Assembly: GCA_016199925.1 (NCBI GenBank)
Contig: JACQFT010000005.1
Coordinates: forward strand, 1-54,587
Length of the DNA: 54,587 nucleotides
Direction: 5' to 3'
From: Opitutia bacterium
GTDB lineage: Bacteria > Verrucomicrobiota > Verrucomicrobiia > Opitutales > Opitutaceae
Shown here: in pieces, positions 1 through 54,587 of the stretch
Layout: each line of letters starts with the position of its first letter
Position numbering within the stretch: position 1 is the first letter of the stretch
The notes under the pieces: generated by a model
What the model saw: the letters and a program-made list of their open reading frames with translations, nothing else
Told to the model about the DNA's origin: nothing
Databases searched by the model: none
Program-made: the position numbers and the translations under genes

Positions 1-402
1 CGCCTCCGCCTTGTGCGTCTCCGCGATCCAGCGCCCGCAATCGCCCAGCGAAATCACGCCGAGCAACTTCCCGTCCTTCATCACCGGCATGTGCCGGCAA
101 CGCTTCTCCGTGAAAAGCTCCATCATCTCCTGCACGGTCGCCTCGGGGCCGGTCGTCAGCACCGTCGTCGTCATCACCTGCGCGAGCGGCGTCGTCTTCG
201 GGTCGAGCTCCGCGCCGACCACCTTGCGCAACACGTCGCGCTCCGTGAAAATCCCCGCGAGCCGGTCGCCGTCCATTACGAGCACCGAGCCCGCCCGGTG
301 CCGGTTCATCGCCTGCACGGCCTCCGCGACCGTCATGTTCACCGGCACGGTATGCACCGCGCCTCCCTTCTGCGCCAGAATCGTGGCAATCGAGGTATTC
401 AT
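1..402 (-). CDS. CBS-domain-pair protein, C-terminus cut by window edge
   Basis: The frame is open from an ATG at 402 to the left edge without a stop, so the gene is partial and its C-terminus lies outside. It encodes about 134 visible residues. Two CBS repeats can be read. The first contains VAEAVQAMNRHRAGSVLV, then GIFTERDVLRKVV. The second contains VQEMMELFTEKRCRHMPVM, then LLGVISLGDC. The GIFTERD and GVISLGD signatures are typical of stand-alone two-CBS proteins of about 140 aa, which bind adenine nucleotides and often modulate partner enzymes. I see no additional catalytic domain in the visible part. It is co-oriented with hrpA but separated from it by about 320 bases of repeat-bearing DNA, so an operon is unlikely. 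The partner or target cannot be told from the sequence. Confidence 0.85.
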   Translation of the reverse strand, partial: MNTSIATILAQKGGAVHTVPVNMTVAEAVQAMNRHRAGSVLVMDGDRLAGIFTERDVLRKVVGAELDPKTTPLAQVMTTTVLTTGPEATVQEMMELFTEKRCRHMPVMKDGKLLGVISLGDCGRWIAETHKAEA

Positions 403-549
403 TGTGCCAATGGGTTGGCCGCCAGCGTGCACTTCGCCCCGCCCGCGACAATCCTTAAAGCCCGCCGTCGAGTCCGTCCGCAGCCACAGGCCTCCGTGCC
501 GGTGGAATTGCCGGGCCGGCGCTCGTCGCCGCGCCGCGTCAGCACCGGC

Positions 550-650
550 TTTTTCCACGGATCTCACAGCTTGATCCGGATGCCATCCCCGTCCGCCGCC
601 AACCCATGATTGATCCACGCCGATCCGTGAAATCCGTGGTCAAAAAAATT
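550..650. repeat. dispersed 'ccacggat...atccgtgg' repeat, family E
   Basis: The spacer between the CBS gene and hrpA (403-720) has no gene. It holds a repeat whose left arm is ccacggatctcac and whose right arm is gatccgtgaaatccgtgg followed by tcaaaa. The same right arm recurs at 47516-47538, and degenerate forms occur near 5777-5812, 30515-30690 and 40135-40380. The arms are partly inverted copies of each other. Confidence 0.6.
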
Positions 651-720
651 TCCTCCTTTCCCATCAGCCGCGCTTGCGAAGGCCGGGCCCGACGAACCTG
701 CCCTTGTCGTCGGGAACACC

Positions 721-3700
721 TCACCTCGGCAGCCGCAGATTCGCCAGCGCCCCGAGACTCTTGAACACCGTCTTCTCGGTTGGTTTGGCCGCGGCCGGCG
801 GCGCGGTCGGCGACGTTTGCGGCGGAGTCGCCGGCTTCATCGCCGGACCCGCCTTCTCCGCCCCGCCCGCGCGCAGTTCCGCCAGCGCCCGCGCCAGGCG
901 CACCGCCGACACCGGCTCCGCCGTGCCCAGCTCCTGCGCGAACAAGCTCACCCGAAATTCCTCCACCAGCCAGCGCAGCGTTTCTGCGGCGGCCGCGCTG
1001 CGGCTTGCCGGGGCCGCGCCGCCCTCGGTGCTTCGGGTTCCAGCGGCCCCCTTCCGCACCGCCGCCACGAACGGCGCCAGCTCCTTCGCGCGCGCGGCGT
1101 CCTTCGCCGCGTCGCGCGGCCAACGCTCCGCCCGCAACTGCATCGCCTTCAGGTAGCGCGGCAGCTGCTTCAGCCGCTCAAACGGCGTCGCCAGCAAAAA
1201 ATCCGCCGGCACCAGCGCCGCCAAATCCTCCGCCATCCCCGGATACGGCGTCCGGTGCGTCTGCAACGCCAGCCGCAGCGTGAGAACTTCCTTCAACCCT
1301 TCGAGCAGCCTCGGCACCGCGCCGCGCAGGTCGCGCTTCGCCTCGTCGAGCGCCGCCGCAAATCCCGCCGCGGTCAACCGGTAGGGCGAGGCGTCCCCGC
1401 CGGGCCGCGGCTCGCCGGGACGGATCCCGGTGCCACCGCGCGGGCTGTTCGCCCCACCCATCCGCGCCGGATCGCACGCCCAGCGCGCGAGGCCCAGCAG
1501 CGCGTGCTCCTGCAAACGCTCCAACGGCACCAGCGTGACCGAAAGGGGCCCGAGCGCCCGCAGCTCGCGCAAATCTTTCCCGAGCCAGCCGAGCTCGTGC
1601 TTCAGTTGCACCTCGAACAACCGGAATAGCGCTGCGCGCGTCGCCGCCGTTCTCTCCTCCTCCGTCGCGAACAGCCGCACCGCCACGCCGGCGGGCAGCG
1701 CCTTCAGTCCGGGATAAGCCGGCACCGGCACGCCGTGCTGCTCCGCGACGGTGATCTGTTCCGGCAGATCGCCGAACTGCCACGAGTTCGCCGGCTCCGT
1801 CTCCCACTTCGCGCGCGCGTTGCGCCACGCCGCGCTGTCGCCCGCCGCCACCTGCTGGCTGAGATCGCGTTGCTGGTCGCGCAACAGCTCCTTGATCTCC
1901 GCCAGATCGCGGCTCGCGCACAGCACCTTGCCCTTCCGGTCCGCCACTTCCACCCGCACGCGCAAGTGGTCAGGCAACGGCTTGTCGTCCCACAGCGACG
2001 GTGCGATGCGCACGCCGAAGCGCGCCGAGAGCAATTCAGCGAGCGCGTTCACGAGCGTCGGCGGCACCGGCCGCGCCGCGAGCAGTCCGATCTGCGCGGA
2101 AATTCTCTCCGCCGACTCGGCGAGCGGGATGACTTCGCGCCGCTGCCCCTTCGGCAGCGCCTTCAGCAGCAACTCGATCTTCGCCTGCAAGTGCCCCGGC
2201 ACCGCCCAGTCGAGCGCGGCCGGCGTGAGCGCATCGGCTTCCTCGATGCTCACGCGCACGGTCACGCCGTCCTGCTCCTGCCCCGGCTGATAGGAGTAAG
2301 CGAGCGGCATCACGCGGTTCTTGATCGGCAGCGCGTCGGGAAACGCCTCGGCATCGTGCGCCGTATCCGCCGCCGGCCGCAGATTCGCCTCCGTCATCCA
2401 CAGGAATTTCTTGTCCGTCATCTGCCGGTGCCGCACGAGATCGATCAACTCCGGCACCGACGACACGCCTTGGTCTGGGGACGCGGCGCCCTCGTCGCGT
2501 TTCTTTGGGTGGGAGCGGCTGTCCCTAACCGCCCTTCCGTCGCCCGCTGCACGTGGCTCGACTGGGGGGGCGACGCCCTCGTCGCCCTCCGACCGCGGCG
2601 AGGGCGCCGCGGCTCCAGCTACACTTTCTTCCGGCATCAGCCGCCGCGCGTAGAACTGATACGCCGCCTCGTCGAGGTCCATGTAACCCGAGCTGCGCGT
2701 GCGCGTGAGAATCGTCTCCGCCTTGTCGCGCACCTTGCGGTTGTTCGCCAGAAAATCGAACGGCCACGTCACCGTGTCCGCCACCAATCCCTCGCGAATG
2801 AAAATCTCCGTCGCGTGCCGCGGATTGAGCTTCCCGTAGCTCACCGCCCGCGTCTCCAGCTCGAGGTTGTAGAGCCGGCGCCGCTCCTTCACGAGCACGC
2901 GGCCCGCCTCGGCGTTCCAGAACGGTTCGCTGTGCGCCACCCGCAACAAATGGGCGCCAAGGTCGATGGCCCACTGCGGATCGATCCGCGCACACGTGCG
3001 CGCGTAGACCTTGCCCGTCTCCATGATTTCGGCCGCCATCAACCAACGCGCCACTTTTATTTTGGCGGGTAGGGCGTGGCCGGGGCGAGCGCCTGCGCCT
3101 CGGTCGCTGGACGCGCCGCTCTTTTTCTTCTCGCGGTCGCCTTTCTCATGCAGTGCCGAGCCGGGAAAGATGGAAACCTTCCGGTCGTGCGCCGCGTGAT
3201 ACGTCCCGTCGTCCGCCCGCGTCGCGATGTTGCCGAGCAAACCCGACAAAATCGCCCGGTGAATCGCCCGGTAGCCGGGCGTGCCCATGCGCAGGTCCGG
3301 CTCGACTGTAGGAGGGGCTTTACGCCCCGATTCTTTCGGATCGCGGGGTAAACCCGCTCCCACAGTTCCGTCATAGACCGACGTCATCTTGAAACCCTCG
3401 CGCTCGCGCAGCACGTCCTCGAGCTGCGCATGCACATCGCGCCACTCGCGCATGCGCATGAACGACAGGTAGTGTGTCGTGCAGAATTTCCGCAGCTTGC
3501 CGAGCGAGAGCCGCTCGAACTCGTCGTGATACGCCTCCCAGATCGCGAGCAGCGTCAGGAAATCCGAATCGGGATGCGTGAAGCGCCGGTGCGCCGCGTC
3601 CGCTTTTGCCTGCTGGTCGAGCGGCCGCTCCCGCGGGTCCTGAATACTCAGCGCCGCCGCGATGATGAGCACCTCGCGCAGCGCCTTCTCGTGGCGACCT

Positions 3701-5199
3701 TGGATGATCATGCGGCCGACCGTCGGGTCGGCGGGCAAGCTCGCCAACTCGCGACCGAGTTCGGTGAGTTCTTGCTCGAGGTAGGGCGAGGCGTCCCCGC
3801 CGAGCCGCGGCTCACTCGGAGAGTTCGCCCTACCTTTCGGAATCAACGCCCCCAATTCCTCCAGCAACCCGTAGCCGGCGCGAATGCCTTTCACCGGCGG
3901 TGCGTTGAGAAACGGAAACTCCTCGATGTCGCCGAGGCCGAACGCCTTCATGCGCAGGATCACGTCCGCGAGATTGCTGCGCTGGATTTCCGGCTGCGTG
4001 TAGCGCGGGCGGTCGTTGAAATCCTGCTCCGAGTAGAGGCGGATGCACACGCCGTCGCTCACGCGGCCGCACCGGCCCTTGCGCTGGTCGGCGCTGCTCT
4101 GCGCAACCGGCTCGACCGGCAGGCGCCGCGTGCGGCTCTGCGGCGTGTAGCGGCTCAGCCGCGCGAGGCCGGTGTCGATCACAAAGCGGATGCCGGGAAT
4201 CGTCAGCGAGGTCTCGGCGATGTTCGTTGCGACGACGACCTTGCGCTTCTGCGACGGCGCGAACACGCGCTGCTGCTCGGCGTTGGTCAGCCGGCCGAAA
4301 AGCGGCACCATTTCAATTTTCGATTTTTGATTTCCGATTTTCGATTGGCCGCGGCCTTCCAGCAAATCGCACGTCTCCCGGATATCCCGCTCCGTCGGCA
4401 TGAAAACCAAAATGTCTCCGGCGCTGCTTTCGGTGAGCACGCGCTCGACCGCCTCGACCGCCGCGTCGATGTAAGTGAAGTCGTCCGGCTTGCTTCTTTG
4501 GTAGGGCGAGGCGTCCCGCCGAGCCGTCTTGTTTTTCGGCTCACCCGGAGGGTTCGCCCTACCCTCGCTGTCGCCTAGTTCGTCGAGCGGCGCGTAGATG
4601 ACCTCGACCGGATACATGCGGCCCGACACCTCGACGATGGGCGCGTCGTCGAACGCCTTGGAAAACGCCTCGGTGTCGATCGTCGCCGAGGTGATGACGA
4701 TCTTCAGCTCGGGCCGGCGCAGGCGCAACCGGCGCAGATGGCCGAGAATGAAGTCAATGTTGAGCGAGCGCTCGTGCGCCTCGTCGACGATGATCGTGTC
4801 GTATTCGCCGAGGAACGGATCGTTCTGCAGCTCGGCGAGCAGCATGCCGTCGGTCATGAACTTGATGACCGTCTCGCGCGAGGTCTGGTCGGCGAAGCGG
4901 ATCTTGCAGCCGACCTCGCGACCGAGCGCCACGTTCAGCTCCTCCGCCACACGCCGCGCCACGGAGGTTGCCGCCACGCGCCGCGGCTGCGTGCACGCGA
5001 TCTTGCCGCGCTCGCCGCAACCCGCCGCGAGACACATCTTTGGGAGTTGCGTCGTCTTGCCCGACCCCGTCTCGCCCGCCAGCACCAGCACCTGATGCTT
5101 CTGCAACAATCCGATGATCTCGTTCGCGCGCGCGCTGATCGGCAGCTCGGGCGGGAACTCGATCCGGAAGGGCCAGGGTTTCTTGGGACGGGACGGCAT
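721..5199 (-). CDS. hrpA: ATP-dependent RNA helicase HrpA (DEAH box)
   Basis: This is a DExH-box RNA helicase of the HrpA type, which acts on RNA and translating ribosomes in the cytoplasm. Motifs in order: Walker A GETGSGKTT at about residues 42-50, TQPRR (Ia), DEAH in IIVDEAHERS at about 137-146, SAT in ITSATID, then QRKGRCGRV (motif VI). The long C-terminal part matches the HrpA-specific extension (DUF3418-like). At 1492 aa it is about 190 aa longer than the roughly 1300 aa of E. coli HrpA. Much of the excess is in-frame repeat DNA annotated separately (around residues 213-233, 284-295, 456-473, 612-632, 859-910 and 1248-1273). Against the E. coli protein as remembered, several inserts fall in variable loops rather than in motifs. 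All catalytic motifs look intact, so the gene is probably functional. It is divergent from the membrane-protein gene starting near 5244. Confidence 0.95.
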   Translation of the reverse strand: MPSRPKKPWPFRIEFPPELPISARANEIIGLLQKHQVLVLAGETGSGKTTQLPKMCLAAGCGERGKIACTQPRRVAATSVARRVAEELNVALGREVGCKIRFADQTSRETVIKFMTDGMLLAELQNDPFLGEYDTIIVDEAHERSLNIDFILGHLRRLRLRRPELKIVITSATIDTEAFSKAFDDAPIVEVSGRMYPVEVIYAPLDELGDSEGRANPPGEPKNKTARRDASPYQRSKPDDFTYIDAAVEAVERVLTESSAGDILVFMPTERDIRETCDLLEGRGQSKIGNQKSKIEMVPLFGRLTNAEQQRVFAPSQKRKVVVATNIAETSLTIPGIRFVIDTGLARLSRYTPQSRTRRLPVEPVAQSSADQRKGRCGRVSDGVCIRLYSEQDFNDRPRYTQPEIQRSNLADVILRMKAFGLGDIEEFPFLNAPPVKGIRAGYGLLEELGALIPKGRANSPSEPRLGGDASPYLEQELTELGRELASLPADPTVGRMIIQGRHEKALREVLIIAAALSIQDPRERPLDQQAKADAAHRRFTHPDSDFLTLLAIWEAYHDEFERLSLGKLRKFCTTHYLSFMRMREWRDVHAQLEDVLREREGFKMTSVYDGTVGAGLPRDPKESGRKAPPTVEPDLRMGTPGYRAIHRAILSGLLGNIATRADDGTYHAAHDRKVSIFPGSALHEKGDREKKKSGASSDRGAGARPGHALPAKIKVARWLMAAEIMETGKVYARTCARIDPQWAIDLGAHLLRVAHSEPFWNAEAGRVLVKERRRLYNLELETRAVSYGKLNPRHATEIFIREGLVADTVTWPFDFLANNRKVRDKAETILTRTRSSGYMDLDEAAYQFYARRLMPEESVAGAAAPSPRSEGDEGVAPPVEPRAAGDGRAVRDSRSHPKKRDEGAASPDQGVSSVPELIDLVRHRQMTDKKFLWMTEANLRPAADTAHDAEAFPDALPIKNRVMPLAYSYQPGQEQDGVTVRVSIEEADALTPAALDWAVPGHLQAKIELLLKALPKGQRREVIPLAESAERISAQIGLLAARPVPPTLVNALAELLSARFGVRIAPSLWDDKPLPDHLRVRVEVADRKGKVLCASRDLAEIKELLRDQQRDLSQQVAAGDSAAWRNARAKWETEPANSWQFGDLPEQITVAEQHGVPVPAYPGLKALPAGVAVRLFATEEERTAATRAALFRLFEVQLKHELGWLGKDLRELRALGPLSVTLVPLERLQEHALLGLARWACDPARMGGANSPRGGTGIRPGEPRPGGDASPYRLTAAGFAAALDEAKRDLRGAVPRLLEGLKEVLTLRLALQTHRTPYPGMAEDLAALVPADFLLATPFERLKQLPRYLKAMQLRAERWPRDAAKDAARAKELAPFVAAVRKGAAGTRSTEGGAAPASRSAAAAETLRWLVEEFRVSLFAQELGTAEPVSAVRLARALAELRAGGAEKAGPAMKPATPPQTSPTAPPAAAKPTEKTVFKSLGALANLRLPR
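1381..1459. repeat. family A palindromic repeat inside hrpA (copy 1)
   Basis: It begins gtagggcgaggcgtcccc and ends with an imperfect complement (ttcgccccaccc), with extra sequence in the middle. It is translated within HrpA as a Gly/Pro/Arg-rich stretch ending GGDASPY. The outer arms match the copies at 3781, 4501 and 11537. The frame stays open. Confidence 0.75.
2470..2625. repeat. family C repeat block inside hrpA
   Basis: Overlapping arms of the type gacgccctcgtcgc and gcgagggcgccgcgg surround gtgggagcggctgtccctaa. It is translated in frame as a low-complexity Ala/Pro/Arg-rich insert at about residues 859-910. Related pieces (gacgagggcgtcccgg) occur in intergenic DNA at about 27899-27920 and about 30555-30622. 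Confidence 0.55.
3306..3365. repeat. family B palindromic repeat inside hrpA
   Basis: The left arm is ctgtaggaggggctttacg and the right arm, its imperfect complement, is gtaaacccgctcccacag. The same family forms the intergenic palindrome at 51541-51599. It is translated as about 20 residues (GLPRDPKESG core) at about residues 612-632 of HrpA without breaking the frame. Confidence 0.75.
3781..3834. repeat. family A palindromic repeat inside hrpA (copy 2)
   Basis: It has arms gtagggcgaggcgtcccc and gagagttcgccctacc with a GAGCCG/CGGCTC inner stem. It is 54 bases, an exact multiple of three, and is translated as GRANSPSEPRLGGDASPY in HrpA. Confidence 0.8.
4318..4350. repeat. AT-rich 'cgatttttgatttccgatt' repeat inside hrpA
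   Basis: An AT-rich run of near-repeated cgattt/gatttcc units stands out inside GC-rich hrpA. It is translated as KIGNQKSKIE in a loop just before the VPLFGRL segment. It is shorter than the other inserts and of a different family. Confidence 0.6.
4501..4563. repeat. family A palindromic repeat inside hrpA (copy 3)
   Basis: It is 63 bases, a multiple of three, from gtagggcgaggcgtcccg to gggttcgccctacc, with a GAGCCG...CGGCTC inner stem around tcttgtttt. It is translated within HrpA as GRANPPGEPKNKTARRDASPY minus its ends, just before the PDDFTYIDAAVEAV helix of the helicase core. Confidence 0.85.
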
Positions 5200-5243
5200 C
5201 GCGAAGATTTAGATTCCTTGTCTCTCCGGTCGTGACAACATCA

Positions 5244-5780
5244 ATGCACATGACAGTCCCACCGCTCACTCCTCCGCGACTGGCGCTCGCCAAGGTGCTC
5301 AAGATTTCCCGCCGGAACGGCTGGAGCGTCGCCGTGTTCGCCGGGCTCTGCACGTTCGTCAGTCTTGCCTTCGGCGATCTCGTCGGCGCCGGCATCGGCC
5401 TGCTCGTCGTCGCGAGCGGCGTCATGGAGATCCACGGCCACCGGCTGCTGAAGCGCCGGGAGGCCGCCGGGCTCGTCTGGCTCGTGCGCTCGCAGTTGTT
5501 CCTCCTGAGCGTGATTCTCGTCTATGCGGTGAGCCGGCTGTTCAGCTTCGACAGCGGCTACGTTCTCTCGAATCTGACGCCCGATCTGGAGGCGCTGCTG
5601 AACGAATCGGGCATTTCCCGCGCCGAGATCGGGCCGCTCGTGCAAACTTTTTTCCGTGCGTTCTACGGTTCCGTCATTCTCGTCACGCTGATCTACCAAG
5701 GCGGCATGGCGTTTTTCTACCGGCGGAAATCTTCGCTCGTGCTCGAAGAACTGAACCTGCCTCCAAACTCAGAAAATTGA
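5244..5780 (+). CDS. hypothetical inner-membrane protein
   Basis: A protein of about 178 aa with hydrophobic segments at roughly residues 28-45 (WSVAVFAGLCTFVSLAF), 49-62 (VGAGIGLLVVASGV), 83-100 (QLFLLSVILVYAVSRLF) and 142-160 (FYGSVILVTLIYQGGMAFF), so probably four membrane spans. Between spans 3 and 4 lies an acidic soluble stretch containing LTPDLEALLNESG. Three starts are possible: GTG 5232, ATG 5244 and ATG 5250. No strong ribosome-binding site decides between them, and 5244 is a compromise. I do not recognise the family. It is divergent from hrpA with about 45 bases between them. Confidence 0.75.
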   Translation: MHMTVPPLTPPRLALAKVLKISRRNGWSVAVFAGLCTFVSLAFGDLVGAGIGLLVVASGVMEIHGHRLLKRREAAGLVWLVRSQLFLLSVILVYAVSRLFSFDSGYVLSNLTPDLEALLNESGISRAEIGPLVQTFFRAFYGSVILVTLIYQGGMAFFYRRKSSLVLEELNLPPNSEN

Positions 5781-5812
5781 TCACGGATATTACGGATGAA
5801 TACCGATGGAGA
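5777..5812. repeat. degenerate family E repeat after the membrane-protein gene
   Basis: The spacer 5781-5951 holds atcacggatattacggat, a relative of the ccacggat/atccgtgg repeat, and no gene that I can see. Confidence 0.35.
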
Positions 5813-5951
5813 ACGCGAACCCGGTCATCCGCTTGTCTCCGTTTGCCTCGCGTGAAGACGCGGGGACAAACACCGGGCCGCGAGCACACGGCAACAGTGC
5901 GTTTTCCGTGGCAAATTCTGTTCCGTCTCTGGCCAGAAATCTACATCGTGG

Positions 5952-6533
5952 TCAGTCGCGCGGCGCATCGTCCGGCGAATTCCAATTCACGAACAGCGGC
6001 TCGTCCTCCGCCTCGATGGCAAGAGTGCGGATGAGCCCGAGCGAGCCCGCCGTGGCCGCGAGCCCCGTCACGGCGTGGTGGCCGCCGGCGAGCAACTCGC
6101 GCGCGGCGGCCAGTCCCTCGCGCGGATAGATCGCACAGAGCGGCTCGGGGCGTCCGCCGCGCCGCCACGGCACGACGCCGCGTGCCGGCCCGCAACGCTC
6201 GTGCAGCTTCCGCAAATACACCGCCTGCATCCCGGGCAAATCCACCGCGAGCACGAGCAACAACGGCGTCGAGCAACGCTCCAGCGCCGCGACGATGCCC
6301 GCGAGCGGCCCGGCGCCGGGCGCGACGTCGGCGACTTTGGTTGCGTCGGCAGGAGCCCAACTCTGCTCGGTGCGCACAGAAAGAAAGCGTTCGCTCGCAC
6401 CCGCCTCGGCCAGCAAATCCCACTGCCGTTGCCACAGCGGCCGGCCGTCGACTTCGAGCAACGCCTTGTCGCGCCCCATCCGCGTCGAATGACCGGCGGC
6501 GAGCAGAACGGCGGAAAAGGGCGTGGCCAACAT
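5952..6533 (-). CDS. mobA: MobA-like nucleotidyltransferase (molybdenum cofactor guanylyltransferase family)
   Basis: A 193-aa NTP-transferase. The N-terminal signature LLAAGHSTRMGRDKALLEV carries the G-x-S-x-R-MG-x-DK nucleotide-binding loop. GPLAGIVAAL and VLAVDLPGM (a VDxP metal site) follow, and the C-terminal PLFVNWNSPDD matches the L-x-N-x-NTPEDL pattern of MobA/MocA proteins. MobA adds GMP to molybdopterin; MocA-type relatives use CTP. The ATG at 6533 was chosen because it begins immediately before the conserved core; the frame is open to 6602 upstream, but that part is Arg-rich and not conserved in type. No other molybdenum-cofactor gene is nearby, so the exact substrate is uncertain. 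It is divergent from deoA. Confidence 0.82.
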   Translation of the reverse strand: MLATPFSAVLLAAGHSTRMGRDKALLEVDGRPLWQRQWDLLAEAGASERFLSVRTEQSWAPADATKVADVAPGAGPLAGIVAALERCSTPLLLVLAVDLPGMQAVYLRKLHERCGPARGVVPWRRGGRPEPLCAIYPREGLAAARELLAGGHHAVTGLAATAGSLGLIRTLAIEAEDEPLFVNWNSPDDAPRD

Positions 6534-6742
6534 CCGGGCAGCGCACTCCAAAGCCACCCCGCGCGCAAGCCTCCCCGCGTCTTTTTTCGTGCGCGCCCCC
6601 AACCGCCGAGCCCACCGCGGCAGCCCGCCAGTGTCATTTAATAGGTGACACTTTCTGCGGGGCTGACGTTCACCTTTAGCGGCCGGTCTCCGGCGAATAC
6701 TCCCTCGACGCCTCGCGCGGGGAGTCCTTAGATGCGCGGGAC

Positions 6743-8095
<1,353 letters not shown>

Positions 8096-8172
8096 CGCCG
8101 ACACGGCGCTGGATCGAAAACGGAGCCGGGGCGCGAGCAAGCCCGCTGGTCCACGGGACCGGGGTGTGGCGC

Positions 8173-8352
8173 CTATTCCTCGACGATGTCGAGGCCGGTG
8201 ACTTCGCCGTCGGCGACCTGCACGGCGACGGTCATCGGGCGGCAGCAGACTTCGCAATCGATGGTGAACTCCGCGCTGCCCTCGCTCACGTCGAAGGCGA
8301 GGGAAAAAATTTCCCCGCAGTGCGGACATGAGATCGAGAGCGCGTCGTTCAC
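8173..8352 (-). CDS. CPXCG-motif cysteine-rich small protein
   Basis: A 59-aa protein read from a GTG at 8352 that overlaps the TGA of the DsbA-like gene (GTGA), so the two are translationally coupled. It reads SCPHCGEIF at residues 8-16 and CEVCCRPM at 33-40, forming two Cys pairs for a probable zinc site, then an acidic end (DIVEE). This matches the CPXCG-motif small proteins found in many Gram-negatives, whose function is unknown. It ends with TAG at 8173-8175. Confidence 0.85.
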   Translation of the reverse strand: MNDALSISCPHCGEIFSLAFDVSEGSAEFTIDCEVCCRPMTVAVQVADGEVTGLDIVEE

Positions 8353-8999
8353 TCGGCGGGCGGCTCCGGGAGCGAGGCCTCGCCCCGCGCCACCCGACCG
8401 ACGGCATCCATGATGACTTCGTAGGACTGTGCGCCCTCGACGAGGATGGCGCGTTCGAAACCGTCGCCCGCGCGGCGCACGACCATGGCCGGCACGCCGG
8501 AGATTCCGAGTTCGTGCGCGGTCTCCTCGTCTTCAAGCGCGAGGTGCAGGCATTCGCCGGCACTGAGCGCCTCGGCGAACTGGCAGGGATCGAGTCCGAT
8601 CTCGGTCGCGAGGCGGATGAGCACGGCGACTTGCCCGATGTTTTCGCCGCGCTCGAAAAACGCCCGGAAGATCGCGGTGTGCATCGCCGCCGCGCGGCCC
8701 TGCTGGCGGGCGTAGGCGGCCGCGAGGTGCGCGAGACGGCTGCGCGGTTGCACCGGCGGAAGGCGCAGCGTCATCCCGCGCTCGGCCGCCATTGGCTGGA
8801 CGGACTCGGACCAGATGTCGCGGAGGTAATCGCCGGCGGGATCGAGCAGCGGTTCGGGATCGGGCCGGAGTTCGAAGGCGCGCCAAGTGATTTGGACCGA
8901 GTCGGCTTGTTCGCGCGCGACGCGGTCGAGGGCGGGTTCGGCGAGGTAGCAGAACGGGCACACGAAATCGCTCCAGACATCGATTAGAACGGCGCTCAT
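8349..8999 (-). CDS. DsbA-family thiol oxidoreductase (FrnE-like)
   Basis: A 216-aa protein with a thioredoxin-fold active site CPFC at residues 14-17 (DFVCPFCYLAEP) and the cis-Pro region GISGVPAMVV near the C-terminus. The long helical insert and the absence of a signal peptide point to the cytoplasmic FrnE/2-hydroxychromene-isomerase-like branch rather than periplasmic DsbA. The start is placed at ATG 8999 because a longer reading would run into tRNA-Leu, whose CCA end is only 7 bases upstream. It is therefore probably co-transcribed with the tRNA and is coupled to the CPXCG gene downstream. The substrate is unknown. Confidence 0.88.
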   Translation of the reverse strand: MSAVLIDVWSDFVCPFCYLAEPALDRVAREQADSVQITWRAFELRPDPEPLLDPAGDYLRDIWSESVQPMAAERGMTLRLPPVQPRSRLAHLAAAYARQQGRAAAMHTAIFRAFFERGENIGQVAVLIRLATEIGLDPCQFAEALSAGECLHLALEDEETAHELGISGVPAMVVRRAGDGFERAILVEGAQSYEVIMDAVGRVARGEASLPEPPAE

Positions 9000-9006
9000 C
9001 GGAAAG

Positions 9007-9091
9007 TGGTGCCCAAGGGGGGACTCGAACCCCCACGCTGTTAGGCACAGGCTTCTGAGACCTGCGTGTCTACCAATTCCACCACCTGGGC
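9007..9091 (-). tRNA. tRNA-Leu (anticodon CAG)
   Basis: The acceptor stem GCCCAGG pairs with CTTGGGC (one G-T), followed by discriminator A and an encoded CCA (9009-9007). The D-loop region is GGAATTGGTAGAC, and the anticodon stem CAGGT/GCCTG holds the loop CTCAGAA, giving anticodon CAG. There is a long class II variable arm and the T-loop GGTTCGAGTCC. At 85 bases with CCA it has the expected size for tRNA-Leu. Confidence 0.95.
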
Positions 9092-9107
9092 ACAGCGAAG
9101 GGGGCAA

Positions 9108-9135
9108 TGGATACGCGGCGCGATTCCCGGCGCAA
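9108..9135 (-). promoter_or_regulatory. possible sigma70-type promoter of tRNA-Leu
   Basis: On the minus strand, TTGCGC (9135-9130), a 16-base spacer and TATCCA (9113-9108) sit about 17 bases before the 5' end of the tRNA. The match is partial (TTGaca/TATaat), so this is a guess from position and pattern. Confidence 0.35.
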
Positions 9136-9206
9136 GTAATTTGTTCCGGGAGCCAAATCGGGCCCGACTCGGCAGCTTCCGACCGAACGCGTGCGCCGTG
9201 CCCGGG

Positions 9207-10340
9207 TCAGGCTTTCGCGGCGAACTCTTTCTCCATCGCGAGCAGCCGCTGCTTGCGCCAGATGCCGCCGCCGTAGCCGCAGAGTTCGCCGTCGGCGCGG
9301 ATGACGCGGTGGCACGGGATGACCAGCGCGAGGCAATTGGAGCCGTTGGCGCGGCCGACGGCGCGCGGGGCTTTCGGCACGCCGACCGCCTTGGCCATCT
9401 CCGCGTAGGAGCGCGTGCGGCCATACGGGATGCGGCCGAGCTCGGCCCAGACGCGAAGCTGGAAATCCGAACCCACGGGCGCGAGCGGCAGGTCGAAGTC
9501 GTGCCGCGTGCCGGTGAAATATTCGCCGAGCTGCGTGCGCACGGCGTCGAGCGCGACGTTGGTGCCGGGCACGACGGCGCATTTCAGCCGGCGGCGGAGC
9601 ATCGCGATCTCGCGCTCGAGCGCGCGGCGGTCGGCAAACTCCAGCATGCGCAGCCCCCGGTCGTCCGCGAGCGCGAGCATCGTGCCGAGCGGAGTCTCGA
9701 TGCGTTGCGCAAGGAGCGCGGCGCTGCCTTTGGCTTGCGCGGGCGTCTCGCCGAAGATGCGCGTGAAAGCGTCGCGGAAACCGCTGTCGGACTCGTAGCC
9801 GCGCGTGTGCTGCACATCGGCGACGGCGCGGCCAGCTTTCACGTCGCGCAGCGCGAGGCCCATGCGGCGCGCGCGCTGGTAGGCGTGGAAAGTCATCCCG
9901 TGGTAAGCCTGGAATTGGCGGCGCGCGGTCGAGGGCTCGATGCCCATCGCCTGCAGATCCTTGTCGGTCACGCGGCCGTCTTCGGATTCGTCAACGGCGC
10001 GGCGCAGTTGATCGACGAGCGCGGGCGGGCGCTTCACGTGATCCATCGGCTTGCAAACGCGGCACGGACGATAGCCGCCGTGGAGCGCCTCGTTGATGTT
10101 GGGAAAAAATTCGACGTTCTCCGGTTTCGGTTTCTTCGCACGGCAGGTCGGGCGGCAGAAAATCCCGGTCGTCTTCACGCCGGTGAAGAAAACGCCTTCG
10201 TAGGTCGCGTCGCGGTTGCAGAGGGCGCGATACATCGTGCGACGCGTGGGCAGGGCCGTGAGGTCGGACGGCAACCGGTTCACCAAGGGCGGAACGGGCA
10301 CATCGGTCGCGGTGGATTCGGGAGACATGGCGGAGATCAT
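9207..10340 (-). CDS. ada: Ada: methylphosphotriester sensor / AraC-type regulator / O6-methylguanine-DNA methyltransferase
   Basis: A 377-aa Ada protein with all three parts. The N-terminal zinc domain has Cys62, Cys66, Cys93 and Cys96 (FCRPTC...CRVC), which takes methyl groups from phosphotriesters. An AraC helix-turn-helix segment follows (STARRQFQAYHGMTFHAYQR and GYESDSGFRDAF). The C-terminal methyltransferase has the active site PCHRV with Cys343 and the downstream GGG-x-WRK. It repairs O6-methylguanine and activates alkylation-response genes. It starts ATG at 10340, with MSPES at residue 5 as an alternative. No alkB or alkA is adjacent. It is divergent from cdd. Confidence 0.93.
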   Translation of the reverse strand: MISAMSPESTATDVPVPPLVNRLPSDLTALPTRRTMYRALCNRDATYEGVFFTGVKTTGIFCRPTCRAKKPKPENVEFFPNINEALHGGYRPCRVCKPMDHVKRPPALVDQLRRAVDESEDGRVTDKDLQAMGIEPSTARRQFQAYHGMTFHAYQRARRMGLALRDVKAGRAVADVQHTRGYESDSGFRDAFTRIFGETPAQAKGSAALLAQRIETPLGTMLALADDRGLRMLEFADRRALEREIAMLRRRLKCAVVPGTNVALDAVRTQLGEYFTGTRHDFDLPLAPVGSDFQLRVWAELGRIPYGRTRSYAEMAKAVGVPKAPRAVGRANGSNCLALVIPCHRVIRADGELCGYGGGIWRKQRLLAMEKEFAAKA

Positions 10341-10471
10341 TTAGGCGCGATGATAGCAGAAGGGGCGAGGCGATTTCCGCCGAATTTCGGGCAGGTAATT
10401 TCGCGTTGCGGATTGACGCTCCGGCCGGAGCGCGCTTGGGTTTCTCCGCGGGCCGCAACCAAGGATTAGCC

Positions 10472-11515
10472 ATGAAAACGCCCCGTGCCCGCACCCCCGG
10501 CTGGAAGAAAGCCGTCGCCCAGTTCCCCCGCAGCGCCCGCGCTGACATCGATGCGCTGTGGGACAACTCCGGCCTGCTCCCCGCCGCTACCGTCGGGCGG
10601 CTGATGGGAAACATGAACGCCGACATCGGCGCGCTGATGATGAGCCTGCTGCCCGTCGCGCAACAATACGCAGTCGTGCCCGTCTCGCATTATCAGGTCG
10701 GCGCGGTCGCCGCCGGCATGCCGGTGCCCGGCACGGGTTGGGCCAGCCTCTACCTCGGCGCCAACTTCGAATTCAACAACGTCGCGCTCAGCTTCACGGT
10801 CCACGCCGAGCAATCGGCCACGACCAACGCGTGGTTGAGCGGCGAGGCGGGCATCCAGGCGCTCGCGATCAGCGCGGCGCCGTGCGGCTACTGCCGGCAG
10901 TTTCTCTACGAACTCGTCACGGCCCAGCAGCTCTCGATCTTGCTGCCGGACGATCCGAAAAATCCGCTGTCCTACAGCTCGACCCCGCTGACGACGTTTC
11001 TGCCCGACGCGTTCGGGCCGAGCGATCTCGGCGTGCAAGGCGGCATGATGGACCCGAAACTTTGCACGCATAATCTCACGCTGAGCGGCGGCACGCCGAC
11101 CGACCCGGTGGTCGCCGCCGCGCTCGCGGCCGCGTCAGGCAGCTACGCGCCCTACCAGACCGATGTGTCCTACCAATACAGCGGCGTCGCCGTGCAGTTG
11201 ACCGACGGCTCGATTTATCCCGGCCGCTACGCGGAGAACGCCGCCTACAATCCCAGCATGTCGCCATTGGAGTCGGCGCTGACGTTCATGAACATGACGC
11301 GGCCGCAGAGCGCCACCCGACAGGTCACCCGCTGCGTCCTGGTCGAGGTGCCGACGCTCGCGAGCCAACTGAGCGCGACCCAAGCCGTGCTCACCGCCTA
11401 CGCGCCGGGCGTGACGCTCGAGTATTGCGCGGCGAGCATCGTCACGGGCGGCACCGCCAAGGCCGCGCGCAAGAAAGGCCCGGCGCCTGCCGGCCGAACG
11501 CGCCGACGCGATTGA
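10472..11515 (+). CDS. cdd: cytidine deaminase (two-domain, dimeric type)
   Basis: A 347-aa enzyme converting cytidine/deoxycytidine to uridine forms. The catalytic zinc domain has HAEQSA at residues 111-116 (His111 ligand, Glu113 catalytic) and PCGYCRQ with Cys138 and Cys141. The second, degenerate domain shows GRYAENAAYNPSMSP, as in E. coli-type Cdd. It is longer than the 294 aa of E. coli, partly through a basic Ala/Lys/Arg tail (AKAARKKGPAPAGRTRRRD). The start was put at ATG 10472; the open frame upstream (to 10406) is not conserved. It forms a salvage theme with deoA in the same window but is not in an operon with it. Confidence 0.92.
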   Translation: MKTPRARTPGWKKAVAQFPRSARADIDALWDNSGLLPAATVGRLMGNMNADIGALMMSLLPVAQQYAVVPVSHYQVGAVAAGMPVPGTGWASLYLGANFEFNNVALSFTVHAEQSATTNAWLSGEAGIQALAISAAPCGYCRQFLYELVTAQQLSILLPDDPKNPLSYSSTPLTTFLPDAFGPSDLGVQGGMMDPKLCTHNLTLSGGTPTDPVVAAALAAASGSYAPYQTDVSYQYSGVAVQLTDGSIYPGRYAENAAYNPSMSPLESALTFMNMTRPQSATRQVTRCVLVEVPTLASQLSATQAVLTAYAPGVTLEYCAASIVTGGTAKAARKKGPAPAGRTRRRD

Positions 11516-11536
11516 AGTCCACCCAATAGCCTGACT

Positions 11537-11611
11537 GGTAGGGCGAACCCTCCGGGTGAGCCGATTTGATTCGGTGGCGAAGCACGGCTCACCGAGACGG
11601 TTCGCCCTACC
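11537..11611. repeat. family A palindromic repeat, intergenic copy
   Basis: A 75-base near-perfect palindrome: ggtagggcgaaccctccggg ... gagacggttcgccctacc, with an inner gtgagccg/cggctcac stem. It sits between the convergent cdd and the 11646 gene. It is the free-standing version of the element found in frame inside hrpA and may also act as a bidirectional terminator. Confidence 0.8.
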
Positions 11612-11645
11612 CCTTGCCACGTAGCGTGAGCCTCAGGCACGAGCC

Positions 11646-12416
11646 TCAATCGGCGTCCAGATATTTGCTGATTTCGGGCAGCTCGCGCTCGCGGCGCCCG
11701 GCGGTGTTGCGCACGAAATACGAATCGAGCGGCGGATCCATGTCGCCCTCGTCTTCGTCGTCTTCGTCGCCGTCGGTCTCGATCTCGACGTCGAGCAGAC
11801 TCTCGCCGTAGTCGAAATACTGCGAGATGCGCCGCGGCGTCGGATCGAGCGCGAGCGCGGGATTCGGGATGGCGCCCTTCTTGACGTGAATGAAGTGGCA
11901 GGGGAACGACTCTTCTTTGAAGTGTTTGACGAAGTCGCTCATCCACTTGTTCGCGACGCCGGTGCGCTTCGTGAGGAACACGACGTCCGAAAAATGGATA
12001 CACGCCTCGAACCACGGTGCCAGCACCGGTTGCCTCTCGGCGAGTTGGCAGTCGACGACGCAAAAAATGCGCGCGAGTTCGGCGCCGTGCCGTTCGAGCC
12101 AAGGCTTCAGCGCCTCGAGCTGCGTGATCGGGTCGGCGCGGGCGTCGCTGAGAAAAAACACCGTGGCGCCGGCCGGCAATTCCGTCGCCGGCAGATCGGG
12201 CGACGCCCAGGTCCAGCGGCGCACCTCAGCGTTGGCCAGCGCGGCGAGTCTGGCATCGACGGGGTTGGCCGCATCGGTGTCGGGAACGAGCACGAGCGCG
12301 CGCTCGCCGTCGGCCAGACCGTTTTCCACGAGGTCGCGGACGATCTCCCGCCGCCCCGAGCCGGGAGTGGCGAGGATGAAGTAGACGAGTCGCTTGGGCT
12401 GTGGGTCGGCGGCCAT
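11646..12416 (-). CDS. hypothetical protein with degenerate P-loop (G3E/CobW-like outline)
   Basis: A 256-aa protein. Near the N-terminus YFILATPGSGRREIVRDLV resembles a Walker A loop but has ArgArg where Lys-Ser/Thr is expected. FCVVDCQLAER and DVVFLTKRTGV follow, in the places of a Walker B and an NKxD-like segment, which recalls CobW/G3E GTPases. The C-terminal part has an acidic run (DGDEDDEDEGDMD) and the tail ELPEISKYLDAD. Its ATG at 12416 lies only 3 bases after the aroC stop, so it is the second gene of an aroC operon. The function is unknown and nucleotide binding is doubtful. Confidence 0.7.
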   Translation of the reverse strand: MAADPQPKRLVYFILATPGSGRREIVRDLVENGLADGERALVLVPDTDAANPVDARLAALANAEVRRWTWASPDLPATELPAGATVFFLSDARADPITQLEALKPWLERHGAELARIFCVVDCQLAERQPVLAPWFEACIHFSDVVFLTKRTGVANKWMSDFVKHFKEESFPCHFIHVKKGAIPNPALALDPTPRRISQYFDYGESLLDVEIETDGDEDDEDEGDMDPPLDSYFVRNTAGRRERELPEISKYLDAD

Positions 12417-12419
12417 CGG

Positions 12420-13511
12420 TCAGAACTTGAACGTCTGGGTCTGCGCGCTGTGGCGCAGCCAGTGGTCGACGAGCACGAGCGCCGCCATGGCCTCGACGAT
12501 GACGACGGCGCGGGGCAGCACGCACGGGTCGTGGCGGCCGCGCGCGGCGAGCTCGGTGTCGGCGCCGTGGACGTCGACGGTTTTCTGCGGCTGGAGAATC
12601 GTCGCGGTGGGCTTGAACGCGACGCGGAAGACGATTTCCTCGCCGTTGCTGATGCCGCCCTGCACGCCGCCGGAATAGTTGGTCGTCGTGCGGATGACGC
12701 CGTCGCGGTTCTCGAAAGTGTCGTTGTGCTGCGAGCCCATGAGCCGCGAGCCGGCGAAACCGCTGCCGATTTCAAAACCTTTGGTCGCGGGCAATGAAAG
12801 CATGGCGCGGGCGAGATCGGCTTCGAGCCGGTCGAAGACGGGTTCGCCGAGACCGGGCGGCACGCCGCGCACGCGGCACTCGATGACGCCGCCGACGGAA
12901 TCGCCGGAAGAACGCGCCTGCTTGATGCGGGCGATCATGCGGTCGGCCGACTCCGGATGCGGGCAGCGCACGGCGTTGGCGTCGACCTCGGCCAGACTGG
13001 GAAAATGCGGGAGCGCCGGCGCGGCAATGTCGTGCACCTGCGTGACGAACGCGCGCACCTCGACCTTGCCGGCGAGGTGGAGAAGTTTCCTGGCGACCGC
13101 GCCGGCGGCGACGCGACCGATGGTCTCGCGCGCGGAGGAGCGCCCGCCGCCGCGATGGTCGCGATGGCCGAACTTGGCCTGATAAGTGTAGTCGGCGTGC
13201 GAGGGGCGGAATTTCCCGGCCATCTCCGTGTAGGCTTCGGGGCGCGCGTCGGTGTTGGAGACGAGCATCGCGAGCGGTGCGCCGGTGGTGCGGCCTTCGA
13301 AAATGCCGGCGAGAAACTGGACCGTGTCGGGTTCCTTGCGCGGCGTGGTGATGTCGCTCTGGCCGGGGCGGCGGCGGTCGAGTTCGGTCTGGATTTCGGC
13401 TTCGGTCAGCGGCAAGCGCGGCGGGCAACCGTCGATGACCACGCCCACGGACGGCCCGTGGCTTTCGCCCCAGGTCGTGATCGTGAAAAGTTTGCCGAAG
13501 GAGTTGGGCAC
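12420..13511 (-). CDS. aroC: chorismate synthase
   Basis: A 363-aa enzyme catalysing EPSP to chorismate, the last step of the shikimate pathway, with reduced FMN. Signatures: [14 protein letters not shown] at residues 5-18, [16 protein letters not shown] around 115-130, and [16 protein letters not shown] with the flavin-site segment [16 protein letters not shown]. The length and ends are normal for the family. The stop is followed after 3 bases by the start of the 11646 gene. It is divergent from an FMN reductase gene at 13572 with a 60-base gap, a suggestive but unproven link to its need for reduced flavin. Confidence 0.97.
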
Positions 13512-13571
13512 GAGGGCACAGATAGGCGAACACCGCTTGCAAGCAAGCCCCTAGCAAGGCACGGTGCCGGC

Positions 13572-14180
13572 ATGAAATTTTTCATTCTCAGCGGCAGTCA
13601 TCGCGCCGAGGCGCAATCGCTCAAGGTTGCGAATTATCTGAAGGCGGTGCTGCTTGCCGAGCACAGCGACGCCAGGGTTTTTCTCTACAGTCTGAGCGGA
13701 AATCCCCTGCCTTTGTGGGACGAAACCAGCGGCGGTGCGCCCGATGCGTTGTGGGACCCGATCTCCGCGGAGCTGAAGGCGGCCGACGCGCTGATCGTCG
13801 TGTCGCCTGAATGGAGCGGAATGGCGACGCCGGGCGTGAAGAATTTTCTGCTGAACTGCACGACGGACGAGGTCGGTCACAAGCCCGCGCTCATCGTCGC
13901 CGTGTCGGCCGGGCGCGGAGGCAGTTACCCTGTCGCGGAGCTGCGCATGAGCGGCTACAAGAACAACCGCCTGTGTTGGCTGCCCGAGCACTTGATCGTG
14001 CAGCACGCCGAAGGCAGCATGACTTTGCCGGACAGCAGCGCGGATTTGAGCAAAGAGGACACCACGATTCGCGCGCGGGCGCGCTACTGCCTGCGGTTGT
14101 TGGCGGAGTATGCGAAGGGCCTGGCCGCCGTGCGGATGAGCGGCGTGGCGGACCACAAGACGTATCGCAACGGAATGTGA
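13572..14180 (+). CDS. NADPH-dependent FMN reductase family protein
   Basis: A 202-aa flavodoxin-fold protein. The N-terminal FFILSGSHRAEAQSLKVA is the phosphate-binding GSxR loop. IVVSPEWSGMATPGVKNFL corresponds to the PEY/W-N-x-S-x-P-x-KN flavin loop, and VAVSAGRGGSYPVAELR follows. Such proteins reduce FMN or quinones with NAD(P)H. The start is ATG 13572; a far longer frame upstream is only the antisense of aroC. Divergently placed next to aroC, an FMNH2-dependent enzyme. Confidence 0.85.
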   Translation: MKFFILSGSHRAEAQSLKVANYLKAVLLAEHSDARVFLYSLSGNPLPLWDETSGGAPDALWDPISAELKAADALIVVSPEWSGMATPGVKNFLLNCTTDEVGHKPALIVAVSAGRGGSYPVAELRMSGYKNNRLCWLPEHLIVQHAEGSMTLPDSSADLSKEDTTIRARARYCLRLLAEYAKGLAAVRMSGVADHKTYRNGM

Positions 14181-14275
14181 GGCGGCGTGGTGAACGCGGG
14201 CGGCACGCCGAGCGCGCTGCCGGCCGATGGCGCTAACCCAAGCGGTCCTCCTGCGCCGAGGCTACGGGGGACAAG

Positions 14276-14298
14276 TTTCTTTCCGCTTCGGAAAGAAA
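14276..14298. terminator. hairpin between FMN reductase and tRNA-Arg
   Basis: A perfect 10-bp stem (tttctttccg / cggaaagaaa) with a ctt loop lies between convergent genes. It has only a short T run, so it may be a weak bidirectional terminator or a processing hairpin. Confidence 0.45.
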
Positions 14299-14300
14299 TT

Positions 14301-14376
14301 TGGTGCCCCCGCCCGGAATTGAACCGGGATCTACCGTTTAGGAAACGGCTGCTCGATCCATTTGAGCTACGGGGAC
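14301..14376 (-). tRNA. tRNA-Arg (anticodon CCT)
   Basis: The acceptor stem GTCCCCG pairs with CGGGGGC, followed by A and an encoded CCA (14303-14301). The D arm is GCTCAAATGGATCGAGC, and the anticodon stem GCCGT/ACGGT surrounds TTCCTAA, giving anticodon CCT. The T arm is CCCGGTTCAATTCCGGG. At 76 bases it is a normal class I tRNA. Confidence 0.95.
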
Positions 14377-14430
14377 TAGCCCGCTGCCGATGCTGCTTCG
14401 CGGCACGGAAACGCAAACCAAAAATGCCCA

Positions 14431-14459
14431 TTGACAGCTCCCGCACCGGCCGCAACATC
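14431..14459 (+). promoter_or_regulatory. possible promoter of rpsR
   Basis: A consensus -35 TTGACA at 14431-14436 is followed, after 17 bases, by a poor -10 (aacatc, 14454-14459) shortly before the rpsR start. Only the -35 is convincing. Confidence 0.25.
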
Positions 14460-14476
14460 TCACCTCTTTTCCAAAC

Positions 14477-14683
14477 ATGAGCAGCACCACCGAAACGAAG
14501 TCCAGCACCGCCCAGACCCTGAAGCCGGAGGAAATCCCTTTCACGAGCCCGCACCTGATGAGCCGTTTCATCACGGATACCGGCAAGCTGCTCCCGCGCA
14601 AATACACCGGCTTCTCCGCCAAACAGCAGCGGGAAGTGACCCGCAAGATCAAGCGCGCGCGCAACATGCTCGCGATGCAATAA
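14477..14683 (+). CDS. rpsR: 30S ribosomal protein S18 (bS18)
   Basis: A 68-aa protein with the S18 signature PHLMSRFITDTGKLLPRKYTGFS followed by the basic C-terminal helix KQQREVTRKIKRARNML, which binds 16S rRNA in the 30S platform. It has an ordinary length, with a short Thr/Ser-rich N-terminal tail. It stands apart from rpsF/rplI, its usual partners, and is directly followed by a strong terminator, so it appears monocistronic here. Confidence 0.96.
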   Translation: MSSTTETKSSTAQTLKPEEIPFTSPHLMSRFITDTGKLLPRKYTGFSAKQQREVTRKIKRARNMLAMQ

Positions 14684-14707
14684 GCGGCTCGCCACCCAGC
14701 CAATTTC

Positions 14708-14734
14708 AGCCGGAGCATACGCTCCGGCTTTTTT
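14708..14734 (+). terminator. rho-independent terminator after rpsR
   Basis: A 9-bp perfect stem agccggagc/gctccggct with an atac loop is followed by tttttta. It lies 25 bases after the rpsR stop and ends just before the next start codon. Confidence 0.9.
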
Positions 14735-14739
14735 ATTTC

Positions 14740-15750
14740 GTGAGCAAAATCACCACCAGCATCTACCGGCCGACCCCGGCCAATTTGCGCCGGCTCGCGG
14801 CGGCATTGCGGCGCGGCGAACTCGTCGCGGTCCCGACCGAAACCGTTTACGGGCTCGCGGCCAACGCGCTGGATGCGCGCGCATGCCGGAGGATTTTTGC
14901 CGCGAAACGCCGGCCGACGCACGATCCGCTGATTGTCCACGTGCTCGACCTCAGACAGGCGGCGGCGCTGGCCGAGATCAGCCCGGCGGCGGAGAAATTG
15001 GCTCGCCGGTTCTGGCCGGGGCCGCTGACGCTGGTGCTGCCACGCAGGAGCACCGTGCCGGACATCGTGACGGCGGGCCGCGACAGCGTGGCGATCCGCT
15101 CGCCGGTGCATCTGCTGGCGCGGCGACTGCTCCGGCTGACCGGCCTGCCGCTCGCGGCGCCCAGTGCGAATCCGTTCGGCTATGTCAGCCCGACGACAGC
15201 GGCGCACGTGCGCGACGGATTGGTCGGACGCATCCGCCACATTCTCGACGGCGGCCCGTGCCGCGTCGGCGTGGAGTCGACGATCGTGGATATGCGCGAT
15301 CCGGCACGACCGAAGATCTTGCGGCCGGGGGCGATTTCCCGGGAGGCAATCTCGCGCTGCTTGCATCGCGCCGTGCGACTGCAGGAAACCGGCCGACCGG
15401 CCGGCAACGCCAGGGGCGAACTAGCGCCAGGGATGCTTGAGCAGCACTACAGCCCGAGAACGCCTCTGGTCGTGGTCGGAAAATTGACTGCGAGCGTCAT
15501 ACATGCCGCGCCGGAAAATTCCGGCTTCATCTATTTCGAAAAACCATCCGACATCCGTTTGACCGGACAGGAATTTTGGCTCTCGCGCGGAGGGGATGCG
15601 CGCGAAGCGGCCCGGAATCTCTATGCGGTGCTGCGGCGTGCCGATCAGGGCCGGTTCGCCCGCCTCTGGGTCGAAGCGCCGCCGGGGGCGCTGGGCCCCC
15701 TGGCCGGCGCGATCAACGACCGCCTCCGGCGCGCGTCGGCCGGACGCTGA
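14740..15750 (+). CDS. sua5: L-threonylcarbamoyladenylate synthase (Sua5, long form)
   Basis: A 336-aa enzyme making threonylcarbamoyl-AMP from threonine, bicarbonate and ATP for the t6A modification at position 37 of ANN-decoding tRNAs. The YrdC domain is visible: LRRGELVAVPTETVYGLAANA, FAAKRRPTHDPLIVHV, FWPGPLTLVLP and LPLAAPSANPFGYVSPT. A linker PGMLEQHYSPRTPLVVV leads to the C-terminal Sua5 domain. The start is taken as GTG at 14740 (GTG AGC AAA), directly after the rpsR terminator, since the upstream open frame passes through that hairpin. Any ribosome-binding site would overlap the terminator's T tract, which is odd. Confidence 0.9.
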   Translation: MSKITTSIYRPTPANLRRLAAALRRGELVAVPTETVYGLAANALDARACRRIFAAKRRPTHDPLIVHVLDLRQAAALAEISPAAEKLARRFWPGPLTLVLPRRSTVPDIVTAGRDSVAIRSPVHLLARRLLRLTGLPLAAPSANPFGYVSPTTAAHVRDGLVGRIRHILDGGPCRVGVESTIVDMRDPARPKILRPGAISREAISRCLHRAVRLQETGRPAGNARGELAPGMLEQHYSPRTPLVVVGKLTASVIHAAPENSGFIYFEKPSDIRLTGQEFWLSRGGDAREAARNLYAVLRRADQGRFARLWVEAPPGALGPLAGAINDRLRRASAGR

Positions 15751-15783
15751 ACTCGGCCCGGCCCCCGGGAGCGCGACCTTGGG

Positions 15784-17985
15784 TCACTCCTTGTCCTGCT
15801 TGGACATCACGACGTAGTAGTCCTTGTAGGCGCGGTCGTAATATTGGGCGTAGTAGTAGCCGGACACGGCGAGGTTCAGGCCGTTGAGCACGGCACCGAA
15901 GCACGGCACGTTGGCCTCGAGAATCTTGCGGGCGCTGAACTGTGCGGCCTTGCGGCGGACACGGTTGAAATAGATCGTGAAGAGCGAACCGTCGCACAGC
16001 GGCAGGATGATGAGCGCGTCGCTGACCGCGGCGAGCGGCGGCGTGTCGATGAAGACCCGGTCGTAGCGCTTGCGCAGGTCCGACAGCATGATCTCGAAAT
16101 TCTTGCTGTTGAGAACCTGGGTCGGATTCTTCGCGCGGCCGCCCGACGGCAGGATGTCGAAATTCGGATGGACGCTCTTGATGATCACGTCGTCCAGCCC
16201 GGACCAGCCGGAACACACGTCGATCACGCCCTTGATATTTTCGAGCCGGAATGATTTGTGGATGTTCGGCTTTCGCAGATCGCAATCGACGACGACCACG
16301 CGTTCGCCGTGCGAGGCATAGGTGAGGGCGAGGTTGGTGGTGGTGAACGATTTTCCCTCGCCGGGAATCGTGCTGGTCACCATGACGCACTGGGCGTTCT
16401 TGCTTTCGTCCTTGAGGCGCAGACTGGAGTGCAGGGTGAGGAAGGCCTCGGCCACCTGTTTGTCCTGATTGTTGATGACGATCTGCGCCTTGTCCTGCTG
16501 CTCCATCCGGCGAATCTCGGGGATGATGCCGATGAGCGGCAGGCCGACGACCGACTCGATGTCGAACGAGCTCTTCACGCGGTCGTCGATGAACGCGACG
16601 AAGAAGGCGAAGGCCGTGCCCAGAGCGAGCCCGCCGAGCAGGCCGAGGGCGAGATTCAGGGGCACGTTGGGCGAAACCGGCTTCGAGCCGGGCGCGGCGC
16701 GGTCGACGATGCGGGCGTTCTGTGTCTCGATCGTGCTGGTCATGGAGGTCTCGCGCATGCGCGCCATGATGTTGTTGAGCAGGTTTTCGTTGATGCGGAG
16801 ATCGCGCTCGAGATTGGTGTATTCGACGGCGAAGCGGTCGAGTTCGAGCGACTCGGTCTCCTGGGCCGCGAGGGAGAGGCGCGCCTCGTCGGCGTTGCGC
16901 TTGGCCGTCTGGTAGTCGGCCTCGATCATCGCGGACGCGGAGTCGATGGCGCGGTTGAGTTCCTGTTCGGTCTGCGTCAGGGAGTTGACGGCCTCGATCA
17001 TCTTGGGGTGGCGGTCGCGATAGTGTTCGCGGAGCTGGGCGAAGACGATTTTCTGCGAGGCCACTTGTTGCACGAGCTGGCTGATCAAGGGCTGGCTGGC
17101 GATAAACGGCAGGTCCAGCAATTGGGCCGGAGTGCTGCGCCGTTCCTGAACCTGCTTCCAGCGGATCTCCGCGTCTTTCAGGCGGGCGTTGCTCTGCGTG
17201 AGGTAGTTGCTGAGCGTCTTGAGTTTCTCAGTGACGATATCCTTGCGCTGGTCGAGGGAGACCAAGTTGTTTTTCTCGCGGTAGTTTTGGAGCATGATCG
17301 CCTGCTCCTCGACCTTCTTCTTCTGCTGTTCGGCGCGGACCTTGAGGTCATCGACAGCTTTCATCGACTCCTCGATGCGCATGCGCGAGTTGTGCGCGAT
17401 GTATTCGTCGAGGAAAAGATTGGCGATCTTGGCCGCAACGAACCGGTCCGGATGCTGGTATTGGACCTGAATGATCAAACTCAGGCGGATGGGGACGATC
17501 TTGCGGTTGCGGAAAATAATTTCGGCCGCGCTCGGAGGCTCAGTGTCGCCCTCTTTCCGATACGGGGCGATAAACTGCCGGAGGTCTTCGCCGGTGAGCC
17601 GCTCGGCCACGCGCTGGACGATCGAGGTGCTCTCCATCACTTTGACCTGGGTGTTCAGGTCCTCCGCCGAGCGGATTTCGTTGTCCATCACGCCCTGCAC
17701 CTGCATCACAATCGGGTCGCGTCGAAAAATCTGCACACTGGCGACCGACTGATAGACGGGAGTCTGACCCAGCGTGTAAACCAGGGCGGCGGAAAAAACC
17801 AAAAGAAACACGACCACGATATACCAGACGCGCTCGCGGAGAATCAGCAGGTAGTCCTGAAAGCTGCGTTGGACGGCGGTCTCGCCATAGCCCACCGAGC
17901 TGTAACCGCTGTAATTTGTCCCGTAGTAAGAGTAGGGATAGCCGCCGGGACTGGTGCTTTTTTCGGACTTCGGATTTTGATCCAT
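15784..17985 (-). CDS. exopolysaccharide chain-length regulator / tyrosine autokinase (Wzc-type BY-kinase)
   Basis: A 733-aa inner-membrane protein. A Tyr-rich cytoplasmic N-terminus (YPYSYYGTNYSGYSSVGY) precedes TM1 (WYIVVVFLLVFSAALVYTL, about 54-72). A periplasmic Wzz domain with long coiled-coil helices follows, then TM2 (LALGLLGGLALGTAFAFFVAF) preceded by the Pro-rich PGSKPVSPNVPL. The cytoplasmic kinase has Walker A STIPGEGKSFTT, Walker A' VVVVDCDLRKPNIH and Walker B RVFIDTPPL. The C-terminal cluster YYYAQYYDRAYKDYY is the usual site of autophosphorylation. It controls polymer length and export with the Wza-like protein upstream (2-base gap). The start is ATG 17985. Confidence 0.93.
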   Translation of the reverse strand: MDQNPKSEKSTSPGGYPYSYYGTNYSGYSSVGYGETAVQRSFQDYLLILRERVWYIVVVFLLVFSAALVYTLGQTPVYQSVASVQIFRRDPIVMQVQGVMDNEIRSAEDLNTQVKVMESTSIVQRVAERLTGEDLRQFIAPYRKEGDTEPPSAAEIIFRNRKIVPIRLSLIIQVQYQHPDRFVAAKIANLFLDEYIAHNSRMRIEESMKAVDDLKVRAEQQKKKVEEQAIMLQNYREKNNLVSLDQRKDIVTEKLKTLSNYLTQSNARLKDAEIRWKQVQERRSTPAQLLDLPFIASQPLISQLVQQVASQKIVFAQLREHYRDRHPKMIEAVNSLTQTEQELNRAIDSASAMIEADYQTAKRNADEARLSLAAQETESLELDRFAVEYTNLERDLRINENLLNNIMARMRETSMTSTIETQNARIVDRAAPGSKPVSPNVPLNLALGLLGGLALGTAFAFFVAFIDDRVKSSFDIESVVGLPLIGIIPEIRRMEQQDKAQIVINNQDKQVAEAFLTLHSSLRLKDESKNAQCVMVTSTIPGEGKSFTTTNLALTYASHGERVVVVDCDLRKPNIHKSFRLENIKGVIDVCSGWSGLDDVIIKSVHPNFDILPSGGRAKNPTQVLNSKNFEIMLSDLRKRYDRVFIDTPPLAAVSDALIILPLCDGSLFTIYFNRVRRKAAQFSARKILEANVPCFGAVLNGLNLAVSGYYYAQYYDRAYKDYYVVMSKQDKE

Positions 17986-17987
17986 GT

Positions 17988-18584
17988 TCAGAGGAGGCGT
18001 TCGGGCACGTAGATCACGTCGCCTTTCACGAGCAACCACGGTTCGTTCGAGTTGCCCTGGATGAGCTCGTCGGCGTTGATGGTGTAGTTTTCGGATTTTC
18101 CATCGGCCAAGGTGCGCGTCAGGCGCACGCGGCGGCGCTCAGCCAGCCGGGAGAATCCGCCGGCGCGCGCGATCGCCTCCAAGAGTCCCATTTTCTGTTC
18201 CGGGGGAAACGCGATCGCGCCGGGGGAGTTGACGGCCCCCAACACTTGGGCCGTGCGCTGCGCGTATTCCACCACCGTGATGCTGATCTGCGGGTTCACC
18301 AGATAGTCGCGGTCGTAGAGCTGGCGGATGATATCCTCGGCTTGATGCACCGACTTGCCCTGCAACTCAATCGTGCCGATGAGCGGCAGCGAAACCGATC
18401 CTTCCTGCGTGAGCCTGACGTCGCGCTGCAAGTCAGGCTCCTGGAAAACCAAGACCCTGATCAAATCCGACGGCTGGAGAACATAGTCCGTCGAAACGGG
18501 CTTGGTCTCCTCGGCGAACAACGAAAGCGTGGAGCCGAGACAGAACAGCAAGAGTCGGCATACAAGGGTCTGGATCGAATTCAT
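17988..18584 (-). CDS. polysaccharide export protein (Wza/BexD-like, SLBB domain)
   Basis: A 198-aa protein with a signal peptide (LVCRLLLFCLGSTLSLFA, cleaved near residue 24). A Poly_export domain follows (YVLQPSDLIRVLVFQEPDLQRDVRLTQEGSVSLPLIG), then an SLBB segment (AQVLGAVNSPGAIAFPPEQKMGLLEAIARAGGF). It is shorter than Wza (about 380 aa), having a single SLBB repeat and no obvious C-terminal amphipathic helix. It may therefore form only the periplasmic ring, with the adjacent beta-barrel protein supplying the outer-membrane channel. It overlaps functionally and positionally with the kinase gene downstream. Confidence 0.9.
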   Translation of the reverse strand: MNSIQTLVCRLLLFCLGSTLSLFAEETKPVSTDYVLQPSDLIRVLVFQEPDLQRDVRLTQEGSVSLPLIGTIELQGKSVHQAEDIIRQLYDRDYLVNPQISITVVEYAQRTAQVLGAVNSPGAIAFPPEQKMGLLEAIARAGGFSRLAERRRVRLTRTLADGKSENYTINADELIQGNSNEPWLLVKGDVIYVPERLL

Positions 18585-18595
18585 CTCAGGGAATG

Positions 18596-18628
18596 AAAAA
18601 CGGAAGAAGACCCTGCGATCTTCTTCCG
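18596..18628 (-). terminator. rho-independent terminator after the outer-membrane barrel gene
   Basis: On the minus strand a 10-bp perfect stem CGGAAGAAGA/TCTTCTTCCG with an 8-base loop is followed by TTTTT. It separates the barrel gene from the export/kinase pair, which implies partial read-through or a second promoter for the pair. Confidence 0.88.
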
Positions 18629-18648
18629 TTCTTGGCTATTAAAATTGC

Positions 18649-19818
18649 TCAATAACGGACGTTGGCGCCGAAGCTAAACACGCTGTTCGAGAAGCTGAGC
18701 GCGTCCACATTCGAGCCGGCCGGGATCGAAGCATCGTTGTTCTTGTAGTCGTAGGCGGCCGTGAAATTCAGGTAGCTGCTGTAAACATAGGAAACGTTCA
18801 GGCCGAATTGATAATAATCTTCGGAGCGGGGCGCGATCGCCCCAAACCGCCGGTAATCGACCGAGCGCAAATCGAGGCTGGCGCCCATGCTCCACTGCTC
18901 GCTCAGCGCGCTCCGGCCCGAGACTCCGGCACTGAACACTTTGGTGGACTGGCCGGTGGCGGAGTTGCCAAAGCCATTGTTGACCGACAACTGGAAGCTG
19001 GTCTTTTCCGAATAGGCGTAGCCCAGAGAGGTATCGAGGCCGAATCCGCTCTCGTCGGAACCACGGTCGAACGTGCGCTTGTTGTAGCCGACCCGAACCT
19101 GCCCGTTGAGCTTCGGGGTGAACTCGCCGCGCGAACCGATGTTCAGGAAATGCTCCTTGTTGTCGGAGGCCGACCCGCTGAGTGTCGTGGCGCGATACCG
19201 GTAGCCCACGCTCATGTCGAGCTTCGGGGTCATCTCGTAATAGACGTCCACCGGCACGCTCCACGCCGAACTATCCGTAAACGCCGCATCTGCATAGTTC
19301 GTCTTGTCGAAAACCAGTGCCGCTCCGAAGCTCGTCTTTTCCGAGAAGGCAAACTCGGTGTTGGCTTTGCCATTGGTGACATCGCGCCGGGCCAGCCGGC
19401 CCGTGCCCGCGCCAACTCCGGGTTGGTTTTGCGCCAACTGGACGAAAGAAGCGGCCGCCCCCATCTTCGTCTTGCCGTTGTCATACTGGGAGGTGAAGCC
19501 CAGATCGGCGATCGACGAGTTTTGGTTATCATTGTCCGAATACCGCACATATTCCTCGCGGTAATGGAGGTTGCCCTTGTTAGCCGAGCCCTTGCCGAAG
19601 ACCAATTCGACGCCCGGCTTGAAGCTAACAATGGTATCGCTCACTTTCGGAGCCGTGGCGGAGCTGTCCGGGCTCAGGAAAATGTTGTCGTCAAAGCGGA
19701 CCGCAATCGAGCCGGTGAGAAACAGCTCGGCGTTGTCACCCACCGCCATGAACGGCGCGGCATAGATTGAGGCGCTCGAAAGTGCCAAGGCGGGAAGGAG
19801 CCACTTGAGGGTTTTCAT
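18649..19818 (-). CDS. outer-membrane beta-barrel protein of the exopolysaccharide cluster
   Basis: A 389-aa protein with a signal peptide (LKWLLPALALSSASIYA). Alternating amphipathic strands follow, of the type SVGYRYRATTLSG, LNGQVRVGYNKRTF and YLNFTAAYDYKNND, ending in the aromatic SFGANVRY expected of an outer-membrane barrel. The N-terminal SIAVRFDDNIFLSP with VSDTIVSFKPGVEL is typical of BBP2-type barrels found beside capsule and exopolysaccharide genes. It probably forms the export pore or porin partner for the Wza-like protein. The C-terminal Tyr fits BAM recognition. The assignment is by architecture, not by catalytic residues. Confidence 0.8.
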   Translation of the reverse strand: MKTLKWLLPALALSSASIYAAPFMAVGDNAELFLTGSIAVRFDDNIFLSPDSSATAPKVSDTIVSFKPGVELVFGKGSANKGNLHYREEYVRYSDNDNQNSSIADLGFTSQYDNGKTKMGAAASFVQLAQNQPGVGAGTGRLARRDVTNGKANTEFAFSEKTSFGAALVFDKTNYADAAFTDSSAWSVPVDVYYEMTPKLDMSVGYRYRATTLSGSASDNKEHFLNIGSRGEFTPKLNGQVRVGYNKRTFDRGSDESGFGLDTSLGYAYSEKTSFQLSVNNGFGNSATGQSTKVFSAGVSGRSALSEQWSMGASLDLRSVDYRRFGAIAPRSEDYYQFGLNVSYVYSSYLNFTAAYDYKNNDASIPAGSNVDALSFSNSVFSFGANVRY

Positions 19819-20153
19819 ACTAATTTGTCGGTTCGTTGGTTTGGTGTGGTCGAGCGAGTTGCTGCTGTGCGATTCCTAAATCTCAAACATACCCTAGGAG
19901 GTAACAGGGAAATCCGGGCAAAGGACAGCAGAATTTATCGTTAGGCAATTTTTTCGGGGTAATCGTTGTGTGGTCAAGTCGCCCGTATTGAACTGCATAT
20001 TCCTGCGGGCAACGGCGTCGTTTCGGGCGAACGGTCGCGATCAAGATGCAAAGCACTTTCCTGTGCAAGTATTTATTTTTTGCGAATCTCGCCCCCGCGA
20101 TTTTTTTCGAGTTCGACCTCCGTCCTCGGTTCCCGCCATGATAAAAACCGCTC
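19819..20153. promoter_or_regulatory. divergent control region of the exopolysaccharide cluster
   Basis: 335 bases without a gene between the divergent barrel and TPR genes. It is clearly richer in A+T than its surroundings (tttatttttt, gattttttt, aattttttcgggg), as expected for a two-way promoter region. I could not assign a specific -35/-10 pair or operator with confidence. Confidence 0.4.
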
Positions 20154-22238
20154 ATGCGCCGCCCGACGTTCTTCTTAATATTCGATACCGACGGCGAGGG
20201 TAACCGCACGGTCAGCGTCCGTTGGGGTCGGCTGGCTCTCACGGTTTTGGGGCTGGGCGCCGTAACGTGGACGAGCGGAGCGCTCGCGGTTTGGCTATTT
20301 GTCGCGCGGTTCCGGGATTTCCCGGAAGCGAAGTTCGCCGACATCCTTTTCCCTCAGCGGTGGCCGGCTTACCGCGCCAGCCAGGGCGACCACTATATTG
20401 CACAAGCGGACGGCTTCGTCGCCAGGAACGACTACCTTTCGGCTTTCGCGAAGTTGCGAGCGGGCGTCGCCAAATCCCCCCGAAATGCCCACGGCCGGAT
20501 TTTACTGGCGCAATTCTATCTCGCCAGCCGCCGGCCTGACCTCGCGCAGGACGTTCTCCTCGCTGGCCTGCCCTACCTGCAGCGCGACCGCGCCTACCTC
20601 CGCGACCTCTTTCGATTTCTCCTCGATTTTAAAGAGGACGCCAAACTCCAAGCCGTGACGGACGACTTGTTGCGCTCGCCCGCCGGGACCGCCGAAGACC
20701 GGCGGCTCGTGGCTTACTTCGCCGCCACGGTTGCGTTTTTCCGCGGCAATTACGACCAAGCCGAGGACTTGATCGCGACCCACCGTCTGAGCGAGACGAC
20801 CGACGGTGTGATCCTGCAAGCGCGCCTCGACTGGGAACGCGGTTATCCCGACATCGCGGTCGTTCGCCTCCAGTCCCATCTGCAACACGCCCCCGACGCC
20901 GAGTCGATCTACGTCCAGTTGGGCCAATTCTACCGCGAACGCGGCGACCTCGCGGCCCTCGAGAAAAACGCCGTCCAACGGCTCGCCCTCAATCCCCTCT
21001 CCCACGCCCCGCGCCTCGAGTTCCTCTATCTCCACGACCAGCGCCGCCACTCCGCCCGCCTGGGCCAGGAAATCGAAACCTACCTGCGCAATTTCTCCCG
21101 CGAACCCGCCGCCTTGCTCGCCCTCGCCGAGTTCGCCGCCAACACCGGCCGCCCCGCCCTCGCCACCCGCGTCAATGACCTCGCCCGCGCGTTCAACCCG
21201 CCCATCGAAGGTCCCGCCCTCATGGTCGCCGAAGCCCACATCGTCGCCCGCGAATATCGGACCGCCCTGAATCTGATCGCCACTTACACCCGCGCCTCGC
21301 CCGAATGGGCCAAACAGTTCACCGCCGTCCTCAACGGCCTCCAAACCGTCGCGCTCCACGGGCTCGGCCAACCCGACGAGGCCCGCCTTTTCCTCGATCA
21401 CCTCCTCGCCCAGCCGGACCTCCGTGCCGATAACCTCATCGCCGTCTCCAATCGCCTCGCGGCTATCGGCGTCCGCGACCAGGCCCGGGTGCTGCTCGCC
21501 CGCGCCTTTGCCGCCGACCCGCTCAACCAGGCCGCGCTCACCCAACTCGTCCGCCTTGAACTCGCCGACCGCGACGTCGACCTCCTTCCCGGCCACCTCC
21601 GCGCGCTCATGAAAATGCGCAAACCCTCCCGCGACGTTCTCCAAGCCGCCGCCGCTCACCTCGGCAGCGACCTCAACCTCTTCCTCGCCCCCCAAATCGA
21701 ACTCCTCGCCGCGCTCAAGACCGCTCTCGCCCGCCCGCCCGCGCAGAAAATCTGCCCGTCCCCGCCCCGCCCGGCGCGACCTGGACCCGCCGGGCCCCGC
21801 CTCGGAACCACCGCGGCAAATCATCGCGCGCCGCGCCCCCGCCCCCCCGCTCAGGCTCGCGCCTTCAACACTTCCGCCAGCGCCCCGAGCAGCCGCTCGT
21901 TCTGCGCCCGCGTGCCGACCGTGATCCGCAGCCATTCGGGCAAGCCATACGGTTTCACCGGCCGCGTAATTAACCCGCGCCGCTGCAGCGCCTCGAACAC
22001 CGCTCCGCCGTCGCCGACTTTCACCAGCAGGAAATTTCCCCGCCCCGGCACGAACTCCAGCCCGAGCGCCATGAAACCTTCGCCGAGCCGCGCCAGTCCC
22101 GCGCGATTCTCTTGCCGCACCTTCGCCACGAACGCCTCGTCGTCCAGCGCCGCGACCGCCGCCGCCGCCGCCACGCCGCTCACGTTGAACGGCTGCCGCG
22201 CCCGCTGCACGATCGCGATCAGCTCCGCCGCCGCATAG
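20154..22238 (+). CDS. membrane-anchored TPR-like protein; C-terminal end uncertain
   Basis: After a short N-terminal segment (RRPTFFLIFDTDGEGNRTVSVRW) comes one membrane span (LALTVLGLGAVTWTSGALAVWLFVA, about 27-51). Helical TPR-like repeats follow to about residue 530 (AFAKLRAGVAKSPRNAHGRILLAQFYLA, YIQLG-like pairs, ALLALAEFAANTGRPALATRV). It probably scaffolds or assists exopolysaccharide or envelope assembly, given its divergent pairing with the export cluster. The frame continues 388 bases into the antisense of hisC. That tail (from about 21790) is Pro/Ser/Arg-rich and unlike the rest, so the native stop was probably lost or the frame shifted near 21780-21850. One neighbouring frame would end at about 21920. 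Confidence 0.7.
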   Translation: MRRPTFFLIFDTDGEGNRTVSVRWGRLALTVLGLGAVTWTSGALAVWLFVARFRDFPEAKFADILFPQRWPAYRASQGDHYIAQADGFVARNDYLSAFAKLRAGVAKSPRNAHGRILLAQFYLASRRPDLAQDVLLAGLPYLQRDRAYLRDLFRFLLDFKEDAKLQAVTDDLLRSPAGTAEDRRLVAYFAATVAFFRGNYDQAEDLIATHRLSETTDGVILQARLDWERGYPDIAVVRLQSHLQHAPDAESIYVQLGQFYRERGDLAALEKNAVQRLALNPLSHAPRLEFLYLHDQRRHSARLGQEIETYLRNFSREPAALLALAEFAANTGRPALATRVNDLARAFNPPIEGPALMVAEAHIVAREYRTALNLIATYTRASPEWAKQFTAVLNGLQTVALHGLGQPDEARLFLDHLLAQPDLRADNLIAVSNRLAAIGVRDQARVLLARAFAADPLNQAALTQLVRLELADRDVDLLPGHLRALMKMRKPSRDVLQAAAAHLGSDLNLFLAPQIELLAALKTALARPPAQKICPSPPRPARPGPAGPRLGTTAANHRAPRPRPPAQARAFNTSASAPSSRSFCARVPTVIRSHSGKPYGFTGRVINPRRCSASNTAPPSPTFTSRKFPRPGTNSSPSAMKPSPSRASPARFSCRTFATNASSSSAATAAAAATPLTLNGCRARCTIAISSAAA

Positions 22239-22951
22239 CCGTAGCCCACGCGCAGCGACGCCAGCCCGTAGATCTTCGAAAACGTCCGCAGGCCGATCAC
22301 CTTCCGCCCCTCCGCGATCAGCGGCCGCAGGTCCGGCGGCGCGTCGAGAAACTCGAGGTAGGCCTCGTCCATCACGAGGATGACGTGCGGCGGCAACGCC
22401 CGCGCGAGCTCCTCGATCTCCGCCGCCGTGTTCGTCGCGCCGACGGGATTCGCCGGACTCGCGAGGAAAACCAGCCGCGTGCGCGGCGTGATCGCCGCCG
22501 CCAGTTGCCGCAAATCCTGCCGCATCCCGTCGAGCGGCACTTCCACCGGCGTCGCCCCGAACATCAGCGTCACCAGCTTGTAGACGATGAACGCCGACTC
22601 GTGCATTACGCACTCGACGCCCGGCGCCAGAAACGCGTGCCCGATCAGCTCGATGATCTCGTTCGAGCCCGCGCCGATGATGAACTGGTTCATCTCCAAG
22701 CCGGTTTTCTCCGCCAATTTTTTCCGCAGCGCGAAATAGCCGCCGTCCGGATAAAGCTGCGCCTCGCGCAACGCCCGCTCGCCCGCCGCGACGCCCAGCG
22801 GCGACGGCCCGAACGGATTCTCGTTCGACGCCAGCTTGACGATGCCCGCCGGGTCGAGCCCCAGCTCGCGCGCCACCTGGTCGATCGGCTTGCCCGGCTC
22901 ATACACCGGTTGCGTCAGGATTCCCTTGTTGGCCAGCTCCGCGTAAGTCAT
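21851..22951 (-). CDS. hisC: histidinol-phosphate aminotransferase
   Basis: A 366-aa fold-type I PLP enzyme converting imidazole-acetol phosphate and glutamate to histidinol phosphate in histidine synthesis. It shows KLASNENPFGPSP at residues 39-51, the YPDGGY segment, the PLP-site SPANPVGATN, DEAYLEF, and the Schiff-base lysine K226 in RTFSKIYGLASLRVGY, all canonical for HisC. The start is ATG 22951. No other his gene is adjacent, as is common in this group. A role in aromatic amino-acid transamination is also possible for this family. Confidence 0.93.
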   Translation of the reverse strand: MTYAELANKGILTQPVYEPGKPIDQVARELGLDPAGIVKLASNENPFGPSPLGVAAGERALREAQLYPDGGYFALRKKLAEKTGLEMNQFIIGAGSNEIIELIGHAFLAPGVECVMHESAFIVYKLVTLMFGATPVEVPLDGMRQDLRQLAAAITPRTRLVFLASPANPVGATNTAAEIEELARALPPHVILVMDEAYLEFLDAPPDLRPLIAEGRKVIGLRTFSKIYGLASLRVGYGYAAAELIAIVQRARQPFNVSGVAAAAAVAALDDEAFVAKVRQENRAGLARLGEGFMALGLEFVPGRGNFLLVKVGDGGAVFEALQRRGLITRPVKPYGLPEWLRITVGTRAQNERLLGALAEVLKARA

Positions 22952-23039
22952 CCCGCCAACTCACCCGCCCCGCCGCCTCGACACAAACCAAAATCCGCCC
23001 GCCCGTGCCTCGGGGCCGGCCCGCGCCCGCCGCGCGCCG

Positions 23040-23642
23040 CTACCCGACCGCTTGCACGCGGCTCGGCACGACGACCCACTGCATCCCCGCCGCCGCGGCC
23101 GCCTGAAATCCCGGCGCGCCGTCCTCGAACACCAGGCACTGCTCCGGCGCGACGCCCATGCGCGCCGCCGCGAGCAAAAACATTTCCGGCGACGGCTTCC
23201 CGTGCGTCACATCCTCCGGCGTCACCACCACCGGAAACAGCTCCGCCAGCCCCATCCGCCGCAGCGTTTCGCGCACGATCAGCCGCGGCCCGCCCGACGC
23301 CACGCTCACCGGCGCCTTCGCCGCCACGCCGCGCGCGAACTCCACCACCGGCTCGATCAGCCTGATCTCCGGCTGCAGCTCCGTGAACAACTGCTCCTTC
23401 TCGTGGAAAATCCGCCCGGCATCCGCGTTCAGGCCATAGTGCAGGACGAGCAACTCCGCGACCCGCAGCGTCGGCACGCCCGCGTAGGAGTAAAACAAAT
23501 CCTCGTCGAGCGCCTGCCGCAGCCCCGCCCGCCGCATCGCGAGGTCCCACGCCCGGAAATGCAGCGGCATCGTATCGACCAACGTGCCGTCGACATCGAA
23601 AATGTAACCGGCGAAATCGCCTTCCGGAATCTCAAGTTTCAT
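23040..23642 (-). CDS. HAD-superfamily sugar phosphatase / phosphoglucomutase-like hydrolase
   Basis: A 200-aa haloacid-dehalogenase protein. Motif I is FDVDGTLVDT (nucleophile Asp16, acid Asp18). Next come a cap domain (MPLHFRAWDLAMRRAG and YAGVPTLRVAELL), motif II SVASGGP, and KPSPEMFLLAA with the conserved Lys. Motif IV is CLVFEDGAPGFQAAAAAGM. This pattern is that of the beta-phosphoglucomutase/YqaB-type phosphatases (subfamily IA). The start is ATG 23642; the frame upstream is Arg-rich and not conserved. The substrate is not evident. Confidence 0.88.
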   Translation of the reverse strand: MKLEIPEGDFAGYIFDVDGTLVDTMPLHFRAWDLAMRRAGLRQALDEDLFYSYAGVPTLRVAELLVLHYGLNADAGRIFHEKEQLFTELQPEIRLIEPVVEFARGVAAKAPVSVASGGPRLIVRETLRRMGLAELFPVVVTPEDVTHGKPSPEMFLLAAARMGVAPEQCLVFEDGAPGFQAAAAAGMQWVVVPSRVQAVG

Positions 23643-23810
23643 GGGAGCGCGCGACACAAACGCCCGCCCTCCCGCGCGCAAGCGCAAACTCCCCGGCCCG
23701 AAGCCCCGGCGCCGCGCCCGCCGCCCCCGTGCCTGCGCCCGACCGTTCGGCCGAAGATCGCCCGGGAATACGCGGTCTCGCCCGCGCCTCCGACGCGCAG
23801 CCACTCATCC

Positions 23811-24470
23811 ATGGGACTCCGCCTCTTTCAGAAATCTGGTCCGCTCAAAGGTCTCATCTTCCGGCTGTGGCTGCTCGATGCGCGCGCCAAGGAACGGAGC
23901 TTCCTCCCCTTCCTCGACCCCGCGGACCGCATCCTCGACCTCGGCTCCGGTCCCGGCAGCGTTTGCCGGATTCTGCGCGCCCGGGGTTTCGCCGTCACGC
24001 CCGTCGATGTGCAGGATGTCGCGCTCGACCCGTCGTCGCGCCCGCAACTTTACGACGGCCGCCGCCTGCCGTTCGCCAGCCAAAGCTACGATGTCGCGCT
24101 CCTCCTCACTGTGCTGCACCACACCTCCGATCCCGCGCGCGTCCTCGCCGAGGCCGCCCGTGTCGCGCGCCGGGTGATCGTGATCGAGGACGTCTACTCT
24201 TCGCCGGTCCAACGTTGGTTGACTCACCGGGTCGATAGCCTGCTCAACCTCGAGTTCCGCGGCCATCCGCACACCAATCGCACCGATCCCGCCTGGCGCA
24301 GCCATTTCGCGGCCCGCGGCTGGCGCCTCGTCCACACGGACAGCCGGCGCATCGCGCTGTTCTTTCGCCAGCAAACTTACATCCTCGACTGCGTGCCGCG
24401 CCCCCGCCCCATCTCCGCCACCCGCCCGCCCCCGACCGAAACCCACGCCGTCGTCGGCGCCCGAGCATGA
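23811..24470 (+). CDS. class I SAM-dependent methyltransferase
   Basis: A 219-aa protein with motif I ILDLGSGPGSVC at about residues 42-53, an acidic residue at the end of strand 2 (VTPVDVQDV), and LPFASQSYDVALLLTVLHHTSDP, the Methyltransf_11 motif with post-motif HH. The substrate is unknown; the ERSFLPFLDP and VQRWLTHRVDSLLN segments do not identify it. Its TGA overlaps the ATG of the SRPBCC gene (ATGA), so the two are translationally coupled. The start is ATG 23811, since the very long upstream frame is only the antisense of the HAD gene. Confidence 0.87.
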   Translation: MGLRLFQKSGPLKGLIFRLWLLDARAKERSFLPFLDPADRILDLGSGPGSVCRILRARGFAVTPVDVQDVALDPSSRPQLYDGRRLPFASQSYDVALLLTVLHHTSDPARVLAEAARVARRVIVIEDVYSSPVQRWLTHRVDSLLNLEFRGHPHTNRTDPAWRSHFAARGWRLVHTDSRRIALFFRQQTYILDCVPRPRPISATRPPPTETHAVVGARA

Positions 24471-25087
24471 GCCCGTCGCGTCTTCGCGTGTTCGGCTTCC
24501 TCGCCGCAGGCTGCCTGGCGTCGGTCACGGCCGCCGCCGCCGAGCTGACTCCGGAAGACTGGGCGAAAATCGCCCGCGGCGACGTCATCGTGCGCAGTCT
24601 CCCCGCGGGTGAGGCTGCGGCCGGCCGCGTTTGGGCGGCGGTGTTGATTCCCGCCCCCGTCTCGACGGTGTGGAACGTCATGCTCGACGTCGAACACGCC
24701 CCCGAGTTCGTCCCCGGCCTGCGCCGCGCCCGCCGGATCGAGCGGCACGGCCCGAGCGAAATCATCGAGCACACCGTGAAGTATTCGTGGCTCCTGCCGG
24801 AAGTCACCTACCGCTTCCGCGCCGACTACCGGCCGCAGGAGCAAATCGATTTTCAGCGCATTTCGGGCGACCTGCGCGCCTTGACCGGCACCTGGACCCT
24901 GCGGCCGACGCCCGACGGCACGGGCACCGTCGTCACCTATTCCGTCATGCTCGATCCGGGTTTTCTCGTGCCCCAATGGCTCGTGCGCCAGTCGCTCGCG
25001 CACAACCTGCCTGCCGTCCTGCGCGCCACCCGCCAGCGTGCCACGGCGCCGCCCCCGTCGCCGGCCGGCGATCCGCGGCCTCGGTGA
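24467..25087 (+). CDS. secreted SRPBCC/START-like protein
   Basis: A 206-aa protein with a signal peptide (RVFGFLAAGCLASVTAAAA, cleaved about residue 25) and an SRPBCC fold. Visible elements are IPAPVSTVWNVMLDVEHAPEFVPGLRRARRIE (the typical opening of polyketide-cyclase/lipid-transport domains), WTLRPTPDGTGTVVTYSVMLDPGF, and a C-terminal helix WLVRQSLAHNLPAVLRAT. It probably binds a lipid or other hydrophobic ligand in the periplasm. It is coupled to the methyltransferase by an ATGA overlap, which suggests a shared pathway. The last 20 residues are Pro/Arg-rich and perhaps not structured. Confidence 0.8.
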   Translation: MSPSRLRVFGFLAAGCLASVTAAAAELTPEDWAKIARGDVIVRSLPAGEAAAGRVWAAVLIPAPVSTVWNVMLDVEHAPEFVPGLRRARRIERHGPSEIIEHTVKYSWLLPEVTYRFRADYRPQEQIDFQRISGDLRALTGTWTLRPTPDGTGTVVTYSVMLDPGFLVPQWLVRQSLAHNLPAVLRATRQRATAPPPSPAGDPRPR

Positions 25088-25694
25088 ACCGGCGAGCATC
25101 ACCGTCGTTGACCGAGCCGCCCCCGGGCGTCCGACCGCCCGCCCAAATCCCCCCGCGCCGCGCCCCCTCCGGCGCGAACACCAAGACGAACCTATCGGGT
25201 TGCTTTGCGGCGGCGACGCACGGGGCTTTTTGGCCGGGCAGGAGACGAAAGTTCGCCGCCCCGGCGCGACGGGCCCCTGCACCTGCCTCCTTCGTGCGAT
25301 GGCAAACCGCTCGACGCCGCGATCACCTGCCGATTCGGGGTCCCGCTCCACCAATGCCGCTTCGTCCACATGACCCTAGAAAACGCAGTTGAAACGCGGA
25401 GAGCGCGGAGAGCACAGAGGAGAAAACCCGGCTTTTTCGTCCCGAGTCCCCTCACTCGGCAGGTGAGCCTTTCGAGTGAAGGATCCTCTCTCTTTCTGCT
25501 CCGCGTCCTCCGCGATCTCCGCGTTTCAACTGCGGAATTTAGGATGACTATACAATGGCTGGATCGCTTTCGGCCGCAGGGCGCGCCAGGCAGCCGGACC
25601 GGAATTCACCGAGTCGGCGGCGGCCATCCGGTTCCCTCCGCGCAATCCGAAGACAAAGAAACCGGGCGAACGAGGCGATCGCGCGTTCGCCGAC
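25088..25694. other. gene-free stretch with a long dispersed repeat
   Basis: About 600 bases between the SRPBCC gene and pilT. No frame looks like a real protein. The middle holds the family F repeat (25378-25548); the rest shows only short Arg-rich frames on both strands. Confidence 0.5.
25378..25548. repeat. family F long dispersed repeat, copy 1
   Basis: About 170 bases beginning agaaaacgcagttgaaacg and ending gatctccgcgtttcaac with a short tail. They are almost identical to 40698-40864. The two ends are inverted copies of each other (gttgaaacgcgga / tccgcgtttcaac), and the centre includes gtcccctcactcggcaggtg. The shape is that of a non-coding, MITE-like unit with terminal inverted repeats. 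Confidence 0.8.
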
Positions 25695-26774
25695 TCAGTG
25701 TCCGCTCGCTTCGAGTTCGCCAGGCTTGAGGAGCGGGGCGAAGAGCGCCTTGTTCGCGCTCTTCATGTAGGCTTCCTTCGCCTCGATGGTGCCGTCTTTC
25801 ACGCGCGCCATCAGGCTCTGGTCCATCGAGATCATGCCGTCGCTCGCGCCGCCCTCGATGATCGAGCGCACGTTGGCGATCTGGCCGCTGCGGATCGTGT
25901 TGGGCAGCGCTTCGTGCGTGAGCAAAATCTCGTGCACGGCGCAGCGGCCTTTCGGGATGCGTTTGCAGAGCAACTGCGCGACGACGCCGGCGAGGCAACT
26001 GGAGAGCATCACGCGCACCTGGTTCTGCTCGTCTGCGGGAAAGGTGTTGATGATGCGGTCGATGGTCTTCGGGGCGTTGTTGGTGTGCAGCGTGCCGAAG
26101 ACGAGCATCCCCATCGACGCGCAGCCGAGCGCGAGCTTGATCGTCTCCATCTCGCGCATTTCGCCGAGGAGGATGATGTCGGGGTCGTGGCGCATGGCGC
26201 CCTTCAGCGCGGCGGCGAACGAGCCCGTGTGCTCGCCGACTTCGCGGTGCACGATCACGGACTTCTTGATCGGATGCACGAACTCGATCGGGTCCTCGAT
26301 GGTGATGATGTGCCGCGCGAGGTGCTCGTTGATGTAGTCGATCATCGCCGCGAGCGTGGTGGACTTGCCCGAGCCGGTGGGGCCGGTGACGACCACGAGG
26401 CCCTCCTGCAAGTGGCAAAGCTTCTTCAGCGCCACGGGCAGATTCAGCGTTTCGAACGAGAGGATTTTCGCCGGGATCTGCCGGAACACCGCGGCCTGGC
26501 CCCAGTGATTGTAGAGAAAATTGCCGCGGAAGCGCGCGACGCCGGGAATCTCGTGCGCGAGGTCGAGGTCCTTGCGTTCGAGGAAATCGGCCCAGCGTTT
26601 CTCGGGACAGATTTCCTTGAGCAACGCCTCCATCGCCGCGGCGTCGAGCGGCGCGCCGGCGATCGGCACGAGCGAACCCGAGATGCGCGACTTCGGCGGC
26701 AACCCGACCGTCAGGTGCAAGTCCGACCCGCCCTTGTCGAGCATCGTGCGCAGCAGGGTGTCGATGGCGGCCAT
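25695..26774 (-). CDS. pilT: type IV pilus retraction ATPase PilT
   Basis: A 359-aa hexameric secretion ATPase that powers pilus retraction from the cytoplasmic side. It reads GSDLHLTVGLPPKSRISG at the N-terminus, Walker A GPTGSGKST at 131-139, the Asp box ITIEDPIEF, Walker B DPDIILLGEMREMET around 198-211, the His box GTLHTNN, and the C-terminal LLLTHEALPNTIR-type segment. The complete motif set indicates an active enzyme. DUF433 ends 6 bases upstream on the same strand. Two degraded copies of its first 28-34 codons lie at 27752-27840 and 28628-28729, and a broken paralogue lies at 29088-30399. Confidence 0.95.
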   Translation of the reverse strand: MAAIDTLLRTMLDKGGSDLHLTVGLPPKSRISGSLVPIAGAPLDAAAMEALLKEICPEKRWADFLERKDLDLAHEIPGVARFRGNFLYNHWGQAAVFRQIPAKILSFETLNLPVALKKLCHLQEGLVVVTGPTGSGKSTTLAAMIDYINEHLARHIITIEDPIEFVHPIKKSVIVHREVGEHTGSFAAALKGAMRHDPDIILLGEMREMETIKLALGCASMGMLVFGTLHTNNAPKTIDRIINTFPADEQNQVRVMLSSCLAGVVAQLLCKRIPKGRCAVHEILLTHEALPNTIRSGQIANVRSIIEGGASDGMISMDQSLMARVKDGTIEAKEAYMKSANKALFAPLLKPGELEASGH

Positions 26775-26780
26775 GGGAGT

Positions 26781-26999
26781 TTAGGAACGGACGACGCGGG
26801 CGGCGTAGAGCAAAGCCGCCCGGATGTCGGCGGGTTCGAGGGCGGTATGCTTGGCCAGCAATTCGGGCTCGGTCGCTTGAGCGGCGAGGGCCTGCACGAT
26901 TTGCGCGACGGAAATCGCCGTGTCGCGGACGGCCGCCCGGCCGTCGCAAAATTTGGGGTCGCGGGTGATGCGGCGGAGGAGCGTGGGGTCGCTTTCCAT
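26781..26999 (-). CDS. DUF433 antitoxin-like protein
   Basis: A 72-aa protein read from ATG 26999 (MESDPTLLRRITRDPKFCDGRAAV...). The pattern RITRDPKFCDGRAAVRDTAISVAQIVQAL followed by ILLKHTALEPADIRAALLYAA-like helices is that of DUF433, a helix-turn-helix family usually acting as the antitoxin of a PIN-like DUF5615 toxin. No DUF5615 gene is adjacent, so it appears orphaned. It is divergent from the VapBC pair with about 93 bases between. Its first 13 codons and upstream DNA are duplicated at 27954-28168. Confidence 0.75.
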   Translation of the reverse strand: MESDPTLLRRITRDPKFCDGRAAVRDTAISVAQIVQALAAQATEPELLAKHTALEPADIRAALLYAARVVRS

Positions 27000-27092
27000 G
27001 CGGGGGAGCGTGTGGAAACAGGCGTGGCGCGCAAGGCCGCGCTGGCACGAAATTGCTGTTGAAAATCTGGCACTCCCGGAGACCCTGTGGCG

Positions 27093-27344
27093 ATGCGAAC
27101 GACTCTGACCCTCGAACCACGCGCGGCGCGGTTGCTCCGCCTCGAGTCCGCACGTCGGGGCGGGCGGCGGACAGCTTCCGTGGGCAAAATTATTTCCGAA
27201 CTGGCCGTGCGGCATCTCGGCGGCGAAGCATTGCCGACGGAACGCAGAATCCGGCGTCGGCAGGGGCTCGCCTATGTCGAGGCGTTGCCGGGTGAGTGCA
27301 CCACGCCGCCGTTGAAGGGACTGCTGCACGACGAACTGCCGTGA
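27093..27344 (+). CDS. VapB-like antitoxin (ribbon-helix-helix type)
   Basis: An 83-aa protein beginning MRTTLTLEPRAARLLRLESAR, the beta-strand plus helix opening of ribbon-helix-helix antitoxins, then a variable C-terminus ending GLLHDELP. ATG 27093 is preferred over the in-frame GTG at 27087. The TGA overlaps the GTG start of the PIN toxin (GTGA), giving the classic coupled antitoxin-toxin order. The N-terminal part is duplicated at about 28091-28168. Confidence 0.72.
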   Translation: MRTTLTLEPRAARLLRLESARRGGRRTASVGKIISELAVRHLGGEALPTERRIRRRQGLAYVEALPGECTTPPLKGLLHDELP

Positions 27345-27748
27345 GGCATCTGCTCGATATCAGCGTGCTGTTTCCGCTGTTCTGGGCGGGACACGCGCAT
27401 CACGCGCGCTGCCGGGCGTGGTTCCTGAAGCACCGGCACGAAGGCTGGGCGACCTGCGCGGAGACGCAGTTGGCGTTCGTGCGGTTGGCGGCCAATCCGG
27501 CGGCGACCTTTCATGCCCCGCTAACTCCCGCGCAGGCGCTGGCATTGCTCGCCGCGGAAACCTCGCGCGGGGATCATGTGTTCTTGCCCTCACCGCCGCC
27601 CGAGACGAAGTTCGTGGGTCGGGCCACCGGACACCGCATGGTGCAGGACTTTTATCTGGTGCAACTCGCCGTGCAAACGGGCGCGAAAGTCGCCACTGCG
27701 GACGAGGCACTCGTCCGGCACTGGCCCCAGCACACGGTCAAGGTGTGA
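27341..27748 (+). CDS. vapC: VapC-type PIN-domain ribonuclease toxin
   Basis: A 135-aa PIN domain read from GTG 27341. The acidic metal-binding residues are visible: Asp6 (RHLLDISVLF), Glu41 (CAETQLAFVRL), Asp103 (MVQDFYLVQLA) and Asp121 (VATADEALV). Such toxins cut tRNA or rRNA and are neutralised by the antitoxin encoded just upstream. Its stop is followed after only 3 bases by a 36-bp exact copy of pilT 5' DNA, an unusual boundary that marks the edge of a duplicated block. Confidence 0.82.
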   Translation: MRHLLDISVLFPLFWAGHAHHARCRAWFLKHRHEGWATCAETQLAFVRLAANPAATFHAPLTPAQALALLAAETSRGDHVFLPSPPPETKFVGRATGHRMVQDFYLVQLAVQTGAKVATADEALVRHWPQHTVKV

Positions 27749-27751
27749 GCA

Positions 27752-27840
27752 CGCGACTTCGGCGGCAACCCGACCGTCAGGTGCAAGCCCGGCCCGCGCT
27801 GGTCGGGCATCGCGCGGAGGGAGGTGGCGAGGGCGGGCAT
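27752..27840 (-). pseudogene. degraded pilT 5'-end fragment (copy 2)
   Basis: On the minus strand the first about 30 codons of pilT can be followed (M-ATSLRAM-GP-LHLTVGLPPKSR). 27752-27787 is identical over 36 bases to 26686-26721 in pilT; the start-codon half is more diverged. It lies directly after the vapC stop and leads nowhere. Confidence 0.8.
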
Positions 27841-27842
27841 GG

Positions 27843-27953
27843 GTCAGTCCGAAGATTTCATGGGGATGTGGCGCCCCCGCCGCGTTTCGTTCGTAAACCG
27901 GGACGAGGGCGTCCCGGCTCCAAGCGAAAGACTTTCATCACGGGTGTGAATCC
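27843..27953. repeat. spacer with family C repeat piece
   Basis: 111 bases between two duplicated fragments. It contains gggacgagggcgtcccgg, a palindromic piece also seen in hrpA's family C insert and near 30600. No gene is visible. Confidence 0.4.
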
Positions 27954-28168
27954 GGAGTCGCGGGTGCTGCGGCGGAGGAGCGTGGGGTCGCTTTCCATGC
28001 GGGGGAGCGTGTGGAAACTGGCGTGGCGCTCAAGGCCGCGCTGGCACGAAATTGCCGTTGAAACCTGTCGCGCGCCGAGACCCTGTGGAGATGCGAACGA
28101 CTCTGCCCCTTGAACCACGCGCGGTGCGGTTTCTCCGTCTTGAGTCCGCGAGACGGGGCGGGCGGCGT
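27954..28168. pseudogene. duplicated DUF433-start / vapB-start fragment
   Basis: About 215 bases matching 26956-27170 with scattered substitutions. They carry the first 13 codons of DUF433 on the minus strand (MESDPTLLRRSTR, start 27998), the shared divergent spacer, and the first about 26 codons of vapB on the plus strand (from about 28091, MRTTLPLEPRAVRFLRL). Both reading frames are cut off: the first runs into the spacer repeat, the second into the next toxin-antitoxin pair at 28170. Confidence 0.85.
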
Positions 28169-28169
28169 T

Positions 28170-28376
28170 CTACGGCAGGTAGCCGCGTTCGCGGGCGAAC
28201 GCCACGAACGGGCGGCCTTTCTTTTGGTTGCGCGGGTCGGACTGGGCCGCGCGGAGCGCCTTGAGGCAAGCGTAGTCATCGAGTGCTTCCTCCATTTTCT
28301 TGAAGCGGGCATACGGAATGACGGCGAAGAGCTTGCGGCCGTTTTGTTCGATGATTTGGGCAGTGGCGGCGGGCAT
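28170..28376 (-). CDS. antitoxin of the RelE-family pair
   Basis: A 68-aa protein (AQIIEQNGRKLFAVIPYARFKKMEEALDDY...). The pattern 'x-ING-x-FAVIPY-x-x-F-x-x-MEEALDD' is that of the Phd/YefM- or DUF-type small antitoxins, with an N-terminal DNA-binding sandwich followed by an acidic helix. It ends in a basic ERGYLP tail. It begins 6 bases after the toxin stop, so the toxin comes first. The C-terminal end abuts the truncated vapB fragment. Confidence 0.7.
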   Translation of the reverse strand: MPAATAQIIEQNGRKLFAVIPYARFKKMEEALDDYACLKALRAAQSDPRNQKKGRPFVAFARERGYLP

Positions 28377-28382
28377 GGCGGG

Positions 28383-28631
28383 TCAGCGATAGACTTCGCG
28401 GCGGTGAAGCACGCGGTGGACGACGACGGTTTGGTTGGCGACCTCAAACAAAACGCGCCAGTCGCCCACGCGCAACCGATAACTGGGCGTGAAATTGGTC
28501 AGGCGTTTCACGTCGCCGGCAAGATTGTCGGCGAGCGCGGCGATCCGCCGGGAGATGCGGGCGGCGTTCTTGGGCGGGATCGCGGCGAAGTCGCGTTGCG
28601 CGCGCTCCCGAATTTCCAATTCGTAGGTCAT
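28383..28631 (-). CDS. RelE/ParE-family toxin
   Basis: An 82-aa protein. YELEIRERAQRDFAAIPPKNAARISRRIAALADNL, then VKRLTNFTPSYRLRVGDWRVLFEV and VVHRVLHRREVYR, are the hallmark segments of RelE/ParE toxins (the basic helix, the YRLRVGDWR strand, and the C-terminal H-R-x-x-VY). These proteins cut ribosome-bound mRNA or poison gyrase; RelE-type is likelier from the RVGDWRVLFE strand. It precedes its antitoxin in the transcript. A pilT 5' fragment lies directly upstream. Confidence 0.85.
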   Translation of the reverse strand: MTYELEIRERAQRDFAAIPPKNAARISRRIAALADNLAGDVKRLTNFTPSYRLRVGDWRVLFEVANQTVVVHRVLHRREVYR

Positions 28632-28729
28632 GTCGTGTGGCCGACGGAACGCCGCAACCCGACCGTCAGGCGAAAGTCCGACCCGCCCGGGTCGAGCATC
28701 GTGCGAAGCAGGGTGTCGATGGCGGCCAT
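28628..28729 (-). pseudogene. pilT 5'-end fragment (copy 3)
   Basis: It reads MAAIDTLLRTMLDPGGSDFRLTVGL, very close to the pilT start, then frameshifts into RRSVGHTT and a stop overlapping the RelE start codon. It matches pilT over about 78 bases with few changes, so it is younger or better preserved than copy 2. It could still produce a 33-residue peptide and translational coupling into relE. Confidence 0.85.
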
Positions 28730-28731
28730 TG

Positions 28732-29091
28732 TTATTGATAAGCGGCGACGTTCAGAATCCGTCCATCCCGTTGGGCAATTTCCGCTATCAGGCTTCCTCC
28801 CAGGGTGGTGGGCGGCAAATGCTGTTCCACATACCAAACACCATCTTTGAGAACAGCGTCATACTTGGATGGATCTCCAATGCTTTCCTTTCCATAGATC
28901 GGCGTCCATGCGGCGACGGCAAACTGGATGGCGGTCTTTTTGTCGGGGACGAAGCCGTTTGCCGACGAGAATTTTGGGTGCGGCGATTTGTATCCAAATG
29001 GTGGCGCATCTTTGACGGAAAAAATGAGGCCTGCGCAAACGGCAGAGGTTAGCGCCACAGCGAGAATGGCCTTCTTTGTCGGACTCATCAT
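28732..29091 (-). CDS. NTF2-fold immunity-like protein with signal/anchor sequence
   Basis: A 119-aa protein. The N-terminal hydrophobic segment (KKAILAVALTSAVCAGLIFSV) looks like a signal peptide or anchor. The rest (NGFVPDKKTAIQFAVAAWTPIYGKESI ... KDGVWYVEQHLPPTTLGGSLIAEIAQRDGRIL) matches the NTF2-fold domain found as immunity proteins of polymorphic toxin systems. No cognate toxin is next to it. Its ATG overlaps the stop of the broken pilT paralogue (ATGA). A pilT 5' fragment follows after 2 bases, so it sits within the rearranged locus. Confidence 0.72.
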   Translation of the reverse strand: MMSPTKKAILAVALTSAVCAGLIFSVKDAPPFGYKSPHPKFSSANGFVPDKKTAIQFAVAAWTPIYGKESIGDPSKYDAVLKDGVWYVEQHLPPTTLGGSLIAEIAQRDGRILNVAAYQ

Positions 29092-30399
29092 GAAATCTTC
29101 GCGCGGAGGACGCGGTTGGTGATGTTGGCGAGGGCGGTTTCGGAGGTGATCTTCTTTTCCTGCCAGAGGGCGAGGACGACGTTGTCCATCAGACACATTC
29201 CTTCCTTCACGCCGGTTTCCATCGTGTTGCGGAGGCCCTGCGTCTTCCCCTCCTTGATGAGGTTTTGGATCGCGGTGTTGGCGATGAGGATTTCGCACGC
29301 GAGGGTGAGACCCCCTTTGCGCGCGGGGAGGAGGCGTTGGCAGACGATGCCGCGGAGACTCTCGGAAACGCTGGCGCGAATCTGCGTTTGCTGAGCGGGC
29401 GGGAAGACGTCGAGCAGACGGGTGAGCGTGGTGGCGGCGTCGCTCGTGTGCATCGTGCCGATGACAAGGTGGCCGGTCGGAGGCGAAGGACTTGGTGTGC
29501 GGGCCGACTTCGCGCTGGGTGACGTTGCAACCTTTGGCGGGTTGAACGACCTCGATGGGGTCCTCGACGGTGATGATGTGGTCGGTGCGCGACTCGTTGA
29601 GGTAGTCGACCATCGACGCAAGGGTGGTGGTCTTGCCGGAGCCGACGGGGCCGGTGATGAGGATGAGGCCGTTGTGGTAGGAAAGGAGTTTCTTGAGCGT
29701 CTCAAGGTGCGCGGCGTAACCGAGGTCGGCGAGCGAGCGGATTTTGTCGGGCACCATGCGGTAGGAACCGGCGGCGCCGTTCTTGTGGAACATGAGGTTG
29801 ACGCGGTAGCGGTCGTTGCCGCCGAGCGAGAGCGCGTAGTCGTAGTCTTTGCGCTCAAGGAAAATTTTCCGCTGACCCTCGGAGAGCAAAATCGTGTTGA
29901 GGCGCAGCGAGTCGGCGGCGGTGAGCGTGCGGTCGGAGATTTTCGTCAGCACGCGGTTCTGGCGGATGAAGGGACGCGCGCCGGTGGAGAAATGCAGGTC
30001 GCTCGCGCCGGCGGCGGCGGTGGCTTTGAGCAGGCCGCGGAGCGCGACGGCGAGCGAGTCGTCGTCCATCGCCTCGACGGCGTCGAAGGGGAAAAACGCG
30101 CCCGCGGTGTCGGCGTGCGCGGTCGCGGCGTGCTTGACGCTGGCGAACGGCACGGCGGTGGCGCCGTCGTCGAACGGGTCGCTCATCGGCGGGCCTTTCG
30201 CGCCCTTGGTCTGGGCGAGGCCGGCGAGTTTTTCGAGCATCTCGACGTCGGCGACGAGGCTGTCGTCGATGAGTTTTTGCGCGTAGTCCATCAACTCGGC
30301 GCCCTCGCCGAGCGCGGTGCGCAACTGCACGGCTTGCGCGCGGGTCAGCAGGCCTTGGTCGAGGGTGAGGCGGAGGAGCCAGAGGACATCGTTCTTCAC
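29088..30399 (-). pseudogene. second PilT-like ATPase, frameshifted by an internal deletion that removes Walker B
   Basis: Read from GTG 30399 (VKNDVLWLLRLTLDQGLLTRAQAVQL), an N-terminal extension of about 125 aa precedes the PilT core. The core shows SDLHFSTGARPFIRQNRVL, Walker A GPVGSGKTT at 251-259, ITVEDPIEVV, and REVGPHTKSFAS up to residue 307 (about 29479). The expected segment of about 32 residues with the DPDxxxxGExRDxET Walker B is missing. The protein resumes in another frame as TGHLVIGTMHTSDAATTL and continues normally to the stop at 29088. The deletion is therefore about 95 bases and not a multiple of three. Either the gene is dead or the assembly is faulty here. Confidence 0.85.
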
Positions 30400-30554
30400 G
30401 CGGGGCGGGGCAACGCAGCGAGTGTGCCCGCGCGGAAGGACAAGCCAAGCGCGAAGCTCGGGGAGCGCGCGTTCGCGGGTGGTGCGGACGGCGGACGGTT
30501 TTTTCGCCTCGGATTGCACGGATGAAGACGGATCAAAGAAGGAGACGGAGAATC

Positions 30555-30622
30555 CGGCTTGGAAATGGAGCCGCGCCGCCCTCGGCGCGGAAATGCCGCA
30601 GAACGCGGCGAGGGCACCGCGT
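30555..30622. repeat. family C palindromic repeat
   Basis: ggagccgcgccgccctcggcg ... cggcgagggcaccgcgtcccc form imperfect inverted arms in the spacer after the pilT paralogue. They are related to the insert in hrpA at 2470-2625. Confidence 0.5.
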
Positions 30623-30725
30623 CCCCAGTCAAGCAATCGGAATAAATGGGACGATTGATCCGTTCCTATCCGAGAAATCCGTGGTGAAAAAAACGCCCGA
30701 AACGGCGACGGCGCGGCGGGTAGCG

Positions 30726-30793
30726 ACGTTCTGCTGGCCAGCAGAGTGCCTGCCGTTTCAGAACCACAGGCACGGAGGCCTGTGGCTACGCTA
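30726..30793. repeat. family D repeat ('tgctggccagca' plus 'ccacaggcacggaggcctgtgg')
   Basis: Two adjacent palindromes, ttctgctggccagcagag and ccacaggcacggaggcctgtgg. The first recurs at 49489-49508. The spacer 30400-30804 holds this, a family C and a degenerate family E repeat, and no gene. Confidence 0.6.
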
Positions 30794-30804
30794 AGCCCGG
30801 CGAA

Positions 30805-31581
30805 TCAAAGCGGCGTCAGCGCGAGGCGGATGCCGTCGGGATCGGTGAGGGTTTGCGGCGCGGTGACGCGCGCCGACGCGGCGGAGATTTCCACGAGGCC
30901 GGCGGCACCGGGCGCGACGGGCCGGCGCGAACGACCCCAGGTGTTGACGGCGATATGGTGGTGATAGCCGTCGGCGGCGAGGAAGACGGCGCCGGGATAA
31001 TCATCTTGGCGGACGGCGAGGCCGAGGTCGCGTTCGTAGAATTCGCGGGAGCGCGGCAGCGAGGTCGCCTCGAGATGCACGTGGCCGAGCACGGCGCCGT
31101 CCATCGGCGAGGGCGGCGTCGTCGGGAGCGCGGCGAGCACGCCGTCGACGTCCATGCGGCGCGTGACCATCGCGATGCGGTCGCCATTGTGCGGCCATTC
31201 GGCGACGGGGCGGTCGCGGTAGATTTCGACGCCGTTGCCGTCGGGATCGGTGAGGTAGAGGGCTTCGCTGACGCCGTGGTCGGAGAGACCGTCGAGGGGC
31301 CACGCGGTTTCGGAAATCCGCGCGAGCGAGGCCGCGAGATGCGCGCGGTCGCGCACGAGGAGGGCGGCGTGGAAGAGTCCGGCGGTGCCCGGCGGTCGCG
31401 GCGCGGCATGGACGTCGCCGAGGAGGACGATGAGCGGCGCGGTGTCGACCGAGGCGGTCAGCGCGGTGCGGTCGGCGCCGGCCGGGCGGGCGTGGAGACC
31501 GACGACGACGGTGTAGAACGCGGTGCTGCGGGCGAGGTCCGGCGTGCGCAGGGCGATGTGGTTCAGTTGAAAAGTGCTCAC
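30805..31581 (-). CDS. VOC-family protein (glyoxalase / extradiol-dioxygenase-like, two modules)
   Basis: A 258-aa protein with two paired VOC modules. The first starts LNHIALRTPDLARSTAFYTVVVGL and has LYLTDPDGNGVEIYRDRP. The second starts LGHVHLEATSLPRSREFYERDLGL and ends LTDPDGIRLALTPL. His7 or His8 in the first module, His in GHVHL, and Glu in GVEIY are candidate metal ligands, as in CatE-like catechol-2,3-dioxygenase relatives. YHHHIAVNTWG also matches that subfamily. The substrate is unknown. There is no operon partner. Confidence 0.82.
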   Translation of the reverse strand: MSTFQLNHIALRTPDLARSTAFYTVVVGLHARPAGADRTALTASVDTAPLIVLLGDVHAAPRPPGTAGLFHAALLVRDRAHLAASLARISETAWPLDGLSDHGVSEALYLTDPDGNGVEIYRDRPVAEWPHNGDRIAMVTRRMDVDGVLAALPTTPPSPMDGAVLGHVHLEATSLPRSREFYERDLGLAVRQDDYPGAVFLAADGYHHHIAVNTWGRSRRPVAPGAAGLVEISAASARVTAPQTLTDPDGIRLALTPL

Positions 31582-31759
31582 GGTGGGCGAGGATAGTCCG
31601 TCGGGCTGATTTGGCCAGCGGAGGGGGCGGCGGAAACCGGCGGGCCGGGACGCCTGCCGCTACGATCTGGGGCCACTGCGGGTTTAGCCGGCGAGACGGG
31701 GCTGCGCGTTGCGGGTTGCAATGCGCCGGGGAGACGGTGTTATGCAGGCTACTCATTTC

Positions 31760-33310
31760 ATGCTCCGCAAGCTCATCAGCACCATCCGCCAGTCCTTCAA
31801 GAAGGCCGACAAGAAACCCGACGCCAAACCGGCTCACAAGCACGTCAAGCCGGCGGCCAAGACCGGCCCGGCCCATCCCGCGCGCCACGACGACGCCCGT
31901 CCGCCGCGTCCGCACGGCAGCCATCGTGGCGGCGGCGGCCGTTCGCCTACCTCGCACGATTCGCGCACATCGCACGAGCCCCGCGCGTCGCACGATTCGC
32001 GTTCCAGTCACGCGCCGCGCAGCTCGCACGCTCCGGCTCCCCGACCCGCGCACCCGCCGCGCGCTCCGCAGGCGCCCAAAGTTTTGCAGGAAGTGCCGAA
32101 GATGGACACGCTGTTCACGGCGCTCGGCCTGAACGACCGTCTCGCCTTCGCCGTGCAGCAGATGGGCTACGAGACCCCGACGCCGATCCAGGCGCAGGCC
32201 ATCCCGCAGGTGCTCGCCGGCAAGGACGTGATCGGCTCCGCGCAGACCGGCACGGGCAAGACCGCGGCGTTCGCACTGCCGATCCTCCAGCGGCTCGCCA
32301 CGCACGGCAAGATGCGCTGCCTGATCCTCGAGCCCACGCGCGAACTCGCCGTGCAGGTCGAGGAAGCGTTCAAGAATTTCTCCAAGTTCACCGACCTCCG
32401 CGTGACCGTCGTCTATGGCGGCGTCGGCTACGGCAAGCAGCGCGAGGACCTCGCGCACGGGATGGACATCCTCGCCGCGACGCCGGGCCGCTTGCTCGAC
32501 TTCATGGAGCAGGGCGAAATCCGCCTCGATAACATCGACATCCTCGTGCTCGACGAAGTCGACCGGATGCTCGACATGGGTTTCCTCCCCGACGTGAAAC
32601 GCATCGTGTCGAAGGTGCCGAAGGCGCGCCAGACGCTGTTCTTCACCGCGACGCTGCCGGCCGAGATCGAGCAGCTCGCCGCCTGGGCGCTGCGCGACCC
32701 GTTCAAGATCGCCGTCAGCCGCGAGCGCTCGACCGCCGAGACGATTTCGCACGGCTTCTATCCCGTCGTGCAGGCGCAGAAATTCGCGCTGCTCGTCCAC
32801 CTGCTGGAGCAGACGGACTACAAGAGCGTGCTGATCTTCTCGCGCACGAAGTCGGGCGCCGACTACGTCGCCAACCGCCTGATGCACGCCGGCCACACCT
32901 GCACCGTGATGCACGCCGACCGCAGCCAGCAGGAACGCACGGATGCGCTAAAGGGTTTCAAGTCCGGCAAATTCGAAGTGCTCGTCGCGACCGATGTCGC
33001 CGCGCGCGGCCTCGACATCGCGGGCGTGTCGCACGTCATCAATTTCGATGTCCCGGAAAACCCCGAGGACTACGTCCACCGCATCGGCCGCACCGGCCGC
33101 GCGCAGAACACGGGCGACGCGTTCACGCTCGTGACCGAGGAGACTTGGCGCGACGCGCGCAGCATCGAGCGCTTCATCGGCATGAAGATCGAGTGGAAGA
33201 AAGTGGAAGGCTTCAACTACACCTACTCCGGCATCTTCGACGGCGGCGGCATGCCGCAGGTCGCCGAGCCGAAGCCGGTGAGCCGCCTGCACCGCGGCGT
33301 GCGGCGCTGA
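31760..33310 (+). CDS. DEAD-box RNA helicase (with DEVD variant) and basic N-terminal tail
   Basis: A 516-aa RhlE-like RNA helicase. The Q motif is GYETPTPIQAQAIP, Walker A AQTGTGKT at 161-168, then PTRELAVQ, TPGRLLDF, motif II DEVD instead of DEAD (VLDEVDRMLDMGF), and motif III TAT instead of SAT. SVLIFSRTKSGADY, ATDVAARGLDI and HRIGRTGRA follow. Conserved motif III/II changes of this kind occur in active family members. Residues 20-105 form a disordered basic tail with SHDSR/SHEPR/SHAPR repeats, probably for RNA binding. ATG 31760 is chosen; ATG 31742 in frame is the alternative. Most likely a cold- or ribosome-biogenesis helicase. Confidence 0.92.
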   Translation: MLRKLISTIRQSFKKADKKPDAKPAHKHVKPAAKTGPAHPARHDDARPPRPHGSHRGGGGRSPTSHDSRTSHEPRASHDSRSSHAPRSSHAPAPRPAHPPRAPQAPKVLQEVPKMDTLFTALGLNDRLAFAVQQMGYETPTPIQAQAIPQVLAGKDVIGSAQTGTGKTAAFALPILQRLATHGKMRCLILEPTRELAVQVEEAFKNFSKFTDLRVTVVYGGVGYGKQREDLAHGMDILAATPGRLLDFMEQGEIRLDNIDILVLDEVDRMLDMGFLPDVKRIVSKVPKARQTLFFTATLPAEIEQLAAWALRDPFKIAVSRERSTAETISHGFYPVVQAQKFALLVHLLEQTDYKSVLIFSRTKSGADYVANRLMHAGHTCTVMHADRSQQERTDALKGFKSGKFEVLVATDVAARGLDIAGVSHVINFDVPENPEDYVHRIGRTGRAQNTGDAFTLVTEETWRDARSIERFIGMKIEWKKVEGFNYTYSGIFDGGGMPQVAEPKPVSRLHRGVRR

Positions 33311-33325
33311 ATGCCGCGCGCGGGC

Positions 33326-33690
33326 TCAGGGCGCGAGCGTCAGGTGGAGGGCCTTGAGCGCTTCGCTGACGGGCACCGCGAACACCAGCCCTGCGTAGCC
33401 CGAAGCGGAGATTTTCCAACTGATGAGGCCCGAATGCGTGCCCGTCTTTGTCGACGGGCGGACCGCCGCTGTTGCCGGGGTTCACCTTCAGGTCGGTCGG
33501 TAGAAACTTGCGTTGAGCGATGACGCGCCCGCCGCTGACGACGCCTTTGGTGACGGGCGAGCTGAGTTCCTCCATCGCGGGGCAGCCGGGGCGCGCAGGC
33601 GTCGGCGCCGGCGGGAGGTGCGCCGGCACGGTCCAACTCGATCGCCATGTGCGAGGAACCGGGCCGTTTCAGCAGAGCGACGACCAACCG
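33326..33690 (-). pseudogene. degraded HtrA/Deg-like serine protease fragment
   Basis: Read on the minus strand across at least two frames: ALLKRPGSSHMAIELDRA, then ELSSPVTKGVVSGGRVIAQ, then TDLKVNPGNSGGPPVDKDGHAFG. This carries the catalytic GNSGG serine loop of trypsin-like HtrA proteases. After one extra C at about 33427-33431 it continues ISWKISASGYAGLVFAVPVSEALKALHL to a TGA at 33326. The His and Asp parts of the catalytic triad and any PDZ domain are absent. It is a 3' remnant abutting the ribonuclease G remnant. Confidence 0.8.
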
Positions 33691-33691
33691 C

Positions 33692-34213
33692 TCCGGGCCC
33701 GGCCGCTACCTCAGCCTCATGCCGTTCTCCGACGGCTGCGGCAGCTCCCGCAAAATCGAGGCCCCCAAGGAGCGCACGCGCCTCCGCCCGACGCTCAACG
33801 GGCTCCCCATCCCCGAAAGCCTGGGCGTCATCGTCCGCACCGCCCGCCGGCGAAGGGAAAAATCGCTCCGTCGCCCGCCGCCTTCAAGCCCGCAAAGACG
33901 GCAAGGAATACGCCCTCCGCGTCCACACGCGCCCGGCGATCCTTAAGCGCCTGCACTCGGACGACGCGGACCTCCTCATGCGCATGGAGAAAACCCACGG
34001 CATGAGATTGGCCTCCTGCGCCGGCCCCAACTACCACGCCTGGCAGCCACAGGCTCGGCGACGGCAGATCGAGAATTCTTGCCCGCCGTAGGCTTCGCGA
34101 AGGAGGGTGAAAATTATCACTTGTCGCGGCGGCTCGCCTCGCCAAAGCCTCGGCGACGGCTGAAGCCCGACGGGCGAAGACGGAACGCGATGACGGACGA
34201 GGAAAACCGGTAA
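33692..34213 (+). pseudogene. degraded ribonuclease E/G (rng) fragment
   Basis: It starts within the S1-type region (GPGRYLSLMPFSDGCGSSRKIEAPKERTRLR...IPESLGVIVRTA), the classic RNase E/G segment. It then jumps by a frameshift near 33850, with loss of the entire catalytic domain, to the C-terminal part (ALRVHTRPAILKRLHSDDADLLMRMEKTHGMRLA...PNYH). After a short insert it reaches an end of the type NAMTDEENR with TAA at 34211. The 3' part is duplicated at 35574-35761 behind the Fic gene. No intact rng is present in the window. Confidence 0.78.
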
Positions 34214-34277
34214 CAAATCTTTCTCGTTCTCTTAATCTTTCTCTCTCCGCGCCCGGTCTCACCGCCGGGCGCATTGT
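33961..34277 (+). repeat. direct repeat flanking the Fic gene, left copy
   Basis: It matches 35580-35827 from cctcctcatgcgcatgga through agccacaggctcggcgacgg and attcttgcccgccg to ctttctctctccgcgcccgg. The left copy has an extra segment of about 70 bases (34115-34190). It comprises the 3' end of rng plus its downstream sequence, including the stem ggtctcaccgccgggcgc. Confidence 0.85.
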
Positions 34278-34356
34278 TCCTAAGGCCACCCCGCGGGCCG
34301 GCGAGCTTGCTCGCGCCGAACCCGTCCCCGCACCGGAAACAGCCGCCCCACGCCCC

Positions 34357-34421
34357 TTGCGGCGAATAGCCGCCTTATTCACCGCAGCTCATGCGGCGAT
34401 TACGGCTTGTATTCGCCGCAA
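34357..34421 (+). promoter_or_regulatory. nested inverted repeat upstream of fic
   Basis: A perfect 12-bp inverted repeat, ttgcggcgaata (34357-34368) and tattcgccgcaa (34410-34421), with inner gccg/cggc and ccgca/tgcgg arms. It ends 21 bases before the fic start and could be an operator or an RNA hairpin. Confidence 0.6.
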
Positions 34422-34426
34422 CTTCT

Positions 34427-34439
34427 GCGGAGTATCCGC
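34427..34439 (+). promoter_or_regulatory. 13-base palindrome directly before the fic start
   Basis: gcgga gta tccgc, a perfect 5-bp palindrome, ends 3 bases before the GTG at 34443. It covers the place of the ribosome-binding site, so it could block translation or bind an autoregulator. Confidence 0.5.
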
Positions 34440-34442
34440 CCC

Positions 34443-35573
34443 GTGCGTTACATCCACCAGCTCCCGGCCTGGCCTCGGTTCGCGTGGGACGACGCCACGC
34501 TCGCGCCGCTTCTCACCGACGTCAGGCACCGCCAAGGCCGTTTGCTCGGCCGCATGGCGGGCTTGGGCTTTCGCTTCCGCTCCGAAGCCAATTTGGAAAC
34601 CCTCACCTCGGAAGTGATCAAATCGAGTGCGATCGAGGGGACGATCTTCGACCCCGAATCCGTCCGATCCTCCCTCGCCCGGCGGATGGGCTTGCCGGGC
34701 CACGACGAAGTTCCGTCGCGTCGCGAGGTCGAAGGCGCCGTCGAGATGATGCTCGATGCCACGCAGAAATTCGCCGAGCCACTGACCGTCGAACGCCTGT
34801 TCGGTTGGCAATCCTCGCTCTTTCCCGCCGGCCGGAGCGGCATGCGCGCCGTCTTGGTCGGCCAATGGCGCACGCCCGTAACGGACCCGATGCAAGTCAT
34901 CTCCGGCCCCATCGGGCGCGACAAAATCCGCCCAAAAAATATCCACTTCGAGGCGCCGCCCGCCAAACGCGTGCCCAGCGAAGTCACCGCCTTTCTCCGC
35001 TGGTTCGAGCGCGCCGACTCCACCGACCCCGTGCTCCGCGCCGGCCTCGCCCACTTCTGGTTCGTCACCATCCACCCCTTCGAGGACGGCAATGGCCGCG
35101 TGAGCCGCGCCGTCGCCGACCTGGCTCTCGCGCGCGCCGACGGTTCGGCCCTGCGATTCTACAGCATGTCGCCGCAGATCGAGGCGGAGAAAAAGCAATA
35201 TTACCTCGCGCTGGAAGAAAGTCAGAAAGGCACTCTCGACGTCACGCGCTGGCTCGGGTGGTTCCTCGGTTGCCTCGGCCGCGCGCTGCAAGGCGCCGAA
35301 ACTTCGCTCGAAAAAATTACCCGCAAATCGTCCACGTGGGACTGGATCAACCACACCACGGCAATCAACGACCGGCAGAAGCTGGTCATCAACGCCCTCC
35401 TCGACGGCGCCGACCACGAGCTCTCCACCTCGCGCTTCGCCAAGCTCGCCCAGTGCTCCCTCGATACCGCGCTGCGCGACATCAAACTCCTCCTCGAAGC
35501 CGGCGTCTTAGTGTCAGGCCCGAGCGGCGGCCGCAGCACCAAATACCACCTGCAATCCCCGCCCAAAAGCTAA
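34443..35573 (+). CDS. Fic-domain AMP-transferase with N-terminal inhibitory helix (DUF4172 type)
   Basis: A 376-aa protein with the complete Fic active site HPFEDGNGRVSR at residues 211-222 (catalytic His211, Asp/Glu215, GNG loop). Near the N-terminus SSAIEG (Ser61-Glu65-Gly66) fits the inhibitory (S/T)xxxE(G/N) motif, making it a class II, self-inhibited Fic enzyme. The opening VRYIHQLPAWPRFAWD is the DUF4172 start, so GTG 34443 is preferred over the TTG at 34407. The C-terminus carries a winged-helix-like region (FAKLAQCSLDTALRDIKLLLEAGVL). It AMPylates an unknown target. It lies between direct repeats that contain the 3' end of rng. Confidence 0.93.
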   Translation: MRYIHQLPAWPRFAWDDATLAPLLTDVRHRQGRLLGRMAGLGFRFRSEANLETLTSEVIKSSAIEGTIFDPESVRSSLARRMGLPGHDEVPSRREVEGAVEMMLDATQKFAEPLTVERLFGWQSSLFPAGRSGMRAVLVGQWRTPVTDPMQVISGPIGRDKIRPKNIHFEAPPAKRVPSEVTAFLRWFERADSTDPVLRAGLAHFWFVTIHPFEDGNGRVSRAVADLALARADGSALRFYSMSPQIEAEKKQYYLALEESQKGTLDVTRWLGWFLGCLGRALQGAETSLEKITRKSSTWDWINHTTAINDRQKLVINALLDGADHELSTSRFAKLAQCSLDTALRDIKLLLEAGVLVSGPSGGRSTKYHLQSPPKS

Positions 35574-35761
35574 ACCCCGCCGACCTCCTCATGCGCATGG
35601 AAAAATCCTACGGCGTGAAACTGGCCTTCAGAGCCGACCCCAACTACCACGCCTGTCAGCCACAGGCTCGGCGACGGCTGATCGAGAATTCTTGCCCGCC
35701 GAAGGCTTCGCGAAGGAGGGTCAAAGTCATCAACGCGATGACGAACGAGGAAAACAGGTAA
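35574..35761 (+). pseudogene. ribonuclease G 3'-end fragment behind fic
   Basis: ADLLMRMEKSYGVKLAFRADPNYH, an in-frame insert of about 22 codons carrying a palindromic repeat, then VKVINAMTNEENR and TAA at 35759. It is better preserved than the left copy. The insert cagccacaggctcggcgacg...ttcgcgaaggagg keeps the frame, as in hrpA. Confidence 0.75.
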
Positions 35762-35827
35762 CACATCTTTCTCGTTCTCTTAATCTTTCTCTCTCCGCGC
35801 CCGGTCTCACCGCCGGGCGCGTTGGTT
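35580..35827 (+). repeat. direct repeat flanking the Fic gene, right copy
   Basis: The right-hand partner of 33961-34277, ending in the same ctttctctctccgcgcccgg / tctcaccgccgggcgc sequence. Confidence 0.85.
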
Positions 35828-35934
35828 TTCTCAATGAGCCAAGCGTGTCGCGATACGCGCGTTCTTGCGCGGCCTGCGTCTGCGCGGAGCACGCTCGGGG
35901 CCCAAACACACAAAACGTGCCCCCCGTCGGATGG

Positions 35935-38900
35935 CTACTCGTCATCCATTGCTGCCATGCTCGCTTGATAGCGCTTGCGACTGTCTTCGCGCTCGTGGCG
36001 CTCCGTCTCGGCGATCCAGCGATAGAACGGCCCCAGCACGTCGTCGGTGGCATGCGTCGCGGCGGCCTTGATTGCCTCGGCCTCGACGTAGTCCTGCTCC
36101 TTGTCGAGTTCGCCGTTTGTGCCGGAACGGCTGCGCGGGCCGCTCACGACCCACAGCGTGGTCCGCATGCGCTCGTAGCCTTCCACCCCGGCGAGGTCTT
36201 CGGCAAGACGGAGGATGATCTTGGTCAGTTCCGGAAAGCGGAAGATGATGAGCGATCCGTCGAAATGGATCACTTCCATGAGTTCCCGGAGCTGGTCGTA
36301 GGTGGTGGTGGCGTTCACGGCTGCCGTGAATCTCGGCAGCCAGAAATCAACGTGCTCGAGGACGAGGCCCTGGAAGAGCTCCCGCCACACATAGCCCATG
36401 TAGTCCGAGGCCTTGGCCATCATCTTCTCCCAAAGGAAGGCGCAGATCGCAGGGAATCCGGGGTCCTTTTCGAGGCCGGCCAGCTCGAACCGCGAGAGGA
36501 TGTCCCGCGGCAACACCTGGTAGCGCGCCTTGCGTCCCAGCGTTTCGTAACGGGCGGCGCGCTGGAGCGCGAAATCGTAAACTGCCCGCGGATATAGCTG
36601 GGCGATGCGCTCGAATCCTCCGCCGTGATGATCGACGTTGATCTCGGGGACTTCAACGAGCGCATCCAGCACGTGTTTGACGACCGCCACTGAAGGCGCG
36701 GGGGACTTGGCGTGGTAGGGATTGAGGGCCGCGAGCACTTCGCCGTGTGCGGCGTGGGGCAGTCCTGCCAGCGGCAGCCGGCCGAGCAACTCGAAGCCCC
36801 ATTCCGCGCAGGTTTCTCCGACCCATTGTATGAGTCCGACAAAGCCAAGTATCTCGTCGGGGCCGGCCTTGGCCGCCATCTTTTCCAACAGCGCACGCTC
36901 CGCCGGCTCCAGAGTCATTTCCTTTCGATTACGGAAGCGGAAATAGTCGATGACCCCGCGGCGAATTTCAGTGCGCGGGTGCTCCGCAGCGAGTGCCAGC
37001 AGGCGCACCGCCGCTGCAGAATAGCTTTCCGGAAGACCGTAGAGCACCTGCTGCCAAATGGCGGCGATGCGGGCACCGCCCGCAGGGTCGAGCATGGCCT
37101 CGGCGATGGCGACGGCCCGGTCGGGGTCGCCCTTCGCCAAGGCGGAAATCAATTCGCCCGTGTTCGGGCTGTGACCGGCCTCCAAACTCTCCTGTGTGAT
37201 TTGTTCCAGACGCGCGATGGCTGCCGCCGCGGTGGACAGCTCGCGGAAGAACTCGGCGGCTACGAACCGGACATGTTCCTCCCACCGCGCCTTGATCTTG
37301 GCCTGGGCTTCCTCGCCGCGCGGGGCGCCCACGTCGACGGCAAATTCGAAGTAGCCCTGGGTGTTGATGACCGTCGCCAGCCGCAGGTCGAATGAATCCC
37401 GCACGAGGCCGATGACCTTGCGCGCGGCGCCGGCAAACTCCGGGTCCTCCTCGTAAGCCAGGTCGCGCAGCAGCAACTGGCGGACCGCGAACTGCACCAT
37501 CGTGTGACGATGACGCTGCACCGCCCGCTCCAGCACCGCGAGGGCCCTCAGGCGCTCCGGGCGCCAGAGCACGCGGAATTTTCCCCCGTCCGCCACGTGC
37601 GAGGTCTCGACCCCGGCGACGCGATGCAACGCGCGCTCGATGGCGCGAACGGCGTCCAGCGCGAGCAGCCACGAATCCTCGTCGATCACCCGGCCTAGGA
37701 TGCCGAGCGCCCGCGCGCGAATGGGCGCCGTCACCTCCATGTTCACCGGCTGCTTCCACCACCGGGCCGTGCGCCCCTGCCACTCGTTGAACTCCACGAA
37801 GCAGGGTTCAAGCAGCGTGCTCAGGATTGAGCGGTGCGAGGCGATGATCGCTTGGGCGGAGGGTCTTTGGACGAGCCGTTCAATCCAGTCCAAGGCGGCA
37901 TCGACGATCACGACAGGCTTGCTCGGGGTGAACTTCACCACCTCGGCGATGACTGACCAGGGGTGGTTCGTGCCGCCGTCCATCATGCCGCGCGGGGTGT
38001 CGACGCCGAGTTGCCAGAGGAAATCCAAGGCGGCGGCGCGGTGGGCGTCATGCCAGAGCGCAACCGGCTTGAGGAGCGCGGGAAGATAGGAGCACACGTA
38101 ACGGTGGGAATTGATCCCGTCGTCGGCTTCGTCCAGATGGAATTCCGGAGTTGCGCCGCGGGGTGCCGTCTTCTGGTCGAGCGCCTTGCGGGCCAAGGCG
38201 AGCGATTCCCCGGGCAGAAAGACGCTGAAAGTTTTCCACTGCTCGAGCAGGCGGCTGCGTTCGTAAAAATTCGACGCATCGAAGCGGACGAATTCCGCGT
38301 CGAGGAGCGGTCGCAGTAGTTCATCGCGGCCCATCGCCTGCACGCCGGCGATCCACGAGGCTTCCGCGAGATTGCGCAGGAGCGCCGCCGCTTGGTTCTT
38401 AAACTGCCGCAAAACCGCGGTCGCCAGTTCCGGCAGCCGTCGTTTGAGGTCGAAGGCTGTGTCGAAGACGAGGAAATCGGCGAATAGGTCGGGGATGACC
38501 CGGATGTTCTTGTTCTCGGCCGAAATCACGCCGGCCGCCTGCAGGCGCCGGAGCAATGCTTCAACGTCCACTTTGGGAATATCGAGACAGTTCGCGGTGC
38601 GCTCGTGGAAGATCGCATCGGGCGTCACCGGCGCGAGCAAGGCGATGACCCGCAGGAGGCGCGCCCCCTGCTTGCGGTCGGCTTCGCCCAGATGCTCCAG
38701 ATTGTCGGCCTCGAAGGAGCGGAAGACTGCGGCCCGAAATTCGTCCACGGAATGCCAGTCGCCCCACTGGAGTCGATCGCGCTTGAGCAGGTCGCCGGCG
38801 AGTGCAGTCAGGAACGGGCTGTCGCCGGTCAGGCCGACCAGATCCTTGGCGCGCCACTTGAACTGCGGGCCCAAGGCGTCGACCGCCAGTTCTTCCATGT

Positions 38901-39766
38901 CCTTTTTCTTGAGGGTCAGCACTTCCAACTGTTGCGGCGCGGTGAAGCCGTGCTCGCGCAACCGTTCCTCAAGCGCCTCGTTGCCTTGCGGCCGGGTGGC
39001 GAGCACCAGCTTCGTGGCCGCGCGGCGCACACACGCTGTTGGCCAGCTCCCACAACAAACGACTCTTCCCGTCACCGCCTTTGCCGGAAATCTTGAGCAC
39101 CTTGGCGTTTGGATCGGCAACGAACGCCTTCAGCTGGGCCTTTTCCTTCCGCCGTCCCACGAACTTGTAGTCGTGGTTGAAGGAGTGGCTGGCGCGCTGA
39201 ATCGCCGCAAAGTAGGCTTGGGCCGGGACCAGCGCATCCGTGGCGTAGGGCGCGAAGCGCTTGAGCTCCTCGGGCGCGAGAAAGGACAGCACCGGCGGCT
39301 GCAAGCGGGCGGGCACACGCAGGCGGAACTCAGCGCAGATGCGATCAAGGTTCCAAAAGGACCAGCTAGGATGCTTGGCCATCTCGTCCTGCACGTCCTT
39401 GTGCGGGTCGCAAGCCACGAGGAGGAAATAGTGCTGCGCGGGGTGGGTCGCGTCTTTGACCGCCTCCTTCGATTGCGCAACAGTCCATTTCTTGTGTCCC
39501 TTGCATTGGAAAACCCAGGTCTCCCCGCCTTCCACCTTGGCGATGAGATCGATGCCTTTCTGCGCCCGACCTGTGCCGGCGGCGTAGGTGTTCGCCTCTA
39601 TGATCCGGCGCTCCACGCGCTGCCCATTGCGTTCGATTACCAGGGAAACCCCCGAGTTCAGAAAGCGCAGGAAGAAGCGCTCAAATTCTGTCGCGTTCAG
39701 GTCCGCCAGCCGAAGCCGGAGGTGCTGGTCCAATCGAGATGCGGAATTCTGCGGGATCACTAGCAT
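35935..39766 (-). pseudogene. PD-(D/E)XK endonuclease fused to a STAND-like NTPase (defence-type), frame broken by an internal deletion
   Basis: Read from ATG 39766. Residues 1-150 form a restriction-endonuclease-like domain with Asp73 and Gln87-x-Lys89 (GIDLIAKV...WVFQCKGHK), the Mrr-type active site. VGRRKEKAQLKAF and Walker A SGKGGDGKS (227-235) follow. After LLWELANSV (about 39032) the frame shifts and the protein resumes as KLVLATRPQGNEALEERL. The stretch with the expected Walker B aspartates is missing. The downstream frame runs about 1020 aa to the stop at 35935, with GDSPFLTALAGDLL, a winged-helix-like segment (LLRRLQAAGVIS) and a long helical-repeat region. This layout is that of STAND anti-phage ATPases (Avs-like). 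As it stands the product would be two separate polypeptides. The deletion is unlikely to be a simple base-call error. Confidence 0.75.
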
Positions 39767-39922
39767 CGGCACATATATGAAGGCTCGCCGCCTTGCAGCC
39801 CAATTCCTCGTCTCATCAATCACCACATCCATCGACCACGTGCCGAGCTAAATCATCGTCCCAAATCACCCGACGTTTTTCGGCCGAACGTGGAATCCGA
39901 TTGGCCGCAGCAGCACCTCTCC

Positions 39923-40190
39923 TCACGGAACCGTGACGCGCTTGCCTTCGAGCTGACCGGGCGTGAGCGGCGCTTCCGCGGCATTGCCAGTCGCGTCGTA
40001 GGCGCGCACCGACTCTGTGCCGACGAACGTGTCGCCGCTCACCCTGATCCGAAATGAAAGCTCCAGCCGCCCCGAGTATTTTTGCGAGACGCGGTCAGCG
40101 ATCACCTCCGCCCACTTGCCCTTGATCTCCTTGCCCTCCCCGCCCTCCGTGCCCGCTCCCTCTCTGTCCTCCGTGGTTCCATCCGTGTCG
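39923..40190 (-). pseudogene. remnant of an unrecognised gene
   Basis: The minus frame reads KGKWAEVIADRVSQKYSGRLELSFRIRVSG...GTESVRAYDATGNAAEAPLTPGQLEGKRVTVP and stops at 39923. The alternating strands suggest a beta-sandwich C-terminus. Upstream the frame runs into a family E repeat (40135-40215) and no start can be defined. Family unknown. Confidence 0.35.
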
Positions 40191-41214
40191 ATCCGAGTAA
40201 TCCGTGCTTAAAATTCGGACCTCTTCCCAGTGGTGCCGATCAGCGTGCAGCAGCGGTTTCTCTCCGCTCCTCCTTCGCGTCTCTGCCTTTCGCGGTCTTC
40301 GTGTTTCTCGTGGCCGATCTTTCTCCGTCCTTGGCGAACGCATCCGTGCCCATCCTCGTCATCCGTGGTCAAAATCGTCTTGGCTGCTTTCTCCGTTGGC
40401 GCCGATTGGCGGCCTTTGGCGGTCAACCCGTCTCGGTCGTGCGCCATAACACCTCCGGTATCTCGCCTCGTCGGATCGTTCGTGGCTCGCCGGTGATTGG
40501 ATTCCCGCGGCCCGGCCCGTATTTTGGTCGTCCGGCGCACCACCGCAAACCCTGCCGCGGCCTCAAGCGCACATAGCCGCGCCGCGCGAACCTGCTTCGC
40601 CCTTTGCACGCGGCGGGTGGCGTGCGGCACGGCGGCCCCGACGGACTTCGCGGAGGTGCCCGCGAGCCCGATGAGTTTGTCGCGGTGGTCTTTCATCCAA
40701 GAAAACGCTTTTGAAACGCGGAGGGCGCGGAGAGCACAGCGGAGAAAACTCGGCTTTTTCGTGCCGAGTCCCCTCACTCGGCAGGTGAGCCTTTCGAGTG
40801 AAGGACCTCTCTCTTTCTGCTCCGCGTCCTCCGCGATCTCCGCGTTTCAACCGCAGAATTCAGGTTCATAGCCGGTAAGTCCGATCCGCCGAAGCTGGCC
40901 TAGGTGGGACTCGGGAAAAAGGCCGGCTCCGTCCGGCCCCAGGATTGAGAAAACCGAGACGACACGGAGGTCGTCCCGCCAGACGAAGTGAGAGTTCGAG
41001 AAATCCGTTCGGCCTCGCGACAGCCCGGGGCCCAGCGTGGCGGGGATGCTATGGGCCCGCCCGGCCCGCCACTATGGGGCATCACCCGGCAGTCGGCACG
41101 GCTGGCCGGCGGCGCGCCGCGCCCCCCCGCCGGACGTGCAGCCGGGGGGCCGGCGCGGCCCCGCCGCGGCCAAAAAAATCTCCGCGCCCGGCGACCGCCG
41201 GCGTGCGCTCCGCC
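40191..41214. other. gene-free, repeat-rich stretch
   Basis: About 1 kb with degenerate family E pieces (ctccgtggttcc, atccgtggtcaaaa), the family F repeat (40698-40864) and small inverted arms near 40918-40982 (ggccggctccgtccggcc). A minus frame from about 40695 (MKDHRDKLIGLAGTSAKSVG) may be another gene remnant. No convincing complete gene. Confidence 0.5.
40698..40864. repeat. family F long dispersed repeat, copy 2
   Basis: Nearly identical to 25378-25548, with a few substitutions, and with the same terminal inverted arms (ttgaaacgcgga / tccgcgtttcaa). Confidence 0.8.
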
Positions 41215-41667
41215 TCACAGCTTGATGTAGGCCCAGCCCTCCGCCTGCTTGCGGATCAGCTCGGCCACGGCGGCATCAACCGGCACGGCCTCCTCGACGA
41301 GGTCTTTCTTTTCGAGCTTCAGGTGCCGCATCGTGTTCTGGCACGCGCCGAAGATGATGCCCTGCGCGTGGAGCTTGGCGATCCTCGCCTGCAACGCCGG
41401 ATGCTCGGCCGAAGTCTTGGCCACGACCAGCCCGATGGCCCGGCCGTGCGCCACCACTTCGATCGTGACGTTCTCCGCGCCGAGGGCGCGCTGCACGTTC
41501 TCGATGACTTGGAGCACGCCGTCCCATTTCTCAATTCCGTCCATCGTCACGTCGAAGACGGCCCGGTAGGCGGTTTTCGCCGGCGGATTGGCGGGCTCGG
41601 CCGCCACAGTTGCGAGCGGCAGCGCACCGAGCGCGGCCAGCAGAAGGTAGGTGTTTAGTTTTTTCAT
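41215..41667 (-). CDS. secreted DsrE/F-like protein
   Basis: A 150-aa protein with a signal peptide (NTYLLLAALGALPLATVAA). A DsrE-like alpha/beta domain follows: FDVTMDGIEKWDGVLQVIENVQRAL, TIEVVAHGRAIGLVVA, LHAQGIIFGACQNTMRHL with a single Cys, then VPVDAAVAELIRKQAEGWAYIKL. In sulfur-trafficking DsrE proteins a Cys at this place carries persulfide. In exported homologues of this type ('DsrE family protein' with signal peptide) the role is unknown. It stands alone, flanked by gene-poor DNA on both sides. Confidence 0.83.
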   Translation of the reverse strand: MKKLNTYLLLAALGALPLATVAAEPANPPAKTAYRAVFDVTMDGIEKWDGVLQVIENVQRALGAENVTIEVVAHGRAIGLVVAKTSAEHPALQARIAKLHAQGIIFGACQNTMRHLKLEKKDLVEEAVPVDAAVAELIRKQAEGWAYIKL

Positions 41668-42200
41668 GGTGGGAGAATGGTGCGGCCCCGGGCGCGAAGC
41701 CGCGACCGGCGAACCGTGGTAGTGGACGCAGGGACCGCCCAGCGCAAGACGCTAGCGTCGCCGGCCGCGACTGAGGACCCGGTCCACCGCGCGCGCGATC
41801 CTGAGCTCCTCGTCCGCACGCATGACCCGCACCGTCGCCCGACCGCCCTTCGGCGAAATCCGCGGGGCGTTCCGCGCGCCGCGCGACCGGTGCCGCGCGA
41901 CGCCGAGGCAACCGAGCCCGGCGCAACGAAAGCGTCTGCGCGATGTTTTTCCTTCTGCGGCAAACACCACCCGGGACCAGCCGCGGGATCGGCGCCCGAC
42001 CGGCCGGACCCTCGGCGTTCATCTGCCAAGAAAAACACAGAGCCGGAACCGCCCGCGGGGCGCGGGCCGGGGCGCGACCGGCTCGGGTTTTACCCCATAG
42101 TCTGCGCGCGTTTTCACGGGCATCCTGCGGTCGGTCGGTCCACGGCTCCGCGCCGGAACCCGTCGGGTCTCCCACCCGCCCCTCCCGCCGCCCACGCAAC
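41668..42200. other. gene-poor GC-rich spacer
   Basis: 533 bases between divergent genes. All open frames here are Arg/Pro-rich and look like chance frames in GC-rich DNA. I see no repeat family, RNA gene or clear promoter. Confidence 0.4.
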
Positions 42201-42887
42201 ATGATCTCCTCTGCCGCCCTCACCGGTTCGCATCGGCGCACCTATCAAACTATTTTTCAGCTTCCGGCTTCGCCCCCTCTGCTCTGGCCCGACGTGCAGG
42301 CGCTGCTGCGCCAGCTCTGCCAGGTGGAAGAAGAGCCCAACGGCGACCTGCGCGCGACGCGCAACGGCCAAAGCCTGACGCTGCATCCGCCGCGCACGCC
42401 GGAGGTCGGCACCGCCGACGAACTGACGACGCTGCGCCATTTTCTCAAGGGCTCGGAGCCCGCCGCCCCGGCGGCCGACGAGCCCGCCCAGCATTGGCTG
42501 CTCGTCATCAACCACCATGAGGCCCGCATTTTTCGGTCGGAGCTGCGCGGCGCCGTGCCGCAGCAGATTCTGCCGCACGAGCCCTCGGACTATTTCCGCC
42601 ACGCCCGGCACTCGCAGGATTTCTCCCGCGGCCAGGAAAAGCCGGACCCCAACAGTTTTTTCGAACCGGTCGCCAAGGAACTGCAGGCCGGCGGACAGAT
42701 TCTCATCTTCGGCAGCGGCCCGGACACGGGCGGCGAGACGGAGCAGTTCATCAACTGGGTGAAACAGCACCACCCGGAGCTCGCCGCGCGCATCGTCGGC
42801 GCGGAGGTCATCGACGAAAGTCACCTGACCGACGCCCGATTGCTCGCCAAGGCGCGCGCATTCTACGCCCGCCCGCGCCCCGGCTGA
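42201..42887 (+). CDS. hypothetical protein, possible eRF1/baeRF-like domain
   Basis: A 228-aa soluble protein from ATG 42201. The C-terminal half reads WLLVINHHEARIFRSELRG, HARHSQDFSRGQEKPDP, FFEPVAKELQAGGQILIFGSGPDTGGETEQF, and HPELAARIVGAEVIDESHLTDARLLAKARAFY. This resembles the C-terminal layout of bacterial release-factor-like (baeRF) proteins, in which a strand with GxG is followed by 'hP.L..rVv..e..d..h.t...ll..ar.ff'. The similarity is by eye only. The N-terminal half is not recognised. No operon partner. Confidence 0.65.
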   Translation: MISSAALTGSHRRTYQTIFQLPASPPLLWPDVQALLRQLCQVEEEPNGDLRATRNGQSLTLHPPRTPEVGTADELTTLRHFLKGSEPAAPAADEPAQHWLLVINHHEARIFRSELRGAVPQQILPHEPSDYFRHARHSQDFSRGQEKPDPNSFFEPVAKELQAGGQILIFGSGPDTGGETEQFINWVKQHHPELAARIVGAEVIDESHLTDARLLAKARAFYARPRPG

Positions 42888-43052
42888 GCGCGCCCCAGTC
42901 GACGGCATCCCGCCACGGCCCCAAAATTCTCCGACGACCACGAGCGGCTCGGCGTGCCGCGCACCGCGACGGGCGAGGAGATTTGTCCCCGCGTTCGCAC
43001 GCCTCCCGATTCTACTGGATAATTCCGGCGGCGTGCATTCGTTCAGCCGGCT

Positions 43053-43937
43053 ATGACTACCCGACAGGTTCGCCCCATCCTCTGTTTCCTTGCCGGCTCG
43101 GTCCTCGCGACCAGCCTTTTTGCCCAAGCCCCCGCGCCCAAACTCGCGTTCCCCAACACCAGCCAGACCGCTTCCGTCAAGCAGCAGGTCGGCGTCACCG
43201 ACATCGAGGTCAACTACGCCCGCCCGAGCGTGAAGGGCCGCACGATCTTTGGCGGCCTCGTCCCCTACGGCGAAGTCTGGCGCACCGGCGCGAACACCGC
43301 GACCAAGATCAGCTTCAGCACCGCCGTGAAACTCAACGGCGCGGCCGTGCCCGCCGGCACCTACGAGTTCTTCACCATCCCCGGCAAGACCGAGTGGACG
43401 ATCATCCTTCAGGGCCTCGGCGAACGCACCCAATGGGGCGCCTACGGCTACGACCAGAAACACGACACCGTCCGCGTCACCGCCACGCCCACGACGCTGG
43501 CCAACACCGTCGAGAGCCTCTCCATCGGTTTCTCCGACCTGCGCAGCAACGCGGCCACCCTCAACATCGCCTGGGAAAAAACCCGCGTGCCCGTGAAACT
43601 CGAGGTCGACGTCGTCGGCCAGCTCGTCCCGCAGATCGAGGCCGTCATGGCCTCCGCCGAACCGAAGAAGCCCTACTTCCCCGCCGCGATGTTCTATTTT
43701 GAGAACGATCTCGACCTGAAGAAAGCCATCGAGTGGATCGACGCCGGCCTCGCCGAGCAGCCCACCGCCTTCTTCATGACTTACCGCAAGGGCCTGATCC
43801 TCGCGAAAGCGGGCGACAAGGCCGGCGCCATCGTCGCCGCCCAACAGTCGCTCGAGATGGCCAAGAAGGCCACCCCGCCCGCGCTGCGCGAAGAATACGT
43901 GCGCCTCAACGAAGCGCTCATCGCCAGCCTCCAGTAA
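43053..43937 (+). CDS. secreted DUF2911 protein with C-terminal TPR-like part
   Basis: A 294-aa protein with a signal peptide (PILCFLAGSVLATSLFA). A DUF2911 domain follows: VTDIEVNYARPSVKGRTIFGGLVPYGEVWRTGANTATKISFS and VPAGTYEFFTIPGKTEWTIIL. The C-terminus (about 215-294) is helical and TPR-like (AIEWIDAGLAEQPTAFFMTYRKGLILAKAGDKAGAI). DUF2911 proteins are exported proteins of unknown function, common in Bacteroidetes and Verrucomicrobia. It is followed by a second DUF2911 gene, so the two probably arose by duplication. Confidence 0.88.
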   Translation: MTTRQVRPILCFLAGSVLATSLFAQAPAPKLAFPNTSQTASVKQQVGVTDIEVNYARPSVKGRTIFGGLVPYGEVWRTGANTATKISFSTAVKLNGAAVPAGTYEFFTIPGKTEWTIILQGLGERTQWGAYGYDQKHDTVRVTATPTTLANTVESLSIGFSDLRSNAATLNIAWEKTRVPVKLEVDVVGQLVPQIEAVMASAEPKKPYFPAAMFYFENDLDLKKAIEWIDAGLAEQPTAFFMTYRKGLILAKAGDKAGAIVAAQQSLEMAKKATPPALREEYVRLNEALIASLQ

Positions 43938-44193
43938 GCCGGCTCTGCTCGGGTCCGGCGCGGGCGGCGAAACGTTTCGCCGCCCGCGCCCGGAACCTGC
44001 GCCTCCGCGCCGCGCGCCTCCGCGCGCCCGCCCGCCGCGTTCTTCTGCCGCTCGTTGCCGTTCCGCTCCGCTCGTCCAAAACGACTCTGCTCCGCCGACC
44101 CGCCCGCTAGCGTGGCGGCCCGCAGGCTCGCCGTGCGCCGTCCCTCCGGTCGCGCCGGCCCCAACCAACTCCCCCCCCCTGCGGCATCCTCCC

Positions 44194-44796
44194 ATGAAAC
44201 ACCTTCGCTCCACGCTGCTCGCCCTGGCGTTCGCACTCGGTGCCGCCGCTCTTCCCGCACAACCCGCCGCGCCCGCCGCCACCGCCGCCGTGCCCGCCCC
44301 GGCCGCGCCCGAACCGCGCACCAGTCCGCACGAGACGATCACCGGCTTCATCGGCGACACCCAGGTCGTCGTCATCTACGGCCGCCCTTACTCGAAAAAT
44401 CCGCGCACCGGCGCGATGCGCAAAATCTGGGGCGGCCTCGTGCCCTACGGCCGCCTCTGGCGCGCCGGCGCTGACGAAGCCACCCTCTTCATCACCCGCC
44501 AGCCGCTCCGCCTCGGCGGCACCCTCGTCCCCGCCGGCGCCTATTCGCTCTTCCTCCTGCCCGCCGTCGACGGCTCCGCCCGCCTCATCCTCAATCGCGA
44601 GATCGGCCAATACGGCTCCGACCCCTACGACTTGAAAAAAGAATTCGCCCGCATCGACCTGCACCGCGACCCGCTCGCCACCTCGGTTGACCAGTTCACC
44701 ATCGCCGTCGAAGAAAGCCCGGGCACCGGCGGCGGCGTCCTCAAATTCGCGTGGGAACTCACCCAGTTCTCCGTGCCCTTCACCGTCCAAAAATAA
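44194..44796 (+). CDS. secreted DUF2911 protein, short form
   Basis: A 200-aa protein with a signal peptide (LRSTLLALAFALGAAALPAQP), then an Ala/Pro linker, then the DUF2911 core: VVVIYGRPYSKNPRTGAMRKIWGGLVPYGRLWRAGADEATLF and VPAGAYSLFLLP. It lacks the TPR-like C-terminus of the preceding gene. It ends 10 bases before the PIG-L gene, so it is likely in one transcript with that gene. Function unknown. Confidence 0.86.
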   Translation: MKHLRSTLLALAFALGAAALPAQPAAPAATAAVPAPAAPEPRTSPHETITGFIGDTQVVVIYGRPYSKNPRTGAMRKIWGGLVPYGRLWRAGADEATLFITRQPLRLGGTLVPAGAYSLFLLPAVDGSARLILNREIGQYGSDPYDLKKEFARIDLHRDPLATSVDQFTIAVEESPGTGGGVLKFAWELTQFSVPFTVQK

Positions 44797-44806
44797 TCCG
44801 CCGCCT

Positions 44807-47440
44807 ATGCCCCGCCCCGCCCGGCCCCGCTGCCCCCGCCTGCTCGCCGCCGGCTTCCTCGCTTTCGCGTCGCTCGCCTCCGCCGCCGACCTTCCGCCGG
44901 CCGGCCCGGTGCCGCAGCAACTCCGCAGCTTCGGCACGACCGGCGGCGTCCTCTACGTCGCCGCCCATCCCGACGATGAGAACACCGAACTCATCACCTG
45001 GCTCTCGCGCGGTCTCGGCTACCGCACCGCCTACCTCTCGCTCACGCGCGGCGACGGCGGCCAGAACGAACTCGGCCGCGACTTCGACGAGAAACTCGGC
45101 GTCGCCCGCACGCAGGAACTGCTCGCCGCGCGCCGGCTCGACGGCGGCCGCCAGTTTTTCACCCGCGCCATCGACTTCGGCTACTCCAAATCCCCCGAGG
45201 AGACGCTCCGCTTCTGGGATCGCGACGCCGTGCTCGGCGACGTCGTGCGCGTCATCCGCCAGTTCCGCCCCGACGTCATCGTCACGCGTTTCCCCGTGCC
45301 GCCCGGCAGCGGCGGCCACGGCCACCACACCGCCTCCGCCATACTCGCCGTCGAGGCGTTCCGGCTCGCCGGCGATCCCGCCGCTTATCCCGAGCAACTC
45401 GCGCAAGGTCTCGCCGTGTGGTCGCCGCACCGCATCGTCTGGAACGCCTACGCCGGCCGCGGCGGCACCGCCCTGAGCGGCCCCACCGTGCAGACCGACA
45501 TCGCCGGCACCGACGCCGTGACCGGCGAAACCTACGGCACCATCGCCAATCGCAGCCGCGGCATGCACAAGACGCAGGGCCTCGGTTTCTTTGCCAACCA
45601 GACCGCCACCGGCCCCAATCTCCAGAGCTTCGTCCTCCTCGCCGGCGCGCCGTTCGCCAGCGCCACCGACCCGGCCGCCAGCAACGGTGCGCCTTTGCCG
45701 GGCGGTCTGGCCCGGACAATCGCCTCGGCGCAGGCCGTTGGACGATCCCTGGGAGGCCAGCAGGCGGCAACAGGGCACACCGGGCTGGCAGCAGCCAGCA
45801 ACGGTGCGCCTACTTTCATGGCCGGCGTCGATGTGACTTGGAACCGCCTTGCCGGTGGCGCGGAGATCGGCCGACTCGCCGCCGCCGCCCTCGCGCAATT
45901 CCAGCCCGCCGACCCCGCCGCCTCCGTGCCCGCCCTGCTCGCACTCCGCGCGCAACTCGCCGCCCTCCCCGCCGATCCGCTCGTCGCCGACAAACGCGCG
46001 CAACTCGACCGCATCCTCCAAGCCTGCCTCGGCCTGCGCGTCGAGACCACCGTCGCCCATGCCGAGGTCGTGCCCGGCGAACCGCTCAAGTTCGTCTTCA
46101 CCTATGCCGTCGCGGCGACGCCCGCCGGCGTGCGCTATGTCGAATCGCGCAGCCCCGCCTTGAAGCTGACCGCCGGCCCGTCCGGCGAACTCACCGGCGT
46201 GCTCCCGCCCGACACTCCGCTCACCCAGCCCTACTGGCTCCGCGCCGACGGCGCCGCCGGCCTCGCGCGCGTTGACGATCCCACCCTCATCGGCCGCGCC
46301 GAGAATCCGCCGCCTGTTCCGCTCGAGCACGTCTTCGCGCTCGGCAACCAAACCCTCGTCGTCGCCGACGAGCCCGTGCAACTCGTCGCCGGTGTGACCG
46401 CGGCCCAGGCCCGCCGCCGCCTCGCCGTGATCCCGCCCGTGTCGCTGCAATTCAACTCGGAGATTTTTCTCGTCGCCCCGGGCGCCACCAAGCCCGTCAC
46501 AGTCGAAGTCACCTCCGCCCGCGCGCAGACGCACGGCACCCTGCGCCTCGCCGCGCCCGCCGGCTGGAAAGTCGCGCCTGCCGCGGCGGACTTCCGCCTC
46601 GCCCACGTCGGCGACACGGTGCGCGTCACGTTCGACCTCACTTCAACCGCGCTGCCCTCTGCCGGCCGCGTGACCGCGGTCGCCGACGTCGAGGGCCGCC
46701 GCTATTCCAACCAGCGCCACGAAATCCGCTACGACCATCTGCCGGTCCAGCTCCTCCAGCCACCGGCCCGCGCCCGCGTGGCGAGCTTTGCCCTCGCGAC
46801 CCGCGGGAAAACCGTCGGCTACCTCCCCGGCGCCGGCGACTACGTGGCCGAGTGTCTCGCCCAGATGGGCTACACCGTCCGCCCGCTCACGGGCGCCGAC
46901 CTCACGCCGGAAAAACTCCGCGGCCTCGACGCCGTCGTCATCGGCGTGCGCGCCTTCAACGAGCGCCCCGACCTCAAGGAAAATTTTCCCGGCCTCCTCG
47001 CGTGGGTCGAGGCCGGCGGCACCGTCATCGCGCAATACAACCGGCCCAACGGCCTCAAGGCCACCCAGCTCGGGCCGTATCCGCTCTCCATCGACGGCCC
47101 GGCGCCCGCGCTGCGCGGCACCGACGAACACTCGCCCGTCGCCTTTCTTGCCCCCGACCACGCCGCGCTCAACACGCCGAACAAGATCGGGCCCGCCGAT
47201 TTCGACGGCTGGGTGCAGGAGCGCGGCGCCTATTTCCCGAGCAAGTGGGACGAGGCGCACTACACCGCCTTGCTCGCGCTGAACGATCCCGGCGAGGCTC
47301 CGCTCGTGAGCGGCCTCCTCGTCGCAAAACACGGCCGGGGTTACTACGTCTATACCGGCCTCGGCTTTTTCCGCCAGTTGCCCGCCGGCGTCCCCGGCGC
47401 CTACCGCCTCTTCGCCAACCTCCTCGCCCTCGGCAAGTGA
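44807..47440 (+). CDS. large secreted PIG-L/LmbE-family deacetylase
   Basis: An 877-aa exported protein with a signal peptide (RLLAAGFLAFASLASA). The PIG-L domain has the zinc motif AAHPDDEN and HGHHTAS in place of the usual HxxH, typical of de-N-acetylases acting on GlcNAc-type sugars. A central Ig-like/NEW3-type region follows (SLQFNSEIFLVAPGATKPVTVEVT and GTLRLAAPAGWKV). A C-terminal glutaminase-like fold comes last (VGYLPGAGDYVAECLAQMGYTV and LDAVVIGVRAFN). This long form is commonly followed by an SSS transporter in Bacteroidetes-type neighbourhoods, as here. A 117-base in-frame insertion bounded by 17-bp direct repeats lies at 45678-45811. The start ATG 44807 was chosen by the signal peptide. 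Confidence 0.88.
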   Translation: MPRPARPRCPRLLAAGFLAFASLASAADLPPAGPVPQQLRSFGTTGGVLYVAAHPDDENTELITWLSRGLGYRTAYLSLTRGDGGQNELGRDFDEKLGVARTQELLAARRLDGGRQFFTRAIDFGYSKSPEETLRFWDRDAVLGDVVRVIRQFRPDVIVTRFPVPPGSGGHGHHTASAILAVEAFRLAGDPAAYPEQLAQGLAVWSPHRIVWNAYAGRGGTALSGPTVQTDIAGTDAVTGETYGTIANRSRGMHKTQGLGFFANQTATGPNLQSFVLLAGAPFASATDPAASNGAPLPGGLARTIASAQAVGRSLGGQQAATGHTGLAAASNGAPTFMAGVDVTWNRLAGGAEIGRLAAAALAQFQPADPAASVPALLALRAQLAALPADPLVADKRAQLDRILQACLGLRVETTVAHAEVVPGEPLKFVFTYAVAATPAGVRYVESRSPALKLTAGPSGELTGVLPPDTPLTQPYWLRADGAAGLARVDDPTLIGRAENPPPVPLEHVFALGNQTLVVADEPVQLVAGVTAAQARRRLAVIPPVSLQFNSEIFLVAPGATKPVTVEVTSARAQTHGTLRLAAPAGWKVAPAAADFRLAHVGDTVRVTFDLTSTALPSAGRVTAVADVEGRRYSNQRHEIRYDHLPVQLLQPPARARVASFALATRGKTVGYLPGAGDYVAECLAQMGYTVRPLTGADLTPEKLRGLDAVVIGVRAFNERPDLKENFPGLLAWVEAGGTVIAQYNRPNGLKATQLGPYPLSIDGPAPALRGTDEHSPVAFLAPDHAALNTPNKIGPADFDGWVQERGAYFPSKWDEAHYTALLALNDPGEAPLVSGLLVAKHGRGYYVYTGLGFFRQLPAGVPGAYRLFANLLALGK
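45678..45811. repeat. in-frame insertion bounded by 17-bp direct repeats inside the PIG-L gene
   Basis: ccagcaacggtgcgcct occurs at 45678-45694 and again at 45795-45811, exactly 117 bases (39 codons) apart. The enclosed DNA is translated as a low-complexity segment (GGLARTIASAQAVGRSLGG). Without it the protein would read DPAASNGAPTFMAGVDVTW, as expected for the family. Confidence 0.75.
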
Positions 47441-47458
47441 TGTCGCGTGTGAACGTTT

Positions 47459-47538
47459 TCTTCTCCACAGATTTCACTGATGGATCCGGGGCCCGCAGCC
47501 CATCATCCATCCTGATCCGTGAAATCCGTGGTCAAATA
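47459..47538. repeat. family E repeat between the PIG-L and transporter genes
   Basis: It has arms ttctccacagatttcactgatgg and gatccgtgaaatccgtgg followed by tcaaataat. The right arm is identical to the one near 623-640. Confidence 0.65.
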
Positions 47539-47554
47539 ATCTCCCGTCCCTGCC

Positions 47555-47704
47555 ATGGCTCCCACTCCTGATCCCGCCCCGCCCCCCGACGAAGCCCCCG
47601 GCCTGCCCGGCGTCCGCTCATGGCGCGCCGTTTACTGGATCGTCTTCGGCATTTTTGTCCTCTGGGTCAGCCTTCTGACTTGGTTCACCGAAGCCTACCA
47701 GTGA
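47555..47704 (+). CDS. small single-span membrane protein preceding the SSS transporter
   Basis: A 49-aa protein from ATG 47555. A Pro-rich N-terminus (APTPDPAPPPDEAPGLPG) leads to one membrane span (VYWIVFGIFVLWVSLLTWF) and ends TEAYQ. Its TGA overlaps the GTG start of the transporter (GTGA), so the two are coupled. Small one-span partners encoded directly before SSS-family carriers are known in several lineages and may act as an accessory subunit. The identity is inferred from size, span and coupling. Confidence 0.75.
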   Translation: MAPTPDPAPPPDEAPGLPGVRSWRAVYWIVFGIFVLWVSLLTWFTEAYQ

Positions 47705-49416
47705 ACCCGCTCGATTACCTCGTCCTCATCGGCGTCATGGTCGGCATCGCCGCCTACGGCATCTGGCGCACGCGCGCCAAGGGCGACCTGCACTCCTACC
47801 TCAAGGGCGAGGGCCACACCCACTGGTTCACCATCGGCCTCTCCGTCATGGCGACGCAGGCGAGCGCCATCACCTTCCTCTCCACGCCGGGCCAGGGCTA
47901 CGAGAGCGGCCTCGGCTTCGTCCAAAATTATTTCGGCGCGCCGCTCGCCCTGCTCCTCATCGCCGCCGTCTTCCTGCCGATCTACCGCCGGCTGAAAGTT
48001 TACACCGCCTACGAATACCTCGGCAAACGCTTCGATTCGAAAACCCGCCTGCTCGGCGCGGGCCTGTTTCTCATCCAGCGCGGCATGGGCGCCGGCATCA
48101 CCATCTATGCGCCCGCCATCGTGCTCTCCACCGTCATGGGCTGGCGGCTCGACGCCACCATCCTCTGCAGCGGCCTGCTCGTCGTCGCCTACACCGTCAG
48201 CGGCGGCAGCGCCGCCGTGAACCTCACCCAAAAATACCAGATCGGCGTCATCTTCCTCGGCATGGCCACCGCCTTCGTCGTGCTCCTGCTGAAACTCCCC
48301 GCCGGCCTCGGCTTCACCGACGCCATCGCCGTCGCCGGCGGCTACCACAAACTCGAGGCCGTCGATTTCTCCCTCGACCCCGACCGCCGCTACACCATCT
48401 GGACCGGCGTGCTCGGCGGGATGTTTCTCGCGCTCTCCTATTTCGGCACCGACCAGTCGCAGGTGCAACGCTACCTCTCCGGCACCTCGCTGCGCGAGAG
48501 CCGCCTCGGCCTGATGTTCAACGCCGTGTTCAAGATCCCGATGCAGCTCTGCATCCTGCTGCTCGGCGCGCTCGTCTTCGTCTTCTACCAGTTCGAGCGC
48601 CCGCCCGTGTTCTTCAACCAGTCCGCCTGGCACTACGCCGCCACCCACGGCTCGGGCGACCGCCTCCGCGCCCTCGAACACGACTTCAACGCCGCCCACG
48701 CCGAGAAACAAACCCACGTCCGCTCCTGGCTCGCCGCCCGCCACGCCGGCGATCCCGCCGCCGCCGAGACCGCGCGCACCGCCGCCCTCGCCGCCCACGC
48801 CCGCACCGAGGCCGCCCGCGTCGCGACCAAGGCCGTGCTCAAGGCCGCCGACGCCAAAGCGCCGACCAACGACTCCGACTACGTCTTCATCACCTTCATC
48901 CTTTCCTATCTGCCGCACGGCCTCATCGGCCTGCTCGTCGCCGTGATCTTTGCCGCCACGTTCTCCTCCAAGGCCGGCGAACTCAACGCCCTCGGCTCGA
49001 CTACCGTCATCGATTTCTACCGGCACCTCGTCAGGACCGACGCCACCGACAAACACTACGTCGTCGCCTCGAAAATCTTCACCGCCCTCTGGGGCTTCGT
49101 CGCCATCGGCTTCGCCCTCTTCGCCAACCTCGCCGAGAATCTCATCCAGGCCACCAACATCGTCGGCTCCATTTTCTACGGCGTCGTGCTCGGCCTGTTC
49201 CTCGTCGCGTTTTTTCTCAAACGTGTCGGCGGCACCGCCGTCTTCTGGGCCGCCGTGATTTCCCAGGCGCTCGTCTTCCTTTTCTACGCCACCCTCTCCA
49301 TCTCCTACCTCTGGTATAACGTCGTCGGCTGCGCGCTGTGCATGGTCATCAGCGTCCTTATCCAGTTTTTTCTCCCGCGGATTTCACCGCTCGATACGGC
49401 TCAACCGGCAACATAA
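47701..49416 (+). CDS. sodium:solute symporter (SSS family)
   Basis: A 571-aa polytopic carrier with about 13 spans. It starts at GTG 47701 (VNPLDYLVLIGVMVGIAAYGI). SSS hallmarks are SYLKGEGHTHWFTIGLSVMATQASAITFLSTPGQGYESG, VYTAYEYLGKRFDSKTR, and ALSYFGTDQSQVQRYLSGTSLRESR. A large hydrophilic insert rich in Ala (about 325-410) lies between spans. The C-terminus shows SSKAGELNALGSTTVIDFYRHL. The substrate is probably a sugar, or the amino sugar or thiol product made by the neighbouring PIG-L enzyme, but this is inference. It is coupled to the small protein upstream. Confidence 0.9.
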   Translation: MNPLDYLVLIGVMVGIAAYGIWRTRAKGDLHSYLKGEGHTHWFTIGLSVMATQASAITFLSTPGQGYESGLGFVQNYFGAPLALLLIAAVFLPIYRRLKVYTAYEYLGKRFDSKTRLLGAGLFLIQRGMGAGITIYAPAIVLSTVMGWRLDATILCSGLLVVAYTVSGGSAAVNLTQKYQIGVIFLGMATAFVVLLLKLPAGLGFTDAIAVAGGYHKLEAVDFSLDPDRRYTIWTGVLGGMFLALSYFGTDQSQVQRYLSGTSLRESRLGLMFNAVFKIPMQLCILLLGALVFVFYQFERPPVFFNQSAWHYAATHGSGDRLRALEHDFNAAHAEKQTHVRSWLAARHAGDPAAAETARTAALAAHARTEAARVATKAVLKAADAKAPTNDSDYVFITFILSYLPHGLIGLLVAVIFAATFSSKAGELNALGSTTVIDFYRHLVRTDATDKHYVVASKIFTALWGFVAIGFALFANLAENLIQATNIVGSIFYGVVLGLFLVAFFLKRVGGTAVFWAAVISQALVFLFYATLSISYLWYNVVGCALCMVISVLIQFFLPRISPLDTAQPAT

Positions 49417-49482
49417 AACTCCCCGGAGCCAGCCCCGGACATTCGACCAATCCCCATGCAACTCACGACCATCGCTTCGCCT

Positions 49483-49575
49483 TGGAGGGATTCTGCTGGC
49501 CAGCAGAATGTCGTCCGTCTTTTCGCAATCCGCGGACCGGACGGAGCCGGTCCCTCCACCCCGACCAAGCCGGAG
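49483..49575. repeat. family D palindrome and inverted arms in the spacer
   Basis: ttctgctggccagcagaat (49489-49508) and ggaccggacggagccggtcc follow the transporter gene. The first recurs near 30727. The remaining spacer (49417-49681) includes further short palindromes (ctccggggtctcgg) and no gene. Confidence 0.5.
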
Positions 49576-49681
49576 CTCGCTCCGGGGTCTCGGACCCACT
49601 CCGAATGAAGCCGCTCGTTTCGCGAACTCTTCGGTCTTGTCCGCGAGCATCCGTGCCATCCGCGGGAAAACTCCGTCCCTG

Positions 49682-50455
49682 ATGCCCTCCCCCGTCATCT
49701 GCTTCGGCCAGCAACCCTGCGGCTTTTTTCCGCGGCGGTTCCTCTACGCCAAATTCGTCACCGCCCGCCGCCTCCAGGCGGAACTCGGCGGCGAGATCGT
49801 CTTCTTCTTTCACGACAGCGACCACGACAGCCGCGAGACGCAGACCACGCTCCGCCATCGCCAGACCGATGAGCCGACGACGCTCAACTTTACCTTCGTC
49901 AACAAGCTCCAGCGGAAATTTTCCCCGCTCTTCCTCAAGCGCATCCCGCCCGACTGGCCGGCGAACACCGCGCGCCAGCTCCCCGCCTACGTCGATCCGC
50001 GCTGGGTCGCCGCCTTCAAACAAACCGCCGCGACCAACACCGCCGACTTCTGTCTCGAAATGTATCGCCGCATGGGCCTGCTCGACGGCGTCCGCGTCGT
50101 CCGCTCCGGCGATCCCGCCGTGCGCACCGCCGCGTGCGCCATCACCGACTGCTTTGTTGACGTGCCCCACCAGGGCGAAATTGTCCGCGCCCGCCTCCTC
50201 GACGGCGCGTTGAAACTCCACGAAGGCGGCAGCTCCTACCTCACCCTGCCCCCGGCCGACTACGGCCCGGCCCAGATCAGCCCGACCCGCGACAGCCGGT
50301 TGCGCTGGATGCAATCCGTGCTTCACTGCACGCACTACATCGCCGGCGCCGGCGAACAAGCCTACCTCAACCCCGCCGACGCCCCCGACATCACCTTCGT
50401 CCCCCGCGACCCCATCGACCGCTCCGATGAAGCCTACACCGACCTCCCAGCCTGA
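49682..50455 (+). CDS. short BshC-like protein (putative bacillithiol cysteine ligase-like fold)
   Basis: A 257-aa soluble protein. The N-terminus VICFGQQPCGFFPRRFLYAKFVTARRLQAELGGEIVFFFHDSDHDSRET resembles the opening of BshC ('GQQPGLFGGPLYTLYKA...FW...EDHDFEE'), with GQQP at residues 9-12 and HDSDHD at 44-49. BshC proper is about 530-540 aa, so this is about half length, ending near the first Rossmann part plus a distinct C-terminal stretch (YGPAQISPTRDSRLRWMQSVLHCTHYI). The following genes are bshB and bshA, which supports a role in adding cysteine to GlcN-malate. This is recognition by eye; it could instead be a paralogue with another function. Confidence 0.65.
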   Translation: MPSPVICFGQQPCGFFPRRFLYAKFVTARRLQAELGGEIVFFFHDSDHDSRETQTTLRHRQTDEPTTLNFTFVNKLQRKFSPLFLKRIPPDWPANTARQLPAYVDPRWVAAFKQTAATNTADFCLEMYRRMGLLDGVRVVRSGDPAVRTAACAITDCFVDVPHQGEIVRARLLDGALKLHEGGSSYLTLPPADYGPAQISPTRDSRLRWMQSVLHCTHYIAGAGEQAYLNPADAPDITFVPRDPIDRSDEAYTDLPA

Positions 50456-50470
50456 CACCCCCCGCCAGCG

Positions 50471-50497
50471 CGGTTGTAATACATTATATTACAACCG
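50471..50497. promoter_or_regulatory. 27-bp AT-rich palindrome, copy 1
   Basis: cggttgtaat ... attacaaccg around acattat: 10-bp perfect outer arms, with the whole core palindromic except for one position. It is strongly AT-rich in GC-rich DNA. It may be a repressor operator or a repeat element. Confidence 0.75.
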
Positions 50498-50620
50498 CCC
50501 GCCGACGCCTGTTTCACGGCGGCGCCGTAGGCGGGGCGCAGGTTCGCTGCGCCCTTTGGCGCCGGCGCACCAAGGCGCGCCCCTCCTGGCTCCGCCCCGC
50601 CCGCCTCGCCACCCCAAGCC

Positions 50621-50647
50621 CGTTTGTAATATATTATATTACAACCG
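50621..50647. promoter_or_regulatory. 27-bp AT-rich palindrome, copy 2
   Basis: cgtttgtaat ... attacaaccg around atattat. The inner 21 bases (ttgtaatata-t-tatattacaa) are a perfect palindrome. It lies exactly 150 bases from copy 1 in the same orientation and upstream of bshB. Confidence 0.75.
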
Positions 50648-50784
50648 CCCCGGGGTGTCGGCGCGGCCCTTCCACCTTCGGAGACTTTCGGAGCGTTCGG
50701 GGGACTTCGTTGTCTTCGGGACGTTCGGGGGGACTTTGGTGAAGCCCGCTCAGTTCTAAACCCGCCGGATTCGCGATTTCTCCC

Positions 50785-51510
50785 ATGAACCTTCCTGATC
50801 CTCCCCCGCCTCTCCTCGCCTTTGGCGCGCATCCTGACGACCTCGAATTCGGGTGCGGCGGCGTCCTCGCCCGCGAATCGCGCGCCGGCCGCCCCGTGCA
50901 TCTCGTCGTCTGCTCGCGCGGCGAAGCCGGCTCGAACGGCACCCCCGCCCTCCGCACCCGCGAGGCGAAGCACGCCGCCGCCGCGCTCGGCGCGACGGTG
51001 GAGTTCATCAAGCTCGACGGCGACGCGCACCTCGAAATCCGCGCCGCGCACGCGCTCAAACTCGCCCGCCTCATCCGCCAGCACCGCCCGCACGCCGTGC
51101 TCGCGCCCAGCCTCGTCGAGAACCAGCACCCCGATCACTGGCGGCTCGGCCAGCTCGTGCGCGACGCCACACGCCTCGCGCGCTACGGCGGCTTGCGGGA
51201 ACTCAAACGCCGGCCGCCGCACGCCGTCGGCCAATTGTTTTTCTACGCCGTCTCGCCCGACGCCGAGCCGCGCGACACCTTGCCCGTGCTGATCGACATC
51301 GCCGCACCCGACATCGTCGCCGCGTGGACGGCGGCGATGGAGGCGCACGCCTCGCAGTTGCAGACGCGCAACTACGTCGAGTTCCAGCTCGCCCGGGCCC
51401 GCGTCAACGGGATGCGCGCCGGCCTCGCCTGCGCCCAAGCCCTCTGGCCGAATGATCCGCTCGTGTTCGACTCGCTCGCCGCGATGGCCCGCAGCGCGCG
51501 GAGATTTTGA
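50785..51510 (+). CDS. bshB1: bacillithiol biosynthesis deacetylase BshB (PIG-L family)
   Basis: A 241-aa zinc-dependent deacetylase removing acetate from GlcNAc-malate. It has AHPDD at residues 15-19, then GGVLARESRAGRPVHLVVCSRGEAGSNGTP-RTREA (the BshB1-type GEAGSNGT...R-x-x-EA), VLAPSLVENQHPDHWRLG (third zinc ligand His), and the late segment QTRNYVEFQLARARVNG. The size and these motifs match BshB1 rather than MshB. It is preceded by the BshC-like gene and followed by bshA, all on the same strand. Confidence 0.9.
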   Translation: MNLPDPPPPLLAFGAHPDDLEFGCGGVLARESRAGRPVHLVVCSRGEAGSNGTPALRTREAKHAAAALGATVEFIKLDGDAHLEIRAAHALKLARLIRQHRPHAVLAPSLVENQHPDHWRLGQLVRDATRLARYGGLRELKRRPPHAVGQLFFYAVSPDAEPRDTLPVLIDIAAPDIVAAWTAAMEAHASQLQTRNYVEFQLARARVNGMRAGLACAQALWPNDPLVFDSLAAMARSARRF

Positions 51511-51540
51511 AAAATGCTTCCACCGCCGGACATCACAACT

Positions 51541-51599
51541 GTAGGAGCGGCTTTACGCCGCGATGAGTGTCCTGATCGCGGCATAAAGCCGCTCCTACA
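51541..51599. repeat. family B palindromic repeat between bshB and bshA
   Basis: gtaggagcggctttacgccg ... cggcataaagccgctcctac, a near-perfect 59-base palindrome. It is the free copy of the element inserted in hrpA at 3306-3365. A diverged half (gtgggagcgaccttggtcgc) occurs at 52811-52830. Confidence 0.85.
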
Positions 51600-51619
51600 A
51601 TCAGATCACGCCCCCACCC

Positions 51620-52759
51620 ATGCCTGACCGCCCGCTCAAGATCGGCATCACCTGCTACCCGTCCGTCGGCGGCAGCGGCATCCTCGCGTCGGAACTCGGC
51701 GAGGAACTGGCGGCACGCGGCCACGAGATTCATTTCATCAGCTCCGAGCCGCCGTTCCGGATGCCGGCCGGCCACCCGCGCGTCTTCTTCCACCCGGTCG
51801 TGGTCAACAGCTACAATCTTTTCACGTAGCCCGACTACACGCTGCCGCTCTCGGTGAAGATGGCCGAGGTCAGCCGCGACTACGGGCTCGATGTGCTGCA
51901 CGTCCACTACGCCGTGCCGCACGCGACCGCCGCGTTTCTCGCCCGCTCGATGCTGCACCAGGAGCACCGGCTGAAAATCATCACCACGCTGCACGGCACC
52001 GACACCACGCTGCTCGGCCGCGATCCCGGCTACGGCCCGGCCATCGCGCACGCGCTGGAAAATTCCGACGCCATCACCACCGTCTCGGCGTTCATGCGCC
52101 GGGAAACGGGCCGGCTCCTCGGCGTCAAACGGCCGATCGAGGTCATCCACAATTTCTACGAGCCCCACCCGCCGGGCCGCACCCGCGCCGAGGTCCGCCA
52201 CGAACTCGGCCTCGCCGACGGCGAGGCGCTGATCCTCCACCTCTCGAATCTCCGCGCGCTGAAGCGCATCGACCTCCTGCTTGCCACCGTCGCGGCCATC
52301 CGCCCGCGCGAGTCGTTCAAGCTCGTCATCCTCGCCGGCGATTCCTTCGCGCCGTTCCGCGCGGAAGTCGAGCGCCTCGGGCTCGCCGGCCGCGTCGTCG
52401 TGCGCGAGCGAGTGAACGACATCGACGACTACCTGAACGCGGCCGACCTCGGGCTGTTCACCTCCGAGGTGGAAAGTTTCTGCCTGAGCATCCTCGAGCT
52501 GATGAGCATCGGCGTGCCGAGCGTGGCGTTCGCGGTCGGCGGGATTCCGGAGGTGGTGGTCTCGGGCGAGAGCGGGGTGCTCGTGCCGTTCGGCGACCCG
52601 GCGGCGCTGACGCGCGCGGTCGAATCGCTCATCGCCGAGCCCGCGCGCCGGGCGGCGCTCGGCCGCGCCGCGCAACAACGGGCGCGCGCGCATTTCTCCG
52701 CCGCCGTGATCGTGCCGCGCTACGAGGCGCTGTATCGCCGCGTCTGCGCGGGCAAGTAA
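51620..52759 (+). pseudogene. bshA: BshA (N-acetyl-alpha-D-glucosaminyl L-malate synthase) with one in-frame amber codon
   Basis: A GT4 glycosyltransferase of 379 codons making GlcNAc-malate from UDP-GlcNAc and malate, the first bacillithiol step. The frame is continuous from ATG 51620 ([21 protein letters not shown]) except for a TAG at 51827-51829 after YNLFT. It goes on in the same frame as PDYTLPLSVKMAEVSRDYGLDVLHVHYAVPHA, matching the usual BshA order. The core GT motifs follow: TTLHGTDTTLLG, VSAFMRRET, EVESFCLSILELMSIGVPSVAF. A single C-to-G change from TAC (Tyr) would explain the stop. TAG is an ordinary terminator in this genome (deoA, the CPXCG gene), so recoding is unlikely. Either a recent mutation or a base error. 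Confidence 0.85.
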
Positions 52760-52876
52760 AGTTCCCCGGAGCAAGCTCCGGGGCCTTCCAGAAACTCGTC
52801 CACGGCATTTGTGGGAGCGACCTTGGTCGCGACCCGCGCACCCCCGCTGCGTCGCGTGCCAGCGCGCTCCCGCGGT
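52758..52876. repeat. palindromic repeats after bshA
   Basis: aagttccccggagcaagctccggggc (52757-52782, a strong hairpin) is followed by gtgggagcgaccttggtcgcgacc and gccagcgcgctcccgc, a diverged family B pair. The first hairpin may also terminate the bsh transcript. Confidence 0.55.
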
Positions 52877-52934
52877 CCAACCAAGCCGGCGCAAGCGCCG
52901 GGGGATCGAACCCATAGGAAGAACGCGGCCCAAG

Positions 52935-52963
52935 AAAAAGGCCGGGGCTCGCGGCCCCGGCCT
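52935..52963 (-). terminator. rho-independent terminator of the TonB-dependent receptor
   Basis: On the minus strand, AGGCCGGGGC/GCCCCGGCCT stem arms around a short loop are followed by a T run (from aaaaa at 52935-52939). It lies 25 bases after the receptor's stop. Confidence 0.88.
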
Positions 52964-52988
52964 CGGTCAACTCGCGGAATATTTCGCG

Positions 52989-54587
52989 TCAGAGTTTTTT
53001 CTCGAGGCCGAAGTAGACGAAGCGGCCGACGTCGGTGTAGAGGAACCCCGGGTAGCCGTTCGAGTTGCCGCCGCCGCCGGAGGCGAACGGCGGGTCTTTG
53101 TCGAACAAGTTGGTCACTCCGGCCGTCGCCTTCAGGTCGCTCCACCATGTGCGGTCTGCGCTGCTCTTCGAGGGGAAGAACGTGTAGGACATCTGCAGAT
53201 CGTAGAATATCGTCGATTTGACTTTGAAGGCGGTTCCGACCGGATCATCCGAGTCGGTGAAGTCCACGAAGCCGCCAGTGTAGTTCGCCGTCAAGCGGGT
53301 GTTGAAACCGTGGTAGTTCCACCCCACCCAGCCCTGGCCCTTCCACTTGAGGATGCCGTCGTCGCCGGGACTGGCGCGCGGGTCCTGCTGTCCGACGTAG
53401 TTGAACGAAGCGAGCGTCGGGGCGGTCTGATAGTCAAACCGGTTCAGCATGATCGCGTTCACCCCGGCCTCGAAACGACCGGCGCTCTCGGTCCGCCAAA
53501 TGTAACTCGTGGCGAGGTCGAGGCCGTTGACCTTGAAGTCGCCGACGTTGCCGAGCACTTGGCCGCTGCGCTGGATCTGCCACGCATCGACCGCGAGCGT
53601 GAAGCCTTCGAGCGCGCCCTTCGGCGACCAGACGACACCCAGGTTATACGATTTGCTCGTTTCGGACTGCAGCGCCTTGTTGCCGGTGACAGTCACGTTC
53701 TGCTCGGGCTCGAAATTGCCGGTCACCGGATCGGTGATGGGCGTGAGGCCCGCAACCTTGCCGGAGAAGAGCTGGTAGAGCGACGGTTCGGCGAAGCCCT
53801 TGCCCCAACTGGTGCGGAACACGAGGGTTTCGTCCTTCGGCATCCAGCGCAGGCCGATTTTCGGCACAAACGCGTGGCGGCTGCTCGTGAAGAACGACTC
53901 GTAACGAGCCGCGATGTTCAGCGAAAGAGCCTTCGCGAACCCGGCGGAATGTTTGTCGCTGAAGACCGGAATCTCCGCTTCCGCGAAGTAAGAGCCGATT
54001 TTGCGCTGGCGTTCAATCGGAGCCGCCGGAGGCGCGCCGAGAATGTCGCCGGCTTGCAGCGTCGAATCCGGCGCCTGGTTGATCGCCTCGCGGCGGAAGT
54101 CGACCCCGAGGGCGAAGCCGACGTCGCCGGCCGGCAAGGAGAAGAGCTCACCGGTGTTCAGACCCACTCCAGCATCGGCCATCGTGGAACTGTTTTCGTC
54201 GCGCTGGAAGTGAGTGGCGAAAGCCACCGGCACCGCGTTCGTCGGAATCGCGTTGCGGAAGAAGCCGAACGGGTTGTAGGGCGTCGTCGTGCCGATGAAG
54301 CTCGGGCTGGCGGGATTGAAAATCGGGTCGTTGGCGTTGAGCGCACGAAGGAAGCGCGACGTCGAAATCAACCGGATATTACTCTGATTCGTGATCGAGC
54401 TGAAACGGATCTTGGCGTCGAGGTTCCATTTGTCGGCGATGTTGTTGACCGTGACACCCTCGGTGAACGCGAAGGCGGTATTGCGGTTGTGGTAGATGCG
54501 ATTGCCGAATTCCGCCAAGCGAATGCGCGAGCCGCCCGAGATGTCCTGGTTGAACGGATTGAACGGATTGAACGCGCCCTGGGCCGC
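52989..54587 (-). CDS. TonB-dependent outer-membrane receptor, C-terminal part (cut by window edge)
   Basis: The frame is open from the right edge to the stop at 52989, giving 532 visible residues of a larger protein; the plug domain and signal peptide lie outside. Barrel signatures: RFSSITNQSNIRLISTSRFLRAL, GVDFRREAINQAPDSTLQAGDI (receptor loop), FVPKIGLRWMPKDETLVFRTSWGKGFAEPSLYQLF with the GKGFxxPS motif, QSETSKSYNLGVVWSPKGALEGFTLAVDAWQIQ, and a final strand DVGRFVYFGLEKKL. The N-terminal visible end repeats AFNPFNPF. Such receptors import siderophores, cobalamin or oligosaccharides; the substrate cannot be told. Confidence 0.92.
   Translation of the reverse strand, partial: AAQGAFNPFNPFNQDISGGSRIRLAEFGNRIYHNRNTAFAFTEGVTVNNIADKWNLDAKIRFSSITNQSNIRLISTSRFLRALNANDPIFNPASPSFIGTTTPYNPFGFFRNAIPTNAVPVAFATHFQRDENSSTMADAGVGLNTGELFSLPAGDVGFALGVDFRREAINQAPDSTLQAGDILGAPPAAPIERQRKIGSYFAEAEIPVFSDKHSAGFAKALSLNIAARYESFFTSSRHAFVPKIGLRWMPKDETLVFRTSWGKGFAEPSLYQLFSGKVAGLTPITDPVTGNFEPEQNVTVTGNKALQSETSKSYNLGVVWSPKGALEGFTLAVDAWQIQRSGQVLGNVGDFKVNGLDLATSYIWRTESAGRFEAGVNAIMLNRFDYQTAPTLASFNYVGQQDPRASPGDDGILKWKGQGWVGWNYHGFNTRLTANYTGGFVDFTDSDDPVGTAFKVKSTIFYDLQMSYTFFPSKSSADRTWWSDLKATAGVTNLFDKDPPFASGGGGNSNGYPGFLYTDVGRFVYFGLEKKL

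Follow-up and report, generated by a model that had tools for sequence, protein, structure and literature searches.

GTAG-tagged REP repeats are already known within genes, including RNA helicase genes of O. terrae (PMC3733652). Di Nocera et al. 2013 found O. terrae to be the richest in intragenic GTAG repeats among the genomes that they studied, with copies in uvrA, DNA ligase and RNA helicase genes, and suggested that such repeats are tolerated in protein loops (PMC3733652). The repeats described here resemble those of O. terrae in belonging to the same superfamily, in occurring in the same bacterial family, and in being inserted within coding genes (PMC3733652). We analysed a stretch of 54,587 nucleotides from an Opitutia bacterium (contig JACQFT010000005.1; hereafter, the window), in which several repeat families lie within a single helicase gene, hrpA.

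Repeat inserts in an intact hrpA

The product of hrpA is a DEAH-box RNA helicase with intact helicase motifs, containing the Pfam domains DEAD, Helicase_C, HA2_C, OB_NTP_bind and DUF3418 (HrpA C-terminal), and it matches E. coli HrpA in the PDB. Gene calls throughout are from our own iterated gene model. A preliminary description had claimed at least six in-frame repeat insertions of several families in this gene, together with free intergenic copies of A and B, and we recovered all of them in place. The families A and B are GTAG-type REPINs, that is, inverted pairs of GTAG-tagged REP hairpins. The features are listed below, with insert coordinates compared to a sister species of the same genus (G001; L061, on the same contig as L108).

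721-5199, minus strand: hrpA, a single open frame of 1492 aa, intact
4500-4563, within hrpA: A REPIN (A3), a head-to-head GTAG REP pair, encoding GRANPPGEPKNKTARRDASPY (aa 213-238); fold z -5.5; absent in the sister
4314-4347, within hrpA: AT-rich degenerate TTTTCGAT repeat, encoding QSKIGNQKSKIE; net +21 nt relative to the sister
3780-3834, within hrpA: A REPIN (A2), encoding GRANSPSEPRLGGDASPY (aa 455-473); fold z -4.2; absent in the sister
3306-3364, within hrpA: B REPIN, found by nhmmer, encoding TVGAGLPRDPKESGRKAPPT (aa 612-632); fold z -6.1; absent in the sister
3060-3110, within hrpA: putative decayed A-like stretch (GGTAGGGCGTGGCC), uncertain; +27 nt relative to the sister
2475-2620, within hrpA: composite C block (aa 858-905); fold z -4.2; absent in the sister
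1380-1458, within hrpA: A repeat (A1), an enlarged variant, encoding GGANSPRGGTGIRPGEPRPGGDASPY (aa 1247-1273); fold z -2.8
11537-11611: free A REPIN, between called ORFs
51540-51599: free B REPIN, just past a PIG-L gene that ends at 51510

All of the hrpA inserts (three A, B, the C block and the AT repeat) are translated in frame and are free of stop codons. The A REPIN at 4500-4563 is positioned in the linker joining the two RecA domains, and that at 3780-3834 has up to 96% identity to copies elsewhere in the same genome. At least three elements make up the C block, namely a C element, a further hairpin (GGGAGCGGCTGTCCCTAACCGCCC) and a C-like element in inverted orientation. The insert dimers fold strongly as RNA, with z scores of -2.8 to -6.1, and the A-like stretch at 3060-3110 folds no better than its shuffles. 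Outside hrpA, the free B REPIN overlaps only the final codons of a dubious ORF without a Pfam match.

The window HrpA and that of the sister species share about 89% identity over 1273 columns. In the DNA alignment the three A copies, B, the C block and the AT repeat all appear as insertions, every one of which is missing in the sister. The preliminary description had allowed that relatives might have loops of the same length filled with unrelated codons; instead, the sister loops are short where the window carries inserts. We additionally identified 120 matches to the A pattern in the window genome versus 5 in the sister, the latter being the control level, indicating that A has multiplied in the window lineage and not in its sister. 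The absence of inserts from the sister and this recent bloom suggest, indirectly, that A and B are mobile.

Between the two species hrpA has a dN of 0.09 and a dS of 0.61 (dN/dS about 0.15), and the window HrpA is under purifying selection. Since the source genome is a fragmented MAG, hrpA might be supposed to be a pseudogene, or to be mis-assembled at its repeats. However, the open 1492-aa frame, the low dN/dS and the intact motifs, along with the same pattern and open frames in many independent assemblies, leave such decay or artefact with a practically negligible probability.

Repeat families and their reading frame

We searched 947 kb (about 0.95 Mb) of the window genome with iterated nhmmer profiles. 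These identified 118 A half-sites, a count biased upward since the stretches were picked around A copies, and about 70 B half-sites, as well as 77 E, 32 T and 12 AT matches. The reversed control gave 0 matches for A, 1-8 for B and 0 for AT, with almost none across families; the A and B repeats are therefore not chance occurrences. As a family, C is weak, with 15 low-scoring matches.

The A consensus reads GTAG-GGC-GA-nnnn-TCC(C)-nnnn-GA-GCC, in which several different nnnn arm sequences occur. Its stem covaries: across 70 REPs the nnnn arms are paired at 279 of 280 positions, compared to 213 with shuffled partners. We identified 36 strict A dimers in the 947 kb, of 52-77 nt, with their units arranged head to head. 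GTAG stands at the outer ends of both A copies (GTAGGGCG...CGCCCTAC) and B copies (TGTAGGAGCGG...CCGCTCCTACA), and both families occur as dispersed inverted REP doublets, most blocks of which lie outside called ORFs. The GTAG tag is absent from the C block and from the AT repeat, which is a degenerate octamer array.

Of the seven RAYT-type genes identified, two (on C212 and C32) are flanked by B REPs and one (on C240) by T REPs; none was found beside A copies in this MAG, which is 89% complete. RAYT transposases are the probable agents of REPIN copying, acting through single-stranded hairpin DNA, and a RAYT may likewise be the mover of A.

Further repeats were observed in the same sequences. 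T is another GTAG REP family (GTAGCCACAGGC-CTCC-GTGCCTGTGG), found at 480-506 and 30764-30790 of the window and at 6311-7276 of L208. E is a dispersed ATCCGTGAAATCCGTGGTCAAAA repeat (window 613-645, 30658-30690, 40181-40374 and 47505-47537), and nearly all of its 77 matches in the 947 kb are extragenic. Positions 25370-25547 and 40693-40869 hold two copies, 94% identical, of a repeat that is about 170 nt long and has inverted ends (GCGGAGAGCGCGGAG / CTCCGCGATCTCCGCG). The segments 33965-34276 and 35578-35824 are near-identical (89-96%) and about 1.6 kb apart, an apparent tandem duplication, and an AT-rich inverted repeat (TTGTAATACATTATATTACAACCG; 50465-50497 and 50621-50653) has arms 123 nt apart in GC-rich surroundings. 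In L187, the GTAG of an A copy (2915-2985) seemingly gives the stop codon to the upstream gene; GTAG REPs supplying the stop codons of upstream genes have been described (PMC3733652).

The insertions respect the reading frame well beyond hrpA, as a genome-wide check proposed in the preliminary description revealed. Among the repeat blocks of the window genome (947 kb) with same-strand coding sequence on both sides, 22 of 25 have a common open frame, far above the chance expectation of one third (p 2e-8), and the three without one all lie at apparent gene ends. At least ten genes besides hrpA hold in-frame inserts in this genome. The hosts include Mfd (two A), a U32 peptidase (B, AT), an MmeI-type methylase (A and B) and an SNF2 helicase (B and A), together with a radical SAM enzyme resembling RlmN, adenine deaminase, a DUF255 protein, NuoG, GH31, a FadB-like protein and an AMP-binding enzyme. 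Apparent REP inserts at the N-termini of the called ORFs L182 and L193 were discounted, being taken as upstream sequence.

In hrpA orthologues, core lengths fall into one residue class modulo 3 for each tag class (16/16, 4/4 and 2/2), whereas those of non-ORF copies are spread over the three classes (16/9/14 and 8/18/15). A cores in other genes of the window genome fall into other classes modulo 3; the inserted unit is thus not constant, and we do not claim a fixed one.

Recurrent REPIN insertion in hrpA

We investigated the distribution of GTAG-tagged dimers among 55 distinct HrpA sequences from related genomes, the window's included, using a strict inverted-repeat finder with no knowledge of families. 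This identified 29 dimers in 17 orthologues, a figure that excludes the window's own imperfect dimers, which fail the strict detector. The dimers represent a number of unrelated families (among them GTAGGGCGA..., GTAGGGGCCG..., GTAGCGGCGC... and GTGGGAGCGG...), and cluster in six variable loops, near window residues 214, 457, 615, 858, 1246 and 1385; a single dimer lies outside them (L155, 1444). The first five loops are the sites of A3, A2, B, C and A1 of the window, respectively. In one relative (G057), the hrpA inserts have many further copies elsewhere in its genome.

In the ORFs that flank hrpA (195 kb), the same detector found no dimers. Among control genes it found none in valS (24 genes), one in uvrA (21) and two in mfd (25), and in random coding sequence one in 283 kb and one in 278 kb. 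The rpoB frame is of near-constant length. The excess in hrpA over the controls has p values of 1e-5 to 1e-13, based on counts that are not fully independent, as the close pair L116/L117 has inserts in common; the excess stands when either one is dropped. The same small set of loops holds different hairpins in related species, and hrpA is a recurrent hotspot, or landing spot, for REPINs in Opitutaceae.

That the inserts fall in variable loops, as the preliminary description had proposed for several of them by reference to E. coli HrpA, is borne out by alignment to E. coli HrpA and by the core columns of the orthologues, in which only 14% of dimer residues lie, compared to 91% of residues overall. 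On the E. coli structures (PDB 9ggr, 9gft and 6zww) the inserts map to 270/275, between the RecA domains, to the loop around 479, and between 607/618, 804/856 and 1104/1130, the E. coli protein being shorter there. AlphaFold models, built from shallow alignments and moderately reliable (mean pLDDT 56 and 64), show low confidence and coil at aa 207-240, 457-470, 612-636, 858-909 and 1249-1273. The C-terminal model is fairly confident around its low-confidence inserts (aa 858-909 and 1249-1273), and the poor N-terminal model is used as weak support only.

We consider it likely that mobile REPINs and a few other dispersed repeats entered the window hrpA, and that tolerance and purifying selection explain the pattern. 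The inserts would postdate the divergence of the lineage from its sister species. REPINs may be able to insert anywhere, and copies within hrpA would persist only if they were free of stop codons, kept the frame and fell within a flexible linker, where they are presumably tolerated and near-neutral. Purifying selection for a working HrpA would thus limit the in-frame inserts to a few disordered loops. With at least six such loops, HrpA would consequently gather elements of the REP family that happens to be active in a given lineage. Following presumed RAYT-type copying, selection for frame together with loop tolerance, both named in the preliminary description, accounts in this way for the frame bias, the restriction to loops and the recurrence.

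The third element of that description, a targeting mechanism, found no direct support. Under such a mechanism the transposase, or the replication or transcription state of hrpA, would steer REPINs, with a short sequence or a hairpin as a possible target. The strong recurrence of unrelated REP families in the same loops and the excess of hrpA over other long genes agree with this. However, elements without GTAG tags (the AT repeat, the C block and, in other orthologues, simple repeats and other non-REP repeats) occupy the same loops, which makes targeting unnecessary and favours tolerance over transposase targeting. The inserts moreover keep clear of conserved columns, a bias that a DNA target alone would not produce, and no common target sequence was seen in the aligned junctions, although they are too diverged to exclude one; indeed, the loops are too divergent for precise empty sites or a target motif to be defined. 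We therefore regard targeted insertion as unlikely.

The inserts could instead have been selected for a function, with their mRNA hairpins or added peptides being of help, for example in a self-sensing translation control of the RNA helicase. The strong RNA folds of the inserts would suit such a role, as would the helicases and repair enzymes among the hosts, here Mfd and SNF2 and likewise in PMC3733652. Nevertheless, hrpA is free of detected GTAG dimers in the sister and in the majority of the other orthologues (37 of 54), the encoded peptides vary among families, and metabolic genes (GH31, NuoG, adenine deaminase, FadB-like) are hit too, so that we consider a selected function very unlikely.

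It is also conceivable that the inserts are old and shared, with ancestral HrpA loop repeats being replaced in each lineage by gene conversion with genomic REPINs. This would agree with the use of the same loops, the same class modulo 3 within tag classes, and the inserts common to L116/L117. In contrast, the sister and many interspersed branches are empty and have short loops, and the families at one loop are unlike in length and sequence. Parsimony on the tree furthermore requires about 32 changes over the six loops (minima of 5, 7, 3, 9, 5 and 3, in order, the inserts of the window having been placed manually), and an ancestral origin appears highly improbable.

Tolerance alone does not, however, account for the excess of hrpA over valS, uvrA and mfd. 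A preference for hrpA across Opitutaceae beyond loop tolerance, through the transposition machinery or through feedback control by mRNA hairpins, seems fairly unlikely.

Comparison with described systems

As in the REPIN and RAYT systems of Bertels and Rainey 2011 (PMC3116915), the repeats here are inverted, hairpin-forming REP doublets, associated with RAYT genes in the case of B and T. REPINs were described in that study as almost wholly extragenic, whereas some of those identified here are intragenic. The parallel drawn in the preliminary description with the Rickettsia palindromic elements (reviewed in PMC10969869) holds for the in-frame insertion of palindromic repeats in unrelated genes, but not for the tag, which is CGTC in the R. 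conorii elements (PMC3733652) and GTAG in A and B. The Rickettsia elements also measure about 150 bp, compared to units of about 50-80 nt here.

The hrpA gene represents a natural replicated experiment, in which a conserved helicase has met, in many lineages, different mobile hairpins at the same few places. It allows the absorption of mobile DNA by a protein to be measured and the target preference of REPINs to be tested, and its loops can be used as a record of the REP families active in each lineage.

The inserts reported in PMC3733652 lie mostly at different sites in each species, except for recB in Xanthomonas. In contrast, a single gene here holds several families. What is new is that unrelated REP families converge on the same hrpA loops over many genera, as seen against coding controls.

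Follow-up and report, generated by a model that had tools for sequence, protein, structure and literature searches.

Why should a fic gene stand between two copies of the 3′ end of another gene, that of ribonuclease G (rng)? This question is raised by a stretch of 54,587 nucleotides (the window) on a contig of an Opitutia bacterium (family Opitutaceae), which belongs to a draft genome of 264 contigs and 3.79 Mb. The fic gene, flanked by two direct repeats designated R1 and R2, has a DEAD-box helicase gene (31709-33310) on one side and a large minus-strand gene (35935-39120) on the other. The locus contains the following features:

33678..34038, plus strand: decayed and frameshifted rng remnant, two rng pieces across an internal deletion of ~740 nt
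33965..34276, plus strand: R1, direct repeat with R2; rng 3′ end upstream of fic, including stop, CT-rich stretch and terminator
34039..34068, plus strand: first palindromic insert of R1, 30 nt (alignment of R1, R2 and intact rng; intact rng lacks the insert)
34078..34107, plus strand: second palindromic insert of R1, 30 nt, belonging to a dispersed element
34249-34272: terminator of R1
34443..35573, plus strand: fic, encoding DUF4172, a Fic domain and a C-terminal region aligned to CbFic2; the GTG start is inferred, and a longer frame opens at 34407
35578..35824, plus strand: R2, direct repeat with R1; rng 3′ end downstream of fic, including stop and terminator
35652..35681, plus strand: first palindromic insert of R2, 30 nt (same alignment)
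35691..35720, plus strand: second palindromic insert of R2, 30 nt, same dispersed element as the second insert of R1
35796-35821: terminator of R2

A first-pass annotation of the window had reported rng 3′ ends in direct orientation on both sides of fic, and both repeats are indeed present at nearly the positions it gave. In each repeat, the 3′ coding sequence of rng is interrupted by two 30-nt palindromic inserts, which stand nine rng bases apart. It then runs through its final codons (EENR) to a stop (TAA at 34211 in R1), beyond which lie a CT-rich stretch and a hairpin terminator. The repeats had also been thought to include about 70 bases of rng downstream sequence; this part did not turn out to be a unique rng flank and consists partly of the CT-rich stretch, which a search of the own genome recovered in many places. 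R1 and R2 align in the same orientation with 89% identity over 155 nt (33965-34119 and 35578-35732) and, in a second block, with 96% identity over 93 nt (34184-34276 and 35732-35824), which is far above chance (E values of 5e-53 and 8e-37 in the own-genome search). R1 is longer by ~64 nt (34120-34183), within which part of its first insert recurs (GCCTCGGCGACGGCTGA). Because the repeats diverge at many positions and by this 64-nt stretch, an assembly artefact at the bracket was excluded. The stop codon of fic lies 4 bp before the start of R2. A search of 33900-35950 gave no sigma-70-like promoter.

An intact rng, presumed by the first-pass annotation to lie elsewhere in the genome, was found on contig C161 and compared with both copies:

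G000:C161:23279-25123, minus strand: intact rng (TIGR00757, 477 bits)

R2 matches this gene with 97% identity over 74 bp and 97% over 31 bp (blastn) and differs from it at 2 of 74 tail bases, while 10 of the 74 are changed in R1. The open reading frame upstream of the intact rng is RodA/FtsW-like by sequence (presumably rodA), and such a frame adjoins rng in all 10 relatives compared; the C161 sequence downstream of rng had no match to what follows rng in the same 10 relatives. Because the upstream neighbor is conserved and the downstream side is not shared, C161 is the native rng locus, with the 3′ side as its variable side. The window was rejected as the native locus, since the conserved upstream neighbor is located on C161. 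The intact rng of the own genome and of 18 relatives, drawn from a set of 30 loci, ends in EEYR or a close variant, and none of these 3′ ends carries an insert of the R1/R2 type.

The remainder of rng in the window had been described as a deleted and frameshifted remnant, and this description was borne out: two pieces match the intact gene by blastn at 87% over 204 columns (33678-33878) and 85% over 173 columns (33866-34038), with ~740 nt missing, and the TIGR00757 profile matches at 33671-33859 with 44 bits, under the family cut-off. Piece 1 differs from the intact gene at 20 bases, of which 5 are at first, 10 at second and 5 at third codon positions, as expected for a gene in decay; in piece 2, the corresponding counts are 8, 6 and 12 (26 in total). 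Between the helicase gene and the remnant (33311-33680), we noticed minus-strand debris with GNSGGPP, which we take to be a trypsin-like motif. The spot upstream of the remnant thus collects gene relics.

These features could have a purely local origin. A stretch of the rng region (its 3′ half, with or without fic) would have been duplicated here once and have decayed, and the second tail would be an unrelated later duplication, with no landing site involved. This fits with R1 being part of a longer remnant instead of a tail alone and with the further gene debris at 33311-33680. R1 and R2 also share both inserts and therefore descend from one copy that already carried them. Counterparts were found elsewhere in the family. 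We queried 252 family genomes with the C-terminal 46 residues encoded by rng. A tail was detected in 224 of these, and 9 of the 224, the own genome included, gave more than one match (G000, G010, G066, G105, G118, G132, G141, G159 and G233). The controls comprised two genes: the AroC tail, judged by match counts alone, was found in 230 of 252 genomes with more than one match in 2, and the RpsI tail (35 residues) in 239 of 252 with more than one match in 0. Extra tails are thus commoner for rng than for either control (Fisher P = 0.034 against AroC and P = 0.001 against AroC and RpsI pooled), which argues against a one-off event. In G010, G105, G132 and G159, the extra tail shares a contig with rng and follows it in direct orientation; in 5 of the 9 genomes (the window genome [G000], G066, G118, G141 and G233), it is on another contig. 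Strain mixture or contamination could be the source of some extra tails. In G066, one of two extra tails resides on a 3.7-kb contig that carries its own rng frame. On another contig of that genome (G066 C83, L235:9930-10015), an isolated rng tail fragment was seen far from rng, ~200 bp behind what appears by eye to be a tRNA 3′ end. The evidence for recurrence concerns few genomes (4%) and is drawn mostly from draft assemblies.

The same bracket with other cargo was observed in three genomes, G010, G141 and G159, which again speaks against a single local duplication, an explanation that we consider unlikely. In G010, rng is followed by fur-family, katG (catalase-peroxidase) and ferritin-like genes and then by a tail whose last ~80 nt are those of the gene. 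The contig of G141 begins within an rng tail and terminator that are identical over 103 bp to the rng locus of that genome; an AAA_16 ATPase gene comes next, followed by a degenerate tail with terminator. In G159, rng and its terminator precede a gene with an internal stop, XRE-type by eye, and then an rng tail. The distance from the cargo stop to the distal tail amounts to 4 bp for the window fic, 5 bp in G141, 0 bp in G159 and ~10 bp in G010. The C-terminus of the fic product is near in length to that of its relatives, and the fic stop is therefore a natural one. The geometry of G010 and G159 fits a restored target end on one side and a displaced partial copy on the other, and in the window the upstream rng is a pseudogene. 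G105 and G132 display two rng tails with only ~40 bp of palindromic sequence between them and type I restriction genes beyond. In this arrangement (loci L230 and L229, behind rng), the first tail copy looks synonymously recoded, although this is an impression only.

A fic gene was also found next to rng in a relative, as the first-pass annotation had suggested looking for: a contig of Opitutus sp. PR.011 (L079) starts inside an rng end and continues with fic, at a stop-to-start distance of 234 bp compared with 232 bp in the window. This adjacency means that insertion of fic into a pre-existing repeat is not required. The gap between R1 and fic has no clear sequence in common with the gap between rng and fic in L079; since 17 of 500 shuffles scored equally, homology of the two gaps was judged unconvincing. 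No closer relation of the window fic to L079 than to fic genes that lack an rng neighbor was evident, and the fork was not separated. The native locus on C161 also carries cargo behind the intact rng (L011:2226-7238), namely, methylase-like, GHKL ATPase, small unassigned and PtuB-like HNH genes, which together resemble a defence cluster, although its type is uncertain. Next to R2, on the minus strand at 35935-39832, lie genes for a 1,061-amino-acid protein without a Pfam or PADLOC match and for a 287-amino-acid protein that is weakly Mrr/AAA_16-like, possibly a defence pair.

Taken as a group, the bracketed genes at RNase G ends point to a recurrent landing spot and not to a one-off accident, and the fic repeat is most plausibly an instance of a bracket that recurs, though rarely, at such ends. 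The explanation that we lean toward, as somewhat more probable than otherwise, is that the rng 3′ end is a recurrent landing and duplication site in the family and that fic is one of its cargoes here. The unit would consist of an rng tail with terminator, a gene with its own control region, and a second rng tail with terminator. The upstream copy would stem from a former rng gene since degraded to a pseudogene, because the working rng sits at its native place beside the rodA-like gene, and the downstream copy would be a younger rng tail that also provides the terminator of fic. Within the rng tail, 11 of 74 bases distinguish R1 from R2, compared with 10 of 174 over the remaining sequence (P = 0.025), and 9 private changes fall to R1 and 1 to R2 (P = 0.02). 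These weak statistics suggest that R1 and R2 differ in age, R2 possibly being the younger rng tail; the mosaic would also fit, again weakly, a crossover or conversion near 34038. The first-pass annotation had proposed either an insertion with duplication of the rng 3′ end or recombination between two rng copies. A bracketed gene fits this proposal, which is supported in part, and the geometry recurs in other genomes; the different ages of R1 and R2, the recurrence at the rng 3′ ends of the family and the adjacency of rng and fic elsewhere were unforeseen.

Partial duplication of a 3′ end beyond the cargo, with the gene itself left intact, is the usual sign of site-specific integration. Such integration, by a lost or trans-acting recombinase that uses the rng 3′ end as its attachment site and leaves the tails as attL and attR, would also account for the defence-like cargo behind the intact rng on C161 (methylase-like, GHKL ATPase and PtuB-like HNH). 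However, no tyrosine recombinase (PF00589) was found on C201 or C161 or near the sites in 8 further genomes, that is, near any site in 9 genomes. The second tail copies start at varying points of the rng tail, unlike a fixed core, and no carrier emerged from a search for the rng tail in plasmids, phages and viral contigs. We therefore regard site-specific integration as quite unlikely. Since no integrase and no phage or plasmid carrier was found, we infer that the bracket would form by recombination across rng tails without a dedicated integrase; the missing recombinase, the missing carrier and the varying tail starts together favor homology in rng over a dedicated integrase. This recombination may proceed by a Campbell-type crossover with a circular molecule bearing gene and tail or by one-sided homologous pairing in rng combined with an illegitimate second join.

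The palindromes raised the further possibility that a dispersed palindromic (REP/RAYT-like) element copied rng sequence along, with fic as a bystander. With up to 2 mismatches allowed, the palindrome was located 23 times in the genome, R1 and R2 accounting for two of these, compared with 0 for a backward control; similar palindromes lie between the two tails in G105 and G132, and Y1-type transposase genes are present in 7 of the 9 genomes. The palindromes fold no better than shuffled sequences. In the own-genome search, however, the other palindrome places lacked rng sequence, and no such palindrome was seen by eye in the junction sequence of the G010, G141 and G159 brackets, which renders this origin very unlikely. 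The first-pass annotation had considered that the repeats might be a common dispersed intergenic element. This holds for their small pieces, the palindrome and the CT-rich stretch, and not for the whole repeat, because the rng part was found in the own genome only on C161 and in the window.

In integron cassettes, too, a gene ends a few bases before a recombination-prone site, with one site on each side; the repeated site here differs in being a piece of a protein gene plus a terminator. One could go further and envisage the rng 3′ end with its terminator as the exchange site of an Opitutaceae cassette system. Single genes with their own promoters, many for defence or stress, would end a few bases before the rng tail and move between rng loci by homologous recombination within this housekeeping gene, not by an integrase. 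We consider this extension of the landing-site explanation doubtful.

Islands of the trmE and dusA type have a partial gene copy on their far side. SGI1 in trmE and the dusA islands carry their cargo behind the 3′ end of a conserved gene (PMC8409611, PMC6531882), as is likewise the case in the window. The bracket described here differs from them in that the target is rng, the cargo amounts to a single gene or short operon, an integrase is missing and the tail start varies; furthermore, the upstream gene copy in the window is a pseudogene away from the native locus. Within the titles and abstracts covered by our literature search (subscription journals lay outside its scope), none dealt with rng as an integration site or with a half-site operator of Fic. 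If the rng end is an integrase-free landing site, islands located there would escape integrase-based tools, and its list of cargoes would be a place to seek new defence genes.

The cargo of the window itself was analyzed by profile and structure-sequence comparison. The fic product has an N-terminal DUF4172 domain (PF13776, 3.7e-31, residues 15-96) and a Fic domain (PF02661, 1.4e-14), and its nearest named relatives are Fic proteins of Opitutaceae metagenome-assembled genomes. Residues 15-383 of 388 align to PDB 8cil (1.2e-82), the entry title of which reads Fic family protein and which we take to be CbFic2 of Coxiella burnetii. An SSAIEG motif at the N-terminus resembles TSAIEG of CbFic2 by eye and indicates that the class II inhibitory helix is present. 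The translation contains HPFEDGNGR, and the Fic motif has been given as HPFx[D/E]GN[G/K]R (PMC2686095). The likeness to CbFic2, which is composed of DUF4172, Fic and a winged helix-turn-helix (HTH) domain (PMC10628234), extends over the full length; no Pfam HTH model matched the fic product, whose alignment to 8cil reaches residue 383 of 388. The PADLOC profile of SoFic, which has been reported as an abortive-infection AMPylator (PMC12249575), also matched (1.8e-40); in sequence, the window Fic is much nearer to 8cil (1e-82) than to the solved SoFic chains (1e-9). Judged by these matches, the gene probably belongs to a type linked to phage defence, and its product would be an AMPylating toxin of the phage-defence kind.

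Directly upstream of fic, we detected an array of alternating half-sites:

34358..34436, plus strand: putative operator array of TGCGGHGAWTA half-sites at 34358 (plus), 34376 (minus), 34392 (plus), 34410 (minus) and 34426 (plus, 2 mismatches)

The array contains two perfect palindromic pairs, with 0 expected by shuffling. The consensus was built from 318 half-sites. Among 80 homologous fic loci, 79 had enough upstream DNA, and 76 of these carried at least two half-sites with at most one mismatch upstream of fic, compared with 1 of 1,008 segments elsewhere in the same loci; the loci without an array were L125, L132 and L139. This array is probably an autoregulatory operator of the Fic family. 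The Fic protein would repress its own gene, with a putative winged-helix end binding the half-sites. Such a circuit has a counterpart in CccR of Yersinia pseudotuberculosis, a Fic toxin with a C-terminal HTH that represses its own gene via inverted repeats (PMC9755527). The CccR site is described there as AGATAATCAT-N26-ATGATAATCT, whereas TGCGGHGAWTA alternates here at 18 and 16 bp. For CbFic2, random DNA was used and the specific site was left open in that report (PMC10628234), in contrast to the conserved half-site array upstream of fic here. The array thus supplies a defined DNA target for a Fic family for which that report had named no specific site; autoregulation is directly testable, and of all parts of this analysis the operator could be tested earliest by a specialist. 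The spacing is regular across loci: 82 of 97 neighboring plus-minus half-sites are 18 bp apart and 68 of 89 minus-plus neighbors 16 bp. According to record titles, the homologous loci come from Verrucomicrobia, Planctomycetes, Acidobacteria, Proteobacteria, Bacteroidetes and others.

Follow-up and report, generated by a model that had tools for sequence, protein, structure and literature searches.

Dispersed REP-like palindromes of the Opitutaceae and a small helix-turn-helix protein as their probable partner

Two nearly identical AT-rich palindromes stand 150 bp apart, in the same orientation, ahead of a BshB1-like gene, and the question they raise is whether they serve that gene or belong to something larger. 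The window analysed here, a stretch of 54,587 nucleotides from an Opitutia bacterium of the family Opitutaceae, carries them, just as the original prediction described, at 50474-50494 (TTGTAATACATTATATTACAA) and 50624-50644 (TTGTAATATATTATATTACAA), with no strand assigned to either. The 21-bp sequences differ at a single base, both their centres and their starts are 150 bp apart, and 100 shuffles put the number of such window palindromes expected by chance at 0. In the first copy complementary flanks stretch the palindrome to 50470-50498, giving 12-bp arms (50470-50481 and 50487-50498, gcgg...ccgc); the second has 10 of 10 base pairs intact and 13-bp arms (92%). The copies are direct repeats with 86% identity over 42 nt (start-to-start 150), and the GC-rich 129-bp spacer that separates them (50495-50623) showed no repeat within the 328 kb of genome searched. 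The window contains one more palindrome of the wider family, at about 6631-6651 (TGTCACCTATTAAATGACA at 6632-6650). Downstream of the pair come the BshB1-like PIG-L deacetylase gene (50785-51510), whose best match, TIGR04001 at 126.5 bits, does not reach the cut-off of 182.5, and then bshA (51548-52759; TIGR03999, 277.6 bits, above cut-off). The pair had been placed between BshC-like and bshB genes; the second neighbour holds as BshB1-like, but the first is not confirmed, since the upstream ORF (49508-50455) has no match in Pfam or NCBIfam.

The palindromes recur throughout the window's 3.79-Mb, 89%-complete genome. Exact matches to the TTGTAATACATTATATTACAA 21-mer or its T9 variant occur at eight places, the strict AT-rich form about 27 times, and the general form TGTNANNNATTNNNTNACA at 111 sites, against none in the reversed control. 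Only 26 of 178 sites (15%) fall inside called genes, though 78% of the sequence is coding. Most sites lie between unrelated genes, for example ahead of a hisB-like gene (L029) or in the nadA-nadC gap, and many follow shortly 3' of stop codons; a search for a common neighbour gene at about 120 loci found no family at more than six. Among the 100 sites listed, the window's pair is the only one with 150-bp spacing, the commonest spacing being 48 bp (12 times, with opposed centres), followed by a second set at 43-44 bp. The flanks past the core are often complementary as well (0.68 at the first flanking base, where 0.34 is expected, falling with distance), and may have arisen by quasipalindrome template switching (PMC7202029, PMC8794818). 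In several copies elsewhere the complementary arms are long and unique.

The 48-bp spacing marks a discrete unit. The CACG subfamily includes 13 inverted doublets with this spacing, sharing a 69-bp unit in which identity is 0.97-0.98 in the palindromes and 0.83 in the 27-nt spacer, against 0.33-0.38 in the 40-bp flanks. Such discrete doublets with a conserved spacer indicate copying, as do asymmetric variants multiplied in single genomes (TGTCACGTATTAAGTGACA versus its mirror form in G042) and rare in another. An inverted palindrome doublet with a conserved spacer is also the layout of REPINs (PMC3116915). The window's own AT-rich subfamily is mostly single, with a core identity of 0.83 and flanks of 0.34-0.37. 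The original alternative of a small mobile unit survives in part: the palindromes belong to a repeat family that appears to spread, but no evidence points to mobility of the 123 bp that the window's pair encloses. The genomes compared were one per species, and orthologous sites without a palindrome were no closer than about 68-76% identity, a divergence too great for defining the ends of a unit.

The family is confined almost entirely to one lineage. In a scan of 84,980 genomes with TTGTCACSTATTASGTGACAA, the matches listed were virtually all from Opitutaceae/Opitutae or unplaced Verrucomicrobia, the single exception being in Hymenobacter. Stem bases vary between and within genomes while complementarity is largely kept, giving CACG, CACC, CAAC, AACG, AATA, CATC and other types. 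The nadA-nadC gap illustrates this variation: it holds TTGTAACACATTATATTACAA in the window's genome, a CAAC type in G024, a CACG type in one group of named bins and a CACC type in another, and has no palindrome in G004, G019 and G015. At one locus (L109, 1313-1648) seven palindromes form a tandem array in which TTGT and ATGT/GTGT types alternate regularly.

Clustering of the ORFs near the palindromes detected a candidate partner, a protein of some 120 residues, HTH-like in its C-terminal part (the PRQRVHEFL region) and encoded between or beside palindromes. It matches no family above noise in PADLOC, PHROGs or NCBIfam, and its Pfam matches to PF15943 (YdaS_toxin) and HTH_3 are both below cut-off. 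A PDB sequence search gave a single weak HTH match (E 1.3). The helix pattern fits a lambda-repressor-like HTH fold; the predicted structure is too low in confidence (mean pLDDT 65) to fix the fold, and its matches to XRE chains have low VIA Z values of up to 4.3. No nuclease, transposase or other catalytic domain was recognised in the protein, and no relative was found on viral contigs. Of 25 family genomes, 10 carry the gene; site numbers are 7-111 in these and 0-20 in the rest (Mann-Whitney p 4e-5), and gene and site counts rise together (Spearman 0.82). All 8 genomes of G021's genus have the gene. G040 and G041 each hold the gene against expectation, with one search-form site apiece. Most of their gene copies are bracketed by other palindromes, invisible to the search form, and the density of cognate sites is low, with 0 in a 192-kb sample of G041 and about 4 in 381 kb of G040; the HTH gene therefore predicts the palindrome that belongs to it, though not in every genome a high copy number. 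In G017 (94% complete) there are 20 sites and no HTH gene was detected, and the cognate gene likewise went undetected for some subfamilies, for example GTGTCAC...ATATGACAC in the window's genome and the CACG type in G021.

Bracketing of the gene was assessed by searching for palindromes of any sequence type, with GC-rich simple matches discarded from both gene and random sets. A palindrome is close to 34 of the 37 HTH genes and flanks both sides of 24, compared with 8.1% and 0.2% of random intervals. In most cases an upstream palindrome sits near the start codon, and others come directly after the stop; for two genes, L316 and L330, the surroundings show no convincing palindrome. The sequence flanking the HTH gene at L311 (G004) includes a perfect 43-bp palindrome, CCTCCAGGCTAGTTTCACGTAATACGTGAAACTAGCCTGGAGG.

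The palindrome version and the HTH gene that it brackets appear, from the comparison of their sequences, to have co-evolved. In 36 protein-palindrome pairs, distances between palindromes rise with those between recognition helices (r 0.57). When the rest of the protein is controlled for, a partial Mantel test, which removes only part of the kinship between proteins and palindromes, gives r 0.535 (0 of 5000 permutations), and the reverse partial is 0.08. His at helix column 6 accompanies C at arm position 4 in 17 of 18 cases versus 3 of 18 (p 4e-6), and Asp or Glu at column 7 accompanies C at position 6 in 26 of 28 versus 2 of 8 (p 4e-4), both p values counting related genes as independent. Whole helices recur with their palindromes too: HRARIGE(Y/F)F is paired with ATGTTCGTATTACGAACAT in three genomes, PKQRVTDFV with AGTAACCTATTAGGTTACT in two genomes and DRQ(Q/A)V(N/H)AYF with GTCAACTATTAGTTGAC in two genera. 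Next to a tRNA-dihydrouridine synthase-like gene (named from sequence), which the HTH gene adjoins in 8 genomes with differing helices, the palindromes, where found, differ in step with those helices.

Five paralogues share the window's genome (G000). Those on contig 159 (2127-2513) and contig 258 (34211-34579; L043, L318) go with AATA/AACA palindromes of the window's type, the former having TTGTAATATATTGTATTACAA as its own upstream palindrome and the latter an in-frame TAG, so that it may be a decaying copy. The paralogue on contig 135 goes with AACG palindromes, that on contig 250 with CACCTATTAAGTG, and that on contig 89 with the CACG type (TTGTCACG), being bracketed by two doublets. At this last locus (L405; contig 89:30400-31700) the 69-bp doublets on the two sides of the HTH gene are complete. 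Because of the shared AATA/AACA palindrome type, the window's two copies (TTGTAATA type) match the contig-159 protein and are predicted to be its targets; any effect on bshB would be incidental. The original expectation of a DNA-binding protein for the pair is thus half borne out: a dedicated one very probably exists, but not as a redox or thiol repressor.

We consider it probable that these are REP-like dispersed palindromes of the Opitutaceae, each subfamily being the predicted site of a small HTH protein whose gene is bracketed by the same palindrome. The protein would bind its palindromes as a symmetric dimer arranged in a Cro/XRE-like way, with the residues at helix columns 6 and 7 presumably recognising arm bases 4 and 6. 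Palindromes, single or as inverted doublets, would be copied round the genome as small discrete units, and new specificities would emerge once gene and palindrome change together. A more tentative idea, towards which we lean slightly against rather than for, is that a protein free of catalytic domains sustains and spreads its own palindromes, as a selfish or domesticated system, perhaps via hairpins extruded in replication or via a recruited host enzyme, while recognition helix and palindrome change jointly across the family. On the main reading, a non-transposase DNA-binding protein would stand where known REP systems have a tyrosine transposase; some known REP families have no known partner. 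The more than 30 natural protein-palindrome pairs offer a readable recognition code, and with it a test of how specificity can shift jointly in a protein and in its genomic sites, which number from tens to more than 100. The literature yielded no paper on Opitutaceae palindromes or on an HTH partner of REPs, aside from a REP report for Opitutus terrae.

The alternative that survives best, although we think it unlikely, is that the HTH protein is a global regulator or a nucleoid-associated protein, its palindromes kept by selection on expression or chromosome structure and not spread. The palindrome just upstream of most HTH genes is consistent with autoregulation; the nadA-nadC palindrome persists in several genera with a lineage-specific stem, as if sites tracked a changing specificity; and the gene's place beside the tRNA-dihydrouridine synthase-like gene is kept while helices and palindromes differ. 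However, the sites have no target genes in common and form no regulon of functionally related genes, and they are sparser where the neighbouring genes diverge (0.76 per kb) than where they converge (1.05 per kb). Palindromes also stand directly 3' of the HTH gene stop, and some copies are inside genes. The 69-bp doublets with their conserved spacer, and asymmetric variants abundant in one genome and rare in another, argue further for copying. XRE/Cro-type repressors (C.Esp1396I, HipB, HigA, YdaS-like) do resemble the system, weakly in HTH sequence and model, and in having a palindromic operator beside their own gene, binding here being predicted. Unlike theirs, the palindromes here flank both sides of the gene and have tens to more than 100 dispersed copies, and no second gene, be it a toxin, a methylase or another common neighbour, accompanies all HTH copies.

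REP-like dispersal by the HTH-associated palindromes has its closest known parallel in REP/REPIN elements with their RAYT (TnpA-REP) proteins in Pseudomonas, E. coli and Stenotrophomonas (PMC3116915, PMC3733652, PMC8266576). Both systems have tens to hundreds of short extragenic palindromes, inverted doublets with a conserved spacer (here in the CACG subfamily), a dedicated protein gene lying between palindromes of its own type, co-evolution of the two, and lineage-restricted subfamilies. These hallmarks of REPs (PMC3116915, PMC3733652), and the report that Opitutus terrae is rich in GTAG REPs, could suggest classical elements moved by RAYT tyrosine transposases, a reading that we find very improbable. 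Site counts show no relation to Y1_Tnp copy number (Spearman -0.05), two genomes rich in sites (G018 with 40, G024 with 57) have no Y1_Tnp match, and none of 7 Y1_Tnp loci examined (2.1-3.3 kb each) contains a palindrome; a RAYT partner was accordingly rejected for want of adjacency and correlation in the own genome and 38 relatives. Neither a GTAG nor a CGTC tetranucleotide tag is found at the palindrome ends when the flanks of 26 sites from the window's genome and of 147 others are compared. The Opitutaceae repeat is instead a near-perfect palindrome matched to a DNA-binding helix, and where REPs have an HUH tyrosine transposase it is paired with a small HTH protein. The system works like REP/RAYT, yet it has neither the tag nor the transposase. 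CGTC-tagged REPs, which reportedly have no dedicated transposase (PMC3733652), are alike in being dispersed palindromes without an associated tyrosine transposase, but the Opitutaceae repeats have a dedicated partner gene and no CGTC tag.

Equally improbable is that the palindromes act as transcription terminators or RNA hairpins. The many copies soon after stop codons and the complementary flanks beyond the core would suit such a role, but no U tract after the stem is seen in the flank composition, the loop has no strand preference relative to transcription (39 sense, 43 antisense), and the sequence is matched to a DNA-binding helix.

The original prediction of a bsh-specific operator pair, looping DNA for a redox-responsive repressor, had the pair's position upstream of the BshB1-like gene and its 150-bp spacing in its favour, but it is hardly credible now, because dozens of copies lie at unrelated intergenic places, an outcome that the prediction itself had named as its refutation, that spacing is unique to the pair among the 100 sites listed, and no neighbour family is widely shared. 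A bacillithiol- or thiol-responsive operator was also rejected, the sites not being confined to thiol or redox genes.

Two minor features of the bsh region deserve mention. A second, larger PIG-L-domain protein is encoded upstream of bshB (44807-47440), with a sodium:solute symporter gene in between. The bshA reading frame is read through one in-frame TAG (NLFT*PDYT), which is a nonsense mutation or an assembly error, because TAG serves as a normal stop here.
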